Below are positions 1-64,000 of a stretch of 64,000 nucleotides of DNA, in pieces. Source of the DNA: Pelagerythrobacter aerophilus. Its GTDB lineage: Bacteria; Pseudomonadota; Alphaproteobacteria; Sphingomonadales; Sphingomonadaceae. The position numbers and the translations under genes are program-made. Positions within the stretch are counted from its first letter, which is position 1. Each line of letters opens with the position of its first letter. The stretch spans positions 1 to 64,000 of the forward strand of contig NZ_QXFK01000017.1 in NCBI RefSeq assembly GCF_003581645.1, given 5' to 3'. The notes beneath the pieces were generated by a model. That model did not search any database and was not told the origin of the DNA. It saw only the letters and a program-made list of their open reading frames with translations.

Positions 1-869
1 GCGACCTGGAAGATCGGCGCGTCCTCATCCTTGTTGATGGCGATGATGGTCTTGGAGTCCTTCATCCCGGCGAGGTGCTGGATCGCGCCGGAGATGCCGA
101 TCGCGATATAGACTTCCGGTGCGACGATCTTGCCCGTCTGGCCGACCTGGTAGTCGTTGGGGACATAGCCCGCATCGACCGCCGCGCGGCTCGCACCCAC
201 GCCCGCGCCGAGCTTGTCGGCGAGCGGCATGATATATTCCTCGAAGGTCGCTGCGTCCTTGAGCGCGCGGCCGCCCGAGACGATCACCTTGGCGCTGGTC
301 AGCTCGGGACGCTCGCTCTTGGCGAGCTCCTGGCCGACGAAGCTCGAGATTCCCGCATCGCCGGCGCCGGAGACCGCCTCGACCGTGCCCGAACCGCCTT
401 CGGCGCCGGCCTTGTCGAAAGCCGTGCCGCGCACGGTGATGACCAGCTTGGGATCGCTCGATTCGACCGTCGCGATCGCGTTGCCGGCATAGATCGGACG
501 AGTGAAGGTCTTCTCCCCCTCGATCGACAGGATGTCGGAGATCTGCATCACGTCGAGCAATGCGGCAACGCGCGGGGCGATGTTCTTGCCGGTGGTCGTG
601 GCAGGAGCGAGAAAGGCGTCGTGGTCCTTCATCAGCTCGGCCGCGAGCGGCGCGACGTTCTCGGCCAGCTGGTGCTCGTAGGCGGGATCGTCGGCGACGT
701 GGACCTTGCCCACCCCTTCGATCTTCGCGGCCGCCTCGGCCGCCGCGCTGCAGCCGCTGCCGGCAACCAGCAGGTGCACTTCGCCGAGCTTGGCGGCGGC
801 GGTGACCGCGGACAGCGTTGCGTCCTTTACCGAAGCGTTGTCGTGTTCGACCAGAACCAGCGTTTTCAT
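1..869 (-). CDS. etfA: Electron transfer flavoprotein subunit alpha (partial, 3' end outside window)
   Basis: Alpha subunit of the heterodimeric electron transfer flavoprotein, which carries electrons from acyl-CoA and other flavin dehydrogenases to ETF-ubiquinone oxidoreductase. The reading frame starts with [11 protein letters not shown] at 869 and is open to the window edge, giving about 289 residues of a protein usually near 310. The C-terminal FAD-binding part is visible: [11 protein letters not shown], a [22 protein letters not shown] stretch and [11 protein letters not shown], all typical of EtfA. It lies 109 bp downstream of etfB in the usual etfB-etfA order, so the two are probably cotranscribed. 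Only the last 20 or so residues are missing. Identification is firm. Confidence 0.95.
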
Positions 870-919
870 CGTCTCTTCCCTAAATTCCGTTGTCCCGCAG
901 CGCTCGAGGTGGTGAGCGG

Positions 920-962
920 CCCTTCGATCCTTCGGCGTGGCTCAGGATCCGGGGCGAACGGG
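920..962. repeat. Degenerate copy of a short dispersed repeat between etfB and etfA
   Basis: The gap between etfB and etfA holds CCTTCGATCC, then CTCAGGATCC and GGGGCGAACGG. This resembles the short dispersed proteobacterial repeat whose core reads roughly CCTTCGACAAGCTCAGGACGAACGG. A second, shorter relative lies at 15795-15823. Here the core is split by a few extra bases. It would be transcribed in the etfBA mRNA. The match to the consensus is from memory and partial. Confidence 0.45.
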
Positions 963-978
963 AGCAGACCTGCTAAGC

Positions 979-1725
979 TCAAGCGATCCCAAGCGCCTTG
1001 ATCTTGGCGACCAGCTCGTCGACGTCGGCGACCTTCACACCCGCCTGCCGCACCGGCGGTTCGGAGACATTGGTCGTCTTGAGACGCGGCGCAGTGTCGA
1101 CGCCGTAATCGGCGGGGCTTTTGGTATCGAGCGGCTTCTGCTTCGCCTTCATGATGTTCGGCAGCGAAGCATAGCGCGGCTCGTTCAGGCGCAGGTCGGT
1201 GGTGACGATCGCCGGAAGCGTGAGCTTGACTGTCTCGAGGCCGCCGTCGATCTCGCGCTTCACGGTGACGCTCTCGCCGTCGATCTCGACGTCGTTGGCG
1301 AAGGTGCCCTGCGGCCGGCCGGTCAGCGCGGCCAGCATCTGGCCGGTCTGGTTCGAATCGTCGTCGATCGCCTGCTTGCCCAGGATCACCAGGCCTGGCT
1401 GCTCCGCCTCGTAGATCGCCTTGAGGATCTTGGCGACCGCCAACGGCTCGACCTCGTCATCGGTCTGGACCAGGATCGCACGGTCGGCGCCCATCGCGAG
1501 CGCGGTGCGCAGCGTTTCCTGGGCCTTGGCCGGACCGATCGAAACCGCGACCACTTCCTCGGCCTTGCCGGCTTCCTTGATTCGCAGCGCTTCCTCGACC
1601 GCGATCTCGTCGAACGGGTTCATGCTCATCTTGACGTTCGCAAGATCGACACCCGTACCGTCCGCCTTCACCCGAGGCTTCACGTTGTAGTCGATCACCC
1701 GTTTCACGGGCACGAGGATCTTCAT
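979..1725 (-). CDS. etfB: Electron transfer flavoprotein subunit beta
   Basis: Beta subunit of electron transfer flavoprotein, which binds AMP and contacts the dehydrogenase partners. The 248-residue length is normal for the family. It begins [19 protein letters not shown], the standard EtfB start, and contains the [16 protein letters not shown] segment and the signature region [41 protein letters not shown], quoted here only as a landmark near residues 150-190. The gene is first in a two-gene unit with etfA on the minus strand. The start at 1725 is preceded by AGGAAGGACC, a good ribosome binding site. Nothing unusual is seen. Confidence 0.96.
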
Positions 1726-1928
1726 GGGGGGTCCTTCCTCTCGATTGGCGCGGGGTCCGCGTAGCTTGCGTTTACGTAAGCGTCAAGCACGGGACTCACC
1801 GGCCGCTGATCCAACTTCGCCTCTCCCTTGCGTTCCACGTCGGCGTGGTCAACCCCATTCCCGTGCGCTTTACCGGCGACGCGGGTAGGCGTAGTCTGGC
1901 ACTTGCCCGTTCAGGGAAGGGGCAAGCC

Positions 1929-2462
1929 ATGCTTCGACACAGTCTGTTTCTGCTTATCGCTACACTGGCTGCTCCGCTGGCGGCCCAGGAAACGCGCGTT
2001 GCGGCGGACGCCCATGTGCCGCCACCAGCCACGATCGACGAGGCGGCCTGGCTTATCGGTCATTGGGTGGGCACCGGCATCGATGGTGCCCCGACGGCCG
2101 AGACCTGGCTACCGCCGATGGGCGGCACGATGGTCGGGCTGTTCGCGCAGGAAAATCCTCGGGGCGGGCTGATGTTCACCGAGCATATGTATCTGCTCGA
2201 AGAGGAGGGGAGCCTCGCCCTCAAGCTCAAGCACTTCAATGCAGATCTGACGGGCTGGGAGGAAAAGGACGAGATGGTCCGCTTCCCATTGATCTCGATC
2301 GAGCCCTGCGCAGCCTACTTCAGTGCGCTGACATATCGCTGCGACGGAGAAAACGGACTGCTGGTTGCCGTCCGGATGAAGAGCGAAGGAGACGAGGTGG
2401 AAGAACTCGTCTTCCGCCTTACGCGCCGCGAACAGGCGGCACGAGCGGAGCCGACGCCCTAG
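1929..2462 (+). CDS. Secreted DUF6265-family protein
   Basis: A 177-residue exported protein of unknown function. The start at 1929 is chosen because it opens a clear signal peptide ([20 protein letters not shown], likely cut after AAQ) and is preceded by AGGGAAGGGG; an upstream ATG at 1845 would put 28 non-signal residues in front. The mature part begins with the [10 protein letters not shown] motif and continues with [10 protein letters not shown] and [16 protein letters not shown], the pattern of DUF6265 proteins, which have a lipocalin-like beta-barrel character. It is convergent with sucC, with only 19 bp between the ends. The family assignment is by recalled motif; the biochemical role is unknown. 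Confidence 0.75.
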
Positions 2463-2481
2463 CGCCGGCTCCGTACACGAT

Positions 2482-3681
<1,200 letters not shown>

Positions 3682-3793
3682 GGTGGTGCGCTTTCCGCTT
3701 GTTGTTCGGGAGGGATCGGAGGTTTGCGTCCGCGCCTAAGCATGGATTCCCGCGCTTGAAAAGTGTCGCGTCCGCTCCCAACGGTGTTGGACG

Positions 3794-4573
3794 ATGATAG
3801 ACCGTTCCCGTCTGGAGAGTATCGTCCGCGAAGCCGGGCGAATTGCGCTCGCCGCATGGCCGGGGGCGGGGCACACGGTCGAGACCTGGGAGAAGACGCC
3901 CGGCAACCCGGTCTGCGCAGCCGATCTCGCCGTCGACACCTTTCTCAAGCGCGAACTCGGCCGCCTGCTGCCCGCGGCCGGCTGGCTGTCGGAGGAAACC
4001 GCCGACGATCCCGCGCGACTCGGCAAGGGCCTGATCTGGCTGGTCGACCCGATCGACGGCACGCGCGATTTCATTCGCGGGCGCACCGGATGGGCGGTCT
4101 CGGTGGCGCTGATCAGCGAGCGGCGGCCCCTGATCGGCATGCTCGCGGCGCCGGCGCGCGAAGAGGACTGGATCGGGATTTCCGGCCAGGGCTCCTGGCG
4201 CAACGGCGAACGGCTTCGGGTTTCGAACCGCACGGAGTTTGCGAGCGCGCGCGTGCCGGCCGATTCGCTGCCGAAGGAGGATCGCGACCTGCAGATGGTC
4301 GACAAGCCAAACTCGATCGCTCTACGCGCAGCAATGGTCGCGGCCGACGAGGCGGACCTGCTAGCCACGCTGCGCTGGGGCTTCGAATGGGACATCGCCG
4401 CCGCCGCTCTCATCGCGCGCGAGGCGGGAGCGGCGATTAGCGACGCGTTCGGGCAGCCGCTGAATTACAACAAGCGCGATCCGCGCGCTTTCGGCCTGCT
4501 GATCAGCGCACCGGGCATCCATGCCGCTGCAGTAGAGCGGCTGGCGGAACGCGCGGCAAAGCTCGCCCGCTGA
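3794..4573 (+). CDS. Inositol monophosphatase family protein (CysQ/SuhB-like)
   Basis: A 259-residue Mg-dependent, Li-sensitive phosphatase of the inositol monophosphatase superfamily. The metal-binding signature WLVDPIDGTRDFIRG is intact near residues 82-96, a preceding acidic residue is present in WLSEETADD, and the C-terminal motif reads WDIAAAALIAREAGA. Substrate could be inositol phosphate, PAP or a related compound; the sequence alone does not decide. The same window also encodes a cysQ in a sulfate operon and a hisN, so this is the third paralog and probably has a different substrate. It is divergent from sucC with a 112-bp shared upstream region. Confidence 0.85.
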   Translation: MIDRSRLESIVREAGRIALAAWPGAGHTVETWEKTPGNPVCAADLAVDTFLKRELGRLLPAAGWLSEETADDPARLGKGLIWLVDPIDGTRDFIRGRTGWAVSVALISERRPLIGMLAAPAREEDWIGISGQGSWRNGERLRVSNRTEFASARVPADSLPKEDRDLQMVDKPNSIALRAAMVAADEADLLATLRWGFEWDIAAAALIAREAGAAISDAFGQPLNYNKRDPRAFGLLISAPGIHAAAVERLAERAAKLAR

Positions 4574-4575
4574 TA

Positions 4576-4610
4576 CAAAAAGGGGCCGATCCGAAGACCG
4601 ACCCCTCTTT
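4576..4610 (-). terminator. Intrinsic terminator for the OmpA-like lipoprotein gene
   Basis: Between the convergent phosphatase and lipoprotein genes, AGGGGCCG and ACCGACCCCT can form an imperfect hairpin with one mismatch. Read on the minus strand, the hairpin is followed by CCCCTTTTTG, a U-tract suited to stopping transcription of the lipoprotein gene. On the plus strand the tail is only CTCTTTCC, so it may act weakly in both directions. Confidence 0.55.
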
Positions 4611-4640
4611 CCGCCCGGGTGGACGGAAGCCGTAAGCGCC

Positions 4641-5330
4641 TTACTGGTTCCGAGCGGCGTCGATCTCTTCCTGACTGAGCGGAATGATCTTGATCTCGAC
4701 CCGGCGGTTGAGACGGCGGCCGTCCTCGGTCGAGTTGTCGGCGACCGGCATCGTCTCGCCGAAACCCTGCCAGCGGATACGCGCCGTGTTGACGCCCTGG
4801 CTGGTCAGGTAATTGGCGACGGTCTGTGCGCGGCGTTCCGAAAGACCCTGGTTGAACGAATCCGAACCGGTCGAATCGGTGTGGCCGTAAACGTCGATCA
4901 GGCTGTTGGGATACTGCTTGAGGCTCGCCGCCACGTCGTTGAGCGTCGAGCGGAAAGCCGGCTTCAACGTGGCGCTGCCGACATCGAACGTCACACCGTC
5001 GGGCAGGTTGACGAGAATCGCCTGGCCGTTGTCGACTTCGGTCACGTCCACGCCCGAACCAGCGGTCGATTCGCGCAGTTCCTTGATCTGCTGGTCCATC
5101 TTGTAGCCGACCACGCCGCCGATCGCGCCGCCGCCGACCGCGCCGATGATGCGCCCGGTCTTACCGCCGATCAGTCCGCCGAGCAGCGCGCCCGCGGCTG
5201 CGCCGCCGACCCCGCCGATCGCCGTGCGCGAAATCTTCCGTTCACCGGTGTTGGGGTCGGTCACGCAGGCGGAAACGCTCACCAGCGAAAGCGCGGCAAA
5301 GCTGGCAACGATCATTCTCGACTTTTTCAT
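4641..5330 (-). CDS. OmpA-family lipoprotein with glycine-zipper domain
   Basis: A 229-residue outer-membrane lipoprotein that should anchor to peptidoglycan. The start at 5330 gives MKKSRMIVASFAALSLVSVSAC, a lipoprotein signal with the lipobox ending at Cys22; a longer upstream reading adds an unlikely basic stretch. Residues about 38-75 are a glycine zipper (GGVGGAAAGALLGG, GRIIGAVGGGAIGG) and the C-terminal half is an OmpA-like domain with VYGHTDSTGSDSFNQGLSERRA and GRRLNRRVEIKI, including the Asp and Arg that bind diaminopimelate. This YiaD-like architecture is common in Gram-negatives. It has its own terminator downstream. Confidence 0.9.
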   Translation of the reverse strand: MKKSRMIVASFAALSLVSVSACVTDPNTGERKISRTAIGGVGGAAAGALLGGLIGGKTGRIIGAVGGGAIGGVVGYKMDQQIKELRESTAGSGVDVTEVDNGQAILVNLPDGVTFDVGSATLKPAFRSTLNDVAASLKQYPNSLIDVYGHTDSTGSDSFNQGLSERRAQTVANYLTSQGVNTARIRWQGFGETMPVADNSTEDGRRLNRRVEIKIIPLSQEEIDAARNQ

Positions 5331-5499
5331 GGGATTTCCCCTCTTGCTGCAAACTCGTCGTGCCCCACGCAAAAGGGGCCGGCGCGCAGACCTGCGCCAT
5401 ATCACGCTAAAACACCATAACGCCTCACCCGTTCCCCGGCGAATGGCAATCGGCATGCGACAGGCTGGCGCGGACCCGCATTTATGCTAGCGGAAGGGC

Positions 5500-6795
5500 G
5501 TGACACCCTTCCCCTGGCCAGACCTGTTGATCATCGCGGGACTTATCGTGCTCAACGGCGTGTTCGCCATGTCCGAGCTCGCCATCGTCTCGGCCAAGAC
5601 CGCGCGGCTTCAGGGGGCAGCCGACAAGGGCAGCCGCGCCGCGCAGACCGCGCTCGCGCTGGCGGCCGATCCGGGCAAGTTCCTCTCCACGGTGCAGATC
5701 GGGATCACTCTGGTCGGGATCGTCGCCGGTGCCTATTCGGGCGCCAGCCTGGGCGGGCCCGTGGGCGAGCGGCTCGAGGCGCTGGGGCTGCCCGCCCGGT
5801 ACGCCGACGAGGCCGGTTTCGCAGTGGTGATCGCGCTGACGACCTATGCCAGCCTGGTGGTCGGCGAGCTGGTGCCCAAGCAGGTCGCGCTGCGCGCCGC
5901 CGTGCCGATCGCTCTGACCATGGCGCGGCCGATGGCGGTAATCGCGCGGATCGCGGCGCCGCTCGTCTGGTTGCTCGACACGTCCTCCGGCCTGCTCATA
6001 CGCATCCTTGGGGTGCGGTTGGGCGGTCAATCGAGCGTAACGGCGGAGGAACTGCATATGATCTTCGCCGAAGCCACGCGCTCGGGTGTGCTCGAGGTCA
6101 AGCAGCACCATATCCTCGCGGGCGTTGTTCGCCTCACCGATCGCCCCGTGCGGGAAGTGATGACGCCTCGGACCGAACTCGACTGGGTTGACGCCGATGC
6201 GGGTGAGACCGAGATACGCGCCGCCATCGAGGCCAGCCCCCATTCGCTACTGCCGGTCGCCGAAGGTTCGCCCGACCGCGTGATCGGCGTGATCAAGGTC
6301 CGTGACGTGCTTGCGCGGCTCGTCGCGGGCGAGACGATCTCCTTGCGCGCGATTATGCGGCAGGCCGAAGTCGTGCCCGATCAGCTCGACGCGATGGACG
6401 CGCTGCGCGTGCTGCAGCGATCGGAAGTCGCGATGGCGATGGTGCACGACGAGTACGGCCATCTCGACGGGATCGTGACTCCGGCCGATCTGCTGACGGC
6501 GATTGCGGGCCACTTCGCGAGCGACCGCGATGACGGCGATCGTCCGGGCATGGTCGAGCGGTCCGACGGCTCGCTGCTCGTCTCGGGCGCGCTGTCGGCC
6601 GACGACCTCGCCGACCGGCTGCGGATCGAATACGGCGAGGACCGCGAGTTCGCGACCGTCGCCGGCTATGTCCTGTCGGTGCTCAAGAACCTGCCGCGGG
6701 AAGGGGAGAGCTTCACCGACCAGGGCTGGTGCTTCGAGGTCGTCGACATGGATGGCCGCAAGATCGACAAGGTGCTGGTGAGCCGGGAGGAGTAG
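5500..6795 (+). CDS. CNNM/CBS-domain hemolysin-family transporter (CorC/TlyC type)
   Basis: A 431-residue inner-membrane protein with an N-terminal CNNM/DUF21 domain of about four membrane segments (LLIIAGLIVLNGVFAMSELA at the start), a tandem CBS pair around residues 200-330 (PVREVMTPRTELDWVDAD, RVIGVIKVRDVLARLV, MVHDEYGHLDGIVTPADLL) and a C-terminal CorC_HlyC domain. Homologues are linked to Mg/Co efflux or membrane-damage tolerance; 'hemolysin' is a historical label. The start is GTG at 5500, the only start that keeps the first membrane segment complete. It stands alone and is followed by the palindromic element. Confidence 0.88.
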   Translation: MTPFPWPDLLIIAGLIVLNGVFAMSELAIVSAKTARLQGAADKGSRAAQTALALAADPGKFLSTVQIGITLVGIVAGAYSGASLGGPVGERLEALGLPARYADEAGFAVVIALTTYASLVVGELVPKQVALRAAVPIALTMARPMAVIARIAAPLVWLLDTSSGLLIRILGVRLGGQSSVTAEELHMIFAEATRSGVLEVKQHHILAGVVRLTDRPVREVMTPRTELDWVDADAGETEIRAAIEASPHSLLPVAEGSPDRVIGVIKVRDVLARLVAGETISLRAIMRQAEVVPDQLDAMDALRVLQRSEVAMAMVHDEYGHLDGIVTPADLLTAIAGHFASDRDDGDRPGMVERSDGSLLVSGALSADDLADRLRIEYGEDREFATVAGYVLSVLKNLPREGESFTDQGWCFEVVDMDGRKIDKVLVSREE

Positions 6796-6803
6796 GAGTC
6801 TCT

Positions 6804-7018
6804 GTTTCCGCACAGGCATCCGCCTGTGCGATGTCCTCGGCCCTGCCGGGCCTGCGGGGGCGCAGTCGCGCTTGCGGTCGGCTGGCGCCGACCGGACCTT
6901 TCCCAGCCATGGCTGTCAGGCGATGTTCGGTCCCGCAGGAACCGCAAGGCCGACCGGCCGCCCGCAGCGACCGAAGGGAGCGAGGATATCGCACGCGCGG
7001 ATGCGCGTGCGGAAAAAC
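6804..7018. repeat. Long imperfect palindromic element with two covarying terminal hairpins
   Basis: The whole stretch between the CNNM gene and bamF is an inverted repeat centred on the palindrome CAGCCATGGCTG at 6904-6915. The outermost arms are GTTTCCGCACAGGCATCC... on the left and, read from the other strand, GTTTTTCCGCACGCGCATCC... on the right. Each arm carries a perfect 9-bp hairpin with a 4-nt loop: CGCACAGGC-ATCC-GCCTGTGCG at 6809-6830 and CGCACGCGC-GGAT-GCGCGTGCG at 6990-7011. The hairpins differ at two base pairs but both changes are compensated. Similarity between arms continues inward (TCCTCG, GCGGG, GACCG). It lies between a plus-strand gene end and a minus-strand gene end, so it may also serve as a bidirectional terminator. 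Confidence 0.8.
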
Positions 7019-7026
7019 ACAAACCC

Positions 7027-7458
7027 TTATCCCTGCGGGATCACCGCTTGCGCGAACTGGCCGTCACCCTCGGGGGCGGCGACGATGTCGCGGGTGACGC
7101 TACCCTTGGCGACCGTGTTGGTCTCCGGATCGCCGACTTCGGTGCGGATGCTCGGTTCGGCCGTCCCGGCACGGTCGAGCATGCTGGTTTCGACCGCGCT
7201 GCGCGGGGCAGGGCCGCCGAACAGAGCCTCGAGCGCCTGTTCGCCGGCGGTTTCCTCGGACGGGCGGGGCGCGCCGGGAGCGGGCGGGACCAGATTGAAA
7301 TCGGGCGGCACGACCAGCGGGGCCTGGCGCTGCACGGCGAACTCGTCGGGCCGCTCGCGGCCGAGGATGCCTCCGGTGCTGCCGCAGGCGCCGAGCATTG
7401 CGCCCGCACCGGCGAGAAGGACGAAGGTGGCCGATTTACGCCCAGGGGTAAAAGTCAT
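7027..7458 (-). CDS. BamF-like lipoprotein (DUF3035)
   Basis: A 143-residue predicted outer-membrane lipoprotein. The start at 7458 gives MTFTPGRKSATFVLLAGAGAMLGAC with a lipobox LGAC at Cys25. The mature N-terminus has RPDEFAVQRQAPLVVPPDFN followed by LVPPAPG, the motif shared by DUF3035 proteins and the N-terminus of BamC; in Caulobacter such a protein (BamF) is part of the beta-barrel assembly machine. The rest is low-complexity and probably disordered. It begins one base after the lspA stop codon, so translation is likely coupled, and LspA itself would process its signal peptide. The BamF role is inferred from the family. Confidence 0.8.
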   Translation of the reverse strand: MTFTPGRKSATFVLLAGAGAMLGACGSTGGILGRERPDEFAVQRQAPLVVPPDFNLVPPAPGAPRPSEETAGEQALEALFGGPAPRSAVETSMLDRAGTAEPSIRTEVGDPETNTVAKGSVTRDIVAAPEGDGQFAQAVIPQG

Positions 7459-7459
7459 C

Positions 7460-7990
7460 TCAGCTCTCCGCGGCGCCAGGCGCCGACTTGTGTTCGGGTG
7501 TTGCCTCCTTGTCGCGCACGAAGAAGGCACGGGCAAGGATTATCAGGACGCCGATCGTAATCGCGGCATCGGCGATGTTGAAGATCAGGAACGGGCGGAA
7601 CTCGCCGAAGTGCAGATCGGCATAGTCGATCACGTAGCCGAGCTCGTAGCGGTCCTTGATGTTGCCCAGCGCGCCGCCGAGGATCAGCGAAAGGCCGGCG
7701 ATCTCGCCCAGCGCCTTCTCGCGCAGCATCCACACGGTCACGACGAGCGCGATCAGGCTGGTCACGCCAACGAGAATCCAGCGCATTTCCATCGAATCGG
7801 CCTGGAACATGCCGAGCGAAACGCCGAAGTTGTAGGTCAGCCGGAAATCGAAGAACGGCAGCAGTTCGACCACGTCGCCGCGCTCCATCGCGAGCGTTTG
7901 GGTGACGTAGCCCTTCATCGCCTGGTCCACCAGGAACAGGACGATCGCCCCCGCGAAGCCGATCAGGCGGTATCGGACAAGCTTGCTCAT
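7460..7990 (-). CDS. lspA: Lipoprotein signal peptidase (signal peptidase II)
   Basis: A 176-residue inner-membrane aspartyl protease that cleaves prolipoprotein signal peptides after lipid attachment. Four hydrophobic segments are visible. Family motifs are intact: TYNFGVSLGMF near residues 61-71, and the two catalytic aspartates in YVIDYADLHF and IFNIADAAITIG. Its start overlaps the ileS stop codon by 4 bp (ATGA), the classical ileS-lspA arrangement of proteobacteria, and the DUF3035 lipoprotein gene follows immediately. Start assignment is firm because of the overlap and the hydrophobic first segment. Confidence 0.96.
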   Translation of the reverse strand: MSKLVRYRLIGFAGAIVLFLVDQAMKGYVTQTLAMERGDVVELLPFFDFRLTYNFGVSLGMFQADSMEMRWILVGVTSLIALVVTVWMLREKALGEIAGLSLILGGALGNIKDRYELGYVIDYADLHFGEFRPFLIFNIADAAITIGVLIILARAFFVRDKEATPEHKSAPGAAES

Positions 7991-10875
7991 GCGGCGGCAT
8001 CCAGTTCCGCGACGGCTTCGCCGCACCGTTCGCACAGCGCGCCGTCTTCCGCCACTTCGGGCAGGAGGCGCCAGCAGCGGCCGCACTTGTGATCGGTGGT
8101 GCGTGTCACGGTCACCGCGTCGCCCTGCCCGCGCACGACTGACGCGGTGATGAACAGCTCGGCCAGATCGGCGTCGGTGAAGCCGCTGGGCACGGCCTCG
8201 GCGGGCACCGCGACTTCGGCTTCGAGGCCGGAGCGGATCACTTTCTCCCGCCGCAGCGGTTCGATCGCTTCCATTACCCGCTCGCGCAATACGCGCAGGC
8301 TTTCGAAGCGCGCCGCGAGGTTCGCGTTCACCCATTCGCCGGGCAGCGGATGCAGTTCCTGCAGATGGACGCTGCCGCGTTCGGGGAAGCGCGTGGTCCA
8401 GGCTTCCTCGGCGGTAAAGACCAGCACCGGGGCGGCATAGCGGACGAGCGCGTGGAACAGGATGTCGAGCGTAGTGCGGTAGGCGCGGCGGCGCAGGTCG
8501 CCGGGCGCGTCGCAATAGAGGCTGTCCTTGCGGATATCGAAGAAGAAGGCCGACAGGTCCTCGTTCGCGAAGTCCACCAGCACGCGGGTATATTCGTTGA
8601 AGTCGAAGTCCGCGATCGCCTGCCGCAGCGTGGTATCGAGCGCGTGCAACTGACCCAGCACGTAGCGTTCGAGCTCCGGCATCTCCGCCGGTTCCACACC
8701 TTCGGCCTCGTAATCGAACCCCTCCAGCGCGCCGAGCATGTAGCGGAAGGTGTTGCGCAGCTTGCGGTACTGGTCGGCGACCCCTTTCAGGATCTCGTCG
8801 CCGATCCGGTGGTCCTCGGTAAAGTCGACCGACAGCGCCCACAGGCGGATGATGTCGGCCCCGTACTGCTCCATCACCTTGATCGGGTCGACCGTGTTGC
8901 CGAGCGACTTGGACATTTTCTTGCCGTCGCTCGCCATCGTGAACCCGTGGGTCAGCACGGCGTCGTACGGCGCGCGGCCGCGGGTGGCGCAGGATTCGAG
9001 CAGCGAGGACTGGAACCAGCCGCGGTGCTGGTCGGAGCCTTCGAGGTAGAGGTCCGCCGGCCACTTGAGGTCCGGCCAGCGGCCGCTCTCGAGCACGAAG
9101 GCGTGCGTGCAGCCCGAATCGAACCACACGTCGAGAATGTCGGTCACGCGCTCGTAGTCGGCCGGAGCGTAGCTCGGGCCGAGCAGGTCGGGCGCCGCTT
9201 CGTCGGCCCAGGCATCGACGCCCTTCTCCCGCACCGCGGCGACGATCCGGGCGTTGACCGCCGGATCGACGAGATATTCGCCGGTCTTGCGATCGACGAA
9301 CAGCGTGATCGGCACGCCCCAGGCGCGCTGGCGGCTGAGCACCCAGTCGGGCCGCCCCTCGACCATCGAGCCGATGCGGTTGCGGCCTTTCTCGGGCACG
9401 AAGCGCGTGTCGGCGATCGCCTGCATCGCAAGCTGTCGCAGCGTCTCGAGCGGCTCCTGCGTACCGCCTTCATTCTCCCAGCGCTGCTCGGCGCCGGTAT
9501 CGAGATGCTCGAGGATCGCCCGGTCCATCGGCACGAACCACTGCGGCGTGCAGCGGAAGATCACCTTGGCCTTGGAACGCCACGAATGCGGGTAGGAGTG
9601 GGTGTAGTCGGCACTGGCCGAAAGCAGCGCGCCCGCCTCCCGCAGGTCGGAGCAGATCGGGCCGTCAGGCGCGTTGAACTTCGGATTGATGACCGACATG
9701 CGCCGCTCGTCCTCGCCGCCGAGCCACAGCCAATCGTCGCGATAGCGCCCATCGGCCTCGACCACGAACTTGGGCCCGATGCCGTACGCCTTGGACAGCT
9801 CGAAATCGTCCTCGCCGTGATCGGGCGCCATATGGACGAGGCCCGTGCCGCTGTCGGTGGTGACGAAGTTGCCGGGCAGGAACGGCCGAGGCTCCGCGAA
9901 GAACCCGCCGAGGTGGTGCATCGGGTGGTGGGCGACGGTGCCGGCGAGGTCGGAGCCCCTGCCGGTCCATACTAGCGTCCAGCCACTACCGTCAGATAGC
10001 CACGGAGTCGTACCGGCGCGATGCGCGAAATCGTCCCAGAGATCAGTGGCAGTGAGAATGACGCGGCCGTTAACGCGCCACGCAGAATAGGAGATCTCAG
10101 GCCCATAAGCCAAAGCCTGGTTCACCGGAATCGTCCACGGCGTCGTGGTCCAGATCACCGCATGCGCGCCGACCAGCTCGGGGATCGGGCACTCGACAAT
10201 CTCGAACGCCACGTCGATCTGGGTGGAGACGATATCCTCGTATTCGACCTCGGCCTCGGCCAGTGCGGTCTTCTCCACCGGGCTCCACATCACCGGCTTG
10301 GCGCCGCGGTAGACATTGCCGGATTCGGCGAACTTGAGCAGCTCCGACACGATCGTCGCTTCGGCCGCGAAGTCCATCGTCAGGTAGGGGTTGTCCCAGT
10401 CCCCATTCACGCCGAGGCGCTTCAACTGCTCGCGCTGTACGTCGACCCAGCGCTGGGCATAGGCGCGGCATTCGGCGCGGAACTCGGCTGCGGGGACCTC
10501 GTCCTTGTTCAGCTTCTTCTTGCGGTACTGCTCCTCGACCTTCCACTCGATCGGCAGGCCGTGGCAATCCCAGCCGGGCACGTAGGGCGCATCCTTGCCG
10601 AGCAGGCTCTGCGTGCGCACCACCATGTCCTTGAGCACGTGGTTGAGCGCGTGCCCGATATGCATGTCGCCGTTGGCGTAAGGCGGGCCGTCGTGGAGCA
10701 CGAACTTCTCGCGACCGGCGCGCTCTTCGCGAAGCTTGCGGTAGAGGTTCTCCTCCTGCCAGCGCGCGAGAATGCCCGGCTCCTTCTGCGGAAGGCCGGC
10801 TTTCATCGGGAAATCGGTCTTCGGCAGAAAGACCGTGTCCTTGTAGTCGCGTTGCGGTTTCTGGGCGTCGTTCAT
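7987..10875 (-). CDS. ileS: Isoleucyl-tRNA synthetase
   Basis: A 962-residue class I aminoacyl-tRNA synthetase charging tRNA-Ile. The HIGH motif is in PPYANGDMHIGHALNHVLKD near residue 65, the KMSKS motif in KKMSKSLGNTVDP, and a C-terminal zinc-binding region has CGRCWRL and CERCGEA. The editing domain lies between HIGH and the WDCHGLPIEWK-containing region onward. The start at 10875 (MNDAQKPQRDYKDTVFLPKT) matches family N-termini; the same frame stays open upstream by chance into the GDPD gene. About 9970-10110 uses visibly less GC-rich codons than the rest. lspA overlaps its stop. Confidence 0.97.
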   Translation of the reverse strand: MNDAQKPQRDYKDTVFLPKTDFPMKAGLPQKEPGILARWQEENLYRKLREERAGREKFVLHDGPPYANGDMHIGHALNHVLKDMVVRTQSLLGKDAPYVPGWDCHGLPIEWKVEEQYRKKKLNKDEVPAAEFRAECRAYAQRWVDVQREQLKRLGVNGDWDNPYLTMDFAAEATIVSELLKFAESGNVYRGAKPVMWSPVEKTALAEAEVEYEDIVSTQIDVAFEIVECPIPELVGAHAVIWTTTPWTIPVNQALAYGPEISYSAWRVNGRVILTATDLWDDFAHRAGTTPWLSDGSGWTLVWTGRGSDLAGTVAHHPMHHLGGFFAEPRPFLPGNFVTTDSGTGLVHMAPDHGEDDFELSKAYGIGPKFVVEADGRYRDDWLWLGGEDERRMSVINPKFNAPDGPICSDLREAGALLSASADYTHSYPHSWRSKAKVIFRCTPQWFVPMDRAILEHLDTGAEQRWENEGGTQEPLETLRQLAMQAIADTRFVPEKGRNRIGSMVEGRPDWVLSRQRAWGVPITLFVDRKTGEYLVDPAVNARIVAAVREKGVDAWADEAAPDLLGPSYAPADYERVTDILDVWFDSGCTHAFVLESGRWPDLKWPADLYLEGSDQHRGWFQSSLLESCATRGRAPYDAVLTHGFTMASDGKKMSKSLGNTVDPIKVMEQYGADIIRLWALSVDFTEDHRIGDEILKGVADQYRKLRNTFRYMLGALEGFDYEAEGVEPAEMPELERYVLGQLHALDTTLRQAIADFDFNEYTRVLVDFANEDLSAFFFDIRKDSLYCDAPGDLRRRAYRTTLDILFHALVRYAAPVLVFTAEEAWTTRFPERGSVHLQELHPLPGEWVNANLAARFESLRVLRERVMEAIEPLRREKVIRSGLEAEVAVPAEAVPSGFTDADLAELFITASVVRGQGDAVTVTRTTDHKCGRCWRLLPEVAEDGALCERCGEAVAELDAAA

Positions 10876-11012
10876 GGAACAAGCGCCGCTAGAGGAAAGA
10901 AGGCGTGTAGGAAAGTGTTTCGGCCCGAAATAGGGTTGCGTCTGCCGATACCCCACGCCTCCCGGATCGCGGGCGCGGCGAATCGTGCCGCCGCGACGCG
11001 AATCGGTGCGAA

Positions 11013-12059
11013 TCAGCGCGATTCGCGGCGGCGTTGCAGCGCGGCTTGCGCGGCGTCGATCTCGGCCTGGCTGCGGTCGTCGAAGCGGTTGATGAGAGCA
11101 GGGATCACGGTGAAGCCGTCCTCCACCATGGCATAGCCGTTGAAGCTCGCGGGAATCTCGCCGAGCTGTTCGGGAAGGTCGAGGCCGCCGAGCCGCCCGT
11201 CCTCGTGCGGGGTGACGATCACCACATGCGCGCCCGCTTCCTCCATCCGCGCGATCAGGCGGTTGGGCCAGCCGGCGAAGGTCCACTGGCGGTCGAGCGG
11301 AACCAGAAGCGTGCCGTTCTCGCATGCCTCCGGCACCAGGCCGAACCAGCCCCATGTGCGATAGGCGGCGCTGCAGGCCGCGGCGCTTTCCTCCGAAAAC
11401 GCCCAGGCGCCGGGAAAATGCTCCGCGATGCGCGCGACGTGCGCCGGATCGCCCCGGAAGCCGTCGCGCGCGGCGACCGGATCGCGCCCGGCCTTGCGCA
11501 GCGCAGCCGCGAGCCGATCGGCCTCGGCCGGGTCCGCGCCGGTGAAATCGTAGAGCAGCCGCGCGCGGCGCGCGGCCCGGATCGCCTCGGCCAGCGTCGG
11601 GATCGCGCCGACACCCTCGCCGCGGAAGGGATAGGTCCTTCCGCCATCGATAGTGTAGCCGTAACCCGCATCGAGCGCCTTGAGCTGTGCCATCGTCAGG
11701 TCGCGGACCTTGCCCGTGCCATTGGTGCGGCAATCGACCATCGGGCCGTCGAACACGGCGATCTCGCCATCGGCGGTCGACGCGACGCCGATCGCGATCA
11801 CATGCGCGCCGAGCTTGGCCGCACGCGCGATCGAACGCGCGGTGTTTCCGAGATAGTCGTGCACCGGCGGCTCGATCCCGCCGGCGGCACAAGTCTCGCG
11901 GCCGTTGGCGGCACGGTCGGGGAGCTGATGGATTCCGCGATGCGCTATCAGCTTGACCGCGCCCTTGGGCTCCGGCGCAAGCCAGCTCGCGTTGACGACG
12001 GTCAGCACGAGGAAAGCGAGGGCAAGGGCGAAAGCCAGGTAACGCAGCCAGCGCTTCAC
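11013..12059 (-). CDS. Degenerate glycerophosphodiester phosphodiesterase-family membrane protein
   Basis: A 348-residue protein with one N-terminal membrane segment (residues about 5-22) and a GDPD-type TIM-barrel domain. The landmark HRG is kept (His40), as is NGTGKVRDLT at about 113-122. However the positions that bind metal and catalyse in active family members are changed: the usual ENT reads GNT at 71-73, the usual E-x-D is A-I-G at 89-91, and the usual HD in VFHD is DG at 104-105. By comparison with related sphingomonad proteins that I recall with intact ENT and E-F-D-V, this looks like a non-catalytic family member. It overlaps ribF by 4 bp and precedes ileS by 137 bp. Confidence 0.8.
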   Translation of the reverse strand: MKRWLRYLAFALALAFLVLTVVNASWLAPEPKGAVKLIAHRGIHQLPDRAANGRETCAAGGIEPPVHDYLGNTARSIARAAKLGAHVIAIGVASTADGEIAVFDGPMVDCRTNGTGKVRDLTMAQLKALDAGYGYTIDGGRTYPFRGEGVGAIPTLAEAIRAARRARLLYDFTGADPAEADRLAAALRKAGRDPVAARDGFRGDPAHVARIAEHFPGAWAFSEESAAACSAAYRTWGWFGLVPEACENGTLLVPLDRQWTFAGWPNRLIARMEEAGAHVVIVTPHEDGRLGGLDLPEQLGEIPASFNGYAMVEDGFTVIPALINRFDDRSQAEIDAAQAALQRRRESR

Positions 12060-12982
12060 CTGAGCAGTTCCCGTGCCCTGTCGCAGTCGCGTTCCATCTG
12101 CGCCACGAGCGCCTTGAGCGAATCGAACTTCGCCTCCGGCCGCAGGAAGTGGTGGAACGCGACTTCGATCTCCTGCCCGTAGAGATCGCCCGAGAAATCG
12201 AAGAAATGCGGCTCCAGCAGCTCCTTGGGCGGCTCGAACTGCGGGCGCATGCCGATGTTGGCCGCGCCTTGGAGCACCTGGCCGGTGGCGAGCACGCGGC
12301 CGGTCACCGCGTAGATGCCGAACCGGGGCCGCAGGTAGTTCTCGATCGCGAGATTCGCGGTCGGATAGCCGATATCGCGCCCACGCTTGTCACCGTGCTC
12401 GACCACGCCGCGAATCGCGAACGGGCGTGTGAGGAGCGTGGCGGCGCCCTGCGGGTCACCCTCGCGCAGCGCCTCGCGGATGCGGCTGGAGGATATGGGC
12501 GCGCCGCCTTCCATCACCGGTTGCACCGCACGCGCGGCGATGCCGGCCTCGCGCCCGAGCTCGGCCAGCCGCGTGCGATCGCCCGCGCGCCCTTTGCCGA
12601 AGGTGAAGTCCTCCCCCGTCACCACGCCGGCGACGCCGAGCCTGTCGGCGAGCAGCACGCGCACGAAGTCCTCGGCCGTGGTGTTCGCCAGCTCGGCGTC
12701 GAAGTGGAACACCAGCATCGCCGTCGCTCCGGCAGCGAGATAGAGCTCCTGCCGCTGCTCCAGCGTGGTCAGGCGGAAAGGGGGCACTTCGGGCTTGAAG
12801 AAGCGCACCGGGTGCGGATCGAACGTGGCGATGATCGCCGGGCGGCCCTCGGCCCGTGCCCACTCGATCGCCTCGTGCGCGACGGCCTGGTGGCCCTTGT
12901 GGAAGCCGTCGAAGTTGCCCAGCGCGATGATCGCGCCGCGCAAGGGCTCGGGAATCCGCTCGCGATGGTCGAGCCACCTCAT
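12056..12982 (-). CDS. ribF: Bifunctional riboflavin kinase / FAD synthetase
   Basis: A 308-residue enzyme that phosphorylates riboflavin to FMN and adenylylates FMN to FAD. The N-terminal nucleotidyltransferase domain has GNFDGFHKGHQAV near residue 23-35 and GVVTGEDFTFGKGRAGD near 115-130; the C-terminal kinase domain has RGVVEHGDKRGRDIGYPTANL near residue 195 and VAFHHFLRPEAKFDSLKAL. It overlaps the dipeptidase gene upstream and the GDPD gene downstream by 4 bp each, so it sits inside a translationally coupled minus-strand operon. Length and motifs are standard. Confidence 0.95.
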   Translation of the reverse strand: MRWLDHRERIPEPLRGAIIALGNFDGFHKGHQAVAHEAIEWARAEGRPAIIATFDPHPVRFFKPEVPPFRLTTLEQRQELYLAAGATAMLVFHFDAELANTTAEDFVRVLLADRLGVAGVVTGEDFTFGKGRAGDRTRLAELGREAGIAARAVQPVMEGGAPISSSRIREALREGDPQGAATLLTRPFAIRGVVEHGDKRGRDIGYPTANLAIENYLRPRFGIYAVTGRVLATGQVLQGAANIGMRPQFEPPKELLEPHFFDFSGDLYGQEIEVAFHHFLRPEAKFDSLKALVAQMERDCDRARELLR

Positions 12983-14160
12983 GGCGCGGGTTCCTGCGGT
13001 GCAATCCCCGCGCGCAGCACGCGCAGAGCATTGCCGCCCATGGCAGCGTGGATCTCGTCGGGGGTGAAGCCTTCGTCGAGCAGCGCCTGCGTCACCTGCA
13101 CGAGCTGCGAGGTGTCGAAGCGCACGGTAGTCGCGCCGTCGTAATCACTGCCGAGCGCGACATGCTCGATCCCGACGAGATCGCGCACGTGCTTCATCGC
13201 GCGGGCGGCATCGCGAGGGCTGGTGCCGCAGACCGCCGCGTCCCAGTAGCCCACGCCGACCACGCCGCCGGTGCGCGCGACGCCGCGGATTTCCTCGTCC
13301 GAAAGGTTGCGGTTGACCTGGCAGGTCGCCTGCACGCCGCCGTGACTGGAAACGACCGGGCGCTGCGCCATAGCAAGGATGTCGGCGACGCAGGCATGGC
13401 TGCAGTGCGCGATGTCGACGACCATCCCAATAGCTTCCATCCGGCGGATCGCCTGGCGCCCTTTGGCGGTCAGGCCGCCTTTCTCGATCCCGTGCATCGA
13501 TCCGGCGAGATCGTTGTCGAAGAAATGCGTCAGCCCCGCCATGCGGAAGCCCGCCGCGTGGAGCCGGTCGAGATTGCCGAGATCGCCCTCGAGGTTCTGC
13601 AGTCCCTCGATGCTGAGCATGGCGCCGACCGGTGTCGGCTGACCGGCGCGCCGTGCGAGCAGCGTCTGCACGTCCTGCGGTTGCGCGACTTTCATCAGGC
13701 GACCGTCCGATCCGGCCACCGCCCGGTCGAGCTTCTCGCCGTGATAGAGCGACCGCTGGAGTAGCGAGGTCCAGGTGCGGACCGGCTGGAGCTGGGCGAT
13801 CGTCAGCGCGGTGATATTGTCGGTCTCGGCGCTGTTGGCGTCGTAGTTCTGGCCCTTGGGCGTCTTGGTAACGCTGGAAAAGACCTGCAGCGCGACGTTG
13901 CCGTCCTCCATTCGCGGCAGGTCCTCGTGCCCCCGGTCGGCGCGGTCGAGCAGGTCGCGGTCCCACAGCAGCGTATCCGAATGGAGATCGACGATCGTCA
14001 GCGTCGCATGAAGCGCCTTCGCCTCTTCGGAGACGGGAATCAGCGGCTGGCCGTCGACCTTGTTCATGTCGCGCTCGATCATTCCCGGCGCGAAGACGAA
14101 GAACCCGATCGCCGCGAGCACGACGAGCGCCAGCGCGCCCCACGCGATCTTGCGTTTCAT
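12979..14160 (-). CDS. Membrane dipeptidase (peptidase family M19)
   Basis: A 393-residue zinc dipeptidase with one N-terminal membrane anchor (MKRKIAWGALALVVLAAIGFFVF), placing the catalytic domain in the periplasm. Metal-binding positions are kept: HSDTLLWDRD near residue 58, MLSIEGLQNLEG with the bridging Glu, DIAHCSHACVAD and VSSHGGVQ. Related bacterial enzymes cleave dipeptides, including D-amino-acid dipeptides; the exact substrate cannot be read here. The start at 14160 overlaps the folA stop by 4 bp (ATGA). An in-frame upstream extension exists but would lack the membrane anchor at the N-terminus. Confidence 0.9.
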   Translation of the reverse strand: MKRKIAWGALALVVLAAIGFFVFAPGMIERDMNKVDGQPLIPVSEEAKALHATLTIVDLHSDTLLWDRDLLDRADRGHEDLPRMEDGNVALQVFSSVTKTPKGQNYDANSAETDNITALTIAQLQPVRTWTSLLQRSLYHGEKLDRAVAGSDGRLMKVAQPQDVQTLLARRAGQPTPVGAMLSIEGLQNLEGDLGNLDRLHAAGFRMAGLTHFFDNDLAGSMHGIEKGGLTAKGRQAIRRMEAIGMVVDIAHCSHACVADILAMAQRPVVSSHGGVQATCQVNRNLSDEEIRGVARTGGVVGVGYWDAAVCGTSPRDAARAMKHVRDLVGIEHVALGSDYDGATTVRFDTSQLVQVTQALLDEGFTPDEIHAAMGGNALRVLRAGIAPQEPAP

Positions 14161-14651
14161 TCCCCCGGTTCCCCTCTCCGCAACGTAACGAAATCGAACG
14201 CGGGCAGATCGCCCTCCGCCGCATGGGTCTCGCGCGCCGTTTCCGTCCACTCGGGCCCGAGCGGCGGCATGATGGTATCGCCGGCGTAATCGGCTTGAAT
14301 CTCGGTAAGCTCGACCCGATCGCACAGCGGCAGGAACACGTCGAAAATCGCCGCCCCGCCGATCACCGCGATTTCCCCTTCGCCCGCCAGCGAAATCGCT
14401 TCTTCGGGCGTGGTTACGATTTCTGCGCCGGTGCTGTCCCAATCCTCGCGGCGGGTCAGCACGATATGGCGGCGGCCCGGCAGCAGGCCGGGCAGGCTCT
14501 CGAAGGTCTTGCGGCCCATGATCATGGGCTTGCCGATGGTCAGCGCCTTGAAGCGCTTGAGATCCGCCGGAATGTGCCAGGGCAGAGCGCCGCGATGGCC
14601 GATCACCCCGTTCGCCGCACGCGCGTAGATGCAGAACAGGCTCTGCGTCAC
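14157..14651 (-). CDS. folA: Dihydrofolate reductase
   Basis: A 164-residue NADPH-dependent reductase that regenerates tetrahydrofolate. Motifs are complete: GVIGHRGALPWHIPADLKRFK near the start with the catalytic Asp in PADLK, GRKTFESLPG, GRRHIVLTR, and VIGGAAIFDVFLP near residue 95. It begins with GTG at 14651 (sequence MTQSLFCIYARA), seven bases after the purK stop codon, and its end overlaps the dipeptidase start. The context with purK and purE places it in a nucleotide-metabolism operon. Confidence 0.95.
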   Translation of the reverse strand: MTQSLFCIYARAANGVIGHRGALPWHIPADLKRFKALTIGKPMIMGRKTFESLPGLLPGRRHIVLTRREDWDSTGAEIVTTPEEAISLAGEGEIAVIGGAAIFDVFLPLCDRVELTEIQADYAGDTIMPPLGPEWTETARETHAAEGDLPAFDFVTLRRGEPGE

Positions 14652-14658
14652 GTCCGCA

Positions 14659-15714
14659 TTACCGCTGGCCGATCCGCGTGATGTGGCCCATCTTGCGGCC
14701 CTCGCGCGCCTGGCGCTTGCCGTAGAGGTGCAGGTGCGCGCCCGGTTCGGCGAGGCATTCGTGCGCGCCGTCCGCGTCGCCGCCGATCACATTGGTCATG
14801 ACGACCTGCGCCGCGGTGGTCGCGGTGTCGCCCAGCGGCAGACCGCAGATCGCGCGCACATGGTTTTCGAACTGGCTCGTCGCTGCGCCCTCGATCGTCC
14901 AGTGCCCCGAATTGTGCACGCGCGGCGCCATCTCGTTGAACACCGGGCCTTCCGGTGTGGCAAAGAATTCGAGCGTCAGCACGCCGACGTAGCCGAGCGC
15001 TTCGGCCACCTGTGCGGCAAGCTCGCGCGCTGGCGCGACCTGCGCTGCGATCGCCTCGTTCGCGGGGAGGGCCGAGGTCGCGAGGATGCCGCCGACGTGG
15101 GTGTTCTCGGCACTGTCCCAGAAGCGCACCTCGCCGTCGTGCCCGCGCACGAGGATCACCGAGAACTCGGCGGTAAACTCGACGAAGCCTTCGTAGATCG
15201 TCGGTGCGCCCGGCAGGCGGATCGCGTTGGCATCGCGCGCCGTCTGGATGCGCCACTGGCCCTTGCCATCGTAGCCGTCGCGCCGGGTCTTGAGGATGCC
15301 CGGCGCGCCGATCCGGTCGACCGCGGCGGCGAGCTCCTCGGCCGTGTCGACCGGCGCATAGGCCGCCGGCGTGCCGCCGAGGCTTTCGACGAAGCGCTTT
15401 TCCTTGAGCCGGTCCTGCGCCGTTTCCAGCGCGCGGGGGTGCGGTGCGAGCACGGTCTCGATGGCGGCGAGCGGGCCGACCGGCACGTTCTCGAACTCCC
15501 AGGTCACCACGTCGCAACTGGCAGCGAAATCGGCGAGCGCGGTCGCGTCGGTCCATGGAGCACACGTGAAGTCGGCGCTGACCTCGGCGGCGACGCTCTC
15601 GCGGCCGGGCGCGAAGACATGGCAGCGGTAGCCCAGTTGCGCGGCCGCGATGGCGATCATCCGGCCGAGCTGGCCGCCCCCGAGAATACCGATTGTCGCG
15701 CCTGGCAGGATCAA
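14659..15714 (-). CDS. purK: 5-(carboxyamino)imidazole ribonucleotide synthase
   Basis: A 351-residue ATP-grasp enzyme of purine synthesis that carboxylates AIR to N5-CAIR using bicarbonate and ATP. It begins MILPGATIGILGGGQLGRMIAIAAAQLGY, the typical PurK nucleotide-fold start, and has KTRRDGYDGKGQWRI near residue 140 and the ATP-grasp metal-binding segment LEFFATPEGPVFNEMAPRVHNSGHW near residue 250. purE follows upstream in transcription order across a 122-bp gap that holds a dispersed repeat, so the usual purE-purK pair is present in the order purE then purK. Confidence 0.96.
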   Translation of the reverse strand: MILPGATIGILGGGQLGRMIAIAAAQLGYRCHVFAPGRESVAAEVSADFTCAPWTDATALADFAASCDVVTWEFENVPVGPLAAIETVLAPHPRALETAQDRLKEKRFVESLGGTPAAYAPVDTAEELAAAVDRIGAPGILKTRRDGYDGKGQWRIQTARDANAIRLPGAPTIYEGFVEFTAEFSVILVRGHDGEVRFWDSAENTHVGGILATSALPANEAIAAQVAPARELAAQVAEALGYVGVLTLEFFATPEGPVFNEMAPRVHNSGHWTIEGAATSQFENHVRAICGLPLGDTATTAAQVVMTNVIGGDADGAHECLAEPGAHLHLYGKRQAREGRKMGHITRIGQR

Positions 15715-15794
15715 ACTCTCACTTCCCTCATCCGTTTGCGCCCGGGCTCGCCGGAGCGGTGCTTGCGTGGTGGTGGTGCGCTAAAGGAAGAAGC

Positions 15795-15823
15795 GTCCCT
15801 TCGACAAGCGCGGGCCGAACGGA
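15795..15823. repeat. Short dispersed repeat copy between purE and purK
   Basis: The purE-purK gap contains GTCCCTTCGACAAGCG followed by CGGGCCGAACGGAA. This closely resembles the short dispersed repeat core CCTTCGACAAGCTCAGG-CGAACGG that is scattered through many proteobacterial genomes. It is better preserved than the relative at 920-962. The two halves are partly complementary, so a small hairpin is possible in the transcript. Confidence 0.5.
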
Positions 15824-15836
15824 AATGAGGCGTGCC

Positions 15837-16328
15837 TCAATCCACCGGCCTTTCGCCCACCGCGGCACTGCGCGCGGCGCGCCAGTCCTGCAGGCGCTGC
15901 GAGAGAGCCTCGTCCGCCAGCGCAAGGATCGCGGCGGCGAGCAGCCCCGCGTTGGTCGCGCCCGCCTTGCCGATCGCCAGCGTCCCGGTCGGCACCCCGG
16001 CGGGCATCTGGACGATCGAGAGCAGGCTGTCCTGCCCCGACAGCGCTTTCGATTCGACCGGCACGCCGAGCACCGGCAGGTGCGTCAGCGCGCTCAGCAT
16101 GCCCGGGAGGTGCGCCGCACCGCCCGCGCCGGCGACGATCACCTGGAAGCCCTGATCGGCCGCGCCCTTGCCGAATTCGTACATGCGATCGGGCGTGCGG
16201 TGCGCGGAAACGATCAGCGTCTCGTACGCCACGTCGAGCTCGTCCAGCACGTCCGCGGCGCACTTCATGGTCGGCCAGTCGGACTGGCTGCCCATGACGA
16301 TAGCGACTTTGGCTCCCCCTGCGGTCAT
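15837..16328 (-). CDS. purE: 5-(carboxyamino)imidazole ribonucleotide mutase
   Basis: A 163-residue mutase that converts N5-CAIR to CAIR in purine synthesis, working directly after PurK. The active-site motifs are all present: [14 protein letters not shown] near residue 9, [12 protein letters not shown] near 41, and [20 protein letters not shown] near 65. Length is normal for bacterial PurE class I. The start codon lies one base before the gpmA stop, so gpmA and purE are tightly linked, suggesting the transcript begins at or above gpmA. Confidence 0.97.
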
Positions 16329-16329
16329 C

Positions 16330-17031
16330 TCAGCGGTCCTTCAGGTAGTGGCGCTCGCCGGGCTTCATCGCGGCGTCGAATTCATAAACGATCGGCTCGC
16401 CGGTCGGAATCTCGAGCCCGGTGATGTCCTCGTCCGAAATGTTCGAGAGGTGCTTGACCAGCGCGCGCAGCGAATTGCCGTGGGCGGAGACGATCACCGT
16501 CTCGCCGCTCGTGAGAACGGGCAGGATCTCGCCCTCCCAATAGGGCAGCACGCGTTCGATCGTGAGCTTGAGGCTCTCGGTCCGCGGCACCGCGATCCCG
16601 GCATAGCGCGGATCGGCGGCGAGGTCGTAGTCGGTCCCTTCTTCCATCACCGGCGGCGGAGTGTCGAAGCTGCGGCGCCAGATATGAACCTGTTCGTCGC
16701 CATGCCGCTCGCGCGTCTCCTGCTTGTCGAGCCCGGTGAGGCCGCCGTAATGCCGCTCGTTCAGGCGCCAGTCCTTGGTCTCGGGGATCCACAGCCGTCC
16801 GCAGGCCTCGAGCGCCAGATGCAGCGTCTTGATCGCGCGGATCTGGAGCGAGGTGAACGCGCAGGTCGGCAGCAGGCCCTTTTCCGCCAGCAGTTCGCCC
16901 GCCGCGATCGCTTCGGCCACGCCCTTCTCGGTCAGGTCGACGTCCCACCAGCCGGTGAAGCGATTTTCGAGGTTCCACTGGCTCTGGCCATGGCGGACGA
17001 GAATGAGCGTCGGCAAGGAAAGGCTCCTCAT
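16330..17031 (-). CDS. gpmA: 2,3-bisphosphoglycerate-dependent phosphoglycerate mutase
   Basis: A 233-residue cofactor-dependent mutase of glycolysis and gluconeogenesis interconverting 3- and 2-phosphoglycerate. The phosphohistidine motif [18 protein letters not shown] is near residue 11-28, followed by [14 protein letters not shown] and the second catalytic His in [16 protein letters not shown] near residue 180. It appears to head the minus-strand purine/folate operon after a small hypothetical gene. A downstream alternative start would remove only a few residues before [10 protein letters not shown]. Confidence 0.95.
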
Positions 17032-17051
17032 GCGTTCGGGAGCGAGTGCGG

Positions 17052-17213
17052 TTAGCTTTTCGTATCCGGCTTGGAAAGCCCGCTCTGGTCCGATTCGCCC
17101 GGCGGGGCGGTGCGCAATTCGCGCGACTGCGCCTTGCGGCGGCGCAGGTTCTCGCGCAGCTTGGCCGCGAGACGCTCCTCACGCGACAGATTCTTGCCGG
17201 CTTCCTCGGTCAT
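17052..17213 (-). CDS. Small conserved-type hypothetical protein, 53 aa
   Basis: A short, highly charged protein: [19 protein letters not shown] and then [14 protein letters not shown]. It is predicted to be helical and soluble, with no membrane segment. I recall similar short proteins with the [17 protein letters not shown] core in sphingomonads, but no function is known. It lies 20 bp upstream of gpmA in the same direction and could be the first gene of that operon. The start at 17213 is preferred because the reading further upstream would run into the tRNA-Thr gene. Confidence 0.6.
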
Positions 17214-17303
17214 GCGAAACGCCTTGCCGCCAATTGCACGCGGGCTCAAGCTTGGCTTGACTTTCCCCAAGGGGACGACAATAGCGCGCCCGCTTCTCCG
17301 AAC

Positions 17304-17378
17304 GCTGCTGTAGCTCAGTGGTAGAGCGCACCCTTGGTAAGGGTGAGGTCGGGAGTTCAATCCTCCCCAGCAGCACCA
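17304..17378 (+). tRNA. tRNA-Thr (anticodon GGT)
   Basis: A full cloverleaf can be drawn: acceptor GCTGCTG pairs with CAGCAGC, D-arm GCTC...GAGC, anticodon stem CACCC/GGGTG with loop TTGGTAA (anticodon GGT, reading ACC and ACU), variable loop AGGTC, T-stem GGGAG/CTCCC with loop TTCAATC, discriminator A and an encoded CCA at 17376-17378. It lies at the edge of the lower-GC segment carrying the Fic gene, a position often used for island integration. Confidence 0.97.
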
Positions 17379-17770
17379 TATCTTCCAGTCCAAACGGGGC
17401 CTGTTAGTTTTTCGGCGAAGTGCCAGGCCAACGTCCTGTCCGTGAACAGCTTGGCCTCAAGCTGTCATTTTAACTTCTCGCAGATCAAAAAATCCGGGGC
17501 TGCGATCGGCATAGTAATCCCCACGCCTCAGGCGCAGTGTGTTGGTGACACAGCCAAGTCGCTGAAGGATGGTCCGCTTGCCTTTCTTGGCCCTTTGACA
17601 TCACGTACCAGAGCGAGGTTAGGCGGCGGCTGCTTCGGCGCGAGCGACTTGAACTGTAAGTTGGAGTGGCCAAAAGAGTGTATCCGTATCCGGCGCTAGG
17701 CAGGTTCCCGCTCTTTCGTCCTGCTTTGCTGTGAATAAGGCGCTATTCACCGCACGCTTTGCGATGAATG
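17379..17770. other. Lower-GC stretch without a convincing gene
   Basis: This roughly 390-bp stretch between tRNA-Thr and the Fic promoter is noticeably less GC-rich than the surrounding genome. Open frames exist on both strands (for example minus-strand 17485-17673), but none has a credible start with ribosome binding site, and one plus-strand frame runs through the tRNA. I see no integrase, transposase or clear att repeat of the tRNA 3' end. It may be remnant DNA of an integration event. Confidence 0.5.
17731..17750. promoter_or_regulatory. Inverted repeat upstream of the Fic promoter
   Basis: GTGAATA-AGGCGC-TATTCAC is a perfect 7-bp inverted repeat with a 6-bp spacer, ending 20 bp before the predicted -35 box of the Fic gene. 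Its size suits binding by a dimeric regulator. No regulator gene is adjacent, so the function is inferred only from position and symmetry. Confidence 0.4.
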
Positions 17771-17823
17771 TTGCGTGTGCGGCGATTGGAGCCTATAATC
17801 GCCGCAGGAGATGCGGCGATTAT
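17771..17823 (+). promoter_or_regulatory. Sigma70-type promoter of the Fic gene embedded in nested repeats
   Basis: TTGCGT at 17771-17776, a 17-bp spacer and a perfect TATAAT at 17794-17799 form a strong housekeeping promoter. The sequence TGCGGCGATT occurs at 17778-17787 and again at 17812-17821; between them lies the inverse AATCGCCGC at 17797-17805. The central arm can pair with either flank: 9 bp on the left, 11 bp on the right (ATAATCGCCGC/GCGGCGATTAT, 17795-17823). The right palindrome spans the -10 box, the ribosome binding site AGGAG (17806-17810, in the loop) and the first two bases of the start codon. This is best read as an operator that blocks polymerase, possibly also an RNA hairpin if transcription starts further upstream. 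Confidence 0.7.
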
Positions 17824-18937
17824 GTCCTTTATTCACGAGAATGCGAACTGGCCGCAGTTCGGCTGGAACAGTGATGTCCTGTCACCTGTGCTTGCCGCCC
17901 TGCGGTATCGCGAAGGGCAACTGATAGGCCGAATGCAAAGCCTGGGCTTCGCTTTTAGGCAGGAGGCAAGTCTAAAGACTTTGACCGACGATGTGGTCAA
18001 ATCGTCCGCGATCGAAGGAGAAAACTTGAACCCTGAGGAAGTTCGGTCGTCTATCGCGCGTCGCCTGGGGTTGGATATAGGCGGGCTCGTTGAATCGAGC
18101 CGAAACGTTGACGGCATCGTTGAGATGATGCTCGATGCCACCCAAAGGTTCGCAGAGCCATTAACCCGCGAACGTCTCTTCGGCTGGCATGCCGCACTGT
18201 TTCCTACCGGGCGGAGCGGAATGCAAAGAATAACCGTCGGTGACTGGCGGCCTGAAGAAGCCGGGGCAATGCAGGTGATCTCTGGTCCCTACGGACGGGA
18301 GAAGGTTCATTTTGAAGCGCCCACAGCTGACAGGCTTCAGTCCGAAATGGCCAGATTTCTGGAGTGGTTCAACGCTCCCTTCTCAACTGACCCCGTCCTG
18401 CGAGCCGGGATCGCGCATTTCTGGTTCGTCACTATTCATCCCTTCGAAGATGGCAATGGACGCATCGCGCGTGCCATCGCCGACATGTCGCTTGCGCGCG
18501 CCGATGGCAGCAAGGACCGCTTTTACAGTATGTCCGCTCAGATCGAGGCCGAGAGGAGAGATTATTACGATCGGCTCGAAACGCAGCAAAGGAATGGGCT
18601 GGATATAACGCCGTGGCTGAACTGGTTCCTCGATTGCCTAGGCCGCGCCCTCGACAGGGCCGAGGCGATTCTGGAAGCGGTACTCTACAAGGCTAAGCTC
18701 TGGGACAAGGTCAACCATCACCCGGTGAATCAGCGGCAACGACTGGTCATCGATCGGATGCTCGAAGATGGCTGGGAAGGCCATCTGAACACGTCGAAGT
18801 ATGCTAAGCTCGCAAAATGCTCGACCGACACTGCCTTGCGAGACATTCGAGACCTCCTTCAAGCTGGCGTTCTGTTCCAGAATGTAGGCGGAGGCCGGAG
18901 TACGAGTTACAGACTGGCTGGCGCCGGGGACCTCTAG
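17822..18937 (+). CDS. Fic-domain protein (DUF4172 N-terminal domain), probable AMP-transferase
   Basis: A 371-residue Fic protein expected to transfer AMP or a similar moiety onto a target protein. The Fic core motif HPFEDGNGRIAR is intact at residues 206-217, with the catalytic His206. An N-terminal helix carries SSAIEG at 61-66, which fits the (S/T)xxxE(G/N) inhibitory motif of self-inhibited Fic proteins, so activity is probably held back by Glu65. The N-terminus (MSFIHENANWPQFGW) matches DUF4172, and the C-terminus looks like a winged helix (LNTSKYAKLAKCSTDTALRDI). ATG 17822 is chosen because the promoter and AGGAG lie just upstream; an in-frame ATG at 17768 would place the promoter inside the gene. 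Codon use is less GC-rich than neighbours, suggesting transfer. Confidence 0.88.
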   Translation: MSFIHENANWPQFGWNSDVLSPVLAALRYREGQLIGRMQSLGFAFRQEASLKTLTDDVVKSSAIEGENLNPEEVRSSIARRLGLDIGGLVESSRNVDGIVEMMLDATQRFAEPLTRERLFGWHAALFPTGRSGMQRITVGDWRPEEAGAMQVISGPYGREKVHFEAPTADRLQSEMARFLEWFNAPFSTDPVLRAGIAHFWFVTIHPFEDGNGRIARAIADMSLARADGSKDRFYSMSAQIEAERRDYYDRLETQQRNGLDITPWLNWFLDCLGRALDRAEAILEAVLYKAKLWDKVNHHPVNQRQRLVIDRMLEDGWEGHLNTSKYAKLAKCSTDTALRDIRDLLQAGVLFQNVGGGRSTSYRLAGAGDL

Positions 18938-19084
18938 CTCTGCTGATCTGATCCCCCCTCATCGTCCTAGCTAAACCATAATTCGGCCCTGAGCGGCGCT
19001 CATCATAGGGAAGCACGCCCTCCTTCTACCCGCTAGCGCAACAAACCCTTGCTGCGCCAAGCCGTCTTAGCCATGTAAGGCACC

Positions 19085-19552
19085 ATGGACGAAAGCGACG
19101 CGCTGACCCCGCTGCATCCGAACCACGTCAAAGTGATGCGGGTGGCGACGCTGCTCGCCGCGGTTCCGTTCGTGATTGGCGCGCTCGTGCTCGAGGTCGC
19201 CGACGTCTTGCCGACCGGCGTGTTCATCGTGCCCGTGCTGCTCGCCGCTGCATTCATCGTGATCCGCGTGCCGCTGCGGCGCTATGCGGCGCGGGGCTTT
19301 GTGATGAGTGAGGACCGGCTGCGCGTCGTGCGGGGGCTGTGGTTCCGCTCGGACAGCGTGGTACCGTTCGGGCGGGTGCAGCATATCGACGTTCACCAGG
19401 GGCCGCTGGAGCGTGCCTATGGCCTGGCGACGCTGACGCTGCATACGGCTGGATCGCACAACGCCTCGGTCTCGCTGCCGGGGCTTGCCGACGCGGACGC
19501 GCGGGCCATGCGCGAGACGATCCGGGCGCAGATCAGGCGCGACACGATGTGA
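19085..19552 (+). CDS. PH-domain membrane protein, YdbS-like
   Basis: A 155-residue membrane protein with two adjacent hydrophobic segments (residues about 18-60) followed by a bacterial PH-like domain (bPH2): GFVMSEDRLRVVRGLWFRSDSVVPFGRVQHIDVHQGPLERAYGLATL is the landmark at residues 77-125, named here for position only. Such proteins occur as YdbS/YdbT pairs. The stop overlaps the GTG start of the partner gene by 4 bp. Function of the pair is poorly defined; roles in envelope processes have been proposed for related proteins. The downstream partner supports the assignment. Confidence 0.82.
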   Translation: MDESDALTPLHPNHVKVMRVATLLAAVPFVIGALVLEVADVLPTGVFIVPVLLAAAFIVIRVPLRRYAARGFVMSEDRLRVVRGLWFRSDSVVPFGRVQHIDVHQGPLERAYGLATLTLHTAGSHNASVSLPGLADADARAMRETIRAQIRRDTM

Positions 19553-21075
19553 CCGAGTCGGCCGACACTCCCGGCAGCGGTGAACGGCGAACCGAACCGG
19601 TAGGCCTGGTCCTCAGCGCGATCTCGGGCCTGCGGCAGACTGTCCCCGCCGTGCTCGCGATGATCTTCGTACTGCGCGATCAGGGTCACTGGCTGCTCGC
19701 CGCAGTGCCGCTCGCGCTCGTGCTGCTGGGGGTGAGCGTGTTCGTGGCTTGGCTCCAGTGGCACCGGCTGACCTACCGCGTCGGCGCGGAGGACATTCGT
19801 GTCGAGAGCGGAGTGCTCAGCCGCGCGGCGCGTTCGGTGCCTTACGAGCGGATCCAGGACGTCAGCCTCGAGCAGGGGCTGCTCGCGCGGATGGCCGGTC
19901 TGGTCGAGGTGCGCTTCGAGACCGGCGCCGGCGGTAAGGACGAGCTCAAGCTTGCCTATCTCAAGGAAGCCGAAGGCGAGCGGCTGCGCGAAGTCGTCCG
20001 CGAACGCAAAGATGGCGCAGCCGTCGAAGCGGGCGAGGCCGAAGCCGGCGCAGGCGAACTCGCCCCCGAAGTCCTGTTCGCAATGACACCGCGCCGGCTG
20101 GTTACCTTCGGGCTGTTCGAATTCTCGCTCGCGGTCGTTGCGGTCGTCGCCGGTGCGGTGCAGCAGTTCGATTTCCTCCTGCCGTTCGATCCGTGGGACT
20201 TCGACGAATGGCAGGAACGGCTGGCGGGCCCAGGGTCGTGGCTGGCGGGCCTTGGGAGAACCGCGCAGATCGTCGGCGGGATCATCGCTGCCGGGTCGCT
20301 GCTCCTGCTCGGCTTCGCGACGGGGCTGGTCCGCACCGTGCTGCGCGACTGGGGCTTCACGCTGGAGCGGACCGCCAAGGGCTTCCGCCGCCGCCGCGGA
20401 CTGCTCACCCGCACCGATGTGGTTATGCCCGCCCACCGCGTGCAGGCGCTCGCATTCCGCACGGGAATCGTCCGCCGCCGATTCGGTTGGCACGGGCTCA
20501 AGTTCGTCAGCCTCGCGCAGGATGCCGGCGCGTCGAGCCACGATGTCGCGCCCTTCGCCCGGTGGCACGAACTCGAACCGATCGCGCGCGCCGCGGGCTT
20601 TGCCATGCCGACCGAGGACCTCGACTGGCATCGGGCGGCATTGCGCTACCGCATCGATTCCGCGCTGCTGGCAGGCGTAATCACCGGAGGAATCGCACTT
20701 GCGGTGCTGGTCGCGCTCTCGACGACGGACGCCGCCAGCCCGCTCTTCGCGCTGATCCCGCTCGGCATCGCGCTGCCGCTGGCGGCCTGGCAGTGGTTCC
20801 TCTGGCGGTTCGAACGGCACACGCTCGACGATGCGCAAGTCTATGCACGCCACGGCTGGCTAGCGCCGCGCACCGATGTCGCCTCGCGCGTCAAGCTGCA
20901 CTCGGCCGAGATCGCGCAGGGGCCGATCGCGCGCCGGCGCGGCTATGCCACGCTGCACCTCGGGCTGGCTGGCGGGAAGCTGGCGATCGAGGGCATGCCG
21001 CTCGCCCGGGCGCGGGAACTGCGCGCGGCGATCCTGCACAGCATTACCGCGCAGGACTTTTCGCGCATCAACTAG
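19549..21075 (+). CDS. PH-domain membrane protein, YdbT-like
   Basis: A 508-residue polytopic membrane protein with three bacterial PH-like (bPH2) repeats. The first follows two membrane segments near residues 25-65 and contains VESGVLSRAARSVPYERIQDVSLEQG; the second has RRRGLLTRTDVVMPAHRVQAL near residue 285; the third has ARHGWLAPRTDVASRVKLHSAE near residue 440. Translation starts at GTG 19549 overlapping the YdbS stop (GTGA), which is the only start consistent with the pairing. The long in-frame extension upstream is a shadow of the YdbS gene. It ends convergent with the acetyltransferase gene, overlapping it by 8 bp. Confidence 0.82.
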   Translation: MTESADTPGSGERRTEPVGLVLSAISGLRQTVPAVLAMIFVLRDQGHWLLAAVPLALVLLGVSVFVAWLQWHRLTYRVGAEDIRVESGVLSRAARSVPYERIQDVSLEQGLLARMAGLVEVRFETGAGGKDELKLAYLKEAEGERLREVVRERKDGAAVEAGEAEAGAGELAPEVLFAMTPRRLVTFGLFEFSLAVVAVVAGAVQQFDFLLPFDPWDFDEWQERLAGPGSWLAGLGRTAQIVGGIIAAGSLLLLGFATGLVRTVLRDWGFTLERTAKGFRRRRGLLTRTDVVMPAHRVQALAFRTGIVRRRFGWHGLKFVSLAQDAGASSHDVAPFARWHELEPIARAAGFAMPTEDLDWHRAALRYRIDSALLAGVITGGIALAVLVALSTTDAASPLFALIPLGIALPLAAWQWFLWRFERHTLDDAQVYARHGWLAPRTDVASRVKLHSAEIAQGPIARRRGYATLHLGLAGGKLAIEGMPLARARELRAAILHSITAQDFSRIN

Positions 21076-21388
21076 CGGTCGGGGCGCGCAAGGCAGCCCA
21101 TTCGGGATGGCGGCGGAACTGCGCCTCGACGTAGGAGCATTGCGGCTCGATCGTGAAGCCTTCCGCCTTCGCATCGGCGATCAGGGCCTCGACCAGCGCC
21201 GCTGCGACGCCGCGCCCGCCGATTTCGGGCGGGACCAGCGTATGGTCGGCGATCCGTGCATTGCCGCGTGCCTTCCATGTCAGCCGCCCGACATGGTCGC
21301 TGCCCGGCACGTGCGCGCGATACTCGCCGTGCACCGGTGCGTCGCCCGGGCCGGGATGGCGGGTAATCTCGAGACCTTCGATGGCCAT
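21068..21388 (-). CDS. YjdJ-type GNAT N-acetyltransferase, short
   Basis: A 106-residue minimal GNAT protein. The acetyl-CoA binding region is visible in VPPEIGGRGVAAALVEALIADAKAEG, and the ending IEPQCSYVEAQFRRHPEWAALR matches the YjdJ-like subfamily (N-acetyltransferase of about 90-100 residues with a conserved Cys-Pro/Ser-Tyr-Val near the end). Substrate is unknown; in the human relative GATD1/NATD1 it is also unclear. Start at 21388 (MAIEGLEITRHPGP) gives a normal length. Its 3' end overlaps the convergent YdbT gene by 8 bp. Confidence 0.82.
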   Translation of the reverse strand: MAIEGLEITRHPGPGDAPVHGEYRAHVPGSDHVGRLTWKARGNARIADHTLVPPEIGGRGVAAALVEALIADAKAEGFTIEPQCSYVEAQFRRHPEWAALRAPTAS

Positions 21389-21439
21389 GAATGTCGCTCC
21401 TCTTGCGCTGAACGCTGCGGCGGCTAGACGCGTTCCGCT

Positions 21440-22447
21440 ATGTCCAGCGCCAAGCAGTTCCTCTCCGATAACGCCGCCGCGGTCCACCCGAAGGTGTGGG
21501 ACGCGATGCGCGCGGCCGATGTGCCCGATTCGCCTTACGATGGCGATGCGCTTTCCCAGCGGCTCGACGAGGCGTTTTCGGCCCTGTTCGGGCGCGACTG
21601 CGCGGCGATCTGGGCCGCGACGGGAACGGCGGCCAACTGCCTCGCGCTCGCGACGCTGGTCCAGCCGCACGGCGGTGTCGTCTGTCACCGCGAGGCGCAT
21701 ATCGAAATGGACGAGGGCGGTGCGCCCGGTTTCTACCTCCACGGCGCCAAGCTGCTGCTCGCCGACGGAGAGGCGGCCAAGCTCACGCCCGAAGCGATTC
21801 GCACGGTGATCGACCCGATCCGCGACGACGTCCACCAGGTACAGCCGCATGCGATTTCGGTCACCCAGGCGAGCGAATACGGCTGCTGCTACCTACCGGA
21901 CGAGCTTCGGGCGATTGCCGCGTTGGCGAAGGAGCGCGGCCTCGGTCTGCACGTCGATGGTGCGCGCTTCGGCAACGCGGTCGCCTTCCTCGGCTGCTCG
22001 CCGGCGGAAGCCGTCGGCCCTGCGGATGCGCTGAGCTTCGGCTGCATCAAGAACGGCGCGATGAGCGCGGAGGCGATCGTGTTCTTCGATCCCGCCGCCG
22101 CCGATCTCGCGCGCTATCGCCGCAAGCGGGCGGGGCATTTGCAGTCGAAGGGGCGGTTCCTCGCGGCGCAATTGCTGGCCATGCTCGAAGGCGACTTGTG
22201 GCTCGACAACGCGCGCGCGGCCAACGCAGCCGCGCGCGAGATCGCCTCTGCCTGCGGCGAGCGGCTGATGCACCCGGTCGAGGCAAACGAGCTGTTCGTC
22301 CGTCTCACCCCGGCCGAGCGCGAGGCGCTGCGCGCGCAGGGCTTCGCCTTCTACGACTGGGGCGCCGATGCCGCGCGCTTCGTTACCGCCTGGAACAGCG
22401 ATCCCGCCGCCGCGGCGGCGCTGGCGCGCGCGATCGGCGGCCTGTGA
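21440..22447 (+). CDS. ltaE: Low-specificity L-threonine aldolase family PLP enzyme
   Basis: A 335-residue fold-type I PLP enzyme cleaving L-threonine or allo-threonine to glycine and acetaldehyde. Key segments are present: FLSDNAAAVHPKVWDAM at the N-terminus, WAATGTAANCLAL, HIEMDEGGAPGF, the cofactor Asp in LHVDGARFGNAVAFLG near residue 170-180, and the Schiff-base lysine in SFGCIKNGAMSAEA near residue 203. The gene overlaps the next by 4 bp through a GTGA junction, suggesting coupled expression with the transporter. Confidence 0.9.
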   Translation: MSSAKQFLSDNAAAVHPKVWDAMRAADVPDSPYDGDALSQRLDEAFSALFGRDCAAIWAATGTAANCLALATLVQPHGGVVCHREAHIEMDEGGAPGFYLHGAKLLLADGEAAKLTPEAIRTVIDPIRDDVHQVQPHAISVTQASEYGCCYLPDELRAIAALAKERGLGLHVDGARFGNAVAFLGCSPAEAVGPADALSFGCIKNGAMSAEAIVFFDPAAADLARYRRKRAGHLQSKGRFLAAQLLAMLEGDLWLDNARAANAAAREIASACGERLMHPVEANELFVRLTPAEREALRAQGFAFYDWGADAARFVTAWNSDPAAAAALARAIGGL

Positions 22448-23364
22448 GCGAAACCACGGAGGGAGCGAAGCCGCACGCGCTGCTGCGCCTGCGCATCGCG
22501 CTGCCTTTCGCTCTCGTCGCGCTGATCTGGGGATCGACCTGGTACGTCATCACCGGGCAGATCGATGCCGTGCCGGCGAGCTGGTCGGTCGCATATCGCT
22601 TCGCGCTTGCGACACCCGCGATGTTTGCCGTGGCGCTGCTGATGCGGCGGAGCCTGCGCGTGAGTCGTGCCGGACACATGCTCGCAGTGCTGATCGGTCT
22701 GACGCAGTTCTGCGGCAACTTCAATTTCGTCTATCGGGCGGAGCTGCACCTGACCTCGGGCGTGGTCGCGGTGATGTTCGGCATGCTCATGGTCCCCAAC
22801 GCGCTGCTCGGCCGCTGGCTGCTCGGGCAGCGGGTGACGGGGCGGTTCCTGCTCGGCAGCGCGATCGCGATCGCGGGCATCGCGCTGCTCCTGCTGCACG
22901 AGGGACGGATCTCGCCGCTGGGCGGCAACGTGCTCCTCGGCGTGCTGCTCGCGGTGGGCGGTATCCTCTCGGCGTCGATCGCCAACGTCGTCCAGGCGAA
23001 CGAGACCGGACGGGCGCTGCCGATGGCCAGCCTGCTCGCCTGGTCGATGCTCTACGGTACGGCGTTTGATGTCCTGATCGCCTGGACCACCGCCGGGCCA
23101 CCGGTCTTCCCCACAGCCCCCGCGTTCTGGGCCGGGACCGCCTGGCTCGCGCTGGCGGGATCGGTGGTGACGTTCCCGCTCTACTACACGATCGTGCGTC
23201 AGATCGGTGCCGGGCGGGCGGCTTACAACGGGGTGCTGGTGATCGTCATCGCCATGCTGATCTCGACCGTGGTGGAAGGCTACCAGTGGTCGCTGCTGGC
23301 CGGTGCCGGTGCGGTTCTGGGCATGGCGGGGATGATCCTGGCCCTGCGCGCGCGGCAGGTTTGA
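22444..23364 (+). CDS. EamA/DMT-superfamily transporter
   Basis: A 306-residue inner-membrane protein of the drug/metabolite transporter superfamily. It has about ten hydrophobic segments and two EamA repeats; the first begins ALPFALVALIWGSTWYVITGQ and the second covers VLLGVLLAVGGILSASIANVV onward. The start is GTG at 22444, overlapping the threonine aldolase stop. Many DMT proteins of this type export amino acids or metabolites; coupling to an aldolase hints at amino-acid export, but the substrate is a guess. The first in-frame methionines downstream would remove the first membrane segment. Confidence 0.85.
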   Translation: MSETTEGAKPHALLRLRIALPFALVALIWGSTWYVITGQIDAVPASWSVAYRFALATPAMFAVALLMRRSLRVSRAGHMLAVLIGLTQFCGNFNFVYRAELHLTSGVVAVMFGMLMVPNALLGRWLLGQRVTGRFLLGSAIAIAGIALLLLHEGRISPLGGNVLLGVLLAVGGILSASIANVVQANETGRALPMASLLAWSMLYGTAFDVLIAWTTAGPPVFPTAPAFWAGTAWLALAGSVVTFPLYYTIVRQIGAGRAAYNGVLVIVIAMLISTVVEGYQWSLLAGAGAVLGMAGMILALRARQV

Positions 23365-23365
23365 T

Positions 23366-24136
23366 TCACGCCAGGCTCGCAAGCCCCTCTCGATAGGTCG
23401 GATAGCGCGGCTGCCACCCCAGCACGCGTTTGGCCTTGCCGTTCGCGACGCGGCGGTTCTCAGCGTAAAAGGCACGAGCAGGGGCTGACAGGCCCGCCTC
23501 GTCCAGCGATCGGAGCGGCGGCGGTTCCTGCCCGAGCAGTCGGCAGGCTTCCTCGATCACCGCATTCTGGCTCGCGGGCAGATCGTCGGCGAGGTTGTAG
23601 GCGCCCGGCGGTGCGTCGAGCGCGGCGAGCACGCCCGAGACGATGTCGTCGACATGGATGCGGCTGAAGACCTGGCCCGGCATGTCGATCCGGTGCGCCT
23701 TGCTCTCGCGCACGCGGTCGAGGGCGCTGCGCACCGGGCCGTAGATGCCGGGCAGGCGGAACACCCGCGCGCCGCGGACCAGCCATGCCGCGTCGGCCTC
23801 CGCGCGGGCGGTGCGCCGGCCGGACCCGACAGGTGCACTCTCGTCGACCCACGCCCCTCCGGTGTTCCCGTAGACTCCTGTGGAGGACAGGTAACCCAAC
23901 CACTGTCCGCCGAGCGCATCGGCATAGCGCGTCAGCACCGGATCGGCCTCGTCAGCCGGGGGGACCGACGAGAGAACATGCGTCGCCCCCGTCAGCGCCG
24001 CGCGGACTGCCGCCTCGTCGTCGAAGGCAACCGCGCCGCCGCGCCCGGTGCCGGTCACCGCCCATCCGCGGCTTTCCAGCGCACTGGCGACACGGCTGGC
24101 GGTGTAGCCGAGGCCGAAAATGAACATCCTATCCAT
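23366..24136 (-). CDS. NAD-dependent epimerase/SDR family protein
   Basis: A 256-residue extended short-chain dehydrogenase-like protein. The N-terminal Rossmann motif is MFIFGLGYTASRVASALESRG, with the unusual GLGYTA rather than GxxGxxG, as in the YeeZ-like group. The central YLSSTGVYGNTGG, FRLPGIYGPVRSALDRV and FSRIHVDDIVSGVLAAL segments are those of NAD-dependent epimerases. The substrate is unknown. It is convergent with the DMT transporter gene (2 bp gap) and divergent from pepN (52 bp). Confidence 0.82.
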   Translation of the reverse strand: MDRMFIFGLGYTASRVASALESRGWAVTGTGRGGAVAFDDEAAVRAALTGATHVLSSVPPADEADPVLTRYADALGGQWLGYLSSTGVYGNTGGAWVDESAPVGSGRRTARAEADAAWLVRGARVFRLPGIYGPVRSALDRVRESKAHRIDMPGQVFSRIHVDDIVSGVLAALDAPPGAYNLADDLPASQNAVIEEACRLLGQEPPPLRSLDEAGLSAPARAFYAENRRVANGKAKRVLGWQPRYPTYREGLASLA

Positions 24137-24188
24137 CCCTGCGTTCTAGCCGATGACGCCCGCAGCGAAACCGCCTAGGAGGATCGCC

Positions 24189-26843
24189 ATGGACATCGCA
24201 CGCACACCCTCGACGCCCGACGGAAATCCGCAGCTCGCCGACGCCGCGCCCGAGCCAAAGGAGCCGCCACTGATCCGGCGCGAGGATTACCGGCCGTTTC
24301 CCTGGCTGGTGCCTGAAATCGCGCTCGATTTCGATCTCGGGCTCGAGGCGACCAGGGTGACCGCGACGCTCACTGTCGCGCGCAATGCCCGCGCCGATGC
24401 ATCGCAGATCATCCGTCTCAACGGCGACGGGCTGCAGCCCCTCTCGGTCGCGGTCGACGGTGAACTGGTGAACGACTGGACCATGGACGGCGGCGACCTC
24501 ATGCTCCCTCTGCCGGGCGAGGCGCACGAGGTCGCGATCGTCACCGAGATCGATCCGTCCGCCAACTCGCAGCTCATGGGTCTCTACGCTTCGAACGGCA
24601 TGCTCTGCACGCAGTGCGAGGCGGAGGGTTTTCGCCGCATCACGTTCTTCCCCGATCGGCCCGACGTGCTTTCGATCTACCGCGTGCGGATGGAAGGTTC
24701 GAAGGCGCAGTTCCCGGTCCTCCTGTCGAACGGCAACAAGGTCGCCGAAGGAGAAGGCGAGGGCGACCGGCACTGGGCCGAGTGGCATGATCCCTGGCCC
24801 AAGCCGAGCTATCTCTTCGCGCTGGTCGCGGGCGATCTCGTCGCCCGTTCGGACAGCTTCGCCACGATGAGCGGGCGCGAGGTCGCACTCAACGTCTGGG
24901 TTCGCGCCGAGGACCTGCCGCGCACCGGGCATGCGATGGAATCGCTCAAGAAATCGATGAAATGGGACGAGGAGACGTTCGGGCGCGAATACGATCTCGA
25001 CCTGTTCAACATCGTCGCCGTCGGCGATTTCAACATGGGAGCGATGGAGAACAAGGGCCTCAACGTCTTCAACACGAAGTACGTGCTGGCCGACCCCGAA
25101 ACCGCGACCGACGGCGATTTCGACGCGATCGAGGGGGTGATCGCGCACGAGTACTTCCACAATTGGTCGGGCAACCGCGTGACCTGCCGCGACTGGTTCC
25201 AGCTCTCGCTCAAGGAAGGCTTCACGGTCCTGCGCGACCAGCTCTTCAGCCAGGACATGCAGGGCGAGGCGGTCAAGCGGATCGAGGATGTGCGCGTGCT
25301 GCGCTCGGTCCAGTTTCCCGAGGATTCGGGGCCGCTGGCGCATCCGATCCGGCCGGACAGTTTTCGCGAGATCTCCAACTTCTACACCGCGACCATCTAC
25401 AACAAGGGCGCCGAGGTCATCCGCATGATGCGGACCATGGCCGGTCCACAGGCGTTCCGGCAGGGCACCGACCTCTACTTCGACCGCCACGACGGCGAGG
25501 CGGCGACCTGCGAGGATTTCGTCAAAGCGATGGAAGACGGCGCGGGGCTCGATCTGGCGAAGTTCCGCCTGTGGTATTCGCAGGCGGGCACGCCGAAGGT
25601 GAGCGCCGTCGTCTCGCACGACGGAGACGTCGCAACGCTTACGCTGCGCCAGCAGGTGCCGCCGACCCCGGGCCAGCCGGCCAAGCACCCGATGCCGATC
25701 CCGCTCAAGCTCGCGCTGTTCGACCGCGAGAGCGCCACGCACGGGGGCGAGCGGCTCGTCATGCTCGACGGGGCCGAGAAGACCATCGCGTTCGAGGGCT
25801 TTGCGCAGCCGCCCGTGCTGTCGATCAACCGCGGCTTCTCCGCCCCGGTGTCGATCGAGCGGCACGTTCCGCGGGAGGATCTCGTGTTCCTCGCCGCGCG
25901 CGACGACGACGCCTTTGCGCGTTCGGAAGCGATGCAGGAACTGGTCGTCGGCCATCTCGTGGCGGCTGCTGGCGAAGGGCTCGACGAGGGCGAGCGGGGC
26001 GAGGGCCGCGCGGCAATCCGCGAGGCATTGGCTGCGATCCTTACGGATCCTGCGCTCGACGATCTCATGCGCGGCGAGCTGATGGTACTGCCGGGCGAGA
26101 CCTACCTGGCCGAGCAGATGCTGGTCGCCGATCCCGGCCGCATCCATGCCGAGCGCGAGAGCCTCAAGGCATGGCTGGCGAGCGAGCTGGGACGCGAGCT
26201 GCGCGACATCCACGCGCGGGCGAGCAGCGTGCCCTACAGTCTCGACAGGGACGCCCGCGGTGCGCGCAAGGTGAAGACGCTGGCGCTATCGCTCCTTGCT
26301 GCGGGTGACCCGGAGCAGACGGCGGATCTCGCGGCGGACCAGTACGACGCGGCCGACAACATGACCGACCGGCAGGGTGCACTCATGGTCCTCGCCGGCC
26401 TTCCCAGCGCCGCGCGGACCGATCGGTTGATCGACTTCTATCGCCGCTACCGCGAGAACCCGCTGGTAATCGACAAGTGGTTCAGCCTTCAGGCGATGTC
26501 GCTCCACCCGGACGCGATCGAGCATGTCAGGGCGCTGCGCCAGCACGAGGACTTCACGCTGCGCAACCCGAACCGGGTGCGCGCGCTCTACATGGCCTTT
26601 GCCGGCAATCCGCACGCGTTCCACGCGGCGAGCGGGGAGGGCTATCGCATGATAGCGGACCTGATCCTCGAACTCGACCCGATCAACGCGCAGACGGCGG
26701 CACGCTTCGTACCCCCGCTCGGCCGCTGGCGGCGCATGGAGCCGGGACGTGCGGCATTGATGCGGGCCGAACTCGAACGAATCGCGGCCGCGCCGCAGCT
26801 CTCGCGCGATACCCACGAGCAGGTAACCCGGTCGCTTGGCTGA
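24189..26843 (+). CDS. pepN: Aminopeptidase N
   Basis: An 884-residue zinc aminopeptidase of family M1, E. coli PepN type. The exopeptidase motif GAMEN is at residues 284-288 and the zinc motif HEYFHNW at 320-326, with the downstream third ligand region KEGFTVLRDQLF. Length is normal for PepN. The start at 24189 is selected because AGGAGG lies 6 bp upstream; an in-frame ATG at 24153 lacks this. The C-terminal helical domain is complete and the stop overlaps the next gene by 8 bp. Confidence 0.95.
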   Translation: MDIARTPSTPDGNPQLADAAPEPKEPPLIRREDYRPFPWLVPEIALDFDLGLEATRVTATLTVARNARADASQIIRLNGDGLQPLSVAVDGELVNDWTMDGGDLMLPLPGEAHEVAIVTEIDPSANSQLMGLYASNGMLCTQCEAEGFRRITFFPDRPDVLSIYRVRMEGSKAQFPVLLSNGNKVAEGEGEGDRHWAEWHDPWPKPSYLFALVAGDLVARSDSFATMSGREVALNVWVRAEDLPRTGHAMESLKKSMKWDEETFGREYDLDLFNIVAVGDFNMGAMENKGLNVFNTKYVLADPETATDGDFDAIEGVIAHEYFHNWSGNRVTCRDWFQLSLKEGFTVLRDQLFSQDMQGEAVKRIEDVRVLRSVQFPEDSGPLAHPIRPDSFREISNFYTATIYNKGAEVIRMMRTMAGPQAFRQGTDLYFDRHDGEAATCEDFVKAMEDGAGLDLAKFRLWYSQAGTPKVSAVVSHDGDVATLTLRQQVPPTPGQPAKHPMPIPLKLALFDRESATHGGERLVMLDGAEKTIAFEGFAQPPVLSINRGFSAPVSIERHVPREDLVFLAARDDDAFARSEAMQELVVGHLVAAAGEGLDEGERGEGRAAIREALAAILTDPALDDLMRGELMVLPGETYLAEQMLVADPGRIHAERESLKAWLASELGRELRDIHARASSVPYSLDRDARGARKVKTLALSLLAAGDPEQTADLAADQYDAADNMTDRQGALMVLAGLPSAARTDRLIDFYRRYRENPLVIDKWFSLQAMSLHPDAIEHVRALRQHEDFTLRNPNRVRALYMAFAGNPHAFHAASGEGYRMIADLILELDPINAQTAARFVPPLGRWRRMEPGRAALMRAELERIAAAPQLSRDTHEQVTRSLG

Positions 26844-27588
26844 GGCGTTGCGATCGGAGCTGCTCGGCGAGGTGCCGCACGGGTTCATGACCCGCAGCGG
26901 CGGCGTTTCGAAGGGGCCGGCCGCGGGGCTGCAATGCGGCTTCGGTGCGGACGACGATCCGCAGGCGGTGCGCGAGAACCGCCGGCTGGCGGTCGAGACC
27001 GTCCTGCCCGGCGCCGACCTCGTCAGCGTCCACCAGATTCACTCGTCCGGTGTCGTGGTGGTCGAGGAGCCGTGGGGCGACGACCAGCGGCCCCGGGCCG
27101 ATGCACTGGTCACGCGGCGGCCGGGGACGCTGCTCGGCATCGTCACCGCGGACTGCGCACCGGTTCTGCTGGCGGATCACGCCGCGGGCGTGGTCGGCGC
27201 GGCACATGCGGGCTGGCGCGGGGCCCATGCCGGCGTGATCGAGAACACGGTCGACGCAATGGTCGCACTCGGGGCCCAGCGTACGCGGATCGCGGCGGCA
27301 GTGGGGCCGTGCATCGCGCAGGCCAGCTACGAGGTCGACGAGAGTTTCCGCGCGCAGTTCGGGGATGAGGACGCCCGCTTCTTCGCGCCCGGCGAGGCGG
27401 GCCGCTGGCAGTTCGACTTGCCCGGCTACGTCGTCACGCGGTTGCAAGCGGCGGGGGTCGGCACGGCCGAAGCCCTTGGTCTCGATACGTACGCCGATCC
27501 CGCGCGCTTCTACTCCTATCGCCGCGCGACGCACCAGGGAGAAGCGACCTACGGGCGGCTGATCTCGCTCGTGGGGATAGCGCGCTGA
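26836..27588 (+). CDS. pgeF: Peptidoglycan editing factor / polyphenol oxidase family (YfiH)
   Basis: A 250-residue protein of the YfiH/laccase-domain family. Conserved copper- or zinc-binding positions are visible: SVHQIHSSGVV near residue 65, TADCAPVLLAD near 110, and GAAHAGWRGAHAGVI near 125, plus VGPCIAQASYEV. In E. coli the family member PgeF removes wrongly incorporated residues from peptidoglycan precursors; earlier labels were multicopper oxidase. The start is TTG overlapping the pepN stop by 8 bp; no better ATG lies before the conserved PHGFMTRSGGVS segment. Confidence 0.9.
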   Translation: MAEALRSELLGEVPHGFMTRSGGVSKGPAAGLQCGFGADDDPQAVRENRRLAVETVLPGADLVSVHQIHSSGVVVVEEPWGDDQRPRADALVTRRPGTLLGIVTADCAPVLLADHAAGVVGAAHAGWRGAHAGVIENTVDAMVALGAQRTRIAAAVGPCIAQASYEVDESFRAQFGDEDARFFAPGEAGRWQFDLPGYVVTRLQAAGVGTAEALGLDTYADPARFYSYRRATHQGEATYGRLISLVGIAR

Positions 27589-27768
27589 GAGCATTCCGCA
27601 TTTCCAAAAAGGCGGTTGGCAGCGCTGGCTTTCGAGTCTACAGGCCGCGCAAACCGGCACCGCAGGGGGCCTCGCCTGCTCTTGCGCAGGTTGCGGCCGC
27701 ATGGGGGTTCTCTCCATCGGCAGCGGGGTCGGATCCGGGCAAGACACGTCTGAATCAAGGCAGGGCTA

Positions 27769-28356
27769 ATGGCTGATACGACTGGCGCCGCGACACCCGA
27801 TATAGTCGCCGAACCCCAGGTTGAGGGGGGCGATGACGGGGTCCGCCGGCGCGACTTCATCAATATCGCGGCGGTCAGCGCCGCGGGTTTCGGCGGGGTG
27901 GCGGTGCTCTATCCGCTGATCAGCCAGATGGCGCCTTCGGCCGACGTCCTCGCGGAAAGCAGCACCGAAGTCGACGTGTCGGCGATCGAGCCGGGCCAGG
28001 CGATCAAGGCCATCTTCCGCAAGCAGCCGCTGTTCGTGCGCCGCCTGACGGACAAGGAAATCGCGGAAGCGAACGCGGTCAACATATCGTCGCTGCGCGA
28101 TCCGCAGACGCTCGCCGAGCGGACCAAGGAAGGGCATCAGGACCTGCTCGTCACGATGGGCGTGTGCACCCACCTCGGCTGCGTGCCGCTGGGTGCCGCC
28201 GAAGGTGAGAACAAGGGCGAGTTCGGCGGTTATTTCTGCCCGTGCCACGGCTCCCACTACGACACGGCCGCGCGCATCCGCAAAGGCCCGGCACCGCTCA
28301 ACCTCCAGGTGCCGGAGTATGAATTCACTTCCGACACCGTGATCACGGTCGGCTGA
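27769..28356 (+). CDS. petA: Ubiquinol-cytochrome c reductase Rieske iron-sulfur subunit
   Basis: A 195-residue Rieske protein of the cytochrome bc1 complex, transferring electrons from ubiquinol to cytochrome c1 on the periplasmic side. The N-terminus has the twin-arginine motif RRRDFI at about 26-31 followed by a hydrophobic anchor to residue 52. The 2Fe-2S ligands are in CTHLGC (133-138) and CPCHGS (157-162). petB and petC follow at 17 and 27 bp, forming the standard fbc/pet operon. About 180 bp upstream without a gene should contain its promoter; I could not assign one with confidence. Confidence 0.97.
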
Positions 28357-28373
28357 GGAGCGAGAGACAGAAC

Positions 28374-29666
28374 ATGAGCTTCCCCTGGGCCAAGGAATAC
28401 ACTCCGGCCAATCCGGTCATGAAATTCCTCGACGAGAAGCTGCCCCTGCCGCGGCTCGTCTACAACGCGGTGGGCGCCGGCTATCCGGTGCCGCGCAATC
28501 TCAACTACATGTGGAATTTCGGCGTCCTCGCCGGGTTCTTCCTGGTGCTGCAGATCGTCACCGGCGTGGTGCTGGCGATGCACTATGCAGCCGATGCGAC
28601 GGTCGCCTTCGGCAAAGTCGAGCACATCATGCGCGACGTGAACTGGGGCTGGCTGATGCGCTATTCCCACGCCAACGGCGCCAGCTTCTTCTTCATCGTC
28701 ATCTACCTGCACATCTTCCGCGGGTTCTACTACTCCTCCTACAAGGCGCCGCGCGAGATGGTGTGGCTGCTGGGCGTGGTGATCTTCCTGCTGATGATGG
28801 CGACCGCGTTCATGGGCTACGTCCTGCCGTGGGGCCAGATGAGCTTCTGGGGCGCGAAGGTCATCACCGGCCTGTTCGGCGCGATCCCGGTGGTCGGCGA
28901 GCCGCTGCAGGTCTGGCTGCTGGGCGGCTTCGCGCCCGACGACGCGGCGCTCAATCGCTTCTTCAGCCTGCACTTCCTGCTGCCCTTCGTGATCGCCGGC
29001 GTGGTGATCCTGCACATCTGGGCGCTGCACATCCCCGGCTCCTCCAACCCGACCGGCGTGGAAGTTAAGGGCGAGAGCGACACCGTGCCGTTCCACCCGT
29101 ACTACACGGCGAAGGACGGCTTCGGGCTCGGCGTGGTTCTGGTCCTGTTCGCGGTGATGCTCTTCTTCCTGCCGAACTACCTCGGTCACCCGGACAACTA
29201 CATCGAGGCGAACCCGCTCTCGACCCCGGCGCACATCGTGCCCGAATGGTACTTCTGGCCGTTCTACGCGATCCTGCGCGCTTTCACCTTCGACTTCATC
29301 CTGCCGGCGAAGCTGTGGGGCGTGCTGGCGATGTTCGCAGCGATCCTGATGTGGTTCTTCCTGCCCTGGCTCGACCGTTCGCCGGTGCGCAGCGGTCACT
29401 ATCGTCCGCTGTTCCGCAAGTTCTTCTGGTTCGGTCTGATCCCGGTGATGGCGGTGCTGTTCTACTGCGGCGGCGCCCCGGCCGAAGAACCCTACGTGAT
29501 GCTGAGCCAGATCGCGACGGCCTACTACTTCCTCCACTTCCTGGTGATCCTGCCGCTGGTCTCCTCGTTCGAGAAGCCCGAGCCGCTGCCCTATTCGATC
29601 ACCGAAGCGGTGCTGGGATCGGACAAGAAGGCCGTGCTCGGCGAAAACACGACGCCTGCGACCTGA
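28374..29666 (+). CDS. petB: Cytochrome b subunit of the bc1 complex
   Basis: A 430-residue integral membrane protein carrying two b-haems and the quinol oxidation and quinone reduction sites. Typical landmarks are [37 protein letters not shown], the [16 protein letters not shown] segment, the PEWYF motif ([14 protein letters not shown]) of the Qo site, and histidines spaced for haem ligation. The C-terminal part of eight or so membrane segments is complete. It lies between petA and petC with good ribosome binding sites. Confidence 0.97.
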
Positions 29667-29693
29667 GTTGAGGACGAGAGAAAGAGAAACGCA

Positions 29694-30554
29694 ATGATCC
29701 GGCCTATCGCAATCCTCGTCGGTCTCGGCTTCAGCTTCGTCGTGCTGCTGGCGTTCGTCACCGGCGCCTACACCTGGGCGACCGAAGAGGCGCAGCACAC
29801 CGCGGAGCACGAGTTCCACCTCGCACCGCACAGCCCGGAGGGCGGCTTCGCGCATGACGGTCCGCTCGGAACCTGGGACGTGGCGCAGCTCCAGCGCGGC
29901 TACCAGGTCTACAAGGAAGTCTGCGCCGCCTGCCACAGCCTCAAGTACGTCGCCTTCCGCGATCTCGCGGGGCTCGGCTACGACGAAGGGCAGATCAAGG
30001 CCGAGGCGGCGAGCTACCAGGTGCCGGGCATCGATCCGAACACCGGCGAAGCGACGTTCCGCCCGGGCCTGCCGACCGACTACTTTCCCTCGCCCTATCC
30101 GAACGCGGTCGCGGCGGCGGCGGCGAACAACAATGCGGTTCCGCCCGACCTCTCGCTGATGACCAAGGCGCGTCATCACGGGCCGGAGTACGTCTACTCC
30201 CTGTTGACCGGCTTCGGCCCGATCCCGGCGGAGCTGAAGCAGGAGTTCCCCGACTTCACGACGCCGACGGGCCTCCACTTCAACCGCTACTTCCCGAACC
30301 TCAACCTGGCGATGGCGCCGCCGCTGACCGCCGATGGTCAGGTGACCTACGCCGAAGGCAATCCGGAGCCGACCATCCGTCAGATGGCCGCCGACGTGGC
30401 TGCCTTCCTGACCTGGACCGCCGAGCCGAAGCTGGTCGAGCGGCGTCAGACCGGCTGGCCGGTGCTGGGCTTCCTGATCTTCGCGACGATCCTCGCCTTC
30501 CTCGCCAAGAAGCAGGTCTGGTCGAGCATGACGCCCGGGCGCAAGGACGACTGA
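29694..30554 (+). CDS. petC: Cytochrome c1 subunit of the bc1 complex
   Basis: A 286-residue periplasmic cytochrome with an N-terminal export segment and a C-terminal membrane anchor (GWPVLGFLIFATILAFLAKKQ). The haem c attachment motif CAACH is at residues 77-81, and the distal methionine ligand is probably in the NLAMAPPL segment near residue 205. The N-terminal segment is about 25 hydrophobic residues followed by TWATEEAQH. It ends the petABC operon, with an intrinsic terminator 25 bp downstream. Confidence 0.96.
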   Translation: MIRPIAILVGLGFSFVVLLAFVTGAYTWATEEAQHTAEHEFHLAPHSPEGGFAHDGPLGTWDVAQLQRGYQVYKEVCAACHSLKYVAFRDLAGLGYDEGQIKAEAASYQVPGIDPNTGEATFRPGLPTDYFPSPYPNAVAAAAANNNAVPPDLSLMTKARHHGPEYVYSLLTGFGPIPAELKQEFPDFTTPTGLHFNRYFPNLNLAMAPPLTADGQVTYAEGNPEPTIRQMAADVAAFLTWTAEPKLVERRQTGWPVLGFLIFATILAFLAKKQVWSSMTPGRKDD

Positions 30555-30578
30555 TCTCCTCGCCCGCGAAACGCGATT

Positions 30579-30618
30579 GCGCCCCTCCATCCCGGCGATG
30601 CGAGGGGCGCTTTCATTT
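30579..30618 (+). terminator. Intrinsic terminator after petC
   Basis: GCGCCCCTC (30579-30587) pairs perfectly with GAGGGGCGC (30602-30610), 9 bp with a 14-nt loop, followed by TTTCATTT. It closes the petABC operon and lies 12 bp before the apt start, so apt is expected to have its own promoter or be expressed by partial read-through. Confidence 0.75.
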
Positions 30619-30630
30619 CGGGAGGACCGG

Positions 30631-31167
30631 ATGAGCCCCGACGACCTCAAGGCGCTGGTCCGCACGGTGCCGGACTTCCCCGCGCGCGGCGTCCAATTTC
30701 GCGACGTGACCACGCTGATCGCGCACGGCGAAGGTTTCGCTGCGGCGGTCGAGCATCTGGCGGAGCGCGCACGGGCGGCTGGTGCGGAGGCAATCGCGGG
30801 GATGGAAGCGCGCGGCTTCATCTTCGGGGCCGCCGTAGCCGTCCGGCTGGGGATCGGCTTCGTGCCGGTGCGCAAGCCGGGCAAGCTGCCGGTCGCCACG
30901 ATCGGCATCGACTACGCACTCGAATACGGCAGCGACCGGTTGGAGATCGATCCGGGCGCGATCGCTCCGGGCCAGAATGTCGTCATCGTCGACGATTTGA
31001 TCGCCACCGGCGGCACCGCGCTCGCGGCCGCGGAACTGCTGCGCGGGGCCGGCGCGCGGGTCGAGCACGCGCTGTTCGCGATCGATCTTCGCGAGCTGGG
31101 CGGGGCCGCGAAGTTGCGCGCGGCGGGCGTCGCCGTCGAGGCGCTGATGGACTTCGCGGGCAAATAG
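30631..31167 (+). CDS. apt: Adenine phosphoribosyltransferase
   Basis: A 178-residue salvage enzyme making AMP from adenine and PRPP. The PRPP-binding motif VVIVDDLIATGGTALAAAELL is near residue 118-138, and family segments IAGMEARGFIFG and PVRKPGKLP are intact. The start at 30631 follows GGGAGGACCGG; an upstream in-frame ATG at 30577 would fall across the petC terminator and is unlikely. It is a single gene between petABC and the antiporter. Confidence 0.95.
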   Translation: MSPDDLKALVRTVPDFPARGVQFRDVTTLIAHGEGFAAAVEHLAERARAAGAEAIAGMEARGFIFGAAVAVRLGIGFVPVRKPGKLPVATIGIDYALEYGSDRLEIDPGAIAPGQNVVIVDDLIATGGTALAAAELLRGAGARVEHALFAIDLRELGGAAKLRAAGVAVEALMDFAGK

Positions 31168-31233
31168 CGGGATAGAACGGCGAGCCCGCGCATTGCTAGT
31201 GCGAGGCCGGCCCACACGATCACCCGGGGGGTA

Positions 31234-33087
31234 ATGGAAGAACAGGCATTCGTCATCGCGCTCGTCGGCGTGCTCGGCATTGGCGCGCAGTGGATTGCCT
31301 GGCGCACGGGCTGGCCTGCGATCGTGTTGATGCTCGCGGCCGGCTTCCTCGCCGGGCCGATCCTGGACCTGTTCGATCCGGAAGCCGCATTCGGAGAGCT
31401 GCTTGAGCCGATGGTCGCCATCGGTGTTGCGCTTATCCTGTTCGAAGGCGGTCTCAATCTCGACCTGCGCGAGCTGCGCCACGCGGGCGACGGCGTCTGG
31501 CGGCTGGTGCTGTTCGGCGTACCGATCGGCTGGCTGCTCGGAAGTCTTGCGGGATACTATGTGGCGGGACTGGTCTGGCCCGTCGCGATCCTGTTCGGCG
31601 GTATTCTCGTGGTCACCGGCCCCACGGTCGTCCTGCCCCTGCTCCGCCAGTCGAAGATCCAGCCGCGCCCCGCCGCCACGCTCAAGTGGGAGGCGATCGT
31701 CAACGATCCGCTCGGCGCGTTGTGCGCGGTGATCGCCTACGAATACTTCCGCCTGACCGCCGCCGCCCCCGACGCGACGCTTTTCGAGGTCGTCCCGCCG
31801 ATGATCATCGCCGTCCTTCTGGCGGGCGGGATCGGCTATGCCGCAGCCCGGGTCGTCGCCTGGACGTTCCCTCGGGGGCTGGTTCCCGAGTATCTCAAGG
31901 CGCCGGTGCTCCTGACGCTCGTCATCGGCGTGTTCGTGCTGTCGAACGCGATCGAGCACGAAGCGGGGCTGATGGCGGTCACCGTGATGGGCGTGGCGCT
32001 TGCCAACATGAACGTCACCAGCCTGCGCTCGATCCATCACTTCAAGGAGAACATTGCGCTCATCCTGGTTTCGGGCATCTTCATCGTGCTGTCCGCTTCG
32101 CTCGACTATCAGGAACTGAGCTACCTCAACTGGCGCTTCGGGCTGTTCCTGCTCGCGCTGCTGTTCCTCGTGCGCCCGTTGACCATTCTCATCAGCCTGC
32201 TGTTCAGCTCGGTGCCGTGGAACGAGCGGCTGCTGCTTGCATGGATTGCGCCGCGCGGCATCGTCATGGTCGCGATTTCCGGCCTCTTCGCCCTGCGCCT
32301 GTCGGAGCTCGGCTACGCCGACGGTGAAGTCCTGATCGGCCTCAGCTTCGCGGTGGTGGTGGTGACGATCGTGGCACACGGTTTTACGATCGACCTCGTG
32401 GCGCGCTGGCTGGGGGTAAAGGGCAGTTCGCGCCCGGGCCTCCTGATCGTGGGGAGCACGCCCTGGACGATCGCCCTCGCGCAGGAGATGCACACGCTCA
32501 AGACCCCGGTGATGGTGGTCGATTCGAGCTGGCAGCGGCTTGCCCCCGCGCGGCGTGCGGGCCTGCCGTTCTATCACGGCGAGATCCTCAACGAAGCGAC
32601 CGAGCACAATCTCGATCTCACCCCGTTTCAGGTGCTCGTCGCCGCGACCGAGAACGAAGCCTACAACACGCTCGTGTGCAACGAGTTCGCCTACGAGATC
32701 GGCCGCGACACGGTGTACCAGCTCGGCGAGGCGGTGAGCGAAGACGACCGCCACGCCATTCCGCCGTCGCTGCGGGGCCGCGCGCTGTTCGAATCGGGTT
32801 TCGGCGTGGCCGACGTCAACGAGCGCCAGGCGCAAGGCTGGATCTTCCGCAAGACCAAGCTGTCCGACGAGTTCAAGTTCGAGGATGCGCGCGAACTTCT
32901 GCCGGAATCCGGCCACCTGCTGCTCCTGCTGCGCAAGGACGGCACGCTGCGCTTCTTCACCCACGCTTCGCGTCCCGAGCCCCGCCCTGGCGACACCGTC
33001 ATATCCTTCACCCCGCCCAAGAGCCGGACGGCGGGTGATCAGGCGGAGCGGCCGGGAAAAGGCGAGGGGGGGACGCAACCGGCATGA
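31234..33087 (+). CDS. Cation:proton antiporter (CPA1/NhaP type) with TrkA-N domain
   Basis: A 617-residue inner-membrane antiporter. About twelve hydrophobic segments occupy residues 1-395, with the ion-path segment ALILFEGGLNLDLRELR near residue 68 and ILVVTGPTVVLPLLR and EAIVNDPLGALCAV further on. From about residue 400 a soluble domain begins GLLIVGSTPWTIALAQEM, a degenerate TrkA-N/RCK nucleotide-binding fold. Na+ or K+ exchange for protons is likely. Its stop overlaps the start of the following OmpA-like gene by 4 bp. Confidence 0.87.
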   Translation: MEEQAFVIALVGVLGIGAQWIAWRTGWPAIVLMLAAGFLAGPILDLFDPEAAFGELLEPMVAIGVALILFEGGLNLDLRELRHAGDGVWRLVLFGVPIGWLLGSLAGYYVAGLVWPVAILFGGILVVTGPTVVLPLLRQSKIQPRPAATLKWEAIVNDPLGALCAVIAYEYFRLTAAAPDATLFEVVPPMIIAVLLAGGIGYAAARVVAWTFPRGLVPEYLKAPVLLTLVIGVFVLSNAIEHEAGLMAVTVMGVALANMNVTSLRSIHHFKENIALILVSGIFIVLSASLDYQELSYLNWRFGLFLLALLFLVRPLTILISLLFSSVPWNERLLLAWIAPRGIVMVAISGLFALRLSELGYADGEVLIGLSFAVVVVTIVAHGFTIDLVARWLGVKGSSRPGLLIVGSTPWTIALAQEMHTLKTPVMVVDSSWQRLAPARRAGLPFYHGEILNEATEHNLDLTPFQVLVAATENEAYNTLVCNEFAYEIGRDTVYQLGEAVSEDDRHAIPPSLRGRALFESGFGVADVNERQAQGWIFRKTKLSDEFKFEDARELLPESGHLLLLLRKDGTLRFFTHASRPEPRPGDTVISFTPPKSRTAGDQAERPGKGEGGTQPA

Positions 33088-33683
33088 TGATGAGGACCGA
33101 CATGATGAGACCATTGGTCGCGATGACGGCGGCGATCGCTCTGGCGGGCTGCGACCGGGGCGAACCGCCTCCGCCGCCCGAGCCGACCCCCGAGGTGCCG
33201 CCGACCCCGGCGTCGATCATCCGGCCCGACGTCGAGATCGAACGGCCGGAGCCGGAGCTCAAGCCTCTGGAAGCGAGCGTCACCTTCGCCGAAGCCGGCG
33301 GCGAACTGTCGGCAGCGGCACTGGAAGATCTCGAAACGATCCTCGAATCGCCGCAGATGGCGGAAGGCGGCGCAATCGTGCTGCGCGGCCATACCGATTC
33401 GAGCGGAGACGACGAGGCCAACCTGCGTGTGTCCCGCAAGCGTGCGGAAATGGTGCGCGATTGGCTGGTCGAGCACGGCGTGGCCGAGGAGCGTATCACC
33501 GTGATTGCCATCGGCGAGCAGCGCCCGATCGCGCCCAATGCCAAGCTCGACGGAACGCCGGACGAGGCAGGCCGCGCGGCCAACCGGCGCGTCGATGTCT
33601 CGATTGCGCTGCCCGATGTTGTGGCTGAAGAAGCGGACGAAGGCGAAGCGGCGCAATCCCACGCGACCTCGCAGGTCGACTAG
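33084..33683 (+). CDS. OmpA-family lipoprotein
   Basis: A 199-residue predicted lipoprotein with an OmpA-like peptidoglycan-binding domain. The N-terminus holds a short hydrophobic segment and lipobox LAGC (Cys near residue 22), then a proline/glutamate-rich linker (PPPPPEPTPEVPPTP), then the OmpA domain with LRGHTDSSGDDEANLRVSRKRAEMV and AANRRVDVSIA. It starts ATG at 33084, overlapping the antiporter stop; an ATG at 33102 is a possible alternative that keeps the signal peptide. Coupling of an antiporter and an envelope lipoprotein is unexplained. Confidence 0.82.
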   Translation: MMMRTDMMRPLVAMTAAIALAGCDRGEPPPPPEPTPEVPPTPASIIRPDVEIERPEPELKPLEASVTFAEAGGELSAAALEDLETILESPQMAEGGAIVLRGHTDSSGDDEANLRVSRKRAEMVRDWLVEHGVAEERITVIAIGEQRPIAPNAKLDGTPDEAGRAANRRVDVSIALPDVVAEEADEGEAAQSHATSQVD

Positions 33684-33685
33684 GG

Positions 33686-34429
33686 TCAGCCGATCCGGCG
33701 CACTTCCTCGAGCACCCGTTCGGTCCATTGTGTTCTGCAGATGAGGAGGTCTGGGAGTTCGGTGTCTGGTTGGTTGTAGAGGAGGGGTGAGCCGTCGATG
33801 CGTGAGCAGTGGAGGCCGTGAGCTTTGGCGACGGCGACGGGTGCGCAGTTGTCCCACTGGTACTGTCCGCCGGAGTGGAGGTAGATTTCGGCCTGGCCGC
33901 GCACGACGGCCATGGCCTTGGCGCCGGCGGAGCCCATGGCGATGAGTTCGCCGCCGATCGCCTCGGCGACGGCGAGCGCTTCCTTGGCAGGCCGGGTGCG
34001 GCTGACCACGAGGCGCGGTGTGGCGGCGGGTTCGGGGAGCGGAGCGACCCGGTCGCTGCGCAGCACGACGCCGCCGTTCAGGCCGGGCAGCGCGACCGCG
34101 CCCACTTTGGCTTCGCCGTCGATGGAGAGCCCGACATGGACCGCCCAGTCGTCGCGCTTCTCGCCGTACTCGCGGGTCCCGTCGACCGGGTCGATTATCC
34201 ATACCCGCGACTTCTCGCGCCGGAGCAGCGTATCGCGGCTTTCTTCCGACAGCACGCCATCGTCGGGCCGCTGGGCATGCAAGGCGTGCAGCAGGAAGCG
34301 GTTCGAGACCTCGTCGCCCGCGCTGCCGAGCGCCTTGCCTTCGAACAGCCCGTTCTCGCGCACTTCGATCAGGATGCGCCCGGCGGCAGCGGCGATCTGC
34401 GCGGCGAGTTCGGCGTCCGTCATGGTCAT
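33686..34429 (-). CDS. cysQ: 3'(2'),5'-bisphosphate nucleotidase CysQ
   Basis: A 247-residue member of the inositol monophosphatase superfamily that hydrolyses PAP, the by-product of sulfate activation. The metal motif WIIDPVDGTREYGEKRDDW is near residues 82-100, EESRD precedes it, and QWDNCAPVAVAKAHG is near residue 195. It is third in the minus-strand operon cysD-cysNC-cysQ, which strongly supports the PAP role. ATG 34429 is preceded by GAGG at a good distance; a GTG at 34444 overlapping the cysNC stop is an alternative adding five residues. The last 35 or so codons are unusually rich in A and C on the coding strand. Confidence 0.9.
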   Translation of the reverse strand: MTMTDAELAAQIAAAAGRILIEVRENGLFEGKALGSAGDEVSNRFLLHALHAQRPDDGVLSEESRDTLLRREKSRVWIIDPVDGTREYGEKRDDWAVHVGLSIDGEAKVGAVALPGLNGGVVLRSDRVAPLPEPAATPRLVVSRTRPAKEALAVAEAIGGELIAMGSAGAKAMAVVRGQAEIYLHSGGQYQWDNCAPVAVAKAHGLHCSRIDGSPLLYNQPDTELPDLLICRTQWTERVLEEVRRIG

Positions 34430-34440
34430 TGCGCCCTCGA

Positions 34441-36378
34441 TCACTTCAGGGGGAGGATCCTGGAGACGATGTAGTCGGCCGCTTCCTCGACGCTCATGTC
34501 GACGGTGTTGACGCGGATCTCGGCGTTCTCGGGCTCTTCGTAAGGGCTATCGATCCCGGTGAAGTTCTTCAGCGTGCCCTCGCGCGCCTTCTTGTACAGG
34601 CCCTTCACGTCGCGTGCTTCGGCGACATCGAGCGGGGTGTCGACGAAGATCTCGATGAACTCGCCGTCCTCCATCATCTCGCGGACCATGCGCCGCTCGG
34701 CGCGGAACGGGCTGATGAACGCGGTGAGGACGATCAGGCCGGCATCGGTCATCAGCCGGGCGACCTCGCCCACCCGGCGGATGTTCTCGATCCGGTCGGC
34801 TTCGGTAAAGCCGAGGTCCTTGTTGAGCCCGTGACGCACGTTGTCGCCATCGAGCAGGAACGTGTGCCGGTTCATCAGGTTGAGCTTCTGCTCGACCGCA
34901 TTGGCGATGGTCGACTTGCCCGATCCCGAAAGCCCGGTGAACCACAGCACGCGCGGGCGCTGGTTCTTCAGGCCTGCGTGATCCTCACGATCGATCGTGA
35001 CCGGCTGCCAGTGGACGTTCTGCGCACGCCGCAGGCTGAAGTGCAGCATGCCGGCGCCCACGGTCGCATTGGTCATCTTGTCGATCAGGATGAACCCGCC
35101 CAGCGCTCGGCTGTCGGCATAGGGCTCGAACACGATCGGCCGCTCGGTGCGCAGCTCGGCGACACCGATGGCGTTGAGGCCGAGCGTCCTGGCCGCGAGA
35201 TGCTCCCCCGGACTTCCGACGGCGTTGACGTTGATCTCGTACTTGGGCTCCTGCACCGTGGCGGTCACGGTCTGGGCGGCCAGCTTGAGCCAGTAGCCGC
35301 GCCCGGGCTTCAATGCCTCGTCGCTCATCCACACGATCGTCGCTTCGAACTGGTCGGAGGCCTGCGGCGGATCGCCCGCCGCGGCGATGACATCGCCGCG
35401 CGAGCAGTCGATCTCGTCGGCGAGGGTCAAGGTCACCGACTGGCCGGCGACCGCTTCCTCGCGCTCGCCGTCAAAGGTGACAATCGACTTGATCGTGCTG
35501 GTCTTGCCGGAAGGCACGATGCGCACCGTATCGCCCGGCTTCACCGTGCCGCCGGCGATCAGTCCGGAGAAGCCGCGGAAGTCGAGGTTGGGGCGGTTGA
35601 CCCATTGCACCGGCATGCGAAAGCCGCGCGCCTGCGCTGCGGCATTGGCGATCTCGACCGTCTCGAGATGCTCGACCAGGCTCGGCCCTTCGTACCAGGG
35701 CGTATTGGGCGAGGGGGCGGCGGTGATGTTGTCGCCCTTGAAGCCCGAGATCGGGATCGCGGTGAAATCCTCGATGCCGATCTCCTCGGCAAAGGCGCGG
35801 TAATCGGCGACGATCGCCTCGAAGGTGTCCCGGTCGTAGTCCACCAGGTCCATCTTGTTCACCGCCAGCACCAGGTGGCGGATGCCGATCAGGTGCGCGA
35901 GGTACGAGTGGCGCCGGGTCTGGACCAGCACGCCCTTGCGCGCATCGACCAGGATCACCGCGAGATCGGCGGTCGAGGCGCCGGTGACCATGTTGCGCGT
36001 GTACTGCTCATGGCCCGGCGTGTCGGCGACGATGAACTTGCGCTTCTCGGTCGCGAAAAAGCGGTAGGCGACATCGATCGTGATGCCCTGTTCGCGCTCG
36101 GCGGCGAGGCCGTCGACCAGCAGCGCGAAGTCGAGTTCCTGCCCCTGGGTGCCGACCCTCTTCGAATCCGACTCCAGACTGGCGAGCTGGTCCTCGAAGA
36201 TCATCTTCGAATCGTACAGCAGCCGTCCGATCAGGGTCGACTTGCCGTCGTCCACGCTGCCGCAGGTGATGAACCGCAGCAGCCCCTTGTTCTGGTGCTG
36301 CTCGAGATAGGCGTCGATATCCTCGGCGATCAGGCTGTCGGCCCGGTAGGCGGGCTCGGGCGAAGCGTCGTGGGTCAT
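34441..36378 (-). CDS. cysN: Bifunctional sulfate adenylyltransferase subunit 1 / adenylylsulfate kinase
   Basis: A 645-residue CysN-CysC fusion. The N-terminal GTPase part has G1 GSVDDGKST at residues 40-48, [12 protein letters not shown] (G3) and NKMDLVDYD (G4) and drives APS synthesis with CysD. From about residue 470 the APS kinase domain follows: [22 protein letters not shown] with its own P-loop, then [18 protein letters not shown] and [15 protein letters not shown]. Together with CysD it converts sulfate to APS and PAPS. The start shares one base with the cysD stop (TGATG). The upstream in-frame extension is a cysD shadow. Confidence 0.96.
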
Positions 36379-37283
36379 CAGAAATACCCCTCCTGCTTCT
36401 TCTTCTCCATCCCGGCGCCGCCTTCGTCCTTGTCGATCGCGCGGCCCTGGCGCTCGCTGGTGGTGGTCAGCAGCATCTCCTGCACCACTTCGCTCAAGCT
36501 TGCCGCCTCGCTCTCGACCGCGCCGGTCAGCGGATAGCAGCCGAGAGTGCGGAAGCGGATCGAGCGCATGACCGGCTCCTCGCCCGGCTCCAGCGGGAAA
36601 CGCTCGTCGTCGACCATCAGCAGCAGGCCGTCGCGCTCCACAGTCGGGCGCGGCGCGGCGAGGTAGAGCGGGACGATCTCGATCCCCTCGGCCATGATGT
36701 ACTGCCAGATGTCGAGCTCGGTCCAGTTGGACAGCGGGAATACCCGGATGCTCTCGCCCTTGGCCTTCTTCGCGTTGTAGAGGTTCCACAGCTCGGGGCG
36801 CTGGTTCTTCGGGTCCCACCCGTGGCTGGCGGTGCGGAACGAGAAGATCCGCTCCTTCGCCCGGCTCTTCTCCTCGTCGCGCCGCGCGCCGCCGAAGGCC
36901 GCGTCGAAGCCGTAGTGGTCGAGCGCCTGCTTTAACCCTTGCGTCTTCCACATGTCGGTGTGCAGCGGCCCGTGGTCGAACGGGTTGATCCCGCGCTCCA
37001 GCGCCTCCGGGTTGCGCCACACCAGCAGCTCCATGCCTGCGGTCTCCGCCATCCGGTCGCGCAGCGCGTACATGTCGCGGAACTTCCAGGTCGTATCCAC
37101 ATGCAGCAGCGGAAACGGCGGCGGCGAGGGATAAAACGCCTTGCGCGCCAGGTGCAGCATCACCGCGCTGTCCTTGCCCACCGAATACAACATCACAGGC
37201 CGCGACGCCTCCGCCGCAACCTCCCGCATAATGTGTATGCTCTCGGCCTCAAGCCGCTCCAAATGTGTCAAATGCATCGACAA
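36378..37283 (-). CDS. cysD: Sulfate adenylyltransferase subunit 2
   Basis: A 301-residue PAPS-reductase-fold enzyme, the catalytic small subunit of ATP sulfurylase. The N-terminus has [39 protein letters not shown] with the PP-loop SVGKDS, and the C-terminus ends [24 protein letters not shown], the usual CysD tail. [26 protein letters not shown] is also diagnostic. It opens the cysD-cysNC-cysQ operon. The region between it and tRNA-Gly should contain its promoter on the minus strand. Confidence 0.97.
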
Positions 37284-37460
37284 TGTCTCGAATGCGATCT
37301 CTGCAAGACAGGGGAAGGGACGCAGGACTGGCTAAAGGATCGGTGCCGAAGGGCAAAAGGGATTTGCTTGAAAGGGACGAAGCGATCGTGTCCCGCGCCG
37401 GCAGCCGCAAACGGGATGTTGACGAATCCGCGCGGATGATGGCAAGCGGATCGGCACCAA

Positions 37461-37534
37461 GCGGGTATAGCTTAGTGGTAAAGCCCCAGCCTTCCAAGCT
37501 GGTTATGCGGGTTCGATTCCCGCTACCCGCTCCA
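37461..37534 (+). tRNA. tRNA-Gly (anticodon TCC)
   Basis: Acceptor GCGGGTA pairs with TACCCGC, D-arm GCTTAGTGGTAAAGC, anticodon stem CCAGC/GCTGG with loop CTTCCAA (anticodon TCC, reading GGA and GGG), short variable loop TTAT, T-stem GCGGG/CCCGC with loop TTCGATT, discriminator T and encoded CCA at 37532-37534. All arms are complete. Confidence 0.97.
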
Positions 37535-37661
37535 TTCTTCCCCTTTCGACGTTTTCTCCGCCCCTCTGTGCGGTCGGTGTGCGCACGCCATCGGTAGTTC
37601 TCCTCGAGCTCGGAACCAAGACCGGGCGCGGCCCATTGCCTTGAGCAAAGGAGATTTTTTG

Positions 37662-38558
37662 ATGGCGACCCGATTTATCGATCGCAGCGAACCGCAGCGA
37701 TCGCAGTTTCTGACCGACAGCTTCCAGCGCGGGCTCGCGCACTGGAACCGCGAGCGCCTGCAACCCGGATTTCCTGGCGAGGCATGGCAGCGCGAGCTCG
37801 AGCGCGACGTGCGGATGCAGCGGCTCGAAGGCGCATTCCTCGAAGGCCTGCGGGCGGAAGTCAGCGCCGAAGCGGCGGAGGCGCCGACCGATCCGGATGG
37901 ATTCGTCGACTGGTTCGAAGGGCTGAAGGACACCGGTCCCGGCCAGGGCGACCCGCTGTTTCCGTGGCTGGCGGAAGAGGCGGATATCGACCAGTTCCGC
38001 TGGTTCTTCGAACAGGAAGCGGCCGGAGAGGCCGGCTTCGACGACCTCGTGGCGATGACGCAGGTCAAGCTGCCCGTGCGCCCCAAGCTCGAACTCGCCC
38101 GCAACTACTGGGACGAGATGGGCCACGGTGTCGAGAAGGGCATGCACGGGCCGATGCTCGACGCGCTGGTCGAGACGCTCCGGGTCGATCCGGTGATCGA
38201 GAACACCGTGTGGGAGAGCCTGGCGCTTGCCAACGCGATGACGGCCATGGCGGTCAATCGGCGCTACGCCTGGCACTCGGTCGGCGCCCTCGGCGTTATC
38301 GAGCTTACCGCGCCCGGCCGGGCGGCGCTGGTCACCGAAGGCCTTCGGCGGCTCGGCTTCTCGGGCAAGGAACGGCGCTACTTTGCGCTCCATGCCGTGC
38401 TCGACGTCAAACATAGCGAGGACTGGAACCGCGAAGCGATCCGCCCTGCGGTAGAAGAGGATCCGGCGCGCGCCGCTGCGATGGCAGAAGGCGCGCTGAT
38501 CCGGCTCAAGTGCGGCGAGCGCTGCTTCGAGGCCTATCGCACGCAGCTATGGGGCTGA
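37662..38558 (+). CDS. Iron-containing redox enzyme, haem-oxygenase-like fold
   Basis: A 298-residue all-helical protein of the haem-oxygenase-like di-iron oxidase/oxygenase type (Pfam 'iron-containing redox enzyme'). Candidate metal ligands are visible in NYWDEMGHGVEKGMHG near residue 148 (ExxH with a further His) and in ALHAVLDVKHSEDWN near residue 247 (His and DxxH). Start 37662 (MATRFIDRSEP) follows AAAGGAG at good spacing; a TTG 21 bp upstream is less likely. Family members act on diverse small molecules; no partner biosynthetic gene is adjacent, so the substrate is unknown. It is convergent with panC. Confidence 0.78.
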   Translation: MATRFIDRSEPQRSQFLTDSFQRGLAHWNRERLQPGFPGEAWQRELERDVRMQRLEGAFLEGLRAEVSAEAAEAPTDPDGFVDWFEGLKDTGPGQGDPLFPWLAEEADIDQFRWFFEQEAAGEAGFDDLVAMTQVKLPVRPKLELARNYWDEMGHGVEKGMHGPMLDALVETLRVDPVIENTVWESLALANAMTAMAVNRRYAWHSVGALGVIELTAPGRAALVTEGLRRLGFSGKERRYFALHAVLDVKHSEDWNREAIRPAVEEDPARAAAMAEGALIRLKCGERCFEAYRTQLWG

Positions 38559-38568
38559 GGGCCGCCGG

Positions 38569-39429
38569 TTACGCCTTGCCGATGGCCATATTGTCGATCA
38601 GGCGCGTGCCGCCGATCCGCGCAGCGACGAGCAGGCGGGCCGGGGCCTCGCCGAGACGGTCCAGCCGCGTGAGGCTCGCCGTATCGGCGATGGCGGCATA
38701 GTCGACCAAGGAGAAGCCGGCCTCCATCAGGGCCTGCTCCAGCGCCTGCATGGTGGCCCGCACGTCCGCGCCCGCCTCGATCCGCTCGATCGCTTCGCGC
38801 ATCGCCCGGGGCAGCGTCGCCGCCGCTTCGCGTTGCTCGGGCGAGAGGTAGCGGTTGCGGCTCGACATCGCGAGCCCGTCCGCTTCGCGCACGGTCGGCA
38901 CACCGAGAATGGCATCCACGTGCGGAGCGGTGAGGTCGAGGTCGCGGGCCATGCGGCGGATCACCGCGAGTTGCTGCCAGTCCTTCTCGCCGAACAGCGC
39001 GGCATCGGGCCGCACCTGATTGAACAGCTTGCAGACGACGGTCGCGACCCCGTCGAAATGGCCGGGGCGGGTCGCGCCGCAGAAGTCCTCGCTCACGCCG
39101 GCGACCGAGATCGTCGTGGCGAACCCTTCCGGATACATCTGCGCGACATTCGGTGCCCAGAGCAGGTCGACGCCCTCCGCCTCCAGCAGGCGCGCGTCCT
39201 CCTCCATCTGGCGCGGATAGGCGTCGAGATCCTCGTTCGGACCGAACTGCGTCGGGTTGACGAAGATCGATACCGCGACGCGGTCTGCACGCGCCCTGGC
39301 TTCGCGCACGAGCGTCAGATGCCCCTCGTGCAGCGCGCCCATCGTCGGCACCAGGGCCAGGCTTTCGCCGGCATCGCGGAAGGCCGCGACGGCCGTTCTC
39401 AACACATCAAGCTCGGTCGCGGTTTGCAC
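38569..39429 (-). CDS. panC: Pantothenate synthetase
   Basis: A 286-residue ligase joining pantoate and beta-alanine with ATP in coenzyme A synthesis. The nucleotidyl-transfer motif PTMGALHEGHLTLVREA is near residue 28-45, with SIFVNPTQFGPNEDLDAYPR, FCGATRPGHFDGVATVV, GEKDWQQLAVIRR and the KMSKS-like MSSRNRYLS further on. The start is taken as GTG 39429 with GGAG just upstream; a longer frame adds residues overlapping the mipZ promoter and gene and is unlikely. It diverges from mipZ across 58 bp. Confidence 0.93.
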   Translation of the reverse strand: MQTATELDVLRTAVAAFRDAGESLALVPTMGALHEGHLTLVREARARADRVAVSIFVNPTQFGPNEDLDAYPRQMEEDARLLEAEGVDLLWAPNVAQMYPEGFATTISVAGVSEDFCGATRPGHFDGVATVVCKLFNQVRPDAALFGEKDWQQLAVIRRMARDLDLTAPHVDAILGVPTVREADGLAMSSRNRYLSPEQREAAATLPRAMREAIERIEAGADVRATMQALEQALMEAGFSLVDYAAIADTASLTRLDRLGEAPARLLVAARIGGTRLIDNMAIGKA

Positions 39430-39487
39430 GTCTCCGGGGCCTCCGATAAAGCGAGCGCGGGGGCCGCTTAGCCGCTGGCGCCCGGCA

Positions 39488-40327
39488 ATGACAACAGACA
39501 GAAAGCTTGCCGTAGTGTCCGCCAAAGTGTCGCAGCGCCGCCCGCACCGGATCGTGTTCGCCAACGAGAAAGGCGGGACCGGCAAGTCGACCACTGCGGT
39601 CCACGTGGCAGTTGCGCTCGCCTATCGCGGGGCCAAGGTCGCCGCGCTCGACATCGATTCGCGCCAGCGCACCATGGACCGCTACTTCGAAAATCGCGCC
39701 GAGACCGAGGAACGGCGGAACGCTGCATTGCCCAGCGCACGGTGCGAGGTGTTCCGCGGACAGTCGACCCAGGAGTTCGACGAGGCGCTCGAACGGCTGG
39801 GCGAGGGGGCGGACTTCATCGTCATCGATACGCCCGGGCGCGACGATCCGCTCGCGCGCCATGCCGCGATCGGAGCCGATACGCTGGTCACGCCGCTCAA
39901 CGACAGCTTCGTCGATTTCGATCTGATCGGCCAGGTCGACCCCGAGACGTTCAAGGTCCGCCGTCTGAGCTTCTATGCCGAGCTGATCTGGGACACGCGC
40001 AAGACGCGTGCGCTCGAGCGCCGGCAGGAGATCGACTGGGTCGTCGTGCGCAACCGCACCGGCCACGTCGAGGCGCGCAACATGCAGCGCATCGAGCGGG
40101 CGCTTGCCGAACTCTCGAAGCGGGCTGGCTTTCGCGTGGCGCGAGGCCTGTCGGAGCGCGTGATCTACCGCGAACTCTTCCCCTCCGGCCTGACGCTGCT
40201 CGATAAGGGGCACCTCGGCGAGCTCGGCACCAGCCATCTCGTCGCGCGGCAGGAGCTGCGCTCGCTGGTCGCCGGCCTGAACCTGCCCGCACCGGCGAGC
40301 AAGGCGGCAGAGCTGGAGCCGGCCTGA
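39488..40327 (+). CDS. mipZ: Division plane positioning ATPase MipZ
   Basis: A 279-residue ParA/MinD-superfamily ATPase that in Caulobacter forms a gradient from the poles and restricts FtsZ assembly to midcell. The deviant Walker A KGGTGKSTTAVHVAVALAYRG is at residues 28-48, and the sequence HRIVFANEKGG plus ALDIDSRQRTMDRYFENRA are characteristic of MipZ rather than ParA. Walker B is in FIVIDTPGRDDPLARHAA. The start at 39488 fits MipZ N-termini; the upstream open frame lies across panC. A J-domain gene follows after 3 bp. Confidence 0.95.
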   Translation: MTTDRKLAVVSAKVSQRRPHRIVFANEKGGTGKSTTAVHVAVALAYRGAKVAALDIDSRQRTMDRYFENRAETEERRNAALPSARCEVFRGQSTQEFDEALERLGEGADFIVIDTPGRDDPLARHAAIGADTLVTPLNDSFVDFDLIGQVDPETFKVRRLSFYAELIWDTRKTRALERRQEIDWVVVRNRTGHVEARNMQRIERALAELSKRAGFRVARGLSERVIYRELFPSGLTLLDKGHLGELGTSHLVARQELRSLVAGLNLPAPASKAAELEPA

Positions 40328-40330
40328 CCC

Positions 40331-40618
40331 ATGCTGCGGCTGATCGTCATCCTTGCGGTCGTGGCGATCGGCTGCCGGATGATCTTCGGCAAGTGGCCGT
40401 GGGCCTACCTGCAGCCGGTTTCGACGCGCAGTCAGGCGCTGTACCGGGCGCGCAAGCTGCTGGGCGTCGGTGCTCGTGCCGATCGCGGGGAAATAATCGC
40501 AGCCCACAAGCGTTTGGTGGCCATGGTCCACCCCGACAGGGGCGGGACCAGTGATCAGGTGCACGAGGCGAATGCCGCGCGCGACCTCCTGCTCAACGAA
40601 CTGACCGACCAACGCTGA
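40331..40618 (+). CDS. Small membrane-anchored J-domain protein
   Basis: A 95-residue protein with an N-terminal membrane segment (MLRLIVILAVVAIGCRMIFG) and a compact J-domain: ALYRARKLLGVGARADRGEIIAAHKRLVAMVHPDRGGTSDQVHEANAARD is the landmark at residues 34-83, with the HPD motif in MVHPDRGG. J-domains stimulate Hsp70 ATPase. The position between mipZ and the phosphomutase, with 3 bp to mipZ, suggests cotranscription. The topology would place the J-domain in the cytoplasm. A specific client is unknown. Confidence 0.85.
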   Translation: MLRLIVILAVVAIGCRMIFGKWPWAYLQPVSTRSQALYRARKLLGVGARADRGEIIAAHKRLVAMVHPDRGGTSDQVHEANAARDLLLNELTDQR

Positions 40619-40627
40619 AGGGAGCAT

Positions 40628-42031
40628 ATGGCCTACAACTTCGACCCGACCATCCTGCGCGAATACGATATCCGCGGTATCATCGGCCAAACGCTCGGCC
40701 CTGATGACGCGCGCGCGATCGGACGCAGCTTCGCCACTCTCTTGCGCGAGGCCGGCGGCAGCAAGGTCGCGGTCGGCTACGACGGCCGCGTAAGCTCGCC
40801 GACGCTGGAGCACGCGCTGATCGAAGGGCTCACGGCCAGTGGGTGCGATGTCGTGCGGGTCGGCATGGGGCCGACGCCGATGCTCTACTACGCCGAAGCC
40901 TCAGCCGAAGAAGTACACGGCGGCATTCAGATAACCGGCAGCCACAATCCCCCCAACTACAACGGCTTCAAGATGGTCTTTCAGGGACGGCCGTTCTTCG
41001 GGGAGGATATCCAGCGGCTCGGCCGCGTCGCTGCGGACGGTGCCTGGTGCGACGGAACCGGGACGATCGAGGAACGCGCGATCCTGGAGGAGTACGTCGA
41101 GCGACTGCTCTCCGGCCTCGGCGGTGTGGAGCCGACCGCGCTCGAGGGGCTGCGCGTCGGCTGGGACGCCGGCAACGGCGCCGCGGGGCCCGCGCTCGAG
41201 GCGCTCGCTGCCCGCCTTCCGGGCGAGCATTACCTCCTCTACACCGACGTCAACGGCGACTTTCCCAATCATCATCCCGATCCCACGGTCGAAGCGAATC
41301 TGGCGGACCTGCGCGCGCTCGTCGCGGAGAAGAACCTCGACTTCGGCATCGCGTTCGATGGCGACGGCGACCGCATCGGCGCGATCGACGGCGAAGGCCG
41401 CGTGATCTGGGGTGATCAGTTACTGATGATCTACGCCGAAGACCTCCTCGCAAGACTACCTAATGCGACGGTCATCGCCGACGTGAAGGCCAGCCGCGCG
41501 CTGTTCGACCACGTCTCGCAGCACGGCGGGCAGCCGGTGATGTGGAAGACCGGCCATTCGCTGATCAAGTCCAAGATGAAGGAAACCGGCGCACCGCTCG
41601 CAGGCGAGATGAGCGGGCACGTGTTCTTCGCCGACGATTACTACGGTTACGACGACGCGCTCTATGCCGGCGTCCGCCTGCTCGCTGCGAGCGCGCGGCT
41701 CGGCCGCTCCGTGACCGAGTTGCGCGGCGCGATGCCGGCGATGGTCAATACCCCCGAGATGCGCTTCCAGGTCGACGAGACGCGCAAGTTCGCCGCAATT
41801 GACGAGGTCAAGGCGCGACTGGCGGACAGCCCTGCGGACGTCGACGGCACCGATGGGGTGCGCGTGACCACCGCGGACGGCTGGTGGTTGCTGCGTGCCT
41901 CCAACACGCAGGACGTCCTCGTCGCCCGCGCCGAAAGCGAAAACGAGGAGGGGCTCGGTCGGCTGATGGCGCAGATCGACGAGCAGCTCGCGCTCTCGGG
42001 CTTGGAACGCGGGGCGCAGGCAGGACACTAG
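40628..42031 (+). CDS. Phosphomannomutase/phosphoglucomutase
   Basis: A 467-residue alpha-D-phosphohexomutase that interconverts hexose 1- and 6-phosphates for polysaccharide precursors. The phosphoserine loop GIQITGSHNPPNYNGFKM is near residue 98-115, the metal loop FDGDGDRIGAID near residue 245, and the sugar-binding GEMSGHVFFADDYYGYDDALYAG near residue 323. It begins MAYNFDPTILREYDIRGI, typical of the PMM/PGM group. It follows the J-domain gene by 9 bp and probably shares its transcript. Confidence 0.93.
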   Translation: MAYNFDPTILREYDIRGIIGQTLGPDDARAIGRSFATLLREAGGSKVAVGYDGRVSSPTLEHALIEGLTASGCDVVRVGMGPTPMLYYAEASAEEVHGGIQITGSHNPPNYNGFKMVFQGRPFFGEDIQRLGRVAADGAWCDGTGTIEERAILEEYVERLLSGLGGVEPTALEGLRVGWDAGNGAAGPALEALAARLPGEHYLLYTDVNGDFPNHHPDPTVEANLADLRALVAEKNLDFGIAFDGDGDRIGAIDGEGRVIWGDQLLMIYAEDLLARLPNATVIADVKASRALFDHVSQHGGQPVMWKTGHSLIKSKMKETGAPLAGEMSGHVFFADDYYGYDDALYAGVRLLAASARLGRSVTELRGAMPAMVNTPEMRFQVDETRKFAAIDEVKARLADSPADVDGTDGVRVTTADGWWLLRASNTQDVLVARAESENEEGLGRLMAQIDEQLALSGLERGAQAGH

Positions 42032-42055
42032 ATCCCGCATGGAAAGGGAGGAACG

Positions 42056-42889
42056 ATGAAGAATGGTATTCTGGCGACCATCCTGCTATTTGCGGCCGTG
42101 CCCGTGCAGGCACAGGACGAGGGTCCGCCGCCTGCCGACACATCGCAGGACATAGAGGCGCTGGCGTCCGCGTTCGGCGAGATGTTCCCGGCCGAGCCGC
42201 TCACGCCCGAGCAGGAGGCGCGCCTGCCGATGGCGCAGGCCGTCGTCGCGCATATCTTTCCGCCGGGCACTTACGCACGGATGATGGATGAGATGATGGG
42301 GCCGACGATGGATTCGATCCTCGGCTCGATGGCGCAGATTCCGGTCGCGCAGCTTGCCGCCATCGCCGGTATGGAACAGTCGCAGGTCGCCGCGATGGGC
42401 GAGGCGAAGCTGGGCGAAGTCATGGCGATCGTCGATCCCGCGTACGAGCGCCGCAACGCGGTCGCCTCGGATGTCATGATGGAGATGATGGGCGATGTGA
42501 TGAAGCGGATCGAGCCGTCCTATCGCGAGGGGCTGGCACGCGCCTACGCCGTGCGCTTCGAGCCCTCCGATCTTGCCGAGCTCGATCGCTTCTTCCAGAC
42601 ACCGGTGGGCGGCCGATATGCCGCGGAATCGATGCTCATCTATGCCGACCCGCAGGTCATGTCCGCCATGAACGAAGTCATGCCCGCGGTGCTCGAGATG
42701 ATGCCGGCGATGATGGAGCAGATGCAACAGCGCATGGCGGACCTGCCGGAGCCGCGCAAGATGTCCGACCTGAGCGATGCCGAGCTGCAGCGTTTGTCGG
42801 AGCTGCTCGGAGTACCGGCGGCGGACCTGAGGGCCAACGCGGCCGAGGTCGAAGCTGCCGAAAGCGAAGATGCCGGCGACGGCGTGTGA
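42056..42889 (+). CDS. Secreted DUF2059-like protein
   Basis: A 277-residue exported protein. The signal peptide is MKNGILATILLFAAVPVQAQ, cut after AQA or AQ. The mature part is helical and methionine-rich (MMDEMMGPTMDSILGSMAQ, MMEMMGDVMKRIEP) and contains FFQTPVGGRYAAESM near residue 180, the FYxTPxG-type motif typical of DUF2059 proteins. Function is unknown; the periplasm is the likely location. A strong terminator follows immediately. Confidence 0.75.
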   Translation: MKNGILATILLFAAVPVQAQDEGPPPADTSQDIEALASAFGEMFPAEPLTPEQEARLPMAQAVVAHIFPPGTYARMMDEMMGPTMDSILGSMAQIPVAQLAAIAGMEQSQVAAMGEAKLGEVMAIVDPAYERRNAVASDVMMEMMGDVMKRIEPSYREGLARAYAVRFEPSDLAELDRFFQTPVGGRYAAESMLIYADPQVMSAMNEVMPAVLEMMPAMMEQMQQRMADLPEPRKMSDLSDAELQRLSELLGVPAADLRANAAEVEAAESEDAGDGV

Positions 42890-42894
42890 TGCAA

Positions 42895-42920
42895 GAAGGG
42901 CCCGGATCGCCGGGCCCTTC
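42895..42920. terminator. Strong hairpin terminator between convergent genes
   Basis: GAAGGGCCCGG (42895-42905) pairs perfectly with CCGGGCCCTTC (42910-42920) across an ATCG tetraloop, giving an 11-bp stem. The plus-strand tail is GCTTTGC, a weak U-tract. It lies 5 bp after the DUF2059 stop and 29 bp from the end of the minus-strand BON gene, so it can serve both. Confidence 0.75.
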
Positions 42921-42949
42921 GCTTTGCAACGACAGAGGTCCGAGGTGGA

Positions 42950-43810
42950 TCAGATCTCGGTATTTTCGTCCAGCGTCCTGCCGGCATTCTCGCTGCGGTA
43001 ACTGCGCCGGTCGACCCGCAGGTTGTTCTGCACATGTCCGACGCCGGACACGTCTTCTGCGCAGTCTTCCGCACGGCGCTTGTCGAAGCGGCTGTCCACC
43101 GTGCCGTCGAGCGTGACCTCGCCGTTCTCGACCGACACCTGAATCCCGCTGGCATCGAGATCCCAGTCGTCGGTCAGCGTATCGCACACGTCCTCCAGGA
43201 TGCGCTGATCCGAACGGGTATAATTGGCCGGGCCGCGGCCGCGGTGATCCATCCGCCGGCGGCGCGCGGCGTCCTCGTCGCCGAACCAGCTCGCGACCTC
43301 GTCGCCCGCGCGGTCGAGGAAGCCTCGCTCCTCGTAGCGGTCGGTAAAGCCGCGGCGCGGCTCCGCATCGTATGTGCCCGATCCATAGGCGGCCGACATG
43401 CCGCCGAACCCAGCACCGTATCCGCCGTAAGGCAGCCGATTGCCGGCCGAGAAGTCGCCGCCGGCCTGGTCAATCGCGGTGAAGCTGGAGAAGCCGCGCC
43501 CTTCGCCGGTGTCGTACCGCGCGGGGCCGTAGCTCGAGTGATAGCGGGACTGCCGCGCGCCGTGTGGATCGTCGCGCTCCTGCTCGCGCCAGCCGCGGCT
43601 CTGTGGACCGCTATAATCGTCGCGGTAGCTGCGGCGTTCGTCCATCTGGGGCGTAAGCGGCTCGTCATAGCGATGCTCGCGGTAGTCCGGCTGTCCGTAG
43701 CGGTCCGCCTCGAACTGTTCGGCCTGCGTATAGTAGTCCTCGCGGTCGTAGCTGCCGCGGCGCCGGTCGCCGTATCGGTCGCCCGGGCGATAATCGTTCC
43801 TGTAAGCCAT
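42950..43810 (-). CDS. BON-domain protein with long disordered N-terminal region
   Basis: A 286-residue protein. Residues 1-110 are low-complexity and rich in Arg, Tyr, Asp and Gly (MAYRNDYRPGDRYGDRRRG at the start) and predicted disordered, without a signal peptide. The BON domain covers about 205-275: ILEDVCDTLTDDWDLDASGIQVSVENGEVTLDGTV and VQNNLRVDRRS. Just before it lies the SWFGDEDAARRR segment that I recall in sphingomonad BON proteins. BON domains usually bind lipid and sit in the periplasm, so the missing signal is odd. The start at 43810 is preceded by GGAGAGACCG. Confidence 0.8.
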   Translation of the reverse strand: MAYRNDYRPGDRYGDRRRGSYDREDYYTQAEQFEADRYGQPDYREHRYDEPLTPQMDERRSYRDDYSGPQSRGWREQERDDPHGARQSRYHSSYGPARYDTGEGRGFSSFTAIDQAGGDFSAGNRLPYGGYGAGFGGMSAAYGSGTYDAEPRRGFTDRYEERGFLDRAGDEVASWFGDEDAARRRRMDHRGRGPANYTRSDQRILEDVCDTLTDDWDLDASGIQVSVENGEVTLDGTVDSRFDKRRAEDCAEDVSGVGHVQNNLRVDRRSYRSENAGRTLDENTEI

Positions 43811-44031
43811 CGGTCTCTCCTGAAGGTTCTCGGGAATCTCCGGCGCGGCGCCCTGGGAGAAGGGCCGCGTCGCCCTGCTGCATGAAATCAATGCGTGAGC
43901 GCACCGATCGTTGCCCGGCCGGGCGCATGCGAACCGCATTTCGGCGATGGGGCGCCGTGCGATCACCGGAACCTTTCGCATCGCACGGGAATCTGGTGCA
44001 GTGGAAGCCATGCACGACCGTCGCTCCGCAC

Positions 44032-46488
44032 ATGCCTGAGGCGCAGATCCCGCCCGAGATCGCGGCCTGGTTCGACGCGCGCGGCTGGCGGGTGCGGCGG
44101 CACCAGGCGGATATGCTGGCGGCGAGCGAGGCAGGGCGGCACGCGCTGCTGGTGGCCGATACGGGGGCGGGCAAGACGCTGGCGGGCTTCCTGCCGACGC
44201 TGGCGGATTTCTGCCCTTCGCGGCTCGCGGGCGGTGCGCCGCCGGAGGGACTGCACACGCTTTACGTCTCGCCGCTCAAGGCGCTCGCGCACGACGTGCA
44301 GCGCAATCTTCTCGCTCCGGTCGAGGAGATGGGCCTGCCGCTGCGGATCGAGACGCGCAGCGGCGATACCCCGGCCGACCGCAAGCGGCGCCAACGCGGG
44401 CGGCCGCCCCATATCCTGCTGACGACACCGGAATCGCTCTCGCTGCTGCTCAGCTATCCGGAGAGCTTCGCCATGTTCGCCGGGCTTAAGCGTATTGTGA
44501 TCGATGAGGTGCACGCCTTCGCGACCGGCAAGCGCGGCGATCTGCTCGCGCTGTCGCTCACGCGGCTGCAGGCGATCGCCCCGGCTATGCAGTGCGCGGC
44601 ACTCTCGGCGACGGTCGCTGATCCGGAGGGTTTCCGCGAATGGCTTGCCCCCTGGGGCGAGATCGACTCGGTCGCCCTGGTCGAGGGGGAGAAGGGCGCG
44701 CCGCCGGAGGTCGAAATCCTCCTACCGGAGGAGGAGCGCGTGCCTTGGGGCGGGCACGCGGGGCGCTGGGCGATTCCGCAGCTCTACGAGGAGATCCAGC
44801 GCAACCGGACCACGCTGGTCTTCACCAACACGCGCTTTCTGGCCGAGTTCGTGTTCCAGCTCCTGTGGGAGGTGAACGACGACAATCTGCCGATCGGTAT
44901 CCACCACGGTTCGCTGTCGAAGGAGGCGCGGCGCAAGGTCGAAGGGGCGATGGCGCGGGGCGAGCTGCGCGCGCTGGTGGCCACGGCCAGCCTCGATCTC
45001 GGCGTCGACTGGGGAGATATCGACTGCGTGGTGCAGATGGGCGCGCCGAAGGGTTCCTCGCGCCTGCTCCAGCGCATCGGGCGAGCGAATCACCGATTGG
45101 ACCAGCCGAGCCGGGCCATCCTCGTGCCCGGCAACCGCTTCGAGTTTCTCGAGGCGACCGCGGCCAAGGACGCTGTCGATCAGGGGCAGCGCGACGGCGA
45201 GGACTTTCGCCCGGGCGGGCTCGATGTGCTGGCGCAGCACGTCATGGCCTGTGCCTGCGCCGCGCCGTTCGACGAGAAGGCGCTGCTGGCGGAAGTGCGT
45301 GCCTCGCTCGCCTATGCCTGGGTCGATGAGGCCGTGTGGCAGCGCGTGCTGGGCTTCGTCGAGAACGGCGGTTACGCGCTGCGGGCATACGACCGGTTCA
45401 AGCGCATCGTCCGGGACCGGAACGGCGTCTGGCGGCTGACACACCCGGAACATGCGCAGCGGCATCGGATGAACGCGGGGATCATCGTCGATTCGGAAAT
45501 GCTCACCGTGCGGTTCAAGAATGGCCGCCAGCTCGGCAAAGTGGAGGAGCGCTTCGCCGCCTCGCTCTCGCCGGGCGATACGTTCTTCTTTGCCGGCATG
45601 AGCCTGGAGGTCGAGCGGGTGAAGGATATGGAAGTCACCGTGCGCGCCGCGAAGAAGTCGGCCACTATCCCTTCCTACGGCGGCCAGCGGCTGCCGCTGA
45701 CAACGCACCTGGCGGAGCGGGTGCAGGCGATGCTGGTCGATCGTGCGGGCTGGGCGCGCTTCCCCGACGATGTACGCGAATGGCTCGAAGTGCAGGATTG
45801 GCGCAGCCGCTTGCCCGGCCCGGGCGAACTGCTGGTGGAGAGCTTCCCGCACGCGAAGAAGCACTACAGCGTCTATTACACTTTTGAAGGGTGGAACGCG
45901 AACCAGAGCCTCGGCATGCTGATCACGCGTCGGATGGAGGATCGCGGGCTGCTGCCCGGCGGCTTCGTCGCCAACGACTATTCGCTCGCCGTATGGGGCT
46001 TGAAGCCGGTCGCGGATCCTGCTCCGCTACTGTCGCCCGACATTCTCGCGCACGAGTTCGTCGACTGGGTGCAGGATTCGCACCTGCTGCGCCGCGCGTT
46101 CCGCGAAGTTGCGGTGATCGCGGGGCTCGTTGAGCGTCAGCATCCCGGCAAGCGCAAGACCGGCAAGCAGGTCACTTTCTCGACCGACCTGATCTACGAC
46201 GTGCTGCGCAAGTACGAGCCCGATCACGTCCTGCTGGAGGCCGCGTGGGCCGATGCGCGCGCACGTCTGACCGACGTCGGACGTCTCGCGAGCCTGCTCG
46301 AGCGGTCGGCCGAGCAACTGGTCCATGTCGAACTCGATCGTGTGAGCCCGCTGGCGGTGCCGGTCATGACGATGATCGGGCGAGAGGCGTTGCCACAGGG
46401 GTCGGTCGACGAGGAGCTTCTGCTGGAGGCGGAGAGCCTCGCTGCCGCCGCGATGCGGGTGGATGCGGCGGAAGACGAGGCAGACTAG
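44032..46488 (+). CDS. Ligase-associated DNA damage response DEXH-box helicase (Lhr-like)
   Basis: An 818-residue superfamily 2 helicase. Motif I is ADTGAGKTLAGFLP near residue 43-56, motif Ia YVSPLKALAHDV, motif II DEVHAF near residue 160, motif III ALSATVADPEG, and motif VI ALLQRIGRANHR-like (LLQRIGRANHRLDQ) near residue 345. The C-terminal half matches the Lhr/DUF4910-type region (FVANDYSLAVWGLKPV). In many bacteria this gene sits with an ATP-dependent DNA ligase and nuclease; here neither is adjacent. The start at 44032 (MPEAQIPPEIAAWFDARGW) fits the family; an in-frame ATG at 43882 adds a non-conserved stretch overlapping the BON promoter region. Confidence 0.88.
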   Translation: MPEAQIPPEIAAWFDARGWRVRRHQADMLAASEAGRHALLVADTGAGKTLAGFLPTLADFCPSRLAGGAPPEGLHTLYVSPLKALAHDVQRNLLAPVEEMGLPLRIETRSGDTPADRKRRQRGRPPHILLTTPESLSLLLSYPESFAMFAGLKRIVIDEVHAFATGKRGDLLALSLTRLQAIAPAMQCAALSATVADPEGFREWLAPWGEIDSVALVEGEKGAPPEVEILLPEEERVPWGGHAGRWAIPQLYEEIQRNRTTLVFTNTRFLAEFVFQLLWEVNDDNLPIGIHHGSLSKEARRKVEGAMARGELRALVATASLDLGVDWGDIDCVVQMGAPKGSSRLLQRIGRANHRLDQPSRAILVPGNRFEFLEATAAKDAVDQGQRDGEDFRPGGLDVLAQHVMACACAAPFDEKALLAEVRASLAYAWVDEAVWQRVLGFVENGGYALRAYDRFKRIVRDRNGVWRLTHPEHAQRHRMNAGIIVDSEMLTVRFKNGRQLGKVEERFAASLSPGDTFFFAGMSLEVERVKDMEVTVRAAKKSATIPSYGGQRLPLTTHLAERVQAMLVDRAGWARFPDDVREWLEVQDWRSRLPGPGELLVESFPHAKKHYSVYYTFEGWNANQSLGMLITRRMEDRGLLPGGFVANDYSLAVWGLKPVADPAPLLSPDILAHEFVDWVQDSHLLRRAFREVAVIAGLVERQHPGKRKTGKQVTFSTDLIYDVLRKYEPDHVLLEAAWADARARLTDVGRLASLLERSAEQLVHVELDRVSPLAVPVMTMIGREALPQGSVDEELLLEAESLAAAAMRVDAAEDEAD

Positions 46489-46502
46489 AACCCTGGTCCT
46501 GC

Positions 46503-46919
46503 TCAGCGCGCGGCGAAGGTCCGGTACTTCTCGTTGCCGACGAAACCGAAGCGGGTGATTCCCGCCGTCTCGATCGCGTGCAGCGTGCGTGCCGCCGCGT
46601 CGTAGCTTGCGTGCGATACCGGTTCGAACTGCAGTTCCGGCTCGACCGGCATGCGCCGGGTTTCCGCCAGAAGTGCACCGAGCTGCGCACTGTTCACGGC
46701 ACTGCCGTTCCATAGGACCCGATCGGCGCCGTCGATGACGATGCGGTTCTTCACTTTGTTGATCGCCGGACAATTCGTGCAGTCGCGCGGCAGGTCCACT
46801 TCGACCGAATGGGTCGCCGCCGGAATAGTGATCACGAACATGATCAGGAGGACGAGCATTACGTCGATGAGCGGGGTGGTGTTGATCTCGCCCAGGGGGC
46901 GGCTGTCGGGTCCTCGCAT
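46503..46919 (-). CDS. ExbD/TolR-family protein, third copy
   Basis: A 138-residue ExbD-type protein with one membrane segment (TTPLIDVMLVLLIMFVITIP near residues 14-33) and a periplasmic domain. The pore Asp is present in LIDVML. It closely resembles the exbD at 47056-47514, sharing EPELQFEP and FGFVGNEKYRTF, so it arose by duplication. Unlike that copy it carries a CxxC (PRDCTNCPAI) just outside the membrane. A strong terminator separates it from the tonB-exbB-exbD-exbD unit, so it is probably expressed separately. The start at 46919 is chosen by homology; upstream frame extension is possible. Confidence 0.83.
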   Translation of the reverse strand: MRGPDSRPLGEINTTPLIDVMLVLLIMFVITIPAATHSVEVDLPRDCTNCPAINKVKNRIVIDGADRVLWNGSAVNSAQLGALLAETRRMPVEPELQFEPVSHASYDAAARTLHAIETAGITRFGFVGNEKYRTFAAR

Positions 46920-47000
46920 CGCACTTCTCCCACAGTTATGGAACATCATACCATAACATAGCGGAGTCGCCAATTGCACCCACAGGCCTGACGCATGCAA

Positions 47001-47032
47001 CAAAAAAGGGGGCGGATCGCTCCGCCCCCTTT
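47001..47032 (-). terminator. Intrinsic terminator of the tonB-exbB-exbD operon
   Basis: AAAGGGGGCGGA (47005-47016) pairs with TCCGCCCCCTTT (47021-47032) across a TCGC loop. On the minus strand the stem is followed by TTTTTTTGTTG, a long U-tract, so it is a strong terminator for the genes to its right. It lies 24 bp past the stop of exbD at 47056. Confidence 0.88.
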
Positions 47033-47055
47033 ATCGTGTTCGTTGTGCGTCCGGA

Positions 47056-47514
47056 TCAGCCGGTAGGATTGGCCGGACCACCGGTGTTGAACGTCCGGTA
47101 CTTCTCGTTGCCGACGAAACCGAACTTGGTGACGCCGGAAACCTTGATGATGTTCAGCACCTTGGCCGAGAGATCGTAGCTCGCGAACTGCTCCGGCTCG
47201 AACTGCAGTTCGGGCTCGGGGTCGATCGACTTGCTGATCTCGAGATTGCGGACCAGTTCGCTCTGATCGATCGCATCCCCATTCCAGAGGATCTCGCCCA
47301 TCTGGGTGATGACGATCTTGTTCTTGATCGGATCGATCTGGTCTTCCGGCGGCGGATTCGGGTTCGGCGCCGGAAGATCGATGTCGACCGAGTGCGTCGC
47401 AACCGGGATCGTGATGATGAACATGATGAGGAGCACGAGCATGACGTCGATCAGCGGCGTCGTGTTCATCTCCATCATCGGGGTGCCGTCGTCGCGGCCG
47501 CCTGACATTGCCAT
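47056..47514 (-). CDS. exbD: ExbD biopolymer transport protein, second of the operon
   Basis: A 152-residue component of the TonB energy-coupling complex. The single membrane segment with the essential Asp is NTTPLIDVMLVLLIMFIITIPVATHS near residue 18, followed by a periplasmic domain with DLPAPNPNPPPEDQIDP and GVTKFGFVGNEKYRTFNTGG. It is the last gene of the unit tonB-exbB-exbD-exbD, 35 bp after the preceding exbD and 24 bp before a strong terminator. Two exbD genes per operon are common in alphaproteobacteria and xanthomonads. Confidence 0.92.
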   Translation of the reverse strand: MAMSGGRDDGTPMMEMNTTPLIDVMLVLLIMFIITIPVATHSVDIDLPAPNPNPPPEDQIDPIKNKIVITQMGEILWNGDAIDQSELVRNLEISKSIDPEPELQFEPEQFASYDLSAKVLNIIKVSGVTKFGFVGNEKYRTFNTGGPANPTG

Positions 47515-47549
47515 GGTTGGCTACTCCTGATTTCTATCCGCGGACCGGA

Positions 47550-48083
47550 TCACGCGTTCGGATCGACGGGGTTCGAGATGAAGCCGATCGTGGGGTAACC
47601 GGCCGCCTGGACGTTGTAGATCGCGCCCGCGACACACTGCCACGGTGCGTTCACGTCGCCGCGGATGTGGACCTGCGGGATCTTGTCGGGATCCTCCATG
47701 ATCGCCTCGGGGCCACCGGCGCGCTGCACGATCGCGTCGAGCCGCTCGAACGCCCGGTCGTAGAGTTCCTGCGAATCCACGGGGGTCGTGTTGTTGAAGT
47801 AAACCCGGCATTCGCCTTCACGCGACGCGCCTGCGAAACCCGGTTCGCCTGCACTGAGGCCGGCAGCATCGGTGGTGCTCACGGTCAGCTGCAGGTTCTC
47901 GACCTTGTCCTTGGATTCGGTCGATTCAAACACCGGGATGCGGAGCTTTTCGATCGTCTGGATCGCAACCGGCACCGCGATGAGGAAGATGATGAGGAGC
48001 ACCAGCATCACGTCCACGAGCGGCGTAGTGTTGATCTCCGACATCGGCCTTTCGTCGCCGCCGCCTCCCGTCGAAATCGCCAT
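47550..48083 (-). CDS. exbD: ExbD biopolymer transport protein, first of the operon
   Basis: A 177-residue ExbD with the membrane segment INTTPLVDVMLVLLIIFLIAVPVAI near residue 17 containing the pore Asp. Its periplasmic domain is longer than that of the neighbouring copies and has two cysteines (GECRVYF and PWQCVAGA) that may form a disulfide. It follows exbB by 76 bp, a gap that holds an 8-bp inverted repeat (ACACCGGG/CCCGGTGT). The two operon copies differ enough to suggest separate roles in the complex. Confidence 0.9.
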   Translation of the reverse strand: MAISTGGGGDERPMSEINTTPLVDVMLVLLIIFLIAVPVAIQTIEKLRIPVFESTESKDKVENLQLTVSTTDAAGLSAGEPGFAGASREGECRVYFNNTTPVDSQELYDRAFERLDAIVQRAGGPEAIMEDPDKIPQVHIRGDVNAPWQCVAGAIYNVQAAGYPTIGFISNPVDPNA

Positions 48084-48159
48084 GACTATATCCTATCCAA
48101 CTTGTCTATTTCGAAGGTCACACCGGGCCGGCCGCAACCGACCCGGTGTCACGGCTCTA

Positions 48160-48960
48160 TCAGCGCTTCGTCGTGGTGGTCGTGCCCGCAACCGGCTTGG
48201 TCGCCGGAGCGGTGGCCGCAGCCTTGCCCGCCTGCTGGGTCGACGTCTTGGTCAGCACCGCCGGCTTCACCGCACCCTTCGAATTGATGTTCGCGAGGAT
48301 GTCGGTCGAGAAGCCCGAAAGCAGCTCGGCGATACGCTTGTTGCGGCTCTGCAGCCAGTTGTAGGCGAGCACCGCGGGAACGGCGACGAGCAGACCGATG
48401 GCGGTCATGATCAGCGCCTCACCGACCGGACCGGCGACCTTGTCGATCGAGGCCGAGCCGGCGATGCCGATGTTGATCAGCGCGCGGTAGATGCCGATGA
48501 CGGTGCCGAGCAGACCGACGAACGGTGCGGTCGCGCCGACGGTCGCGAGGAACGGCAGGCCGCCCGCGAGCTTGGAGTTGATCGACGCTTCCGAACGCGC
48601 CAGCGAGCCGTGCAGCCAGTCGTGCGCTTCGAGGCTGTCGGTCATCTTGCTGTGCGCGTCTTCAGCGGCGAGGCCGTCGTCGACGAGTTGGCGCCATGCG
48701 CTGTTCTTGTCGAGCTTGGTGGCGCCCTCACGAAGGGTGCCCGCGCGCCAGAACTGGCCGCGCACGTTCTTGTACTCGCTGAAAATCTTCCGCTGCTCGA
48801 GCAGCTTGGTAATCAGAATGTAGAACGATCCGACCGACATGATGACGAGCACGCCGAAGATCGACCAGGCGATCACGCCGCCCTGTTCCATGGCTTCCAG
48901 GAAGCCGAAGGAGTTCTGGGGGGCAGCCTCTCCGGCGGCGGCAAGAAGTTCGATAAGCAT
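48160..48960 (-). CDS. exbB: ExbB/TolQ/MotA-family proton channel protein
   Basis: A 266-residue inner-membrane protein with three membrane segments: about residues 26-48 (GGVIAWSIFGVLVIMSVGSF), 140-165 (LPFLATVGATAPFVGLLGTVIGIY) and 185-210 (GEALIMTAIGLLVAVPAVLAYN). The conserved GTVIGI segment and the LIMTAIGLLVAVPA pore helix identify it. It forms the pentameric channel that powers TonB with ExbD. The C-terminal tail is Thr/Ala/Lys-rich. It lies between tonB and exbD; a GC-rich hairpin occurs in the tonB-exbB gap. Confidence 0.93.
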   Translation of the reverse strand: MLIELLAAAGEAAPQNSFGFLEAMEQGGVIAWSIFGVLVIMSVGSFYILITKLLEQRKIFSEYKNVRGQFWRAGTLREGATKLDKNSAWRQLVDDGLAAEDAHSKMTDSLEAHDWLHGSLARSEASINSKLAGGLPFLATVGATAPFVGLLGTVIGIYRALINIGIAGSASIDKVAGPVGEALIMTAIGLLVAVPAVLAYNWLQSRNKRIAELLSGFSTDILANINSKGAVKPAVLTKTSTQQAGKAAATAPATKPVAGTTTTTKR

Positions 48961-49004
48961 TGCGAAAGTCCTCTCAGAAAGAAGTAGATTGGGAAGAAGT
49001 GTCT

Positions 49005-49029
49005 CGCCGCCGCGCCTGGCGCGGCGGCG
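49005..49029 (-). other. GC-rich intercistronic hairpin between tonB and exbB
   Basis: CGCCGCCGCGC and GCGCGGCGGCG form an 11-bp stem with a CTG loop in the gap between tonB and exbB. There is no U-tract on either strand, so it is more likely to affect mRNA stability or relative levels of tonB and exbB than to terminate. The function is inferred from position. Confidence 0.5.
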
Positions 49030-49037
49030 GGAAGCAG

Positions 49038-49706
49038 CTAGTTCGGGATCTCCCAGCGAACGGTGCTCGAGTAGGTCCCAGAGACCTCGTCACCGTTGCC
49101 GTTGGTCGCCGGACGGAAGCGGGCGCGCCGCTCGATAAGGTTGCAAGTCGCTTCCTTGAGCTCCGACGGTGCAGAACCACCGGTGATCGAGCACGATTCG
49201 ACACGGCCGTTCGTTCCCACGCGTACGGTGAACGACGCGGTGCCGGTGTATTCGCGGCTGATCCAGCTGCTACGATAGTCCGACGTCGTCACCCAGCTGC
49301 CGGGATTGTTCCGCGGCTCGGGGTTCTTCGGCGGGAACCGCGGCGGCGGGGGTGGCGGCGGAGCCGGCGGGGCCGGCGGCGGCACGCGCAGAACGGGCGG
49401 TGCCGGCGGCGGAATCGTCGGCTGCGTCCGGATCGGCGGCGGAGCCGGCGCGATACTGATCGGCGGCGGCGGTGCGACCGGCGGCGGCGGTGCGGTGTCA
49501 GGTTCGGGCGGTGGCGGCGGCTCGTCTTCCGGCTCGGGTGGCGGCGGTTCCTCGATATCAACCGTCGTCACGCGTTCGACCACCTGGGTAACCGCCTCGT
49601 AGGCCAGACCGGTGATCAGCGCATATCCGATCAGGATATGGACGATCGCCACTATGACCAGGGCGACGACCCGGTTCCCGCTCATTTGTTGGTCAGCGTA
49701 GGCCAT
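49038..49706 (-). CDS. tonB: TonB energy transducer
   Basis: A 222-residue periplasm-spanning protein that passes energy from ExbBD to outer-membrane receptors. It has an N-terminal membrane anchor (VVALVIVAIVHILIGYALITG near residues 13-33), a proline/glutamate-rich spacer at about 50-125 and a C-terminal TonB domain with TASFTVRVGTNGRVESCSITGGS and ARFRPATNGNGDEV. The two cysteines in the C-terminal domain (ESCSI, ATCNL) are a frequent feature. It is first in the operon. A start four codons further in (MSGNRV) is also possible. Confidence 0.93.
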   Translation of the reverse strand: MAYADQQMSGNRVVALVIVAIVHILIGYALITGLAYEAVTQVVERVTTVDIEEPPPPEPEDEPPPPPEPDTAPPPPVAPPPPISIAPAPPPIRTQPTIPPPAPPVLRVPPPAPPAPPPPPPPRFPPKNPEPRNNPGSWVTTSDYRSSWISREYTGTASFTVRVGTNGRVESCSITGGSAPSELKEATCNLIERRARFRPATNGNGDEVSGTYSSTVRWEIPN

Positions 49707-50047
49707 TCAGTCGCATCACTCCATCGTCTCTCGCCGAGGGTAGCCCCGGCAATTCTCCTCACGACAAGCAAATCCCTTGCCAGAGGGCAATCCCAAATGT
49801 CCACCCTGCCGGCCGAACTTCGAAAAACGCGAAGGCCGATGGGCCCAGGCGCCGCGAGGCCAGCATGGGCCGGTTTGCCGCACATCTTGTTGTCTGTTGC
49901 GGCAAACTGCCGCGAGCTTTAGCTTCGATGCCCTAGGGGCGCAAACGCTTTATCGGTTAACCGCGAATTCACGATCGCAAGAGTGAATGGAAACGGAACG
50001 GCGTCACGCTTCGCGCATTCCAAAAAATGCCTCAAAACTGGAATTTT
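49707..50047. other. Divergent intergenic region between tonB and a secreted hypothetical
   Basis: About 340 bp with no supported gene. It should contain the promoter for the tonB operon on the minus strand and one for the following gene on the plus strand; I cannot assign boxes confidently and see no clear Fur-type palindrome. It holds one notable inverted repeat at 49873-49907, described separately, and is less GC-rich near 49930-49985. Confidence 0.5.
49873..49907. repeat. Perfect 10-bp inverted repeat in the tonB upstream region
   Basis: GTTTGCCGCA at 49873-49882 and TGCGGCAAAC at 49898-49907 are exact reverse complements with a 15-nt spacer that is T-rich (CATCTTGTTGTCTGT). It could be a regulator site or an RNA hairpin in a leader. 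Position about 170 bp from the tonB start. Confidence 0.5.
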
Positions 50048-50890
50048 ATGGCCGACATGCATCATTTCACCAAGTTCAAGCTCGCGCTCGCCGCAGGCCT
50101 CGCGATGGCTGCCGCGCCGGCGGCTGCGCAGCAGGCACCCGCGGCCGGTGCGCCGACTTATGCCGATCTGGTCGACCTCGCGGACCCGGCCGATCTCGTC
50201 ATCCGCGCGCAGATTCGCGAGCAGGCCTTGCTCCGTCCGGAACGCGCGCCCGGCGTGCGCCCCGGCTATGGGCGACTCTATGTCGAGGCACGCACGCTCG
50301 CGCTGATCTCCGGCTCGGAGCCGATCGGCGAATCGATCCGCTACCTGGTCGACGTGCCGCTGGACGAGGATGGCGATCCCCCCAAGCTCAAGAAGCAGGA
50401 GGTGGTGCTCTTCGCCCGTTCGGCGGGCCGGCCGGGCGAGATCCAGCTCATCGCGCCCACCGCCCAGTTGCGGTGGAGCGAAGCGCTCGCGGGGCGCCTG
50501 CGTCCGATCCTCACGGAGCTGACGGCTGCCGATGCGCCGCCTTCCGTGCTCGGCGTGCGCGATATTCTCTCGATGCCCGGCAATCTCGCCGGCGAATCCG
50601 AAACCCAGATGTTCCTGAACACCGACGGTGACGGACCGGTCTCGATCACGGTCATCCGCCGCCCGAACATGGCGCCGGTATGGGGTGTGTCGTGGACCGA
50701 GATCGTCGACCAGGCCGCCCGTCCGCCGTCCCGGGACACGCTCGCCTGGTACCGGATCGCCTGCTTCCTGCCCGACGATCTCCCGGCCGAGGCCAACATC
50801 GCGCAAGACCCGGCCTCCCGCGCGCAGGCCGAGGAGGACTTCCGCTTCGTGCAGCAGAGCCTCGGGCCCTGCCGGCGCAACCGCAGCTAG
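50048..50890 (+). CDS. Secreted conserved-type hypothetical protein
   Basis: A 280-residue exported protein with a signal peptide (HFTKFKLALAAGLAMAAAPAAAQ), likely cut after AAAQ or AAA. The mature part has no membrane segment or motif I can name; it includes YADLVDLADPADLVIRAQI and PVWGVSWTEIVDQAARPP, and two cysteines late in the protein (ACFLPDDL, GPCRRNRS). I recall similar proteins in sphingomonads without known function. The start at 50048 (or ATG 50057, MHHFT) keeps the signal peptide; ATG 50027 is less likely. Confidence 0.65.
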   Translation: MADMHHFTKFKLALAAGLAMAAAPAAAQQAPAAGAPTYADLVDLADPADLVIRAQIREQALLRPERAPGVRPGYGRLYVEARTLALISGSEPIGESIRYLVDVPLDEDGDPPKLKKQEVVLFARSAGRPGEIQLIAPTAQLRWSEALAGRLRPILTELTAADAPPSVLGVRDILSMPGNLAGESETQMFLNTDGDGPVSITVIRRPNMAPVWGVSWTEIVDQAARPPSRDTLAWYRIACFLPDDLPAEANIAQDPASRAQAEEDFRFVQQSLGPCRRNRS

Positions 50891-50979
50891 CGCGCGCCAA
50901 AGTGAAACTGGTTCCCATGCCGCCGCCTCACGGGTTAGGGGCGGCGCCATGAAACGCGTCGCCAATCAACGCCGCCGCC

Positions 50980-52290
50980 ATGGCTGAGCCGCTGCGCATC
51001 GCGCTGGCCGGGCTCGGCACAGTGGGGGCGGGCGTGATCCGCCTGCTCGAAACCAACGCCGCTCTGCTGCGTGCCCGCTCCGGGCGCGAGATGCGGATCG
51101 TCGCCGTCAGTGCGCGCGAGCGCCACAAGGACCGCGGCGTCGATCTCTCGCCCTTCGCCTGGGTCGATGACATGGCCGAACTCGCCGCGCGCGATGATGT
51201 CGACGTGGTGGTGGAGCTGGTTGGCGGATCGGACGGGCCTGCTCTGGCGCTGGCCCGCAAGGCCATCGCTTCGGACAAGGCGCTGGTCACCGCGAACAAG
51301 GCAATGGTCGCGCACCACGGGGCCGAACTGGCCGCCGCCGCCGAACGGGCGGGGACGGCGCTCAAGTTCGAAGCGGCGGTCGCGGGCGGTATTCCTGTGG
51401 TCAAGGCGCTGCGCGAAGGCGCGGCCGCGAACGCCATCGGGCGCATCTACGGCATTCTCAACGGCACCTCGAACTACATCCTCTCGACCATGGAGGCGAC
51501 CGGCGCCGGCTTCGGCGAGACGCTGGCCGAGGCACAGAGGAAGGGGTTCGCCGAGGCCGATCCCGCCTTCGACATCGAAGGCACCGACGCCGCGCACAAG
51601 CTCGCGATCCTGGCCGCGATCTGCTTCGGCGCCGAGGTCGATTTCGCCGGCGTGACCTGCGAGGGCATCACCCGCGTGCGGGCCGAGGACATCGCCCGCG
51701 CCGACACACTCGGCTACGTCGTGCGCCTGATCGGCATGGCCGACCTGGAAGCGGGAGATGACGGCACGACCGCGCTGCTCCAGCGGGTCAGGCCATGCCT
51801 CGTTCCCAAGGGCCACCCGCTCGCGCACGTCACCGGAGCGACCAACGCGGTCGTGGCCGAGGGCAATTTCTCCGGGCGCCTGCTGTTCCAGGGCGCGGGC
51901 GCGGGTGCCGGGCCAACCGCGAGCGCAGTCGTCGCCGACCTGATCGACATCGCGCGAGGGGAGATCGGCGCGCCGTTCTCGATCCCTTCGGCCGAGATGG
52001 CGCCTATGCCGCGCGCCGAGGCAGGGCACCGCACCGGCCGCACCTACCTGCGTTTCACGGTCGCCGACCGCCCGGGCGTGTTGGCCGAAATGACCGCCGC
52101 GATGCGCGACGCGGGCGTCTCGATCGAAAGCCTGATCCAGCAGGGCCGGCAGGAGGAAGGCGGCGAGGTCCTCGTCGCAATGGTCGCGCATGAGGGTCCC
52201 GAGCGGAACGTGCAGCACGCGCTCGAGCTTCTGCGCGGCTCCGACAGCTTCACTGCCCCGCCGCTGTCGATGCAGATCCTCGGGGACTGA
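50980..52290 (+). CDS. hom: Homoserine dehydrogenase
   Basis: A 436-residue NAD(P)-dependent enzyme reducing aspartate semialdehyde to homoserine for threonine, methionine and isoleucine synthesis. The Rossmann motif is IALAGLGTVGAGVIRLLE near residue 7; catalytic-domain landmarks are TANKAMVAHHGAEL, FEAAVAGGIPVVKALREG and the ILNGTSNYILSTM segment. The C-terminal ACT domain (TGRTYLRFTVADRPGVLAEM near residue 350) supports feedback control by threonine. The start at 50980 leaves 89 bp after the previous gene. Confidence 0.96.
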   Translation: MAEPLRIALAGLGTVGAGVIRLLETNAALLRARSGREMRIVAVSARERHKDRGVDLSPFAWVDDMAELAARDDVDVVVELVGGSDGPALALARKAIASDKALVTANKAMVAHHGAELAAAAERAGTALKFEAAVAGGIPVVKALREGAAANAIGRIYGILNGTSNYILSTMEATGAGFGETLAEAQRKGFAEADPAFDIEGTDAAHKLAILAAICFGAEVDFAGVTCEGITRVRAEDIARADTLGYVVRLIGMADLEAGDDGTTALLQRVRPCLVPKGHPLAHVTGATNAVVAEGNFSGRLLFQGAGAGAGPTASAVVADLIDIARGEIGAPFSIPSAEMAPMPRAEAGHRTGRTYLRFTVADRPGVLAEMTAAMRDAGVSIESLIQQGRQEEGGEVLVAMVAHEGPERNVQHALELLRGSDSFTAPPLSMQILGD

Positions 52291-52293
52291 TCT

Positions 52294-52839
52294 CTACTGC
52301 GGCGGCGGGTCCGCTGTGGGTTCCGGCTCTTCGGAAGCCGGCTCCTCCGGCTCGGGCTCCCCGTCGTAGCCGCGCGGCGCAAGCCCGCGCCCGACGCGCG
52401 CGGCGTCGGAGCCGGGCGGGGTCTCGGGCAGCTCCTCGAAGTCGATCATGTAGGCGGGCGGCGCCGGGCACGGCGGAATCACGCACATGCCGGAGATGGT
52501 GGCGGGTCCCTTGAAGATTCCCGGCCCGGAAACGTCGGGCGCCTTGGGATCGCCCTTGTTCATCGTCGCCGCGGCGTATTCGTTCTCGGAGTCTTCGTCG
52601 GAGCGGATGCGAAACTGCGATTGTTCCTCCAGCCGCGCGCAGACGACGATCTCGTCTCCCTCGGGCTGCTCGCAATCGGGTTGTGGGGCCGCAGGCGGCG
52701 GCGGGCCATAGGCGTCGCGGGTCGCCTCGAACGCCTGCTCCACCGGATCGGTCACACCCGGGTCCGGATCGCCCGTCTGCGCCGCGGCGGGTGCGGCGAA
52801 GAGGAGGCAGGCGGCAAACGCCAGGTGGTTTCTCGACAT
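52294..52839 (-). CDS. Secreted proline/glutamate-rich hypothetical protein
   Basis: A 181-residue exported protein. The signal peptide is MSRNHLAFAACLLFAAPAAAQ. The mature sequence has EIVVCARLEEQSQFRIRSDED near residue 65, ATMNKGDPKAPDVSGPGIFKG near 90 and MCVIPPCPAPPAYMIDFEE near 115, which I recall as conserved among sphingomonads; four cysteines may pair. The tail from residue 150 is acidic and proline-rich and probably disordered. Convergent with hom (3 bp gap). Function unknown. Confidence 0.7.
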   Translation of the reverse strand: MSRNHLAFAACLLFAAPAAAQTGDPDPGVTDPVEQAFEATRDAYGPPPPAAPQPDCEQPEGDEIVVCARLEEQSQFRIRSDEDSENEYAAATMNKGDPKAPDVSGPGIFKGPATISGMCVIPPCPAPPAYMIDFEELPETPPGSDAARVGRGLAPRGYDGEPEPEEPASEEPEPTADPPPQ

Positions 52840-52895
52840 TCCCGCTCCCGCTGTCTAAGCGCGCTTCCAAGCACTCCCGGAGGACTGAATCCAGT

Positions 52896-53879
52896 ATGAA
52901 TAGCAAGAATCCGCCTGCCGGCTCGCAGCTCGATCGCGTCCTCGTGCTTGAACTCGTCCGCGTCACCGAAGCCGCCGCGATCGCCGCGAGCGAGCTGATC
53001 GGGCGCGGCGACGAGAAGGCGGCCGATGCCGCCGCGGTCGAGGCGATGCGCCACGCTTTCGACCAGCTCGATATCGACGGCACCGTAGTCATCGGCGAGG
53101 GCGAGCGCGACGAGGCGCCGATGCTCTACATCGGGGAGAAGGTGGGCGGCGCCCCGGGCAAGGGGCCGAAGATCGACATTGCGCTCGATCCGCTGGAAGG
53201 GACCACGATCACCGCCAAGGCCGGCCCCAATGCGCTCGCGGTGCTCGCCGCGGCAGAAGAGGGCTGCCTGCTCAACGCGCCCGACACCTACATGGACAAG
53301 CTCGCGGTCGGGCCCGGCTATCCGGAAGGGATCATCGATCTGGCCAAGACGCCGACCGAGAACGTCTGCGCCGTGGCCGCAGCCAAGGGCGTCGAGCCCA
53401 AGGACATCATCGTCTGCGTGCTCGACCGGCCCCGGCACGCCGATCTGATCGCCGAGCTGCGCGGGCTCGGCTGCGGCGTGGTGCTGATCGGCGACGGCGA
53501 CGTTGCCGGGGTGATCGCGACGACCAATCCGGAAACCACGATCGACATGTACATGGGCCAGGGTGGAGCGCCCGAAGGCGTGCTCGCAGCCGCCGCGCTG
53601 CGCTGCGTCGGCGGGCAGTTCAACGGCCGCCTGGTGTTCCGCAACGAGGACGAGAAGCGCCGCGCGGCCAAGTGGGGCATCGAGGACCTCGACCGGATCT
53701 ACAAGCTGGAGGATCTCGCCAAGGGCGACTGCATCTTCGCCGCCACCGGCGTCACCTCGGGCTCGCTGCTCGAGGGCGTGAAGCGCCTGCGCGGCGGCAA
53801 GATGACCACCGAAAGCGTCGTCATGCGCGCCAGCAGCGGCACCGTCCGCTGGATCAAGGGCGAGCACCGGTTGGTCTGA
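52896..53879 (+). CDS. glpX: Fructose-1,6-bisphosphatase class II
   Basis: A 327-residue GlpX-type phosphatase of gluconeogenesis. Landmarks are [23 protein letters not shown], the metal-binding [21 protein letters not shown] near residue 66-86, [21 protein letters not shown] near 95, and [18 protein letters not shown] near 220. The start at 52896 ([20 protein letters not shown]) is preceded by CGGAGGA at slightly long spacing and fits family length; the frame upstream overlaps the divergent hypothetical gene. Confidence 0.95.
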
Positions 53880-54003
53880 TCGTCCCTATTTGCGCCTTAC
53901 GGCGAAAACGGGGAGGATCGGGTGCCCCCTGTTGCAATCGCGTGACGCCCGGCTAAGCGGGGCGGACCGATTCCCGCCGCAGCAACCGAAGGTACCCCGC
54001 GCG

Positions 54004-54939
54004 ATGAAGATCATGTCCGGCAACTCGAACCTGCCGCTCGCGCGGGCGGTCGCCGCCTATCTCGAGATGCCGCTGACCGACGCCAGCGTCCGCCGCTTCG
54101 CCGACGAGGAGGTCTTCGTCGAGATCCACGAGAACGTGCGCGGCGAGGATGTCTTCCTGATCCAGCCGACCAGCTTCCCGGCCAACGACAACCTGATGGA
54201 GCTGCTGATCTGCATCGACGCGCTCAAGCGCGCCTCGGCCAAGCGGATCACGGCGGTCGTGCCCTACTTCGGCTATGCCCGGCAGGACCGGAAGCCCGGC
54301 CCGCGCACACCGATCTCGGCCAAGCTGGTCGCCAACCTGATCACCCATTCGGGGGCCGACCGCGTGCTTGCGGTCGATCTCCACGCCGGGCAGATCCAGG
54401 GCTTCTTCGACATCCCCACCGACAACCTCTACGCCGCACCAGTCATGGCCGCCGACATCCAGGCGCGCTACGGCGACCGTGACCTGATGGTCGTCAGCCC
54501 CGACGTTGGCGGCGTGGTCCGCGCCCGCGCGCTGGCCAAGCGGCTCGACAACGCGCCGCTCGCGATCGTCGACAAGCGCCGCGACCGCCCGGGCGAGAGC
54601 GAGGTCATGAACATCATCGGCCAGGTCAAGGGGCGGCACTGCATCCTGATCGACGACATCGTCGATTCGGGCGGCACGCTGTGCAACGCGGCGCAGGCCC
54701 TGCTCGATCAGGGTGCTACCTCGGTTGCGGCCTATATCACTCACGGCGTTCTCTCGGGCGGCGCGGTGGCGCGGGTCGACGGCTCGGCGCTGACCGAGCT
54801 GGTCATCACCGACACGATCCGCCCGACCGACGCGGCACAGGACTCCGCCAAGATCCGCATCCTCACGGTCGCCCCGCTGATCGGCGAAGCCGTCCGCCGC
54901 ATCGCCGACGAGAGCTCGGTCTCCAGCCTGTTCGATTGA
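54004..54939 (+). CDS. prs: Ribose-phosphate pyrophosphokinase
   Basis: A 311-residue enzyme making PRPP from ribose 5-phosphate and ATP. Motifs are complete: [20 protein letters not shown] at the start, [58 protein letters not shown] and the PRPP loop [22 protein letters not shown] near residue 215. The start 54004 gives normal length. PRPP feeds apt, purine and histidine synthesis genes also seen in this window. The stop shares a base with the next start (TGATG). Confidence 0.96.
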
Positions 54940-55751
54940 TGGTGAGCGTCAGCGATCTCGCGCTCGCCAACCGGCTGGCCGATGCCGCCGGAGAGGCGAT
55001 CCGGCCGCTGTTCCGGGGCGAATGGGCGGAAGAGCGCAAGAGCGATGCGACGTTCGTGACCGAAGCGGACCGCGCCGCCGAGGCGGCAATGCGCGCGATC
55101 ATCGAAAGCGAGCGGCCCGACGACGGAATTATCGGCGAGGAATACGGCAACCGCAATCCGGGTGCCGCGCGCCAGTGGGTGCTCGATCCGATCGACGGCA
55201 CGACCAGCTTCATCGCCGGGCGGCCGATCTTCGGCACGCTGATCGCGCTGATGGAAGGCGGCTGGCCGGTGCTCGGCGTGATCGACCAGCCGGTGCTGCG
55301 CGAGCGCTGGGTCGGGCGCGTCGGTCACGAGACGACTTTCAACGGCAAGCCGGTTCGTTCGGCGTCCTGTCCGGAGCTCTCCAACGCGGTGCTTGGCACG
55401 ACCAGCCCGCATTGCTTTTCGGGTGAGCAGGTCGATGCCTTCATGAGCCTCGCCAAGGCGGTGGCCGAGCGGAAGATCGTCTATGGCGGCGATTGCTACA
55501 GCTACGGTCTCGTCGCCTCGGGCCATATGGACCTGGTGTGCGAGGCCGGCCTGCAACTGCATGATTTCGCGGCGCTCGTGCCAGTGGTCGAAGGCGCCGG
55601 CGGAACGATGTGCGACTGGCAGGGCGAACCGCTCAACGCCCATTCGACCGGCGAAGTGCTTGCGATCGGCGATCCTGCGCGGCTCGAGGACGTGATCGAG
55701 GCGATGGCCGGTGCTGCGCCCGGGGCAGGACACGGGCACTCGCACGGTTAG
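54939..55751 (+). CDS. hisN: Histidinol-phosphatase, inositol monophosphatase type
   Basis: A 270-residue phosphatase of the inositol monophosphatase superfamily, HisN type. The metal motif WVLDPIDGTTSFIAGRPIFGTL is near residue 83-104, GEEYGN precedes it, and HDFAALVPVVEGAGG near residue 207 completes the site. The GTTSFIAGRP form and GGDCYSYGLVASGHMDLV are typical of HisN, which dephosphorylates histidinol phosphate. The start overlaps the prs stop by one base, and PRPP is the first substrate of histidine synthesis, which fits. The C-terminus ends in a short His-rich tail (GHGHSHG). Confidence 0.88.
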   Translation: MVSVSDLALANRLADAAGEAIRPLFRGEWAEERKSDATFVTEADRAAEAAMRAIIESERPDDGIIGEEYGNRNPGAARQWVLDPIDGTTSFIAGRPIFGTLIALMEGGWPVLGVIDQPVLRERWVGRVGHETTFNGKPVRSASCPELSNAVLGTTSPHCFSGEQVDAFMSLAKAVAERKIVYGGDCYSYGLVASGHMDLVCEAGLQLHDFAALVPVVEGAGGTMCDWQGEPLNAHSTGEVLAIGDPARLEDVIEAMAGAAPGAGHGHSHG

Positions 55752-55787
55752 CCAAATGCTAAGCCCTGCGCGCTAACCCTCGCGCGC

Positions 55788-57794
55788 ATGGCGACGACAG
55801 CTTTCGACGGCGGCCTTTTCCCCGAGCCCGAAGCCCCGCGTGCACGTGGGGCCTGGGTGCGCCTGGCAGCCGCGTTCCCTTTCGCGCTGATGATGCTCGT
55901 CTCGCTGATCGAGCTGGCGCTAGCCGACCGCAAGTACGGCCTGTTCACCGGCGGTTTCGGCCAGTCGCGGGCGGTTGACGCGCCGGGAGAGATCGCACTG
56001 TTCCTGGCAGGCTATGCCGCTGCGCAGGCGGTGATCGGGCTGGCCGGATGGGCGCTCTCGCTGCACCTCGCGCGTCGCGGCCCCGCCTGGGCACCGTGCT
56101 TCGTCTTCGCGCTGGTGGGCGGCGCGCTGTTCTGCGGGCTGCTGGCCGCGCAGTACCAACTCCATTCCTACTTCAGCGATGCGGTCGGCTTCGCCCTTCT
56201 CAAGCAACTCGGCGGCGGGAGCCTGGTCGACGCGATCCTGTTCGGACTGAGCGAGATCGGTGTGGCGCTGCTCGCGCTCGCCGCGCTGGCGGCGGGCGCC
56301 TGGGCCGCATGGAAGCTGCTCGCGCGGCTGCTGCCGCCGGACATGCAGCGCTTGAGCGCCCCTCGGCGCTCGCTGTATGTCGCGGCGATCGTCCTATTTC
56401 TCACCGCTGCCTTCGCCATCCCGCGCACCGGCAACGACGCGGCTTTCGGGCTCAACCGCACGCTCGCCTGGCAGGCGCTCACGGGCACGCTCGACCTCGC
56501 GAGCGACGTGGACCTCGACGGCTATGGTCTGTTCGGCATCCAGCACGACACGGCGCCGTTCGACGGCAGCCGCCATCCGCTCGCTCTAGACGTACCCGGC
56601 AATGGCGTGGACGAGGACGGCTACGGCGGCGATCTCGCGCTCGTGCCGCTCGCGGCGCCGCTCGGACCTCAGGTCTTCACGGGGGATCGTCCGCACGTGG
56701 TGATCGTGGTGATGGAATCGACCCGCGGCGACGTGCTTGGCAAGCGCATAAACGGCAAGCCGGTCGCGCCAAACCTAGAGGTGCTCGCGGCGGCGGGCAG
56801 TGCGGCCTATCCCGCCTACAGCCACGTCGGCTTCACCACCGAATCGCTCAAGTCGATCTTCTCCGGCCAGCTCGCCCCGCGCACGGGCGACCCGTCGCTG
56901 TTCCGCGACCTGAAGGCGAGCGGCTATCGCATCGGGGTGTTCTCGGGCCAACCGGAGGATTTCGGCGGCATTTCCGAAACGGTCGGCATGCGCGAGAGCG
57001 CCGACGTCTATGTCGATGCCGAGGGTTTGCGCGACAAGCGCGCGTTCGACTTCGCCGCACAAGGCAGCCTGCTAGTCGACGAAAGCCACCTGCTCGCCGC
57101 CTTCGACCGAACGCTCGGTAAAGAGGATTGGCAGGCACGGCCTCACTTCGCCTATTTCAACTTTCAGTCGCCGCACTTCCCTTATCATCACGACGGCGTT
57201 CCGGCGCGCGTCACCGACGCGCCCATCGAGCGCGGTGCGATCGGTGCCGCCCGTGCGGAGGACGTGCAGGCGACGTACTGGAATGCGGTCGCCAACGCCG
57301 ATGCCTGGCTCGGCGAAGTCGTCCGGCGGCTCAAGGCCAAGGGTGTGTGGGACGATACCCTGCTGATCGTCACCGGCGATCACGGCGAAGACTTGTTCGA
57401 GGACGGCTTTCTCGGCCACGGCCACGTGATCAACACGCGCCAGTTCGGCACGATGCTGGTCGCCAACCGGCCGGGTCTTCTGCCGCCTGCGCCGCTCGCG
57501 CTGGCCGACTATCGCGCGATCCTGACCGCGGCGCTCCGCGGCGAATCGCCGTCCGCGCCGGCAGCCGCTCCTTTCCTCCACATCGGTCCGCTCGACACGC
57601 CGACCGCGATCGGGCTGGCGGGGAAAGGCACGCTCACCCGCCTGCGCCTCGACACCGGCGAGGCCTGTCTGGTTGAACGCCACAAATGCGCCCCGCACAC
57701 GACTTTCACCGGCGCGGCCAAGGCGCGGATCGAGGCCCTGATCGCCCGCTGGGGGTCCGAACGCTGGCGCGCACGCCAGCGCGGCGAGCGCTGA
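55788..57794 (+). CDS. Membrane sulfatase/phosphotransferase-family enzyme with MopE-like acidic motif
   Basis: A 668-residue protein with about five membrane segments in residues 1-215 and a periplasmic alkaline-phosphatase-superfamily domain from about 300: HVVIVVMESTRGDVLGKRI, SHVGFTTESLKSIFSGQLAP near the nucleophile, FAYFNFQSPHFPYHH and LIVTGDHGEDLFEDGFLGHGH with metal ligands. This resembles LtaS/OpgB or sulfatase-type enzymes. Between the two parts (about residues 238-287) lies DVDLDGYGLFG ... DVPGNGVDEDGYGGDL, similar to the MopE/thrombospondin-type acidic metal-binding motif. It follows hisN by 36 bp. The substrate is unknown. Confidence 0.8.
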   Translation: MATTAFDGGLFPEPEAPRARGAWVRLAAAFPFALMMLVSLIELALADRKYGLFTGGFGQSRAVDAPGEIALFLAGYAAAQAVIGLAGWALSLHLARRGPAWAPCFVFALVGGALFCGLLAAQYQLHSYFSDAVGFALLKQLGGGSLVDAILFGLSEIGVALLALAALAAGAWAAWKLLARLLPPDMQRLSAPRRSLYVAAIVLFLTAAFAIPRTGNDAAFGLNRTLAWQALTGTLDLASDVDLDGYGLFGIQHDTAPFDGSRHPLALDVPGNGVDEDGYGGDLALVPLAAPLGPQVFTGDRPHVVIVVMESTRGDVLGKRINGKPVAPNLEVLAAAGSAAYPAYSHVGFTTESLKSIFSGQLAPRTGDPSLFRDLKASGYRIGVFSGQPEDFGGISETVGMRESADVYVDAEGLRDKRAFDFAAQGSLLVDESHLLAAFDRTLGKEDWQARPHFAYFNFQSPHFPYHHDGVPARVTDAPIERGAIGAARAEDVQATYWNAVANADAWLGEVVRRLKAKGVWDDTLLIVTGDHGEDLFEDGFLGHGHVINTRQFGTMLVANRPGLLPPAPLALADYRAILTAALRGESPSAPAAAPFLHIGPLDTPTAIGLAGKGTLTRLRLDTGEACLVERHKCAPHTTFTGAAKARIEALIARWGSERWRARQRGER

Positions 57795-57968
57795 GAAGCC
57801 GTTTCTACGCCCGGACGCGCTACGCGAACGAGCGCCCGTTCATCGCGCTTGCCATTTGCCCCGTTTGTGCCTAATGGCGCGCGCTTCACCGACACGCATA
57901 CATCTGCCGGTCTGGCCGAAAGGGCTGCCAGGGCTGGCTAGGACGTGTTTCTGAAACAGGAGACGAAA

Positions 57969-58172
57969 ATGCCCAAACTGAAGACCAAGAGCGGCGTGAA
58001 GAAGCGCTTCAAGCTCACCGCGACCGGCAAGGTCAAGCATGGTGTCGCCGGCAAGCGCCACCGCCTGATCAGCCACAACGCCAAGTACATCCGCCAGAAC
58101 CGCGGCACCACCGTCCTGTCCGATGCGGACAGCCGCACGGTGAAGAAGTGGGCCCCCTACGGCCTCGATTGA
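57969..58172 (+). CDS. rpmI: 50S ribosomal protein L35
   Basis: A 67-residue basic ribosomal protein with the standard start [21 protein letters not shown] and the [17 protein letters not shown] segment. The start at 57969 is preceded by AACAGGAGACG, a good ribosome binding site; a frame extension of eight residues upstream is unlikely. rplT follows after 31 bp. The infC gene often upstream of rpmI is absent. Confidence 0.97.
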
Positions 58173-58203
58173 GCCCGGTTTTTGGATTTAGGAGTACCAG
58201 CAC

Positions 58204-58563
58204 ATGCCTCGCATCAAACGCGGCGTTACCACGCGCCAGAAGCACAAGCGGATTCTCGACCAGGCCAAGGGCTATCGCGGTCGCCGCAAGAACACCATTC
58301 GCATCGCCCGCCAGGCGGTCGAGAAGGCCGGGCAGTATGCCTACCGCGACCGCAAGGTTAAGAAGCGCAACTTTCGCGCGCTGTGGATCCAGCGCATCAA
58401 TGCGGCGGTTCGCGCCGAGGGCCTGACCTACTCGCAGTTCATGCACGGCGTTAAGCTCGCCGGCATCGAGCTCGACCGCAAGGTCATGGCCGACCTGGCG
58501 ATGAACGAAGGCGGCGCCTTCCAGTCGATCATCGCCCAGGCGAAGAAGGCCCTTCCGGCCTGA
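58204..58563 (+). CDS. rplT: 50S ribosomal protein L20
   Basis: A 119-residue ribosomal protein that binds 23S rRNA early in assembly. It begins [19 protein letters not shown] and has [35 protein letters not shown] in the first half, with [23 protein letters not shown] in the second. Standard length. It ends the rpmI-rplT operon, followed by an intrinsic terminator. Confidence 0.97.
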
Positions 58564-58596
58564 CGCATTAGAGTTTCGAACCCATCGATGCTCAAG

Positions 58597-58642
58597 AGAG
58601 GGCGCGGCAGGCACATCGCCTTCCGCGCCCTCTAAGTTTTTT
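58597..58642 (+). terminator. Intrinsic terminator after rplT
   Basis: AGAGGGCGCGG (58597-58607) pairs perfectly with CCGCGCCCTCT (58623-58633) across a 15-nt loop, followed by AAGTTTTTTGG. An 11-bp GC-rich stem plus six U residues makes this a strong terminator of the rpmI-rplT transcript. Confidence 0.9.
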
Positions 58643-58721
58643 GGGGCCTAGTCGCTTCCCACCGCTCCCTGCCATCGGTATCCTGCGCAGGCAGGGGGCA
58701 AAACGGGCGCGAGCAACAGGG

Positions 58722-59603
58722 ATGGCGACGCAATGCGACATCGCGGTGCGCTTCCACGCACCGCCAGCGGATCTCGCGAGGTTCTTCACGACCTTCTACC
58801 GGGTCGAGATCACCGTCGCGCACGGCGAGCGGGTGGCCGATGCCTTGCAGCCCGAATGGGGCAACTTGCGCTTCTTCACAGGCGATCTGCCCGTCACCCG
58901 CTCGGTGAGCGGAGACGAAGTCCGCGGCGCCGACTTCGTCCCCACCGGCCCCAGCACGAGCCCGCTTGAATTCACGCTGGGCAACACGCGCATCTGGGGC
59001 ATCGGGCTTCTGCCGCTGGGCTGGAGCACGTTCATCGACTGCCCCGCCGATCGGATGGCCAATCGCGTGTTCGACGGCCGTGCCGAGCCGGCCTTCGCAC
59101 CTTTCGTACCGCTCGCGGACGAGCTGACCGGCAGTGCGGAGCGCGAGAGCCGCGAATACGACCGGCTGGTCGCGTTCTTCCGCCATGAAGCGCCCCGGCA
59201 CGGCCCCGAAGACCCGCGCATTCAGGCGATCCACGCGATGCTGCTGGAGGAAGACCTGCCCGACGTCGCCACACTGGCCGAGCGGACGGGCCTCAACCAG
59301 CGCACGCTCGAGCGGATTTCGCACCGTGCGTTCGGCTTTTCGCCCAAGCTGCTCCTGCGGCGCCAGCGCTTCATGCGCAGCCTCGCCGCCTTCATGGTCC
59401 AGCCCGATGCGCGCTGGAGCGGCTCGATCGACGGGCGCTATTGCGACCAGTCCCATTTCGTGCGCGATTGCCACGCGTTCCTCGGCATGGCGCCGAGCGA
59501 ATATGCGGCGATGGATCATCCCGTCATAGCCAGCTTCCTGCGCGAACGTCTCCGCCTCCACGGCAGCCCGGTGCAGACGCTCGATAGCCCCGGTCGCGGC
59601 TGA
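58722..59603 (+). CDS. AraC-family transcriptional regulator
   Basis: A 293-residue regulator. The N-terminal half is an AraC-type sensing region without a clear ligand motif (VRFHAPPADLARFFTTFYRVE at the start); the C-terminal half has two helix-turn-helix motifs: DLPDVATLAERTGLNQRTLERISHRAFG near residue 180 and DGRYCDQSHFVRDCHAFLGMAPSEYAA near residue 250. Start 58722 (MATQCDIAVRFHAPP) is chosen over an upstream in-frame ATG at 58641 that falls in the rplT terminator. It stands alone between rplT and pheS; its target is unknown. Confidence 0.85.
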   Translation: MATQCDIAVRFHAPPADLARFFTTFYRVEITVAHGERVADALQPEWGNLRFFTGDLPVTRSVSGDEVRGADFVPTGPSTSPLEFTLGNTRIWGIGLLPLGWSTFIDCPADRMANRVFDGRAEPAFAPFVPLADELTGSAERESREYDRLVAFFRHEAPRHGPEDPRIQAIHAMLLEEDLPDVATLAERTGLNQRTLERISHRAFGFSPKLLLRRQRFMRSLAAFMVQPDARWSGSIDGRYCDQSHFVRDCHAFLGMAPSEYAAMDHPVIASFLRERLRLHGSPVQTLDSPGRG

Positions 59604-59667
59604 CGCTGGCCCGCGCGCGCGATGGCGCTTTGCGTTGGCGCGGATTTGGCGCTAGCGGGCCATCGCG

Positions 59668-60780
59668 ATGAGTGAACTGCAAACCCGCAAGGACCAAGCG
59701 ATCGCGGCCATCGACGCCGCCGAAACTCTGGACGCGCTCGAGGCGCTGCGTGTCGAGGCGCTGGGCAAGCAAGGCTGGATCAGCCTGCTGCTCAAGACGC
59801 TCGGCCAGATGTCACCCGAGGAGCGGCAGAGCCAGGCGCCGGCGATCCAGGCGGCGCGGGGCGAAGTCGCCGATGCGATCGCCGCGCGCAAGGCCGCGCT
59901 GGAGAATGCCGAGCTGGACCGCCGGCTGGCGAGCGAGACGCTCGACCTCTCGCTGCCCGCACCCCAGGCGCCGCGTGGCTCGGTCCATCCGGTCAGCCAG
60001 GTGATGGACGAACTGGCGGAGATCTTCGCCGACCTCGGCTTCTCGGTCGCCACCGGCCCGGAAATCGAGAACGACTGGCACAACTTCACCGCGCTCAATA
60101 TGGCCGAGACCCATCCGGCGCGGGCGATGCACGACACGTTCTACTTTCCCGATCGCGACGCGGAGGGTCGGCAGATGCTGCTGCGCACGCACACCTCGCC
60201 GGTACAGATCCGCAGCATGGCGGAACAGGGCGCTCCGATCCGGATCATCGCGCCGGGCCGCGTCTATCGCTCCGACAGCGACGCGACGCACACGCCGATG
60301 TTCCACCAGATCGAAGGCCTGGTGATCGACCGTGACATCCATCTGGGGCACCTCAAGTGGACGCTGGAGACTTTCCTCAAGGCCTTCTTCGAACGCGACG
60401 ATATCGTGCTCCGCCTGCGCCCGAGCTACTTCCCCTTCACCGAACCGTCGGTGGAGGTCGATGTCGGCTGGCAAGAGGTGAACGCCAATGGAATCAGGCG
60501 CCGCGTGCTCGGCGGCGATGGCGACGCCCCCGGTCACGGGTGGATGGAGCTGCTCGGCAGCGGCATGGTCAATCGCCGGGTGCTCGAATTCGCCGGGCTC
60601 GATCCTGATGAGTGGCAGGGGTTCGCCTGGGGGCTGGGCGTCGACCGCCTTGCCATGCTGAAGTACGGCATGGACGATTTGCGTGCCTTCTTCGACGGCG
60701 ACGCACGCTGGCTCGCCCACTATGGCTTCTCGGCGTTCGATCAGCCGTCCCTCTCGGCCGGCGTGGGAGCGCGCGCATGA
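59668..60780 (+). CDS. pheS: Phenylalanyl-tRNA synthetase alpha subunit
   Basis: A 370-residue class II synthetase subunit with an N-terminal coiled coil and a catalytic domain. Landmarks: [22 protein letters not shown] near residue 105, [26 protein letters not shown] (motif 2 region), [23 protein letters not shown] and the ending [22 protein letters not shown] (motif 3). Together with PheT it charges tRNA-Phe. pheT begins inside the stop codon (ATGA overlap). Confidence 0.96.
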
Positions 60781-63170
60781 AGTTCTCGCTCGAATGGCTG
60801 AAGGACTACCTCGAGACCGAGGCGAGCGCCGCACAGATCGCGGCCACGCTCAATGCGATCGGGCATGAGGTCGAGGAGATCGAGGACCCGGCCGAACGGC
60901 TCGCCGGTTTCCGGGTGGCCGAAGTCCTGACTGCCGGTCCGCATCCCGATGCCGACAAGCTGCAGGTACTCACCGTCTCCACCGGCGAGGGCGCGCCGCT
61001 GCAGGTCGTGTGCGGCGCGCCCAATGCGCGGGCCGGCATGAAGGGCGTGCTCGGCCTGCCCGGCGCGGTGGTGCCCGCGAACGGCATGGAGCTGCGCAAG
61101 AGCGCGATCCGCGGGGTCGAATCGAACGGCATGATGTGCTCGGTGCGCGAGCTAGAACTGGGCGACGAGCATAGCGGCATCATCGAACTGCCGGCCGACG
61201 CGCCGGTGGGAACGGCCTTCGCCGACTATCACGGCGCGAGCCCGGTGTTCGACGTTGCGATCACGCCCAACCGCCCGGACTGCATGGGCGTCTACGGCAT
61301 CGCCCGCGATCTGGCGGCGGCCGGGCTGGGCACGCTCAAGCCTGTAACAGTGCCCGGGATTGCAGGCACGGGCGCTTGCCCGGTGGATATCCGCACCGAC
61401 GATCCCGAAGGCTGCCCCGCGTTCTATGGTCGGGTGATCAAGGGGGTGCGCAATGACGCAAGCCCCGAATGGATGCAGCGGCGGTTGCTCGCCGCGGGCC
61501 AGCGGCCGATCAGCGCGATCGTCGACCTTACCAACTATCTGATGCTCGGCTTCGGCCGGCCGGCACATGCCTACGACCTGGCGAAGCTGAGCGACCCGGT
61601 GGTCGCGCGGCGCGCCAGGGCCGGCGAGAAGGTGCTCGCGCTCAACGAGAAGACCTACACGCTCGACGAAACGATGACCGTGATCGCCGACGACGCCGGC
61701 GTCCACGACATCGCCGGCATCATGGGCGGCGAGCATTCGGGGGTGAGCGAAGGCACGACCGACGTGCTCCTCGAGATCGCCTATTTCGACCCCGAACGGA
61801 TCGGGGTGACGGGCCGCAAGCTCGGCCTCACCTCGGATGCGCGCACGCGTTTCGAACGAGGGGTGGACCCAGCCTTCCTCGACGACGGGCTGGCTCTGCT
61901 GACCGGACTGATCCTGGAAATCTGCGGCGGCGAGGCGAGCGAGATCGTGCGCGCGGGGGCGCCCCCGATCACGCCGAAGGTGATCGCTTTCGACCCGGCG
62001 CTGACGCGGCGGCTCGGCGGAATCGAGATCGCCGAGGCCGAGCAGCGCCGCATTCTCGAAGCGCTCGATTTCCGCGTCGACGACGGCTGGCAGGTCACTT
62101 GCCCTTTGCGCCGTCACGACATCGAAGGGCCGGCCGACCTCGTCGAGGAGGTCGTCCGCATCCATGGTCTCGACAAAGTCGAAAGCGTCGCGCTGCCACG
62201 GGCTGAAGGGGTGGCGAAGCCGACCGCCACACCGTTGCAGCAGATCGAGCGCAAGCTGCGCCGCACGGCCGCCGCACGCGGTCTGAATGAGGCGGTGACT
62301 TGGTCCTTCCTTCCCGAAGCCGACGCCGACCACTTCGCGGAAGGCAACGGCGGTCTGTGGATTCTCGAGAACCCGATCAGCGAGGACATGAAGGCCATGC
62401 GCCCATCGCTGCTCCCCGGCTTGCTCGCCGCGGCCAAGCGCAACGCGGATCGGGGCGCTGCCGGCGCCCGCCTGTTCGAGATCGGCCGCCGCTATTTCCG
62501 TGGGCAAGGTGGGGCAAGCGACGAGCGCCCGACGCTCGGCGTGATCCTCGCCGGCGAGAAGACGCCGCGCGGCTGGGCGACGGGCAAGGCGCAGGGCGTC
62601 GATGCCTACGATGCCAAGGCCGAGGCCGAAGCCCTGCTCGAAGCCGCCGGGGCACCGGTCGGCAATCTGATGGTCATGGGCGAGGCGGGGCCGCAGTTCC
62701 ATCCCGGACAGTCGGCGACCCTGCGGCTCGGCCCCAAGAACGTGCTGGCCCGCTTCGGCGCGCTGCACCCGAACACGATCAAGGCATTCGACATCGAAGG
62801 GCCGGTCGTCGCGGTCGAGATCTTCCTTGAGGCAATCCCCGCGAAGAAGGGCGGCGGCACCTTCGCTCGCCAGGCCTATGCGCCGCCCGCATTGCAGCCG
62901 GTCACACGCGACTTCGCCTTCCTCGTTCCGGCCGATCTAGCGGCCGGTGATCTCGTGCGCGCGGTCAAGGGCGCGGACAAGCAGGCGATCGTCGATGCGC
63001 GGGTGTTCGACGTTTTTGCCGGACAGGGCGTGCCCGAGGGCCGGAAATCGGTCGCGGTCGAGGTCGTGCTGCAACCGGGCGAGAAGAGCTTCACCGACGG
63101 GGAAATCAAGGCGATCTCCGACCGGATCGTCGCCGCGGCGGGCAAGCAGGGCGCGGAGTTGCGAGCATGA
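60777..63170 (+). CDS. pheT: Phenylalanyl-tRNA synthetase beta subunit
   Basis: A 797-residue beta subunit. It begins [20 protein letters not shown] and has the tRNA-binding (OB-fold) domain with [27 protein letters not shown] near residue 60, the B3/B4 editing domain with [19 protein letters not shown], the B5 domain, and the ferredoxin-like anticodon-binding domain at the end ([17 protein letters not shown]). The start overlaps the pheS stop and its stop overlaps the following SDR gene by 4 bp. Confidence 0.96.
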
Positions 63171-63919
63171 GCAGGACGGCACTCGTCACCGGAGCGACCG
63201 CCGGAATCGGAGAAGCCTGCGTGCGCACCCTCGTCGCCAGCGGCTGGCGCTGCATCGCCACCGGCCGCCGGGCGGAGCGGCTGGAGAAGCTGGTCGCCGA
63301 ACTTGGGGCGGACAAAGTCCATGCCGCGGTGTTCGACGTGCGCGACGAGGCGGCGCGCGACGCCGCGCTCGATGCGTTGCCGGAAGCGTTCGCGGGTATC
63401 GATTTGCTGGTGAACAACGCCGGCCTCGCGCTCGGCACCGCACCTGCTCAGGACGCCAGCCTGGCGGACTGGAAGACCATGATCGAGACCAACGTGACGG
63501 CGCTTGTCTCGCTCACACACAAGCTCCTCCCAGGCCTGATCGGGCGCAAGGGCGGGGTGGTCAATATCTCGTCCGTAGCGGCGAACTACCCGTACACCGG
63601 CGGCAACGTCTACGGCGGGACCAAGGCTTTCGTGCGCCAGTTCGCGCTCGGCCTGCGCGCCGACCTGCACGGCACCGGCGTGCGCGTGACCTCGATCGAG
63701 CCCGGCATGGTGGAGACCGAGTTCACCCTGGTGCGTACCGGCGGGAACCACGAGGCACATGAGCGGCTCTATGGCGGCGCGGACCCGATGACGGCCGAAG
63801 ACATCGCGGAAACCGTCCGCTGGGTCGCCGAGCTGCCGCCACACCTCAACATCAACACGCTCGAACTGATGCCGGTGAGCCAGAGCTTCGCCGGCTTCCA
63901 GGTCGCGCGGGAGAACTGA
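63167..63919 (+). CDS. SDR-family oxidoreductase, YdfG-like
   Basis: A 250-residue short-chain dehydrogenase. The cofactor motif TGATAGIGEACVRTL is near residue 7-21, NNAGLALGTAPAQ near 84, and the catalytic Ser and Tyr-x-x-x-Lys in NISSVAANYPYTGGNVYGGTKAF (Y near 144, K near 148). The C-terminal ELPPHLNINTLELMPVSQSFAGFQVAR matches the YdfG group of NADP-dependent 3-hydroxy acid/L-allo-threonine dehydrogenases, though the substrate is not certain. Translational overlap with pheT links its expression to that gene. Confidence 0.87.
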   Translation: MSRTALVTGATAGIGEACVRTLVASGWRCIATGRRAERLEKLVAELGADKVHAAVFDVRDEAARDAALDALPEAFAGIDLLVNNAGLALGTAPAQDASLADWKTMIETNVTALVSLTHKLLPGLIGRKGGVVNISSVAANYPYTGGNVYGGTKAFVRQFALGLRADLHGTGVRVTSIEPGMVETEFTLVRTGGNHEAHERLYGGADPMTAEDIAETVRWVAELPPHLNINTLELMPVSQSFAGFQVAREN

Positions 63920-63925
63920 GCGGGT

Positions 63926-64000
63926 CTATTCGCCCCAGCCGTCGGCGGCATCGCCGGCGCTGCGGCCCCAGTCGTCGCCGTACTCGCGTTCGAATTCCGC
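63926..64000 (-). CDS. Partial gene, C-terminal end of an unknown protein
   Basis: The minus strand carries an open frame entering the window with EFEREYGDDWGRSAGDAADG and ending WGE before a TAG stop at 63926-63928. Only 24 residues are visible: acidic, glycine-rich, with two tryptophans. It is convergent with the SDR gene (6 bp gap), which supports it being a real gene end. Nothing more can be said about its identity. Confidence 0.6.
   Translation of the reverse strand, partial: AEFEREYGDDWGRSAGDAADGWGE

Follow-up and report, generated by a model that had tools for sequence, protein, structure and literature searches.

The element at 6805-7015 of the window, the whole stretch of 64,000 nucleotides of Pelagerythrobacter aerophilus DNA analyzed here, is one copy of a repeat family with a mosaic hairpin form. 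The unit of the family is a half-element of about 90 bp, a chain of four hairpins (A-B-C-D) whose loops and linkers are conserved. The stems of these hairpins covary strongly, and the fold has strand polarity. Our best explanation, to which we give about an even chance, is that the element belongs to a mosaic, non-autonomous family of REP/BIME-like repeats in the Erythrobacteraceae lineage, and that such repeats are copied or move in the form of folded single-stranded DNA.

Structure of the window element

The element is an imperfect palindrome of 211 bp to which no strand is assigned, and it consists of two inverted halves and a variable centre. It is located between the gene for a CNNM/CorC protein (5500-6795, + strand; PF01595, PF03471, CBS) and a convergent gene for a DUF3035 protein (7027-7536, − strand), presumably the one known as bamF. 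An earlier note had described this intergenic space as a large imperfect palindrome of 215 bp (6804-7018) centred on CAGCCATGGCTG (6904-6915). The palindrome and its centre, which lies in the variable middle and likewise has no strand, were found as described, and the extent is better given as 6805-7015. The outer arms (6805-6839 and 6981-7015, 35 nt) are 86% complementary and the inner arms (6841-6878 and 6941-6978) 71%. Each end folds, as the note had claimed, into a perfect 9-bp hairpin with a 4-nt loop, ATCC at 6809-6830 and GGAT at 6990-7011. Read in the same sense, the two stems are CGCACAGGC and CGCACGCGC, and their comparison bears out the claim of two base-pair differences that are both compensated. 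The smaller hairpins inside (B, C, D, D', C', and B') had gone unlisted.

The covariance model of the family, built from 23 halves in the ABCD sense, matches the left half (6805-6894) with 91.6 bits and the right half (6928-7015) with 80.5 bits. The folding sense, D'C'B'A', is the opposite strand, that is, the − strand for the left half and the + strand for the right half. On the − strand, the left half forms hairpin A' (6809-6830; 9-bp stem, loop cGGATg of the d(cGNABg) type), hairpin B' (6839-6852; stem 5, loop GGCA, GNNA type), hairpin C' (6860-6871; stem 4, loop GACT, outside both the DNA and the RNA loop rules), and hairpin D' (6875-6894; stem 8, loop GCCA, GNNA type). On the + strand, the right half forms hairpin D' (6928-6944; one internal mismatch, loop GCA, GNA type, paired by eye), hairpin C' (6948-6959; stem 4, loop GACC, outside both rules), hairpin B' (6967-6981; GC-GA-CC-GAA-GG-GA-GC, with a tandem GA/GA mismatch and the GNA-type loop GAA), and hairpin A' (6990-7011; 9-bp stem, loop cGGATg, d(cGNABg) type).

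The folding energy of the element is far below that of shuffled sequences (z = −7.15 with RNA and −5.66 with DNA parameters; none of 200 shuffles was as low in either case). Sites with a perfect stem of 8 bp or more around a loop of 3-5 nt number 11 in the 64-kb window; 3 lie inside the element, and two of the others fit with either of two loop lengths. A role of the window copy as an intrinsic terminator was rejected, as no hairpin followed by a T run was found in the window at 6500-7300.

A dispersed family of half-elements

With the element as query, blast returned matches in all 7 genomes of the genus. Half-elements were collected by eye and with a small hairpin parser; 34 places satisfied the parser rule, one of which (G005:C2) looks like a chance match, and 28 were complete enough for export. 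At an E value of 0.01, the covariance model gave 60 half-element matches in 7 of the 7 genus genomes, including 7 in the window's own genome (G000). The suggestion in the earlier note of a mobile REP/BIME- or MITE-like form thus holds as far as a dispersed, palindromic, multi-copy repeat is concerned, whereas the 215-bp palindrome is not the unit: the real unit is the half of about 90 bp, which occurs singly, in inverted pairs as in the window copy, or in direct tandem.

In a sample of the GTDB family, searched at E 0.001 with up to 73 candidates scored per genome, at least 25 of 59 genomes and at least 24 of 58 genera had matches, up to at least 27 per genome, and 34 of the 58 sampled genera had no match among the candidates listed. 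In a class-wide draw with up to 22 candidates scored per genome, at least 3 of 190 genomes matched, two from the same family and one outside it, the latter weakly (E 8e-4). Given these limits, the lack of a match carries little weight in either sample. Searching plasmid and phage collections with blastn gave no match, a result that leaves room for diverged copies. No description of the repeat family was found in the open-access literature searched. Within the accessible part of the RepRanger paper (PMC12306157), Erythrobacter cryptus is named in a count table only, and the accessible part of PMC4741004 contains nothing relevant to the family.

Tandem arrays include four halves in G003:C15 and three in G046. 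The former (G003:C15:61807-62366, locus L017) consists of four right halves with a period of about 155 bp behind a gene that looks by eye like dnaA. A lone half lies between apparent rpmH and rnpA genes (named by eye) at three loci (L003, L024, and L025). The 3' flank of the CNNM gene, taken as 620 nt from the stop codon and searched at a lenient cut-off of E 0.1, carries at least one half at 38 of 80 loci and both orientations at 18. For 72 loci in five other genomes, a simple choice of ORFs by G+C phase placed 30 copies between codirectional, 23 between convergent, and 9 between divergent genes, with 10 undetermined.

Stems covary and take many sequences

The earlier note would have been refuted by a single-copy element whose arms do not covary in relatives. 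The result is the reverse: copies are multiple, and the stems covary strongly both at homologous loci and between loci. In the alignment of 23 halves, 89.9% of the cells pair, and among 64 halves from the 80 CNNM loci 93.7%. The latter figure leans upward because these halves, like those of further alignments, were aligned with a structural model. The covariation score of the 23-half alignment was 0.402 compared with 0.125 after shuffling, and none of 500 shuffles reached it. Two of five covariation measures on this alignment did not stand out from the shuffled values, namely the number of pairs with changes at both positions (13, shuffled 10.2; 17 of 500) and that of further pair types (21, shuffled 20.1; 200 of 500). 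Among the 64 CNNM-locus halves the score was 0.494 against 0.134 shuffled, 21 of the 26 pairs were changed on both sides (17.6 shuffled), and control structures slid along the alignment scored 0.031-0.045.

The counts for hairpin A were repeated without the model by anchor, GAGGA-linker, and further scans. With 163 anchors picked by loop and linker alone, 55 perfect 9-bp stems were obtained, and shuffling of the arms gave a mean of 2.6. After 62 anchors with at least 4 mismatches were left out of the mismatch and loop tallies, the loops of the remaining 101 were ATCC (58), CTCC (38), and GTCC (5).

Within single genomes (5 genomes), the A, C, and D pairs are 84-95% Watson-Crick. Hairpin A stems in these genomes differ at 0.37-0.44 per site, compared with 0.15-0.26 in unpaired columns, an excess that is overstated, as two outer types of A fall in the same columns. 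Hairpin D stems behave like those of hairpin A in the 5 genomes, and hairpin C stems are no more divergent than unpaired columns in G014 and G059. In G014, a listing of perfect stems only shows copies whose flanks and loop are nearly identical, whereas their seven-base stems have many different sequences. In the 56 halves from the CNNM flanks, the 5' arm of hairpin A (9 columns) takes 32 different sequences, and it takes 20 in the 41 gap-free rows.

Recent spread and ends of the copies

Near-identical copies at different loci show that the family has spread recently. Two copies are 97.5% identical over 244 positions in G014, 93.4% over 258 positions in G021, and 90.5% over 231 positions in G059. 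The left end of the element is T-rich and the right end A-rich, and ends of the type TTTTTGTTT...AAACAAAAA recur among copies. No target-site duplication was seen by eye at the compared sites.

Occupied and empty sites were compared by eye at two loci. At one, G000, G004, G005, and G006 carry an element whose start lies in the T run of an intrinsic terminator; G002 retains a degenerate remnant, and in G001 and G003 the terminator is present and the element absent. At the other, between a tRNA gene and obg, the element is found in G000, G004, G005, and G006, with an apparent decayed right end in G001-G003. At one and the same locus, the left and right B modules appear by eye to be swapped between G000 and G006.

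Other sequences accompany some copies. Six loci of G014 (L179, L175, L181, L184, L186, and L189) contain short end fragments, TTTTTGTTT..GCCTCAAGCG together with the mirror form, and by eye these are stacked beside complete copies and not simply nested. At L259 (G004), L012, and L029, the element has beside it a distinct long palindromic repeat, which is of the CCTCCCCAT...ATGGGGAGG type.

Mismatches reveal the strand of the fold

For 247 distinct halves, the mismatches within stems were compared between the two strands. GA/GA is the commonest 2x2 internal mismatch in the D'C'B'A' sense (27 distinct hairpins from 60 of the 247 halves), and TC/TC was found in none of the 247. AA/GC (9 distinct hairpins) and AA/CC (8) come next, and some of these other types are register artefacts of the scan. 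Among single internal mismatches flanked by Watson-Crick pairs in the same sense, G.T outnumbers A.C by 71 to 28, with 41 other mismatches and 23 gap cells left uncounted. This excess runs against the bias expected of the model, which was built in the opposite sense. When related stems are counted once, the numbers are 43 and 26 (p = 0.053), which is weak as a lone test. The strand of the structure is a new element in the description of the repeat family.

Loop sequences follow a rule on the same strand

In the D'C'B'A' sense, the c-g-closed loops of 486 hairpins (283 distinct) are dominated by GNAB (179), GNNNA (84), GNA (58), and GNYA (12). The GNRA loops typical of RNA are rare, with 5 among the 486 hairpins, and 73 c-g tetraloops fit no class. 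When the opposite strand is read, GNAB accounts for only 2 within the ten commonest classes (482 of the 486 hairpins). The loops of hairpin A' in the 247 halves are mainly GGAT (134), GGAG (45), and GGAC (19), and 21 halves lack a clear hairpin here. A c-GGAA-g hairpin A' was found in none of the 247, one copy having GGAA inside a six-base loop. A scan for any loop beside the GAGGA linker gave 189 hairpins with GGAT (84), GGAG (38), GGAC (12), and 140 c-g GNAB loops in all, and GGAA in none.

In the title of Nakano 2002, as cited in the accessible part of PMC5090098, d(cGNNAg) and d(cGNABg) are named as stable DNA tetraloop motifs. The part of PMC8373063 available to us restates these motifs, with B standing for C, G, or T, and presents GAAG as a GNRA variant that occurs naturally in RNA. 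According to the accessible text of PMC4686876, GNA and GNNA mini-hairpins of DNA are extraordinarily stable and resist nucleases. By analogy only, the GNNNA pentaloop (G...A) may be grouped with these stable DNA loops. The C' loops GACC (108 of 247 halves) and GACT (32) lie outside both the DNA and the RNA rules, as do several B' loops (TTAT, TTCA, and TTTA). Taken together, the loop sequences follow the rules for very stable single-stranded DNA hairpins more closely than those for RNA.

Hairpins outside the model matches at the same loci served as background. A loop of this kind on either strand occurs in 24 of 152 distinct background hairpins with a stem of at least 7. Of the 64 distinct hairpins with a tetraloop, 18 show GNAB on one strand. 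By eye, these 18 belong mostly to other palindromic repeats: 6 are tagged with CGTC or TGTC, 6 belong to a variable-stem family with GGAG or GGAC loops, 2 are lone A'-like hairpins, and 4 are others. Because the background GNAB hairpins lie mostly in other repeats, the loop rule may extend beyond the repeat family.

Two of these groups can be described further. The tagged hairpins with GNAB loops were seen at L017, L020, L160, and L229, and in a pattern scan of the fetched loci 11 of 15 CGTC/TGTC-tagged hairpins had c-g GNAB loops. In another repeat family of the same genomes, a 9-bp stem whose sequence is free carries a GGAG or GGAC loop and stands between mostly constant flanks, GGCCGGTGC..CGCAA before it and GCACGCAA after it. 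Its sites include L130:1419-1440 and 1531-1552, L144:1530-1551, L190:2106-2127, and L201:2438-2459 and 2505-2526.

Candidate trans-acting partners

Known transposase and reverse transcriptase families were compared with copy number, copy-rich genomes being the 11 family genomes with at least 9 matches (G008, G013, G014, G019, G020, G021, G038, G040, G046, G052, and G059). Y1_Tnp matched 1 of the 7 genus genomes, 13 of the 59 in the family sample, and 1 of the 11 copy-rich ones, and both the single genus match and the single copy-rich match have an in-frame stop. The former is a partial match in the window's own genome (G000:C18:30965-31183, L032). Reverse transcriptase (RVT_1) was present in 17 of 59 family genomes and 3 of 11 copy-rich genomes. 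Y2_Tnp was present in 2 of 59 and 0 of 11, respectively, and none of 14 control genomes matched, which limits the weight of the Y2 result. As their presence does not track copy number, Y1/RAYT, RVT_1, and Y2 were rejected as partners. CsrA is known to bind GGA loops; it was rejected because it matched none of the 59 family genomes, compared with 3 of 14 control genomes.

A proposed folded single strand of DNA and its rivals

The match to the DNA loop rules, the scarcity of GNRA, and the polarity of the fold together favour folded single-stranded DNA. What is kept would then be a single-strand fold of defined polarity and not a double-stranded sequence: loops and linkers are conserved, the stems are free in sequence provided that pairing holds, and G..A types account for many of the loops and for the most frequent internal mismatches. 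We propose that the element is copied or moves as a folded single strand of DNA, perhaps one at the replication fork, and that some enzyme outside the searched Y1, Y2, and reverse-transcriptase families recognizes this folded strand. A position behind genes more often than between divergent ones could be one of little harm. We infer that copying is enzyme-driven and that the element needs no host function. Several observations count against this reading: Y1, Y2, and RVT_1 do not track the copies, target duplication was not seen by eye, and the GACC/GACT and several B' loops fit neither rule. The presence of the element in 38 of 80 CNNM flanks would fit equally well with long-standing vertical inheritance of an element that serves the host.

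The strongest rival, which we regard as unlikely, is a transcribed structured RNA, a chain of hairpins in 3' untranslated regions that would guard mRNA ends, limit read-through, or be bound by a protein at the GGA and GACC loops. Covarying stems combined with conserved loops are a classic RNA signature, copies lie behind genes and at one locus behind a terminator, and strand polarity and tolerance of G.T and G.A are RNA properties as well. Tandem G.A and G.T(U) pairs are stable in RNA too, and GAAG counts as a GNRA variant, so the case for DNA over RNA turns mainly on the scarcity of GNRA. It is this scarcity (5 of 486 hairpins), with c-GGAA-g not seen, that argues against the RNA. In addition, Rfam 15 covariance models gave no match to the window element, the two sub-threshold matches in the window both lying outside it, and at 8 other loci of the family they returned one tRNA only. 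The absence of CsrA from all 59 family genomes, and of matches among the candidates listed from 34 of 58 sampled genera, also speaks against it. A transcript of the full element would read one of the two halves in the other sense, and the half between apparent rpmH and rnpA (L003, L024, and L025) lies in the ABCD sense of rpmH. Single-stranded DNA is likely the working form rather than RNA.

A REPIN or BIME proper, moved by a RAYT or an IS200/IS605-type Y1 transposase, appears improbable to us. The inverted pairs of hairpin units in intergenic space and the Y1_Tnp match in G000 agree with it. The RAYT-type transposase to which the earlier note had pointed was not borne out, however, as copies are present in 7 of 7 genus genomes and Y1_Tnp in 1 of 7, and in 1 of 11 copy-rich family genomes, each time with an in-frame stop. 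This explanation is weakened, and a shared past transposase that is now lost is possible.

We see very little likelihood that there is no selection on folding and that the palindromes are kept perfect by template switching at the fork and spread by recombination between copies. Correction of quasi-palindromes is expected to yield compensated changes, and the apparent exchange of B modules between G000 and G006 would fit. Such correction should act alike on both strands, however, and leaves unexplained both the GA/GA and TC/TC counts (27 and 0) and the confinement of loop types to one strand, a strand bias with which it is hard to reconcile. Moreover, the stems of hairpins A and D vary more than the loops and linkers do (hairpin C stems do not in 2 of 5 genomes).

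E. coli BIMEs have reportedly been proposed as double-stranded sites for nucleoid, gyrase, or segregation factors, and the inverted arrangement and intergenic dispersion would suit such a binding site, but it is just as poorly credible here, because a duplex site should keep its sequence and the stems are free (32 hairpin A arms in 56 CNNM-flank halves), and because the mismatches are polar.

Comparison with known systems

The origin and spread of transposase-less palindromic repeats in alphaproteobacteria is described as an open question in the accessible part of PMC3733652. For this question, the repeat family with folded single-stranded DNA as its favoured form offers three handles: strand polarity, a physically meaningful loop rule, and genomes with recent near-identical copies. 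Folded DNA and folded RNA might be separable in sequence data by GNAB/GNYA/GNA versus GNRA loops, and GA/GA versus TC/TC mismatches could give the strand of a fold.

Close in form are REPINs and BIMEs with RAYT transposases, as described in the available parts of PMC3116915 and PMC2817692. Like them, the element consists of multi-copy, intergenic hairpin units, often in inverted pairs, and is apparently non-autonomous. It differs in that no RAYT or Y1 transposase tracks the copies in the carrier genomes, each half is a chain of four hairpins, and loops and linkers are conserved instead of stems. No unpaired GTAG tag was noticed by eye beside hairpins A-D.

CGTC-REPs (Di Nocera et al. 2013, PMC3733652) are presented, in the part of that paper available, as one hairpin tagged CGTC, with a stem nearly always starting with two A-T pairs and a CCA-like tail. 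On that account, they share with the element an alphaproteobacterial host, intergenic positions downstream of genes, a prevalence of inverted dimers, stems of 8-9 bp, loops of 4-5 nt, and the lack of a dedicated transposase, since Y1, RVT_1, and Y2 do not track copy number here. Unlike a CGTC-REP as described there, the element has four hairpins without a tag, sequence-free stems, and additional GA/GA and GNNNA motifs. Its hairpin A stems are G+C-rich and begin mostly with CG or GG, and the conserved neighbour 5' of A' is GAGGA and not a CGTC, TGTC, or CCTC tag. We set the element apart from REPIN/BIME and CGTC-REP because no RAYT tracks its copies and it lacks the CGTC tag.

BOX/RUP, RIME/ABC, ERIC, and similar repeats are likewise mosaic or palindromic intergenic repeats of about 100-200 bp, and they occur in different hosts. 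We know of no strand-specific loop rule reported for repeats of this kind. With the very stable DNA mini-hairpins (Hirao; Nakano 2002; PMC4686876, PMC5090098, and PMC8373063), as far as the accessible parts of these sources go, the element shares c-g-closed GNA, GNNA, and GNAB loops; the former are in-vitro molecules, whereas the latter is a genomic repeat family that also has GNNNA and GACC loops not named there.

A broader and more tentative idea is that one class of bacterial repeats without a transposase is selected as folded single-stranded DNA, with the ultrastable loops cGNABg, cGNNAg, and cGNAg on one strand only, free stems, and a shared enzyme. If true, the same rule in CGTC-REPs and in the further repeat would point to one enzyme that would both recognize folded single-stranded DNA and spread alphaproteobacterial palindromes. 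The element itself is a new variant of palindromic interspersed repeat that works like REP/BIME.
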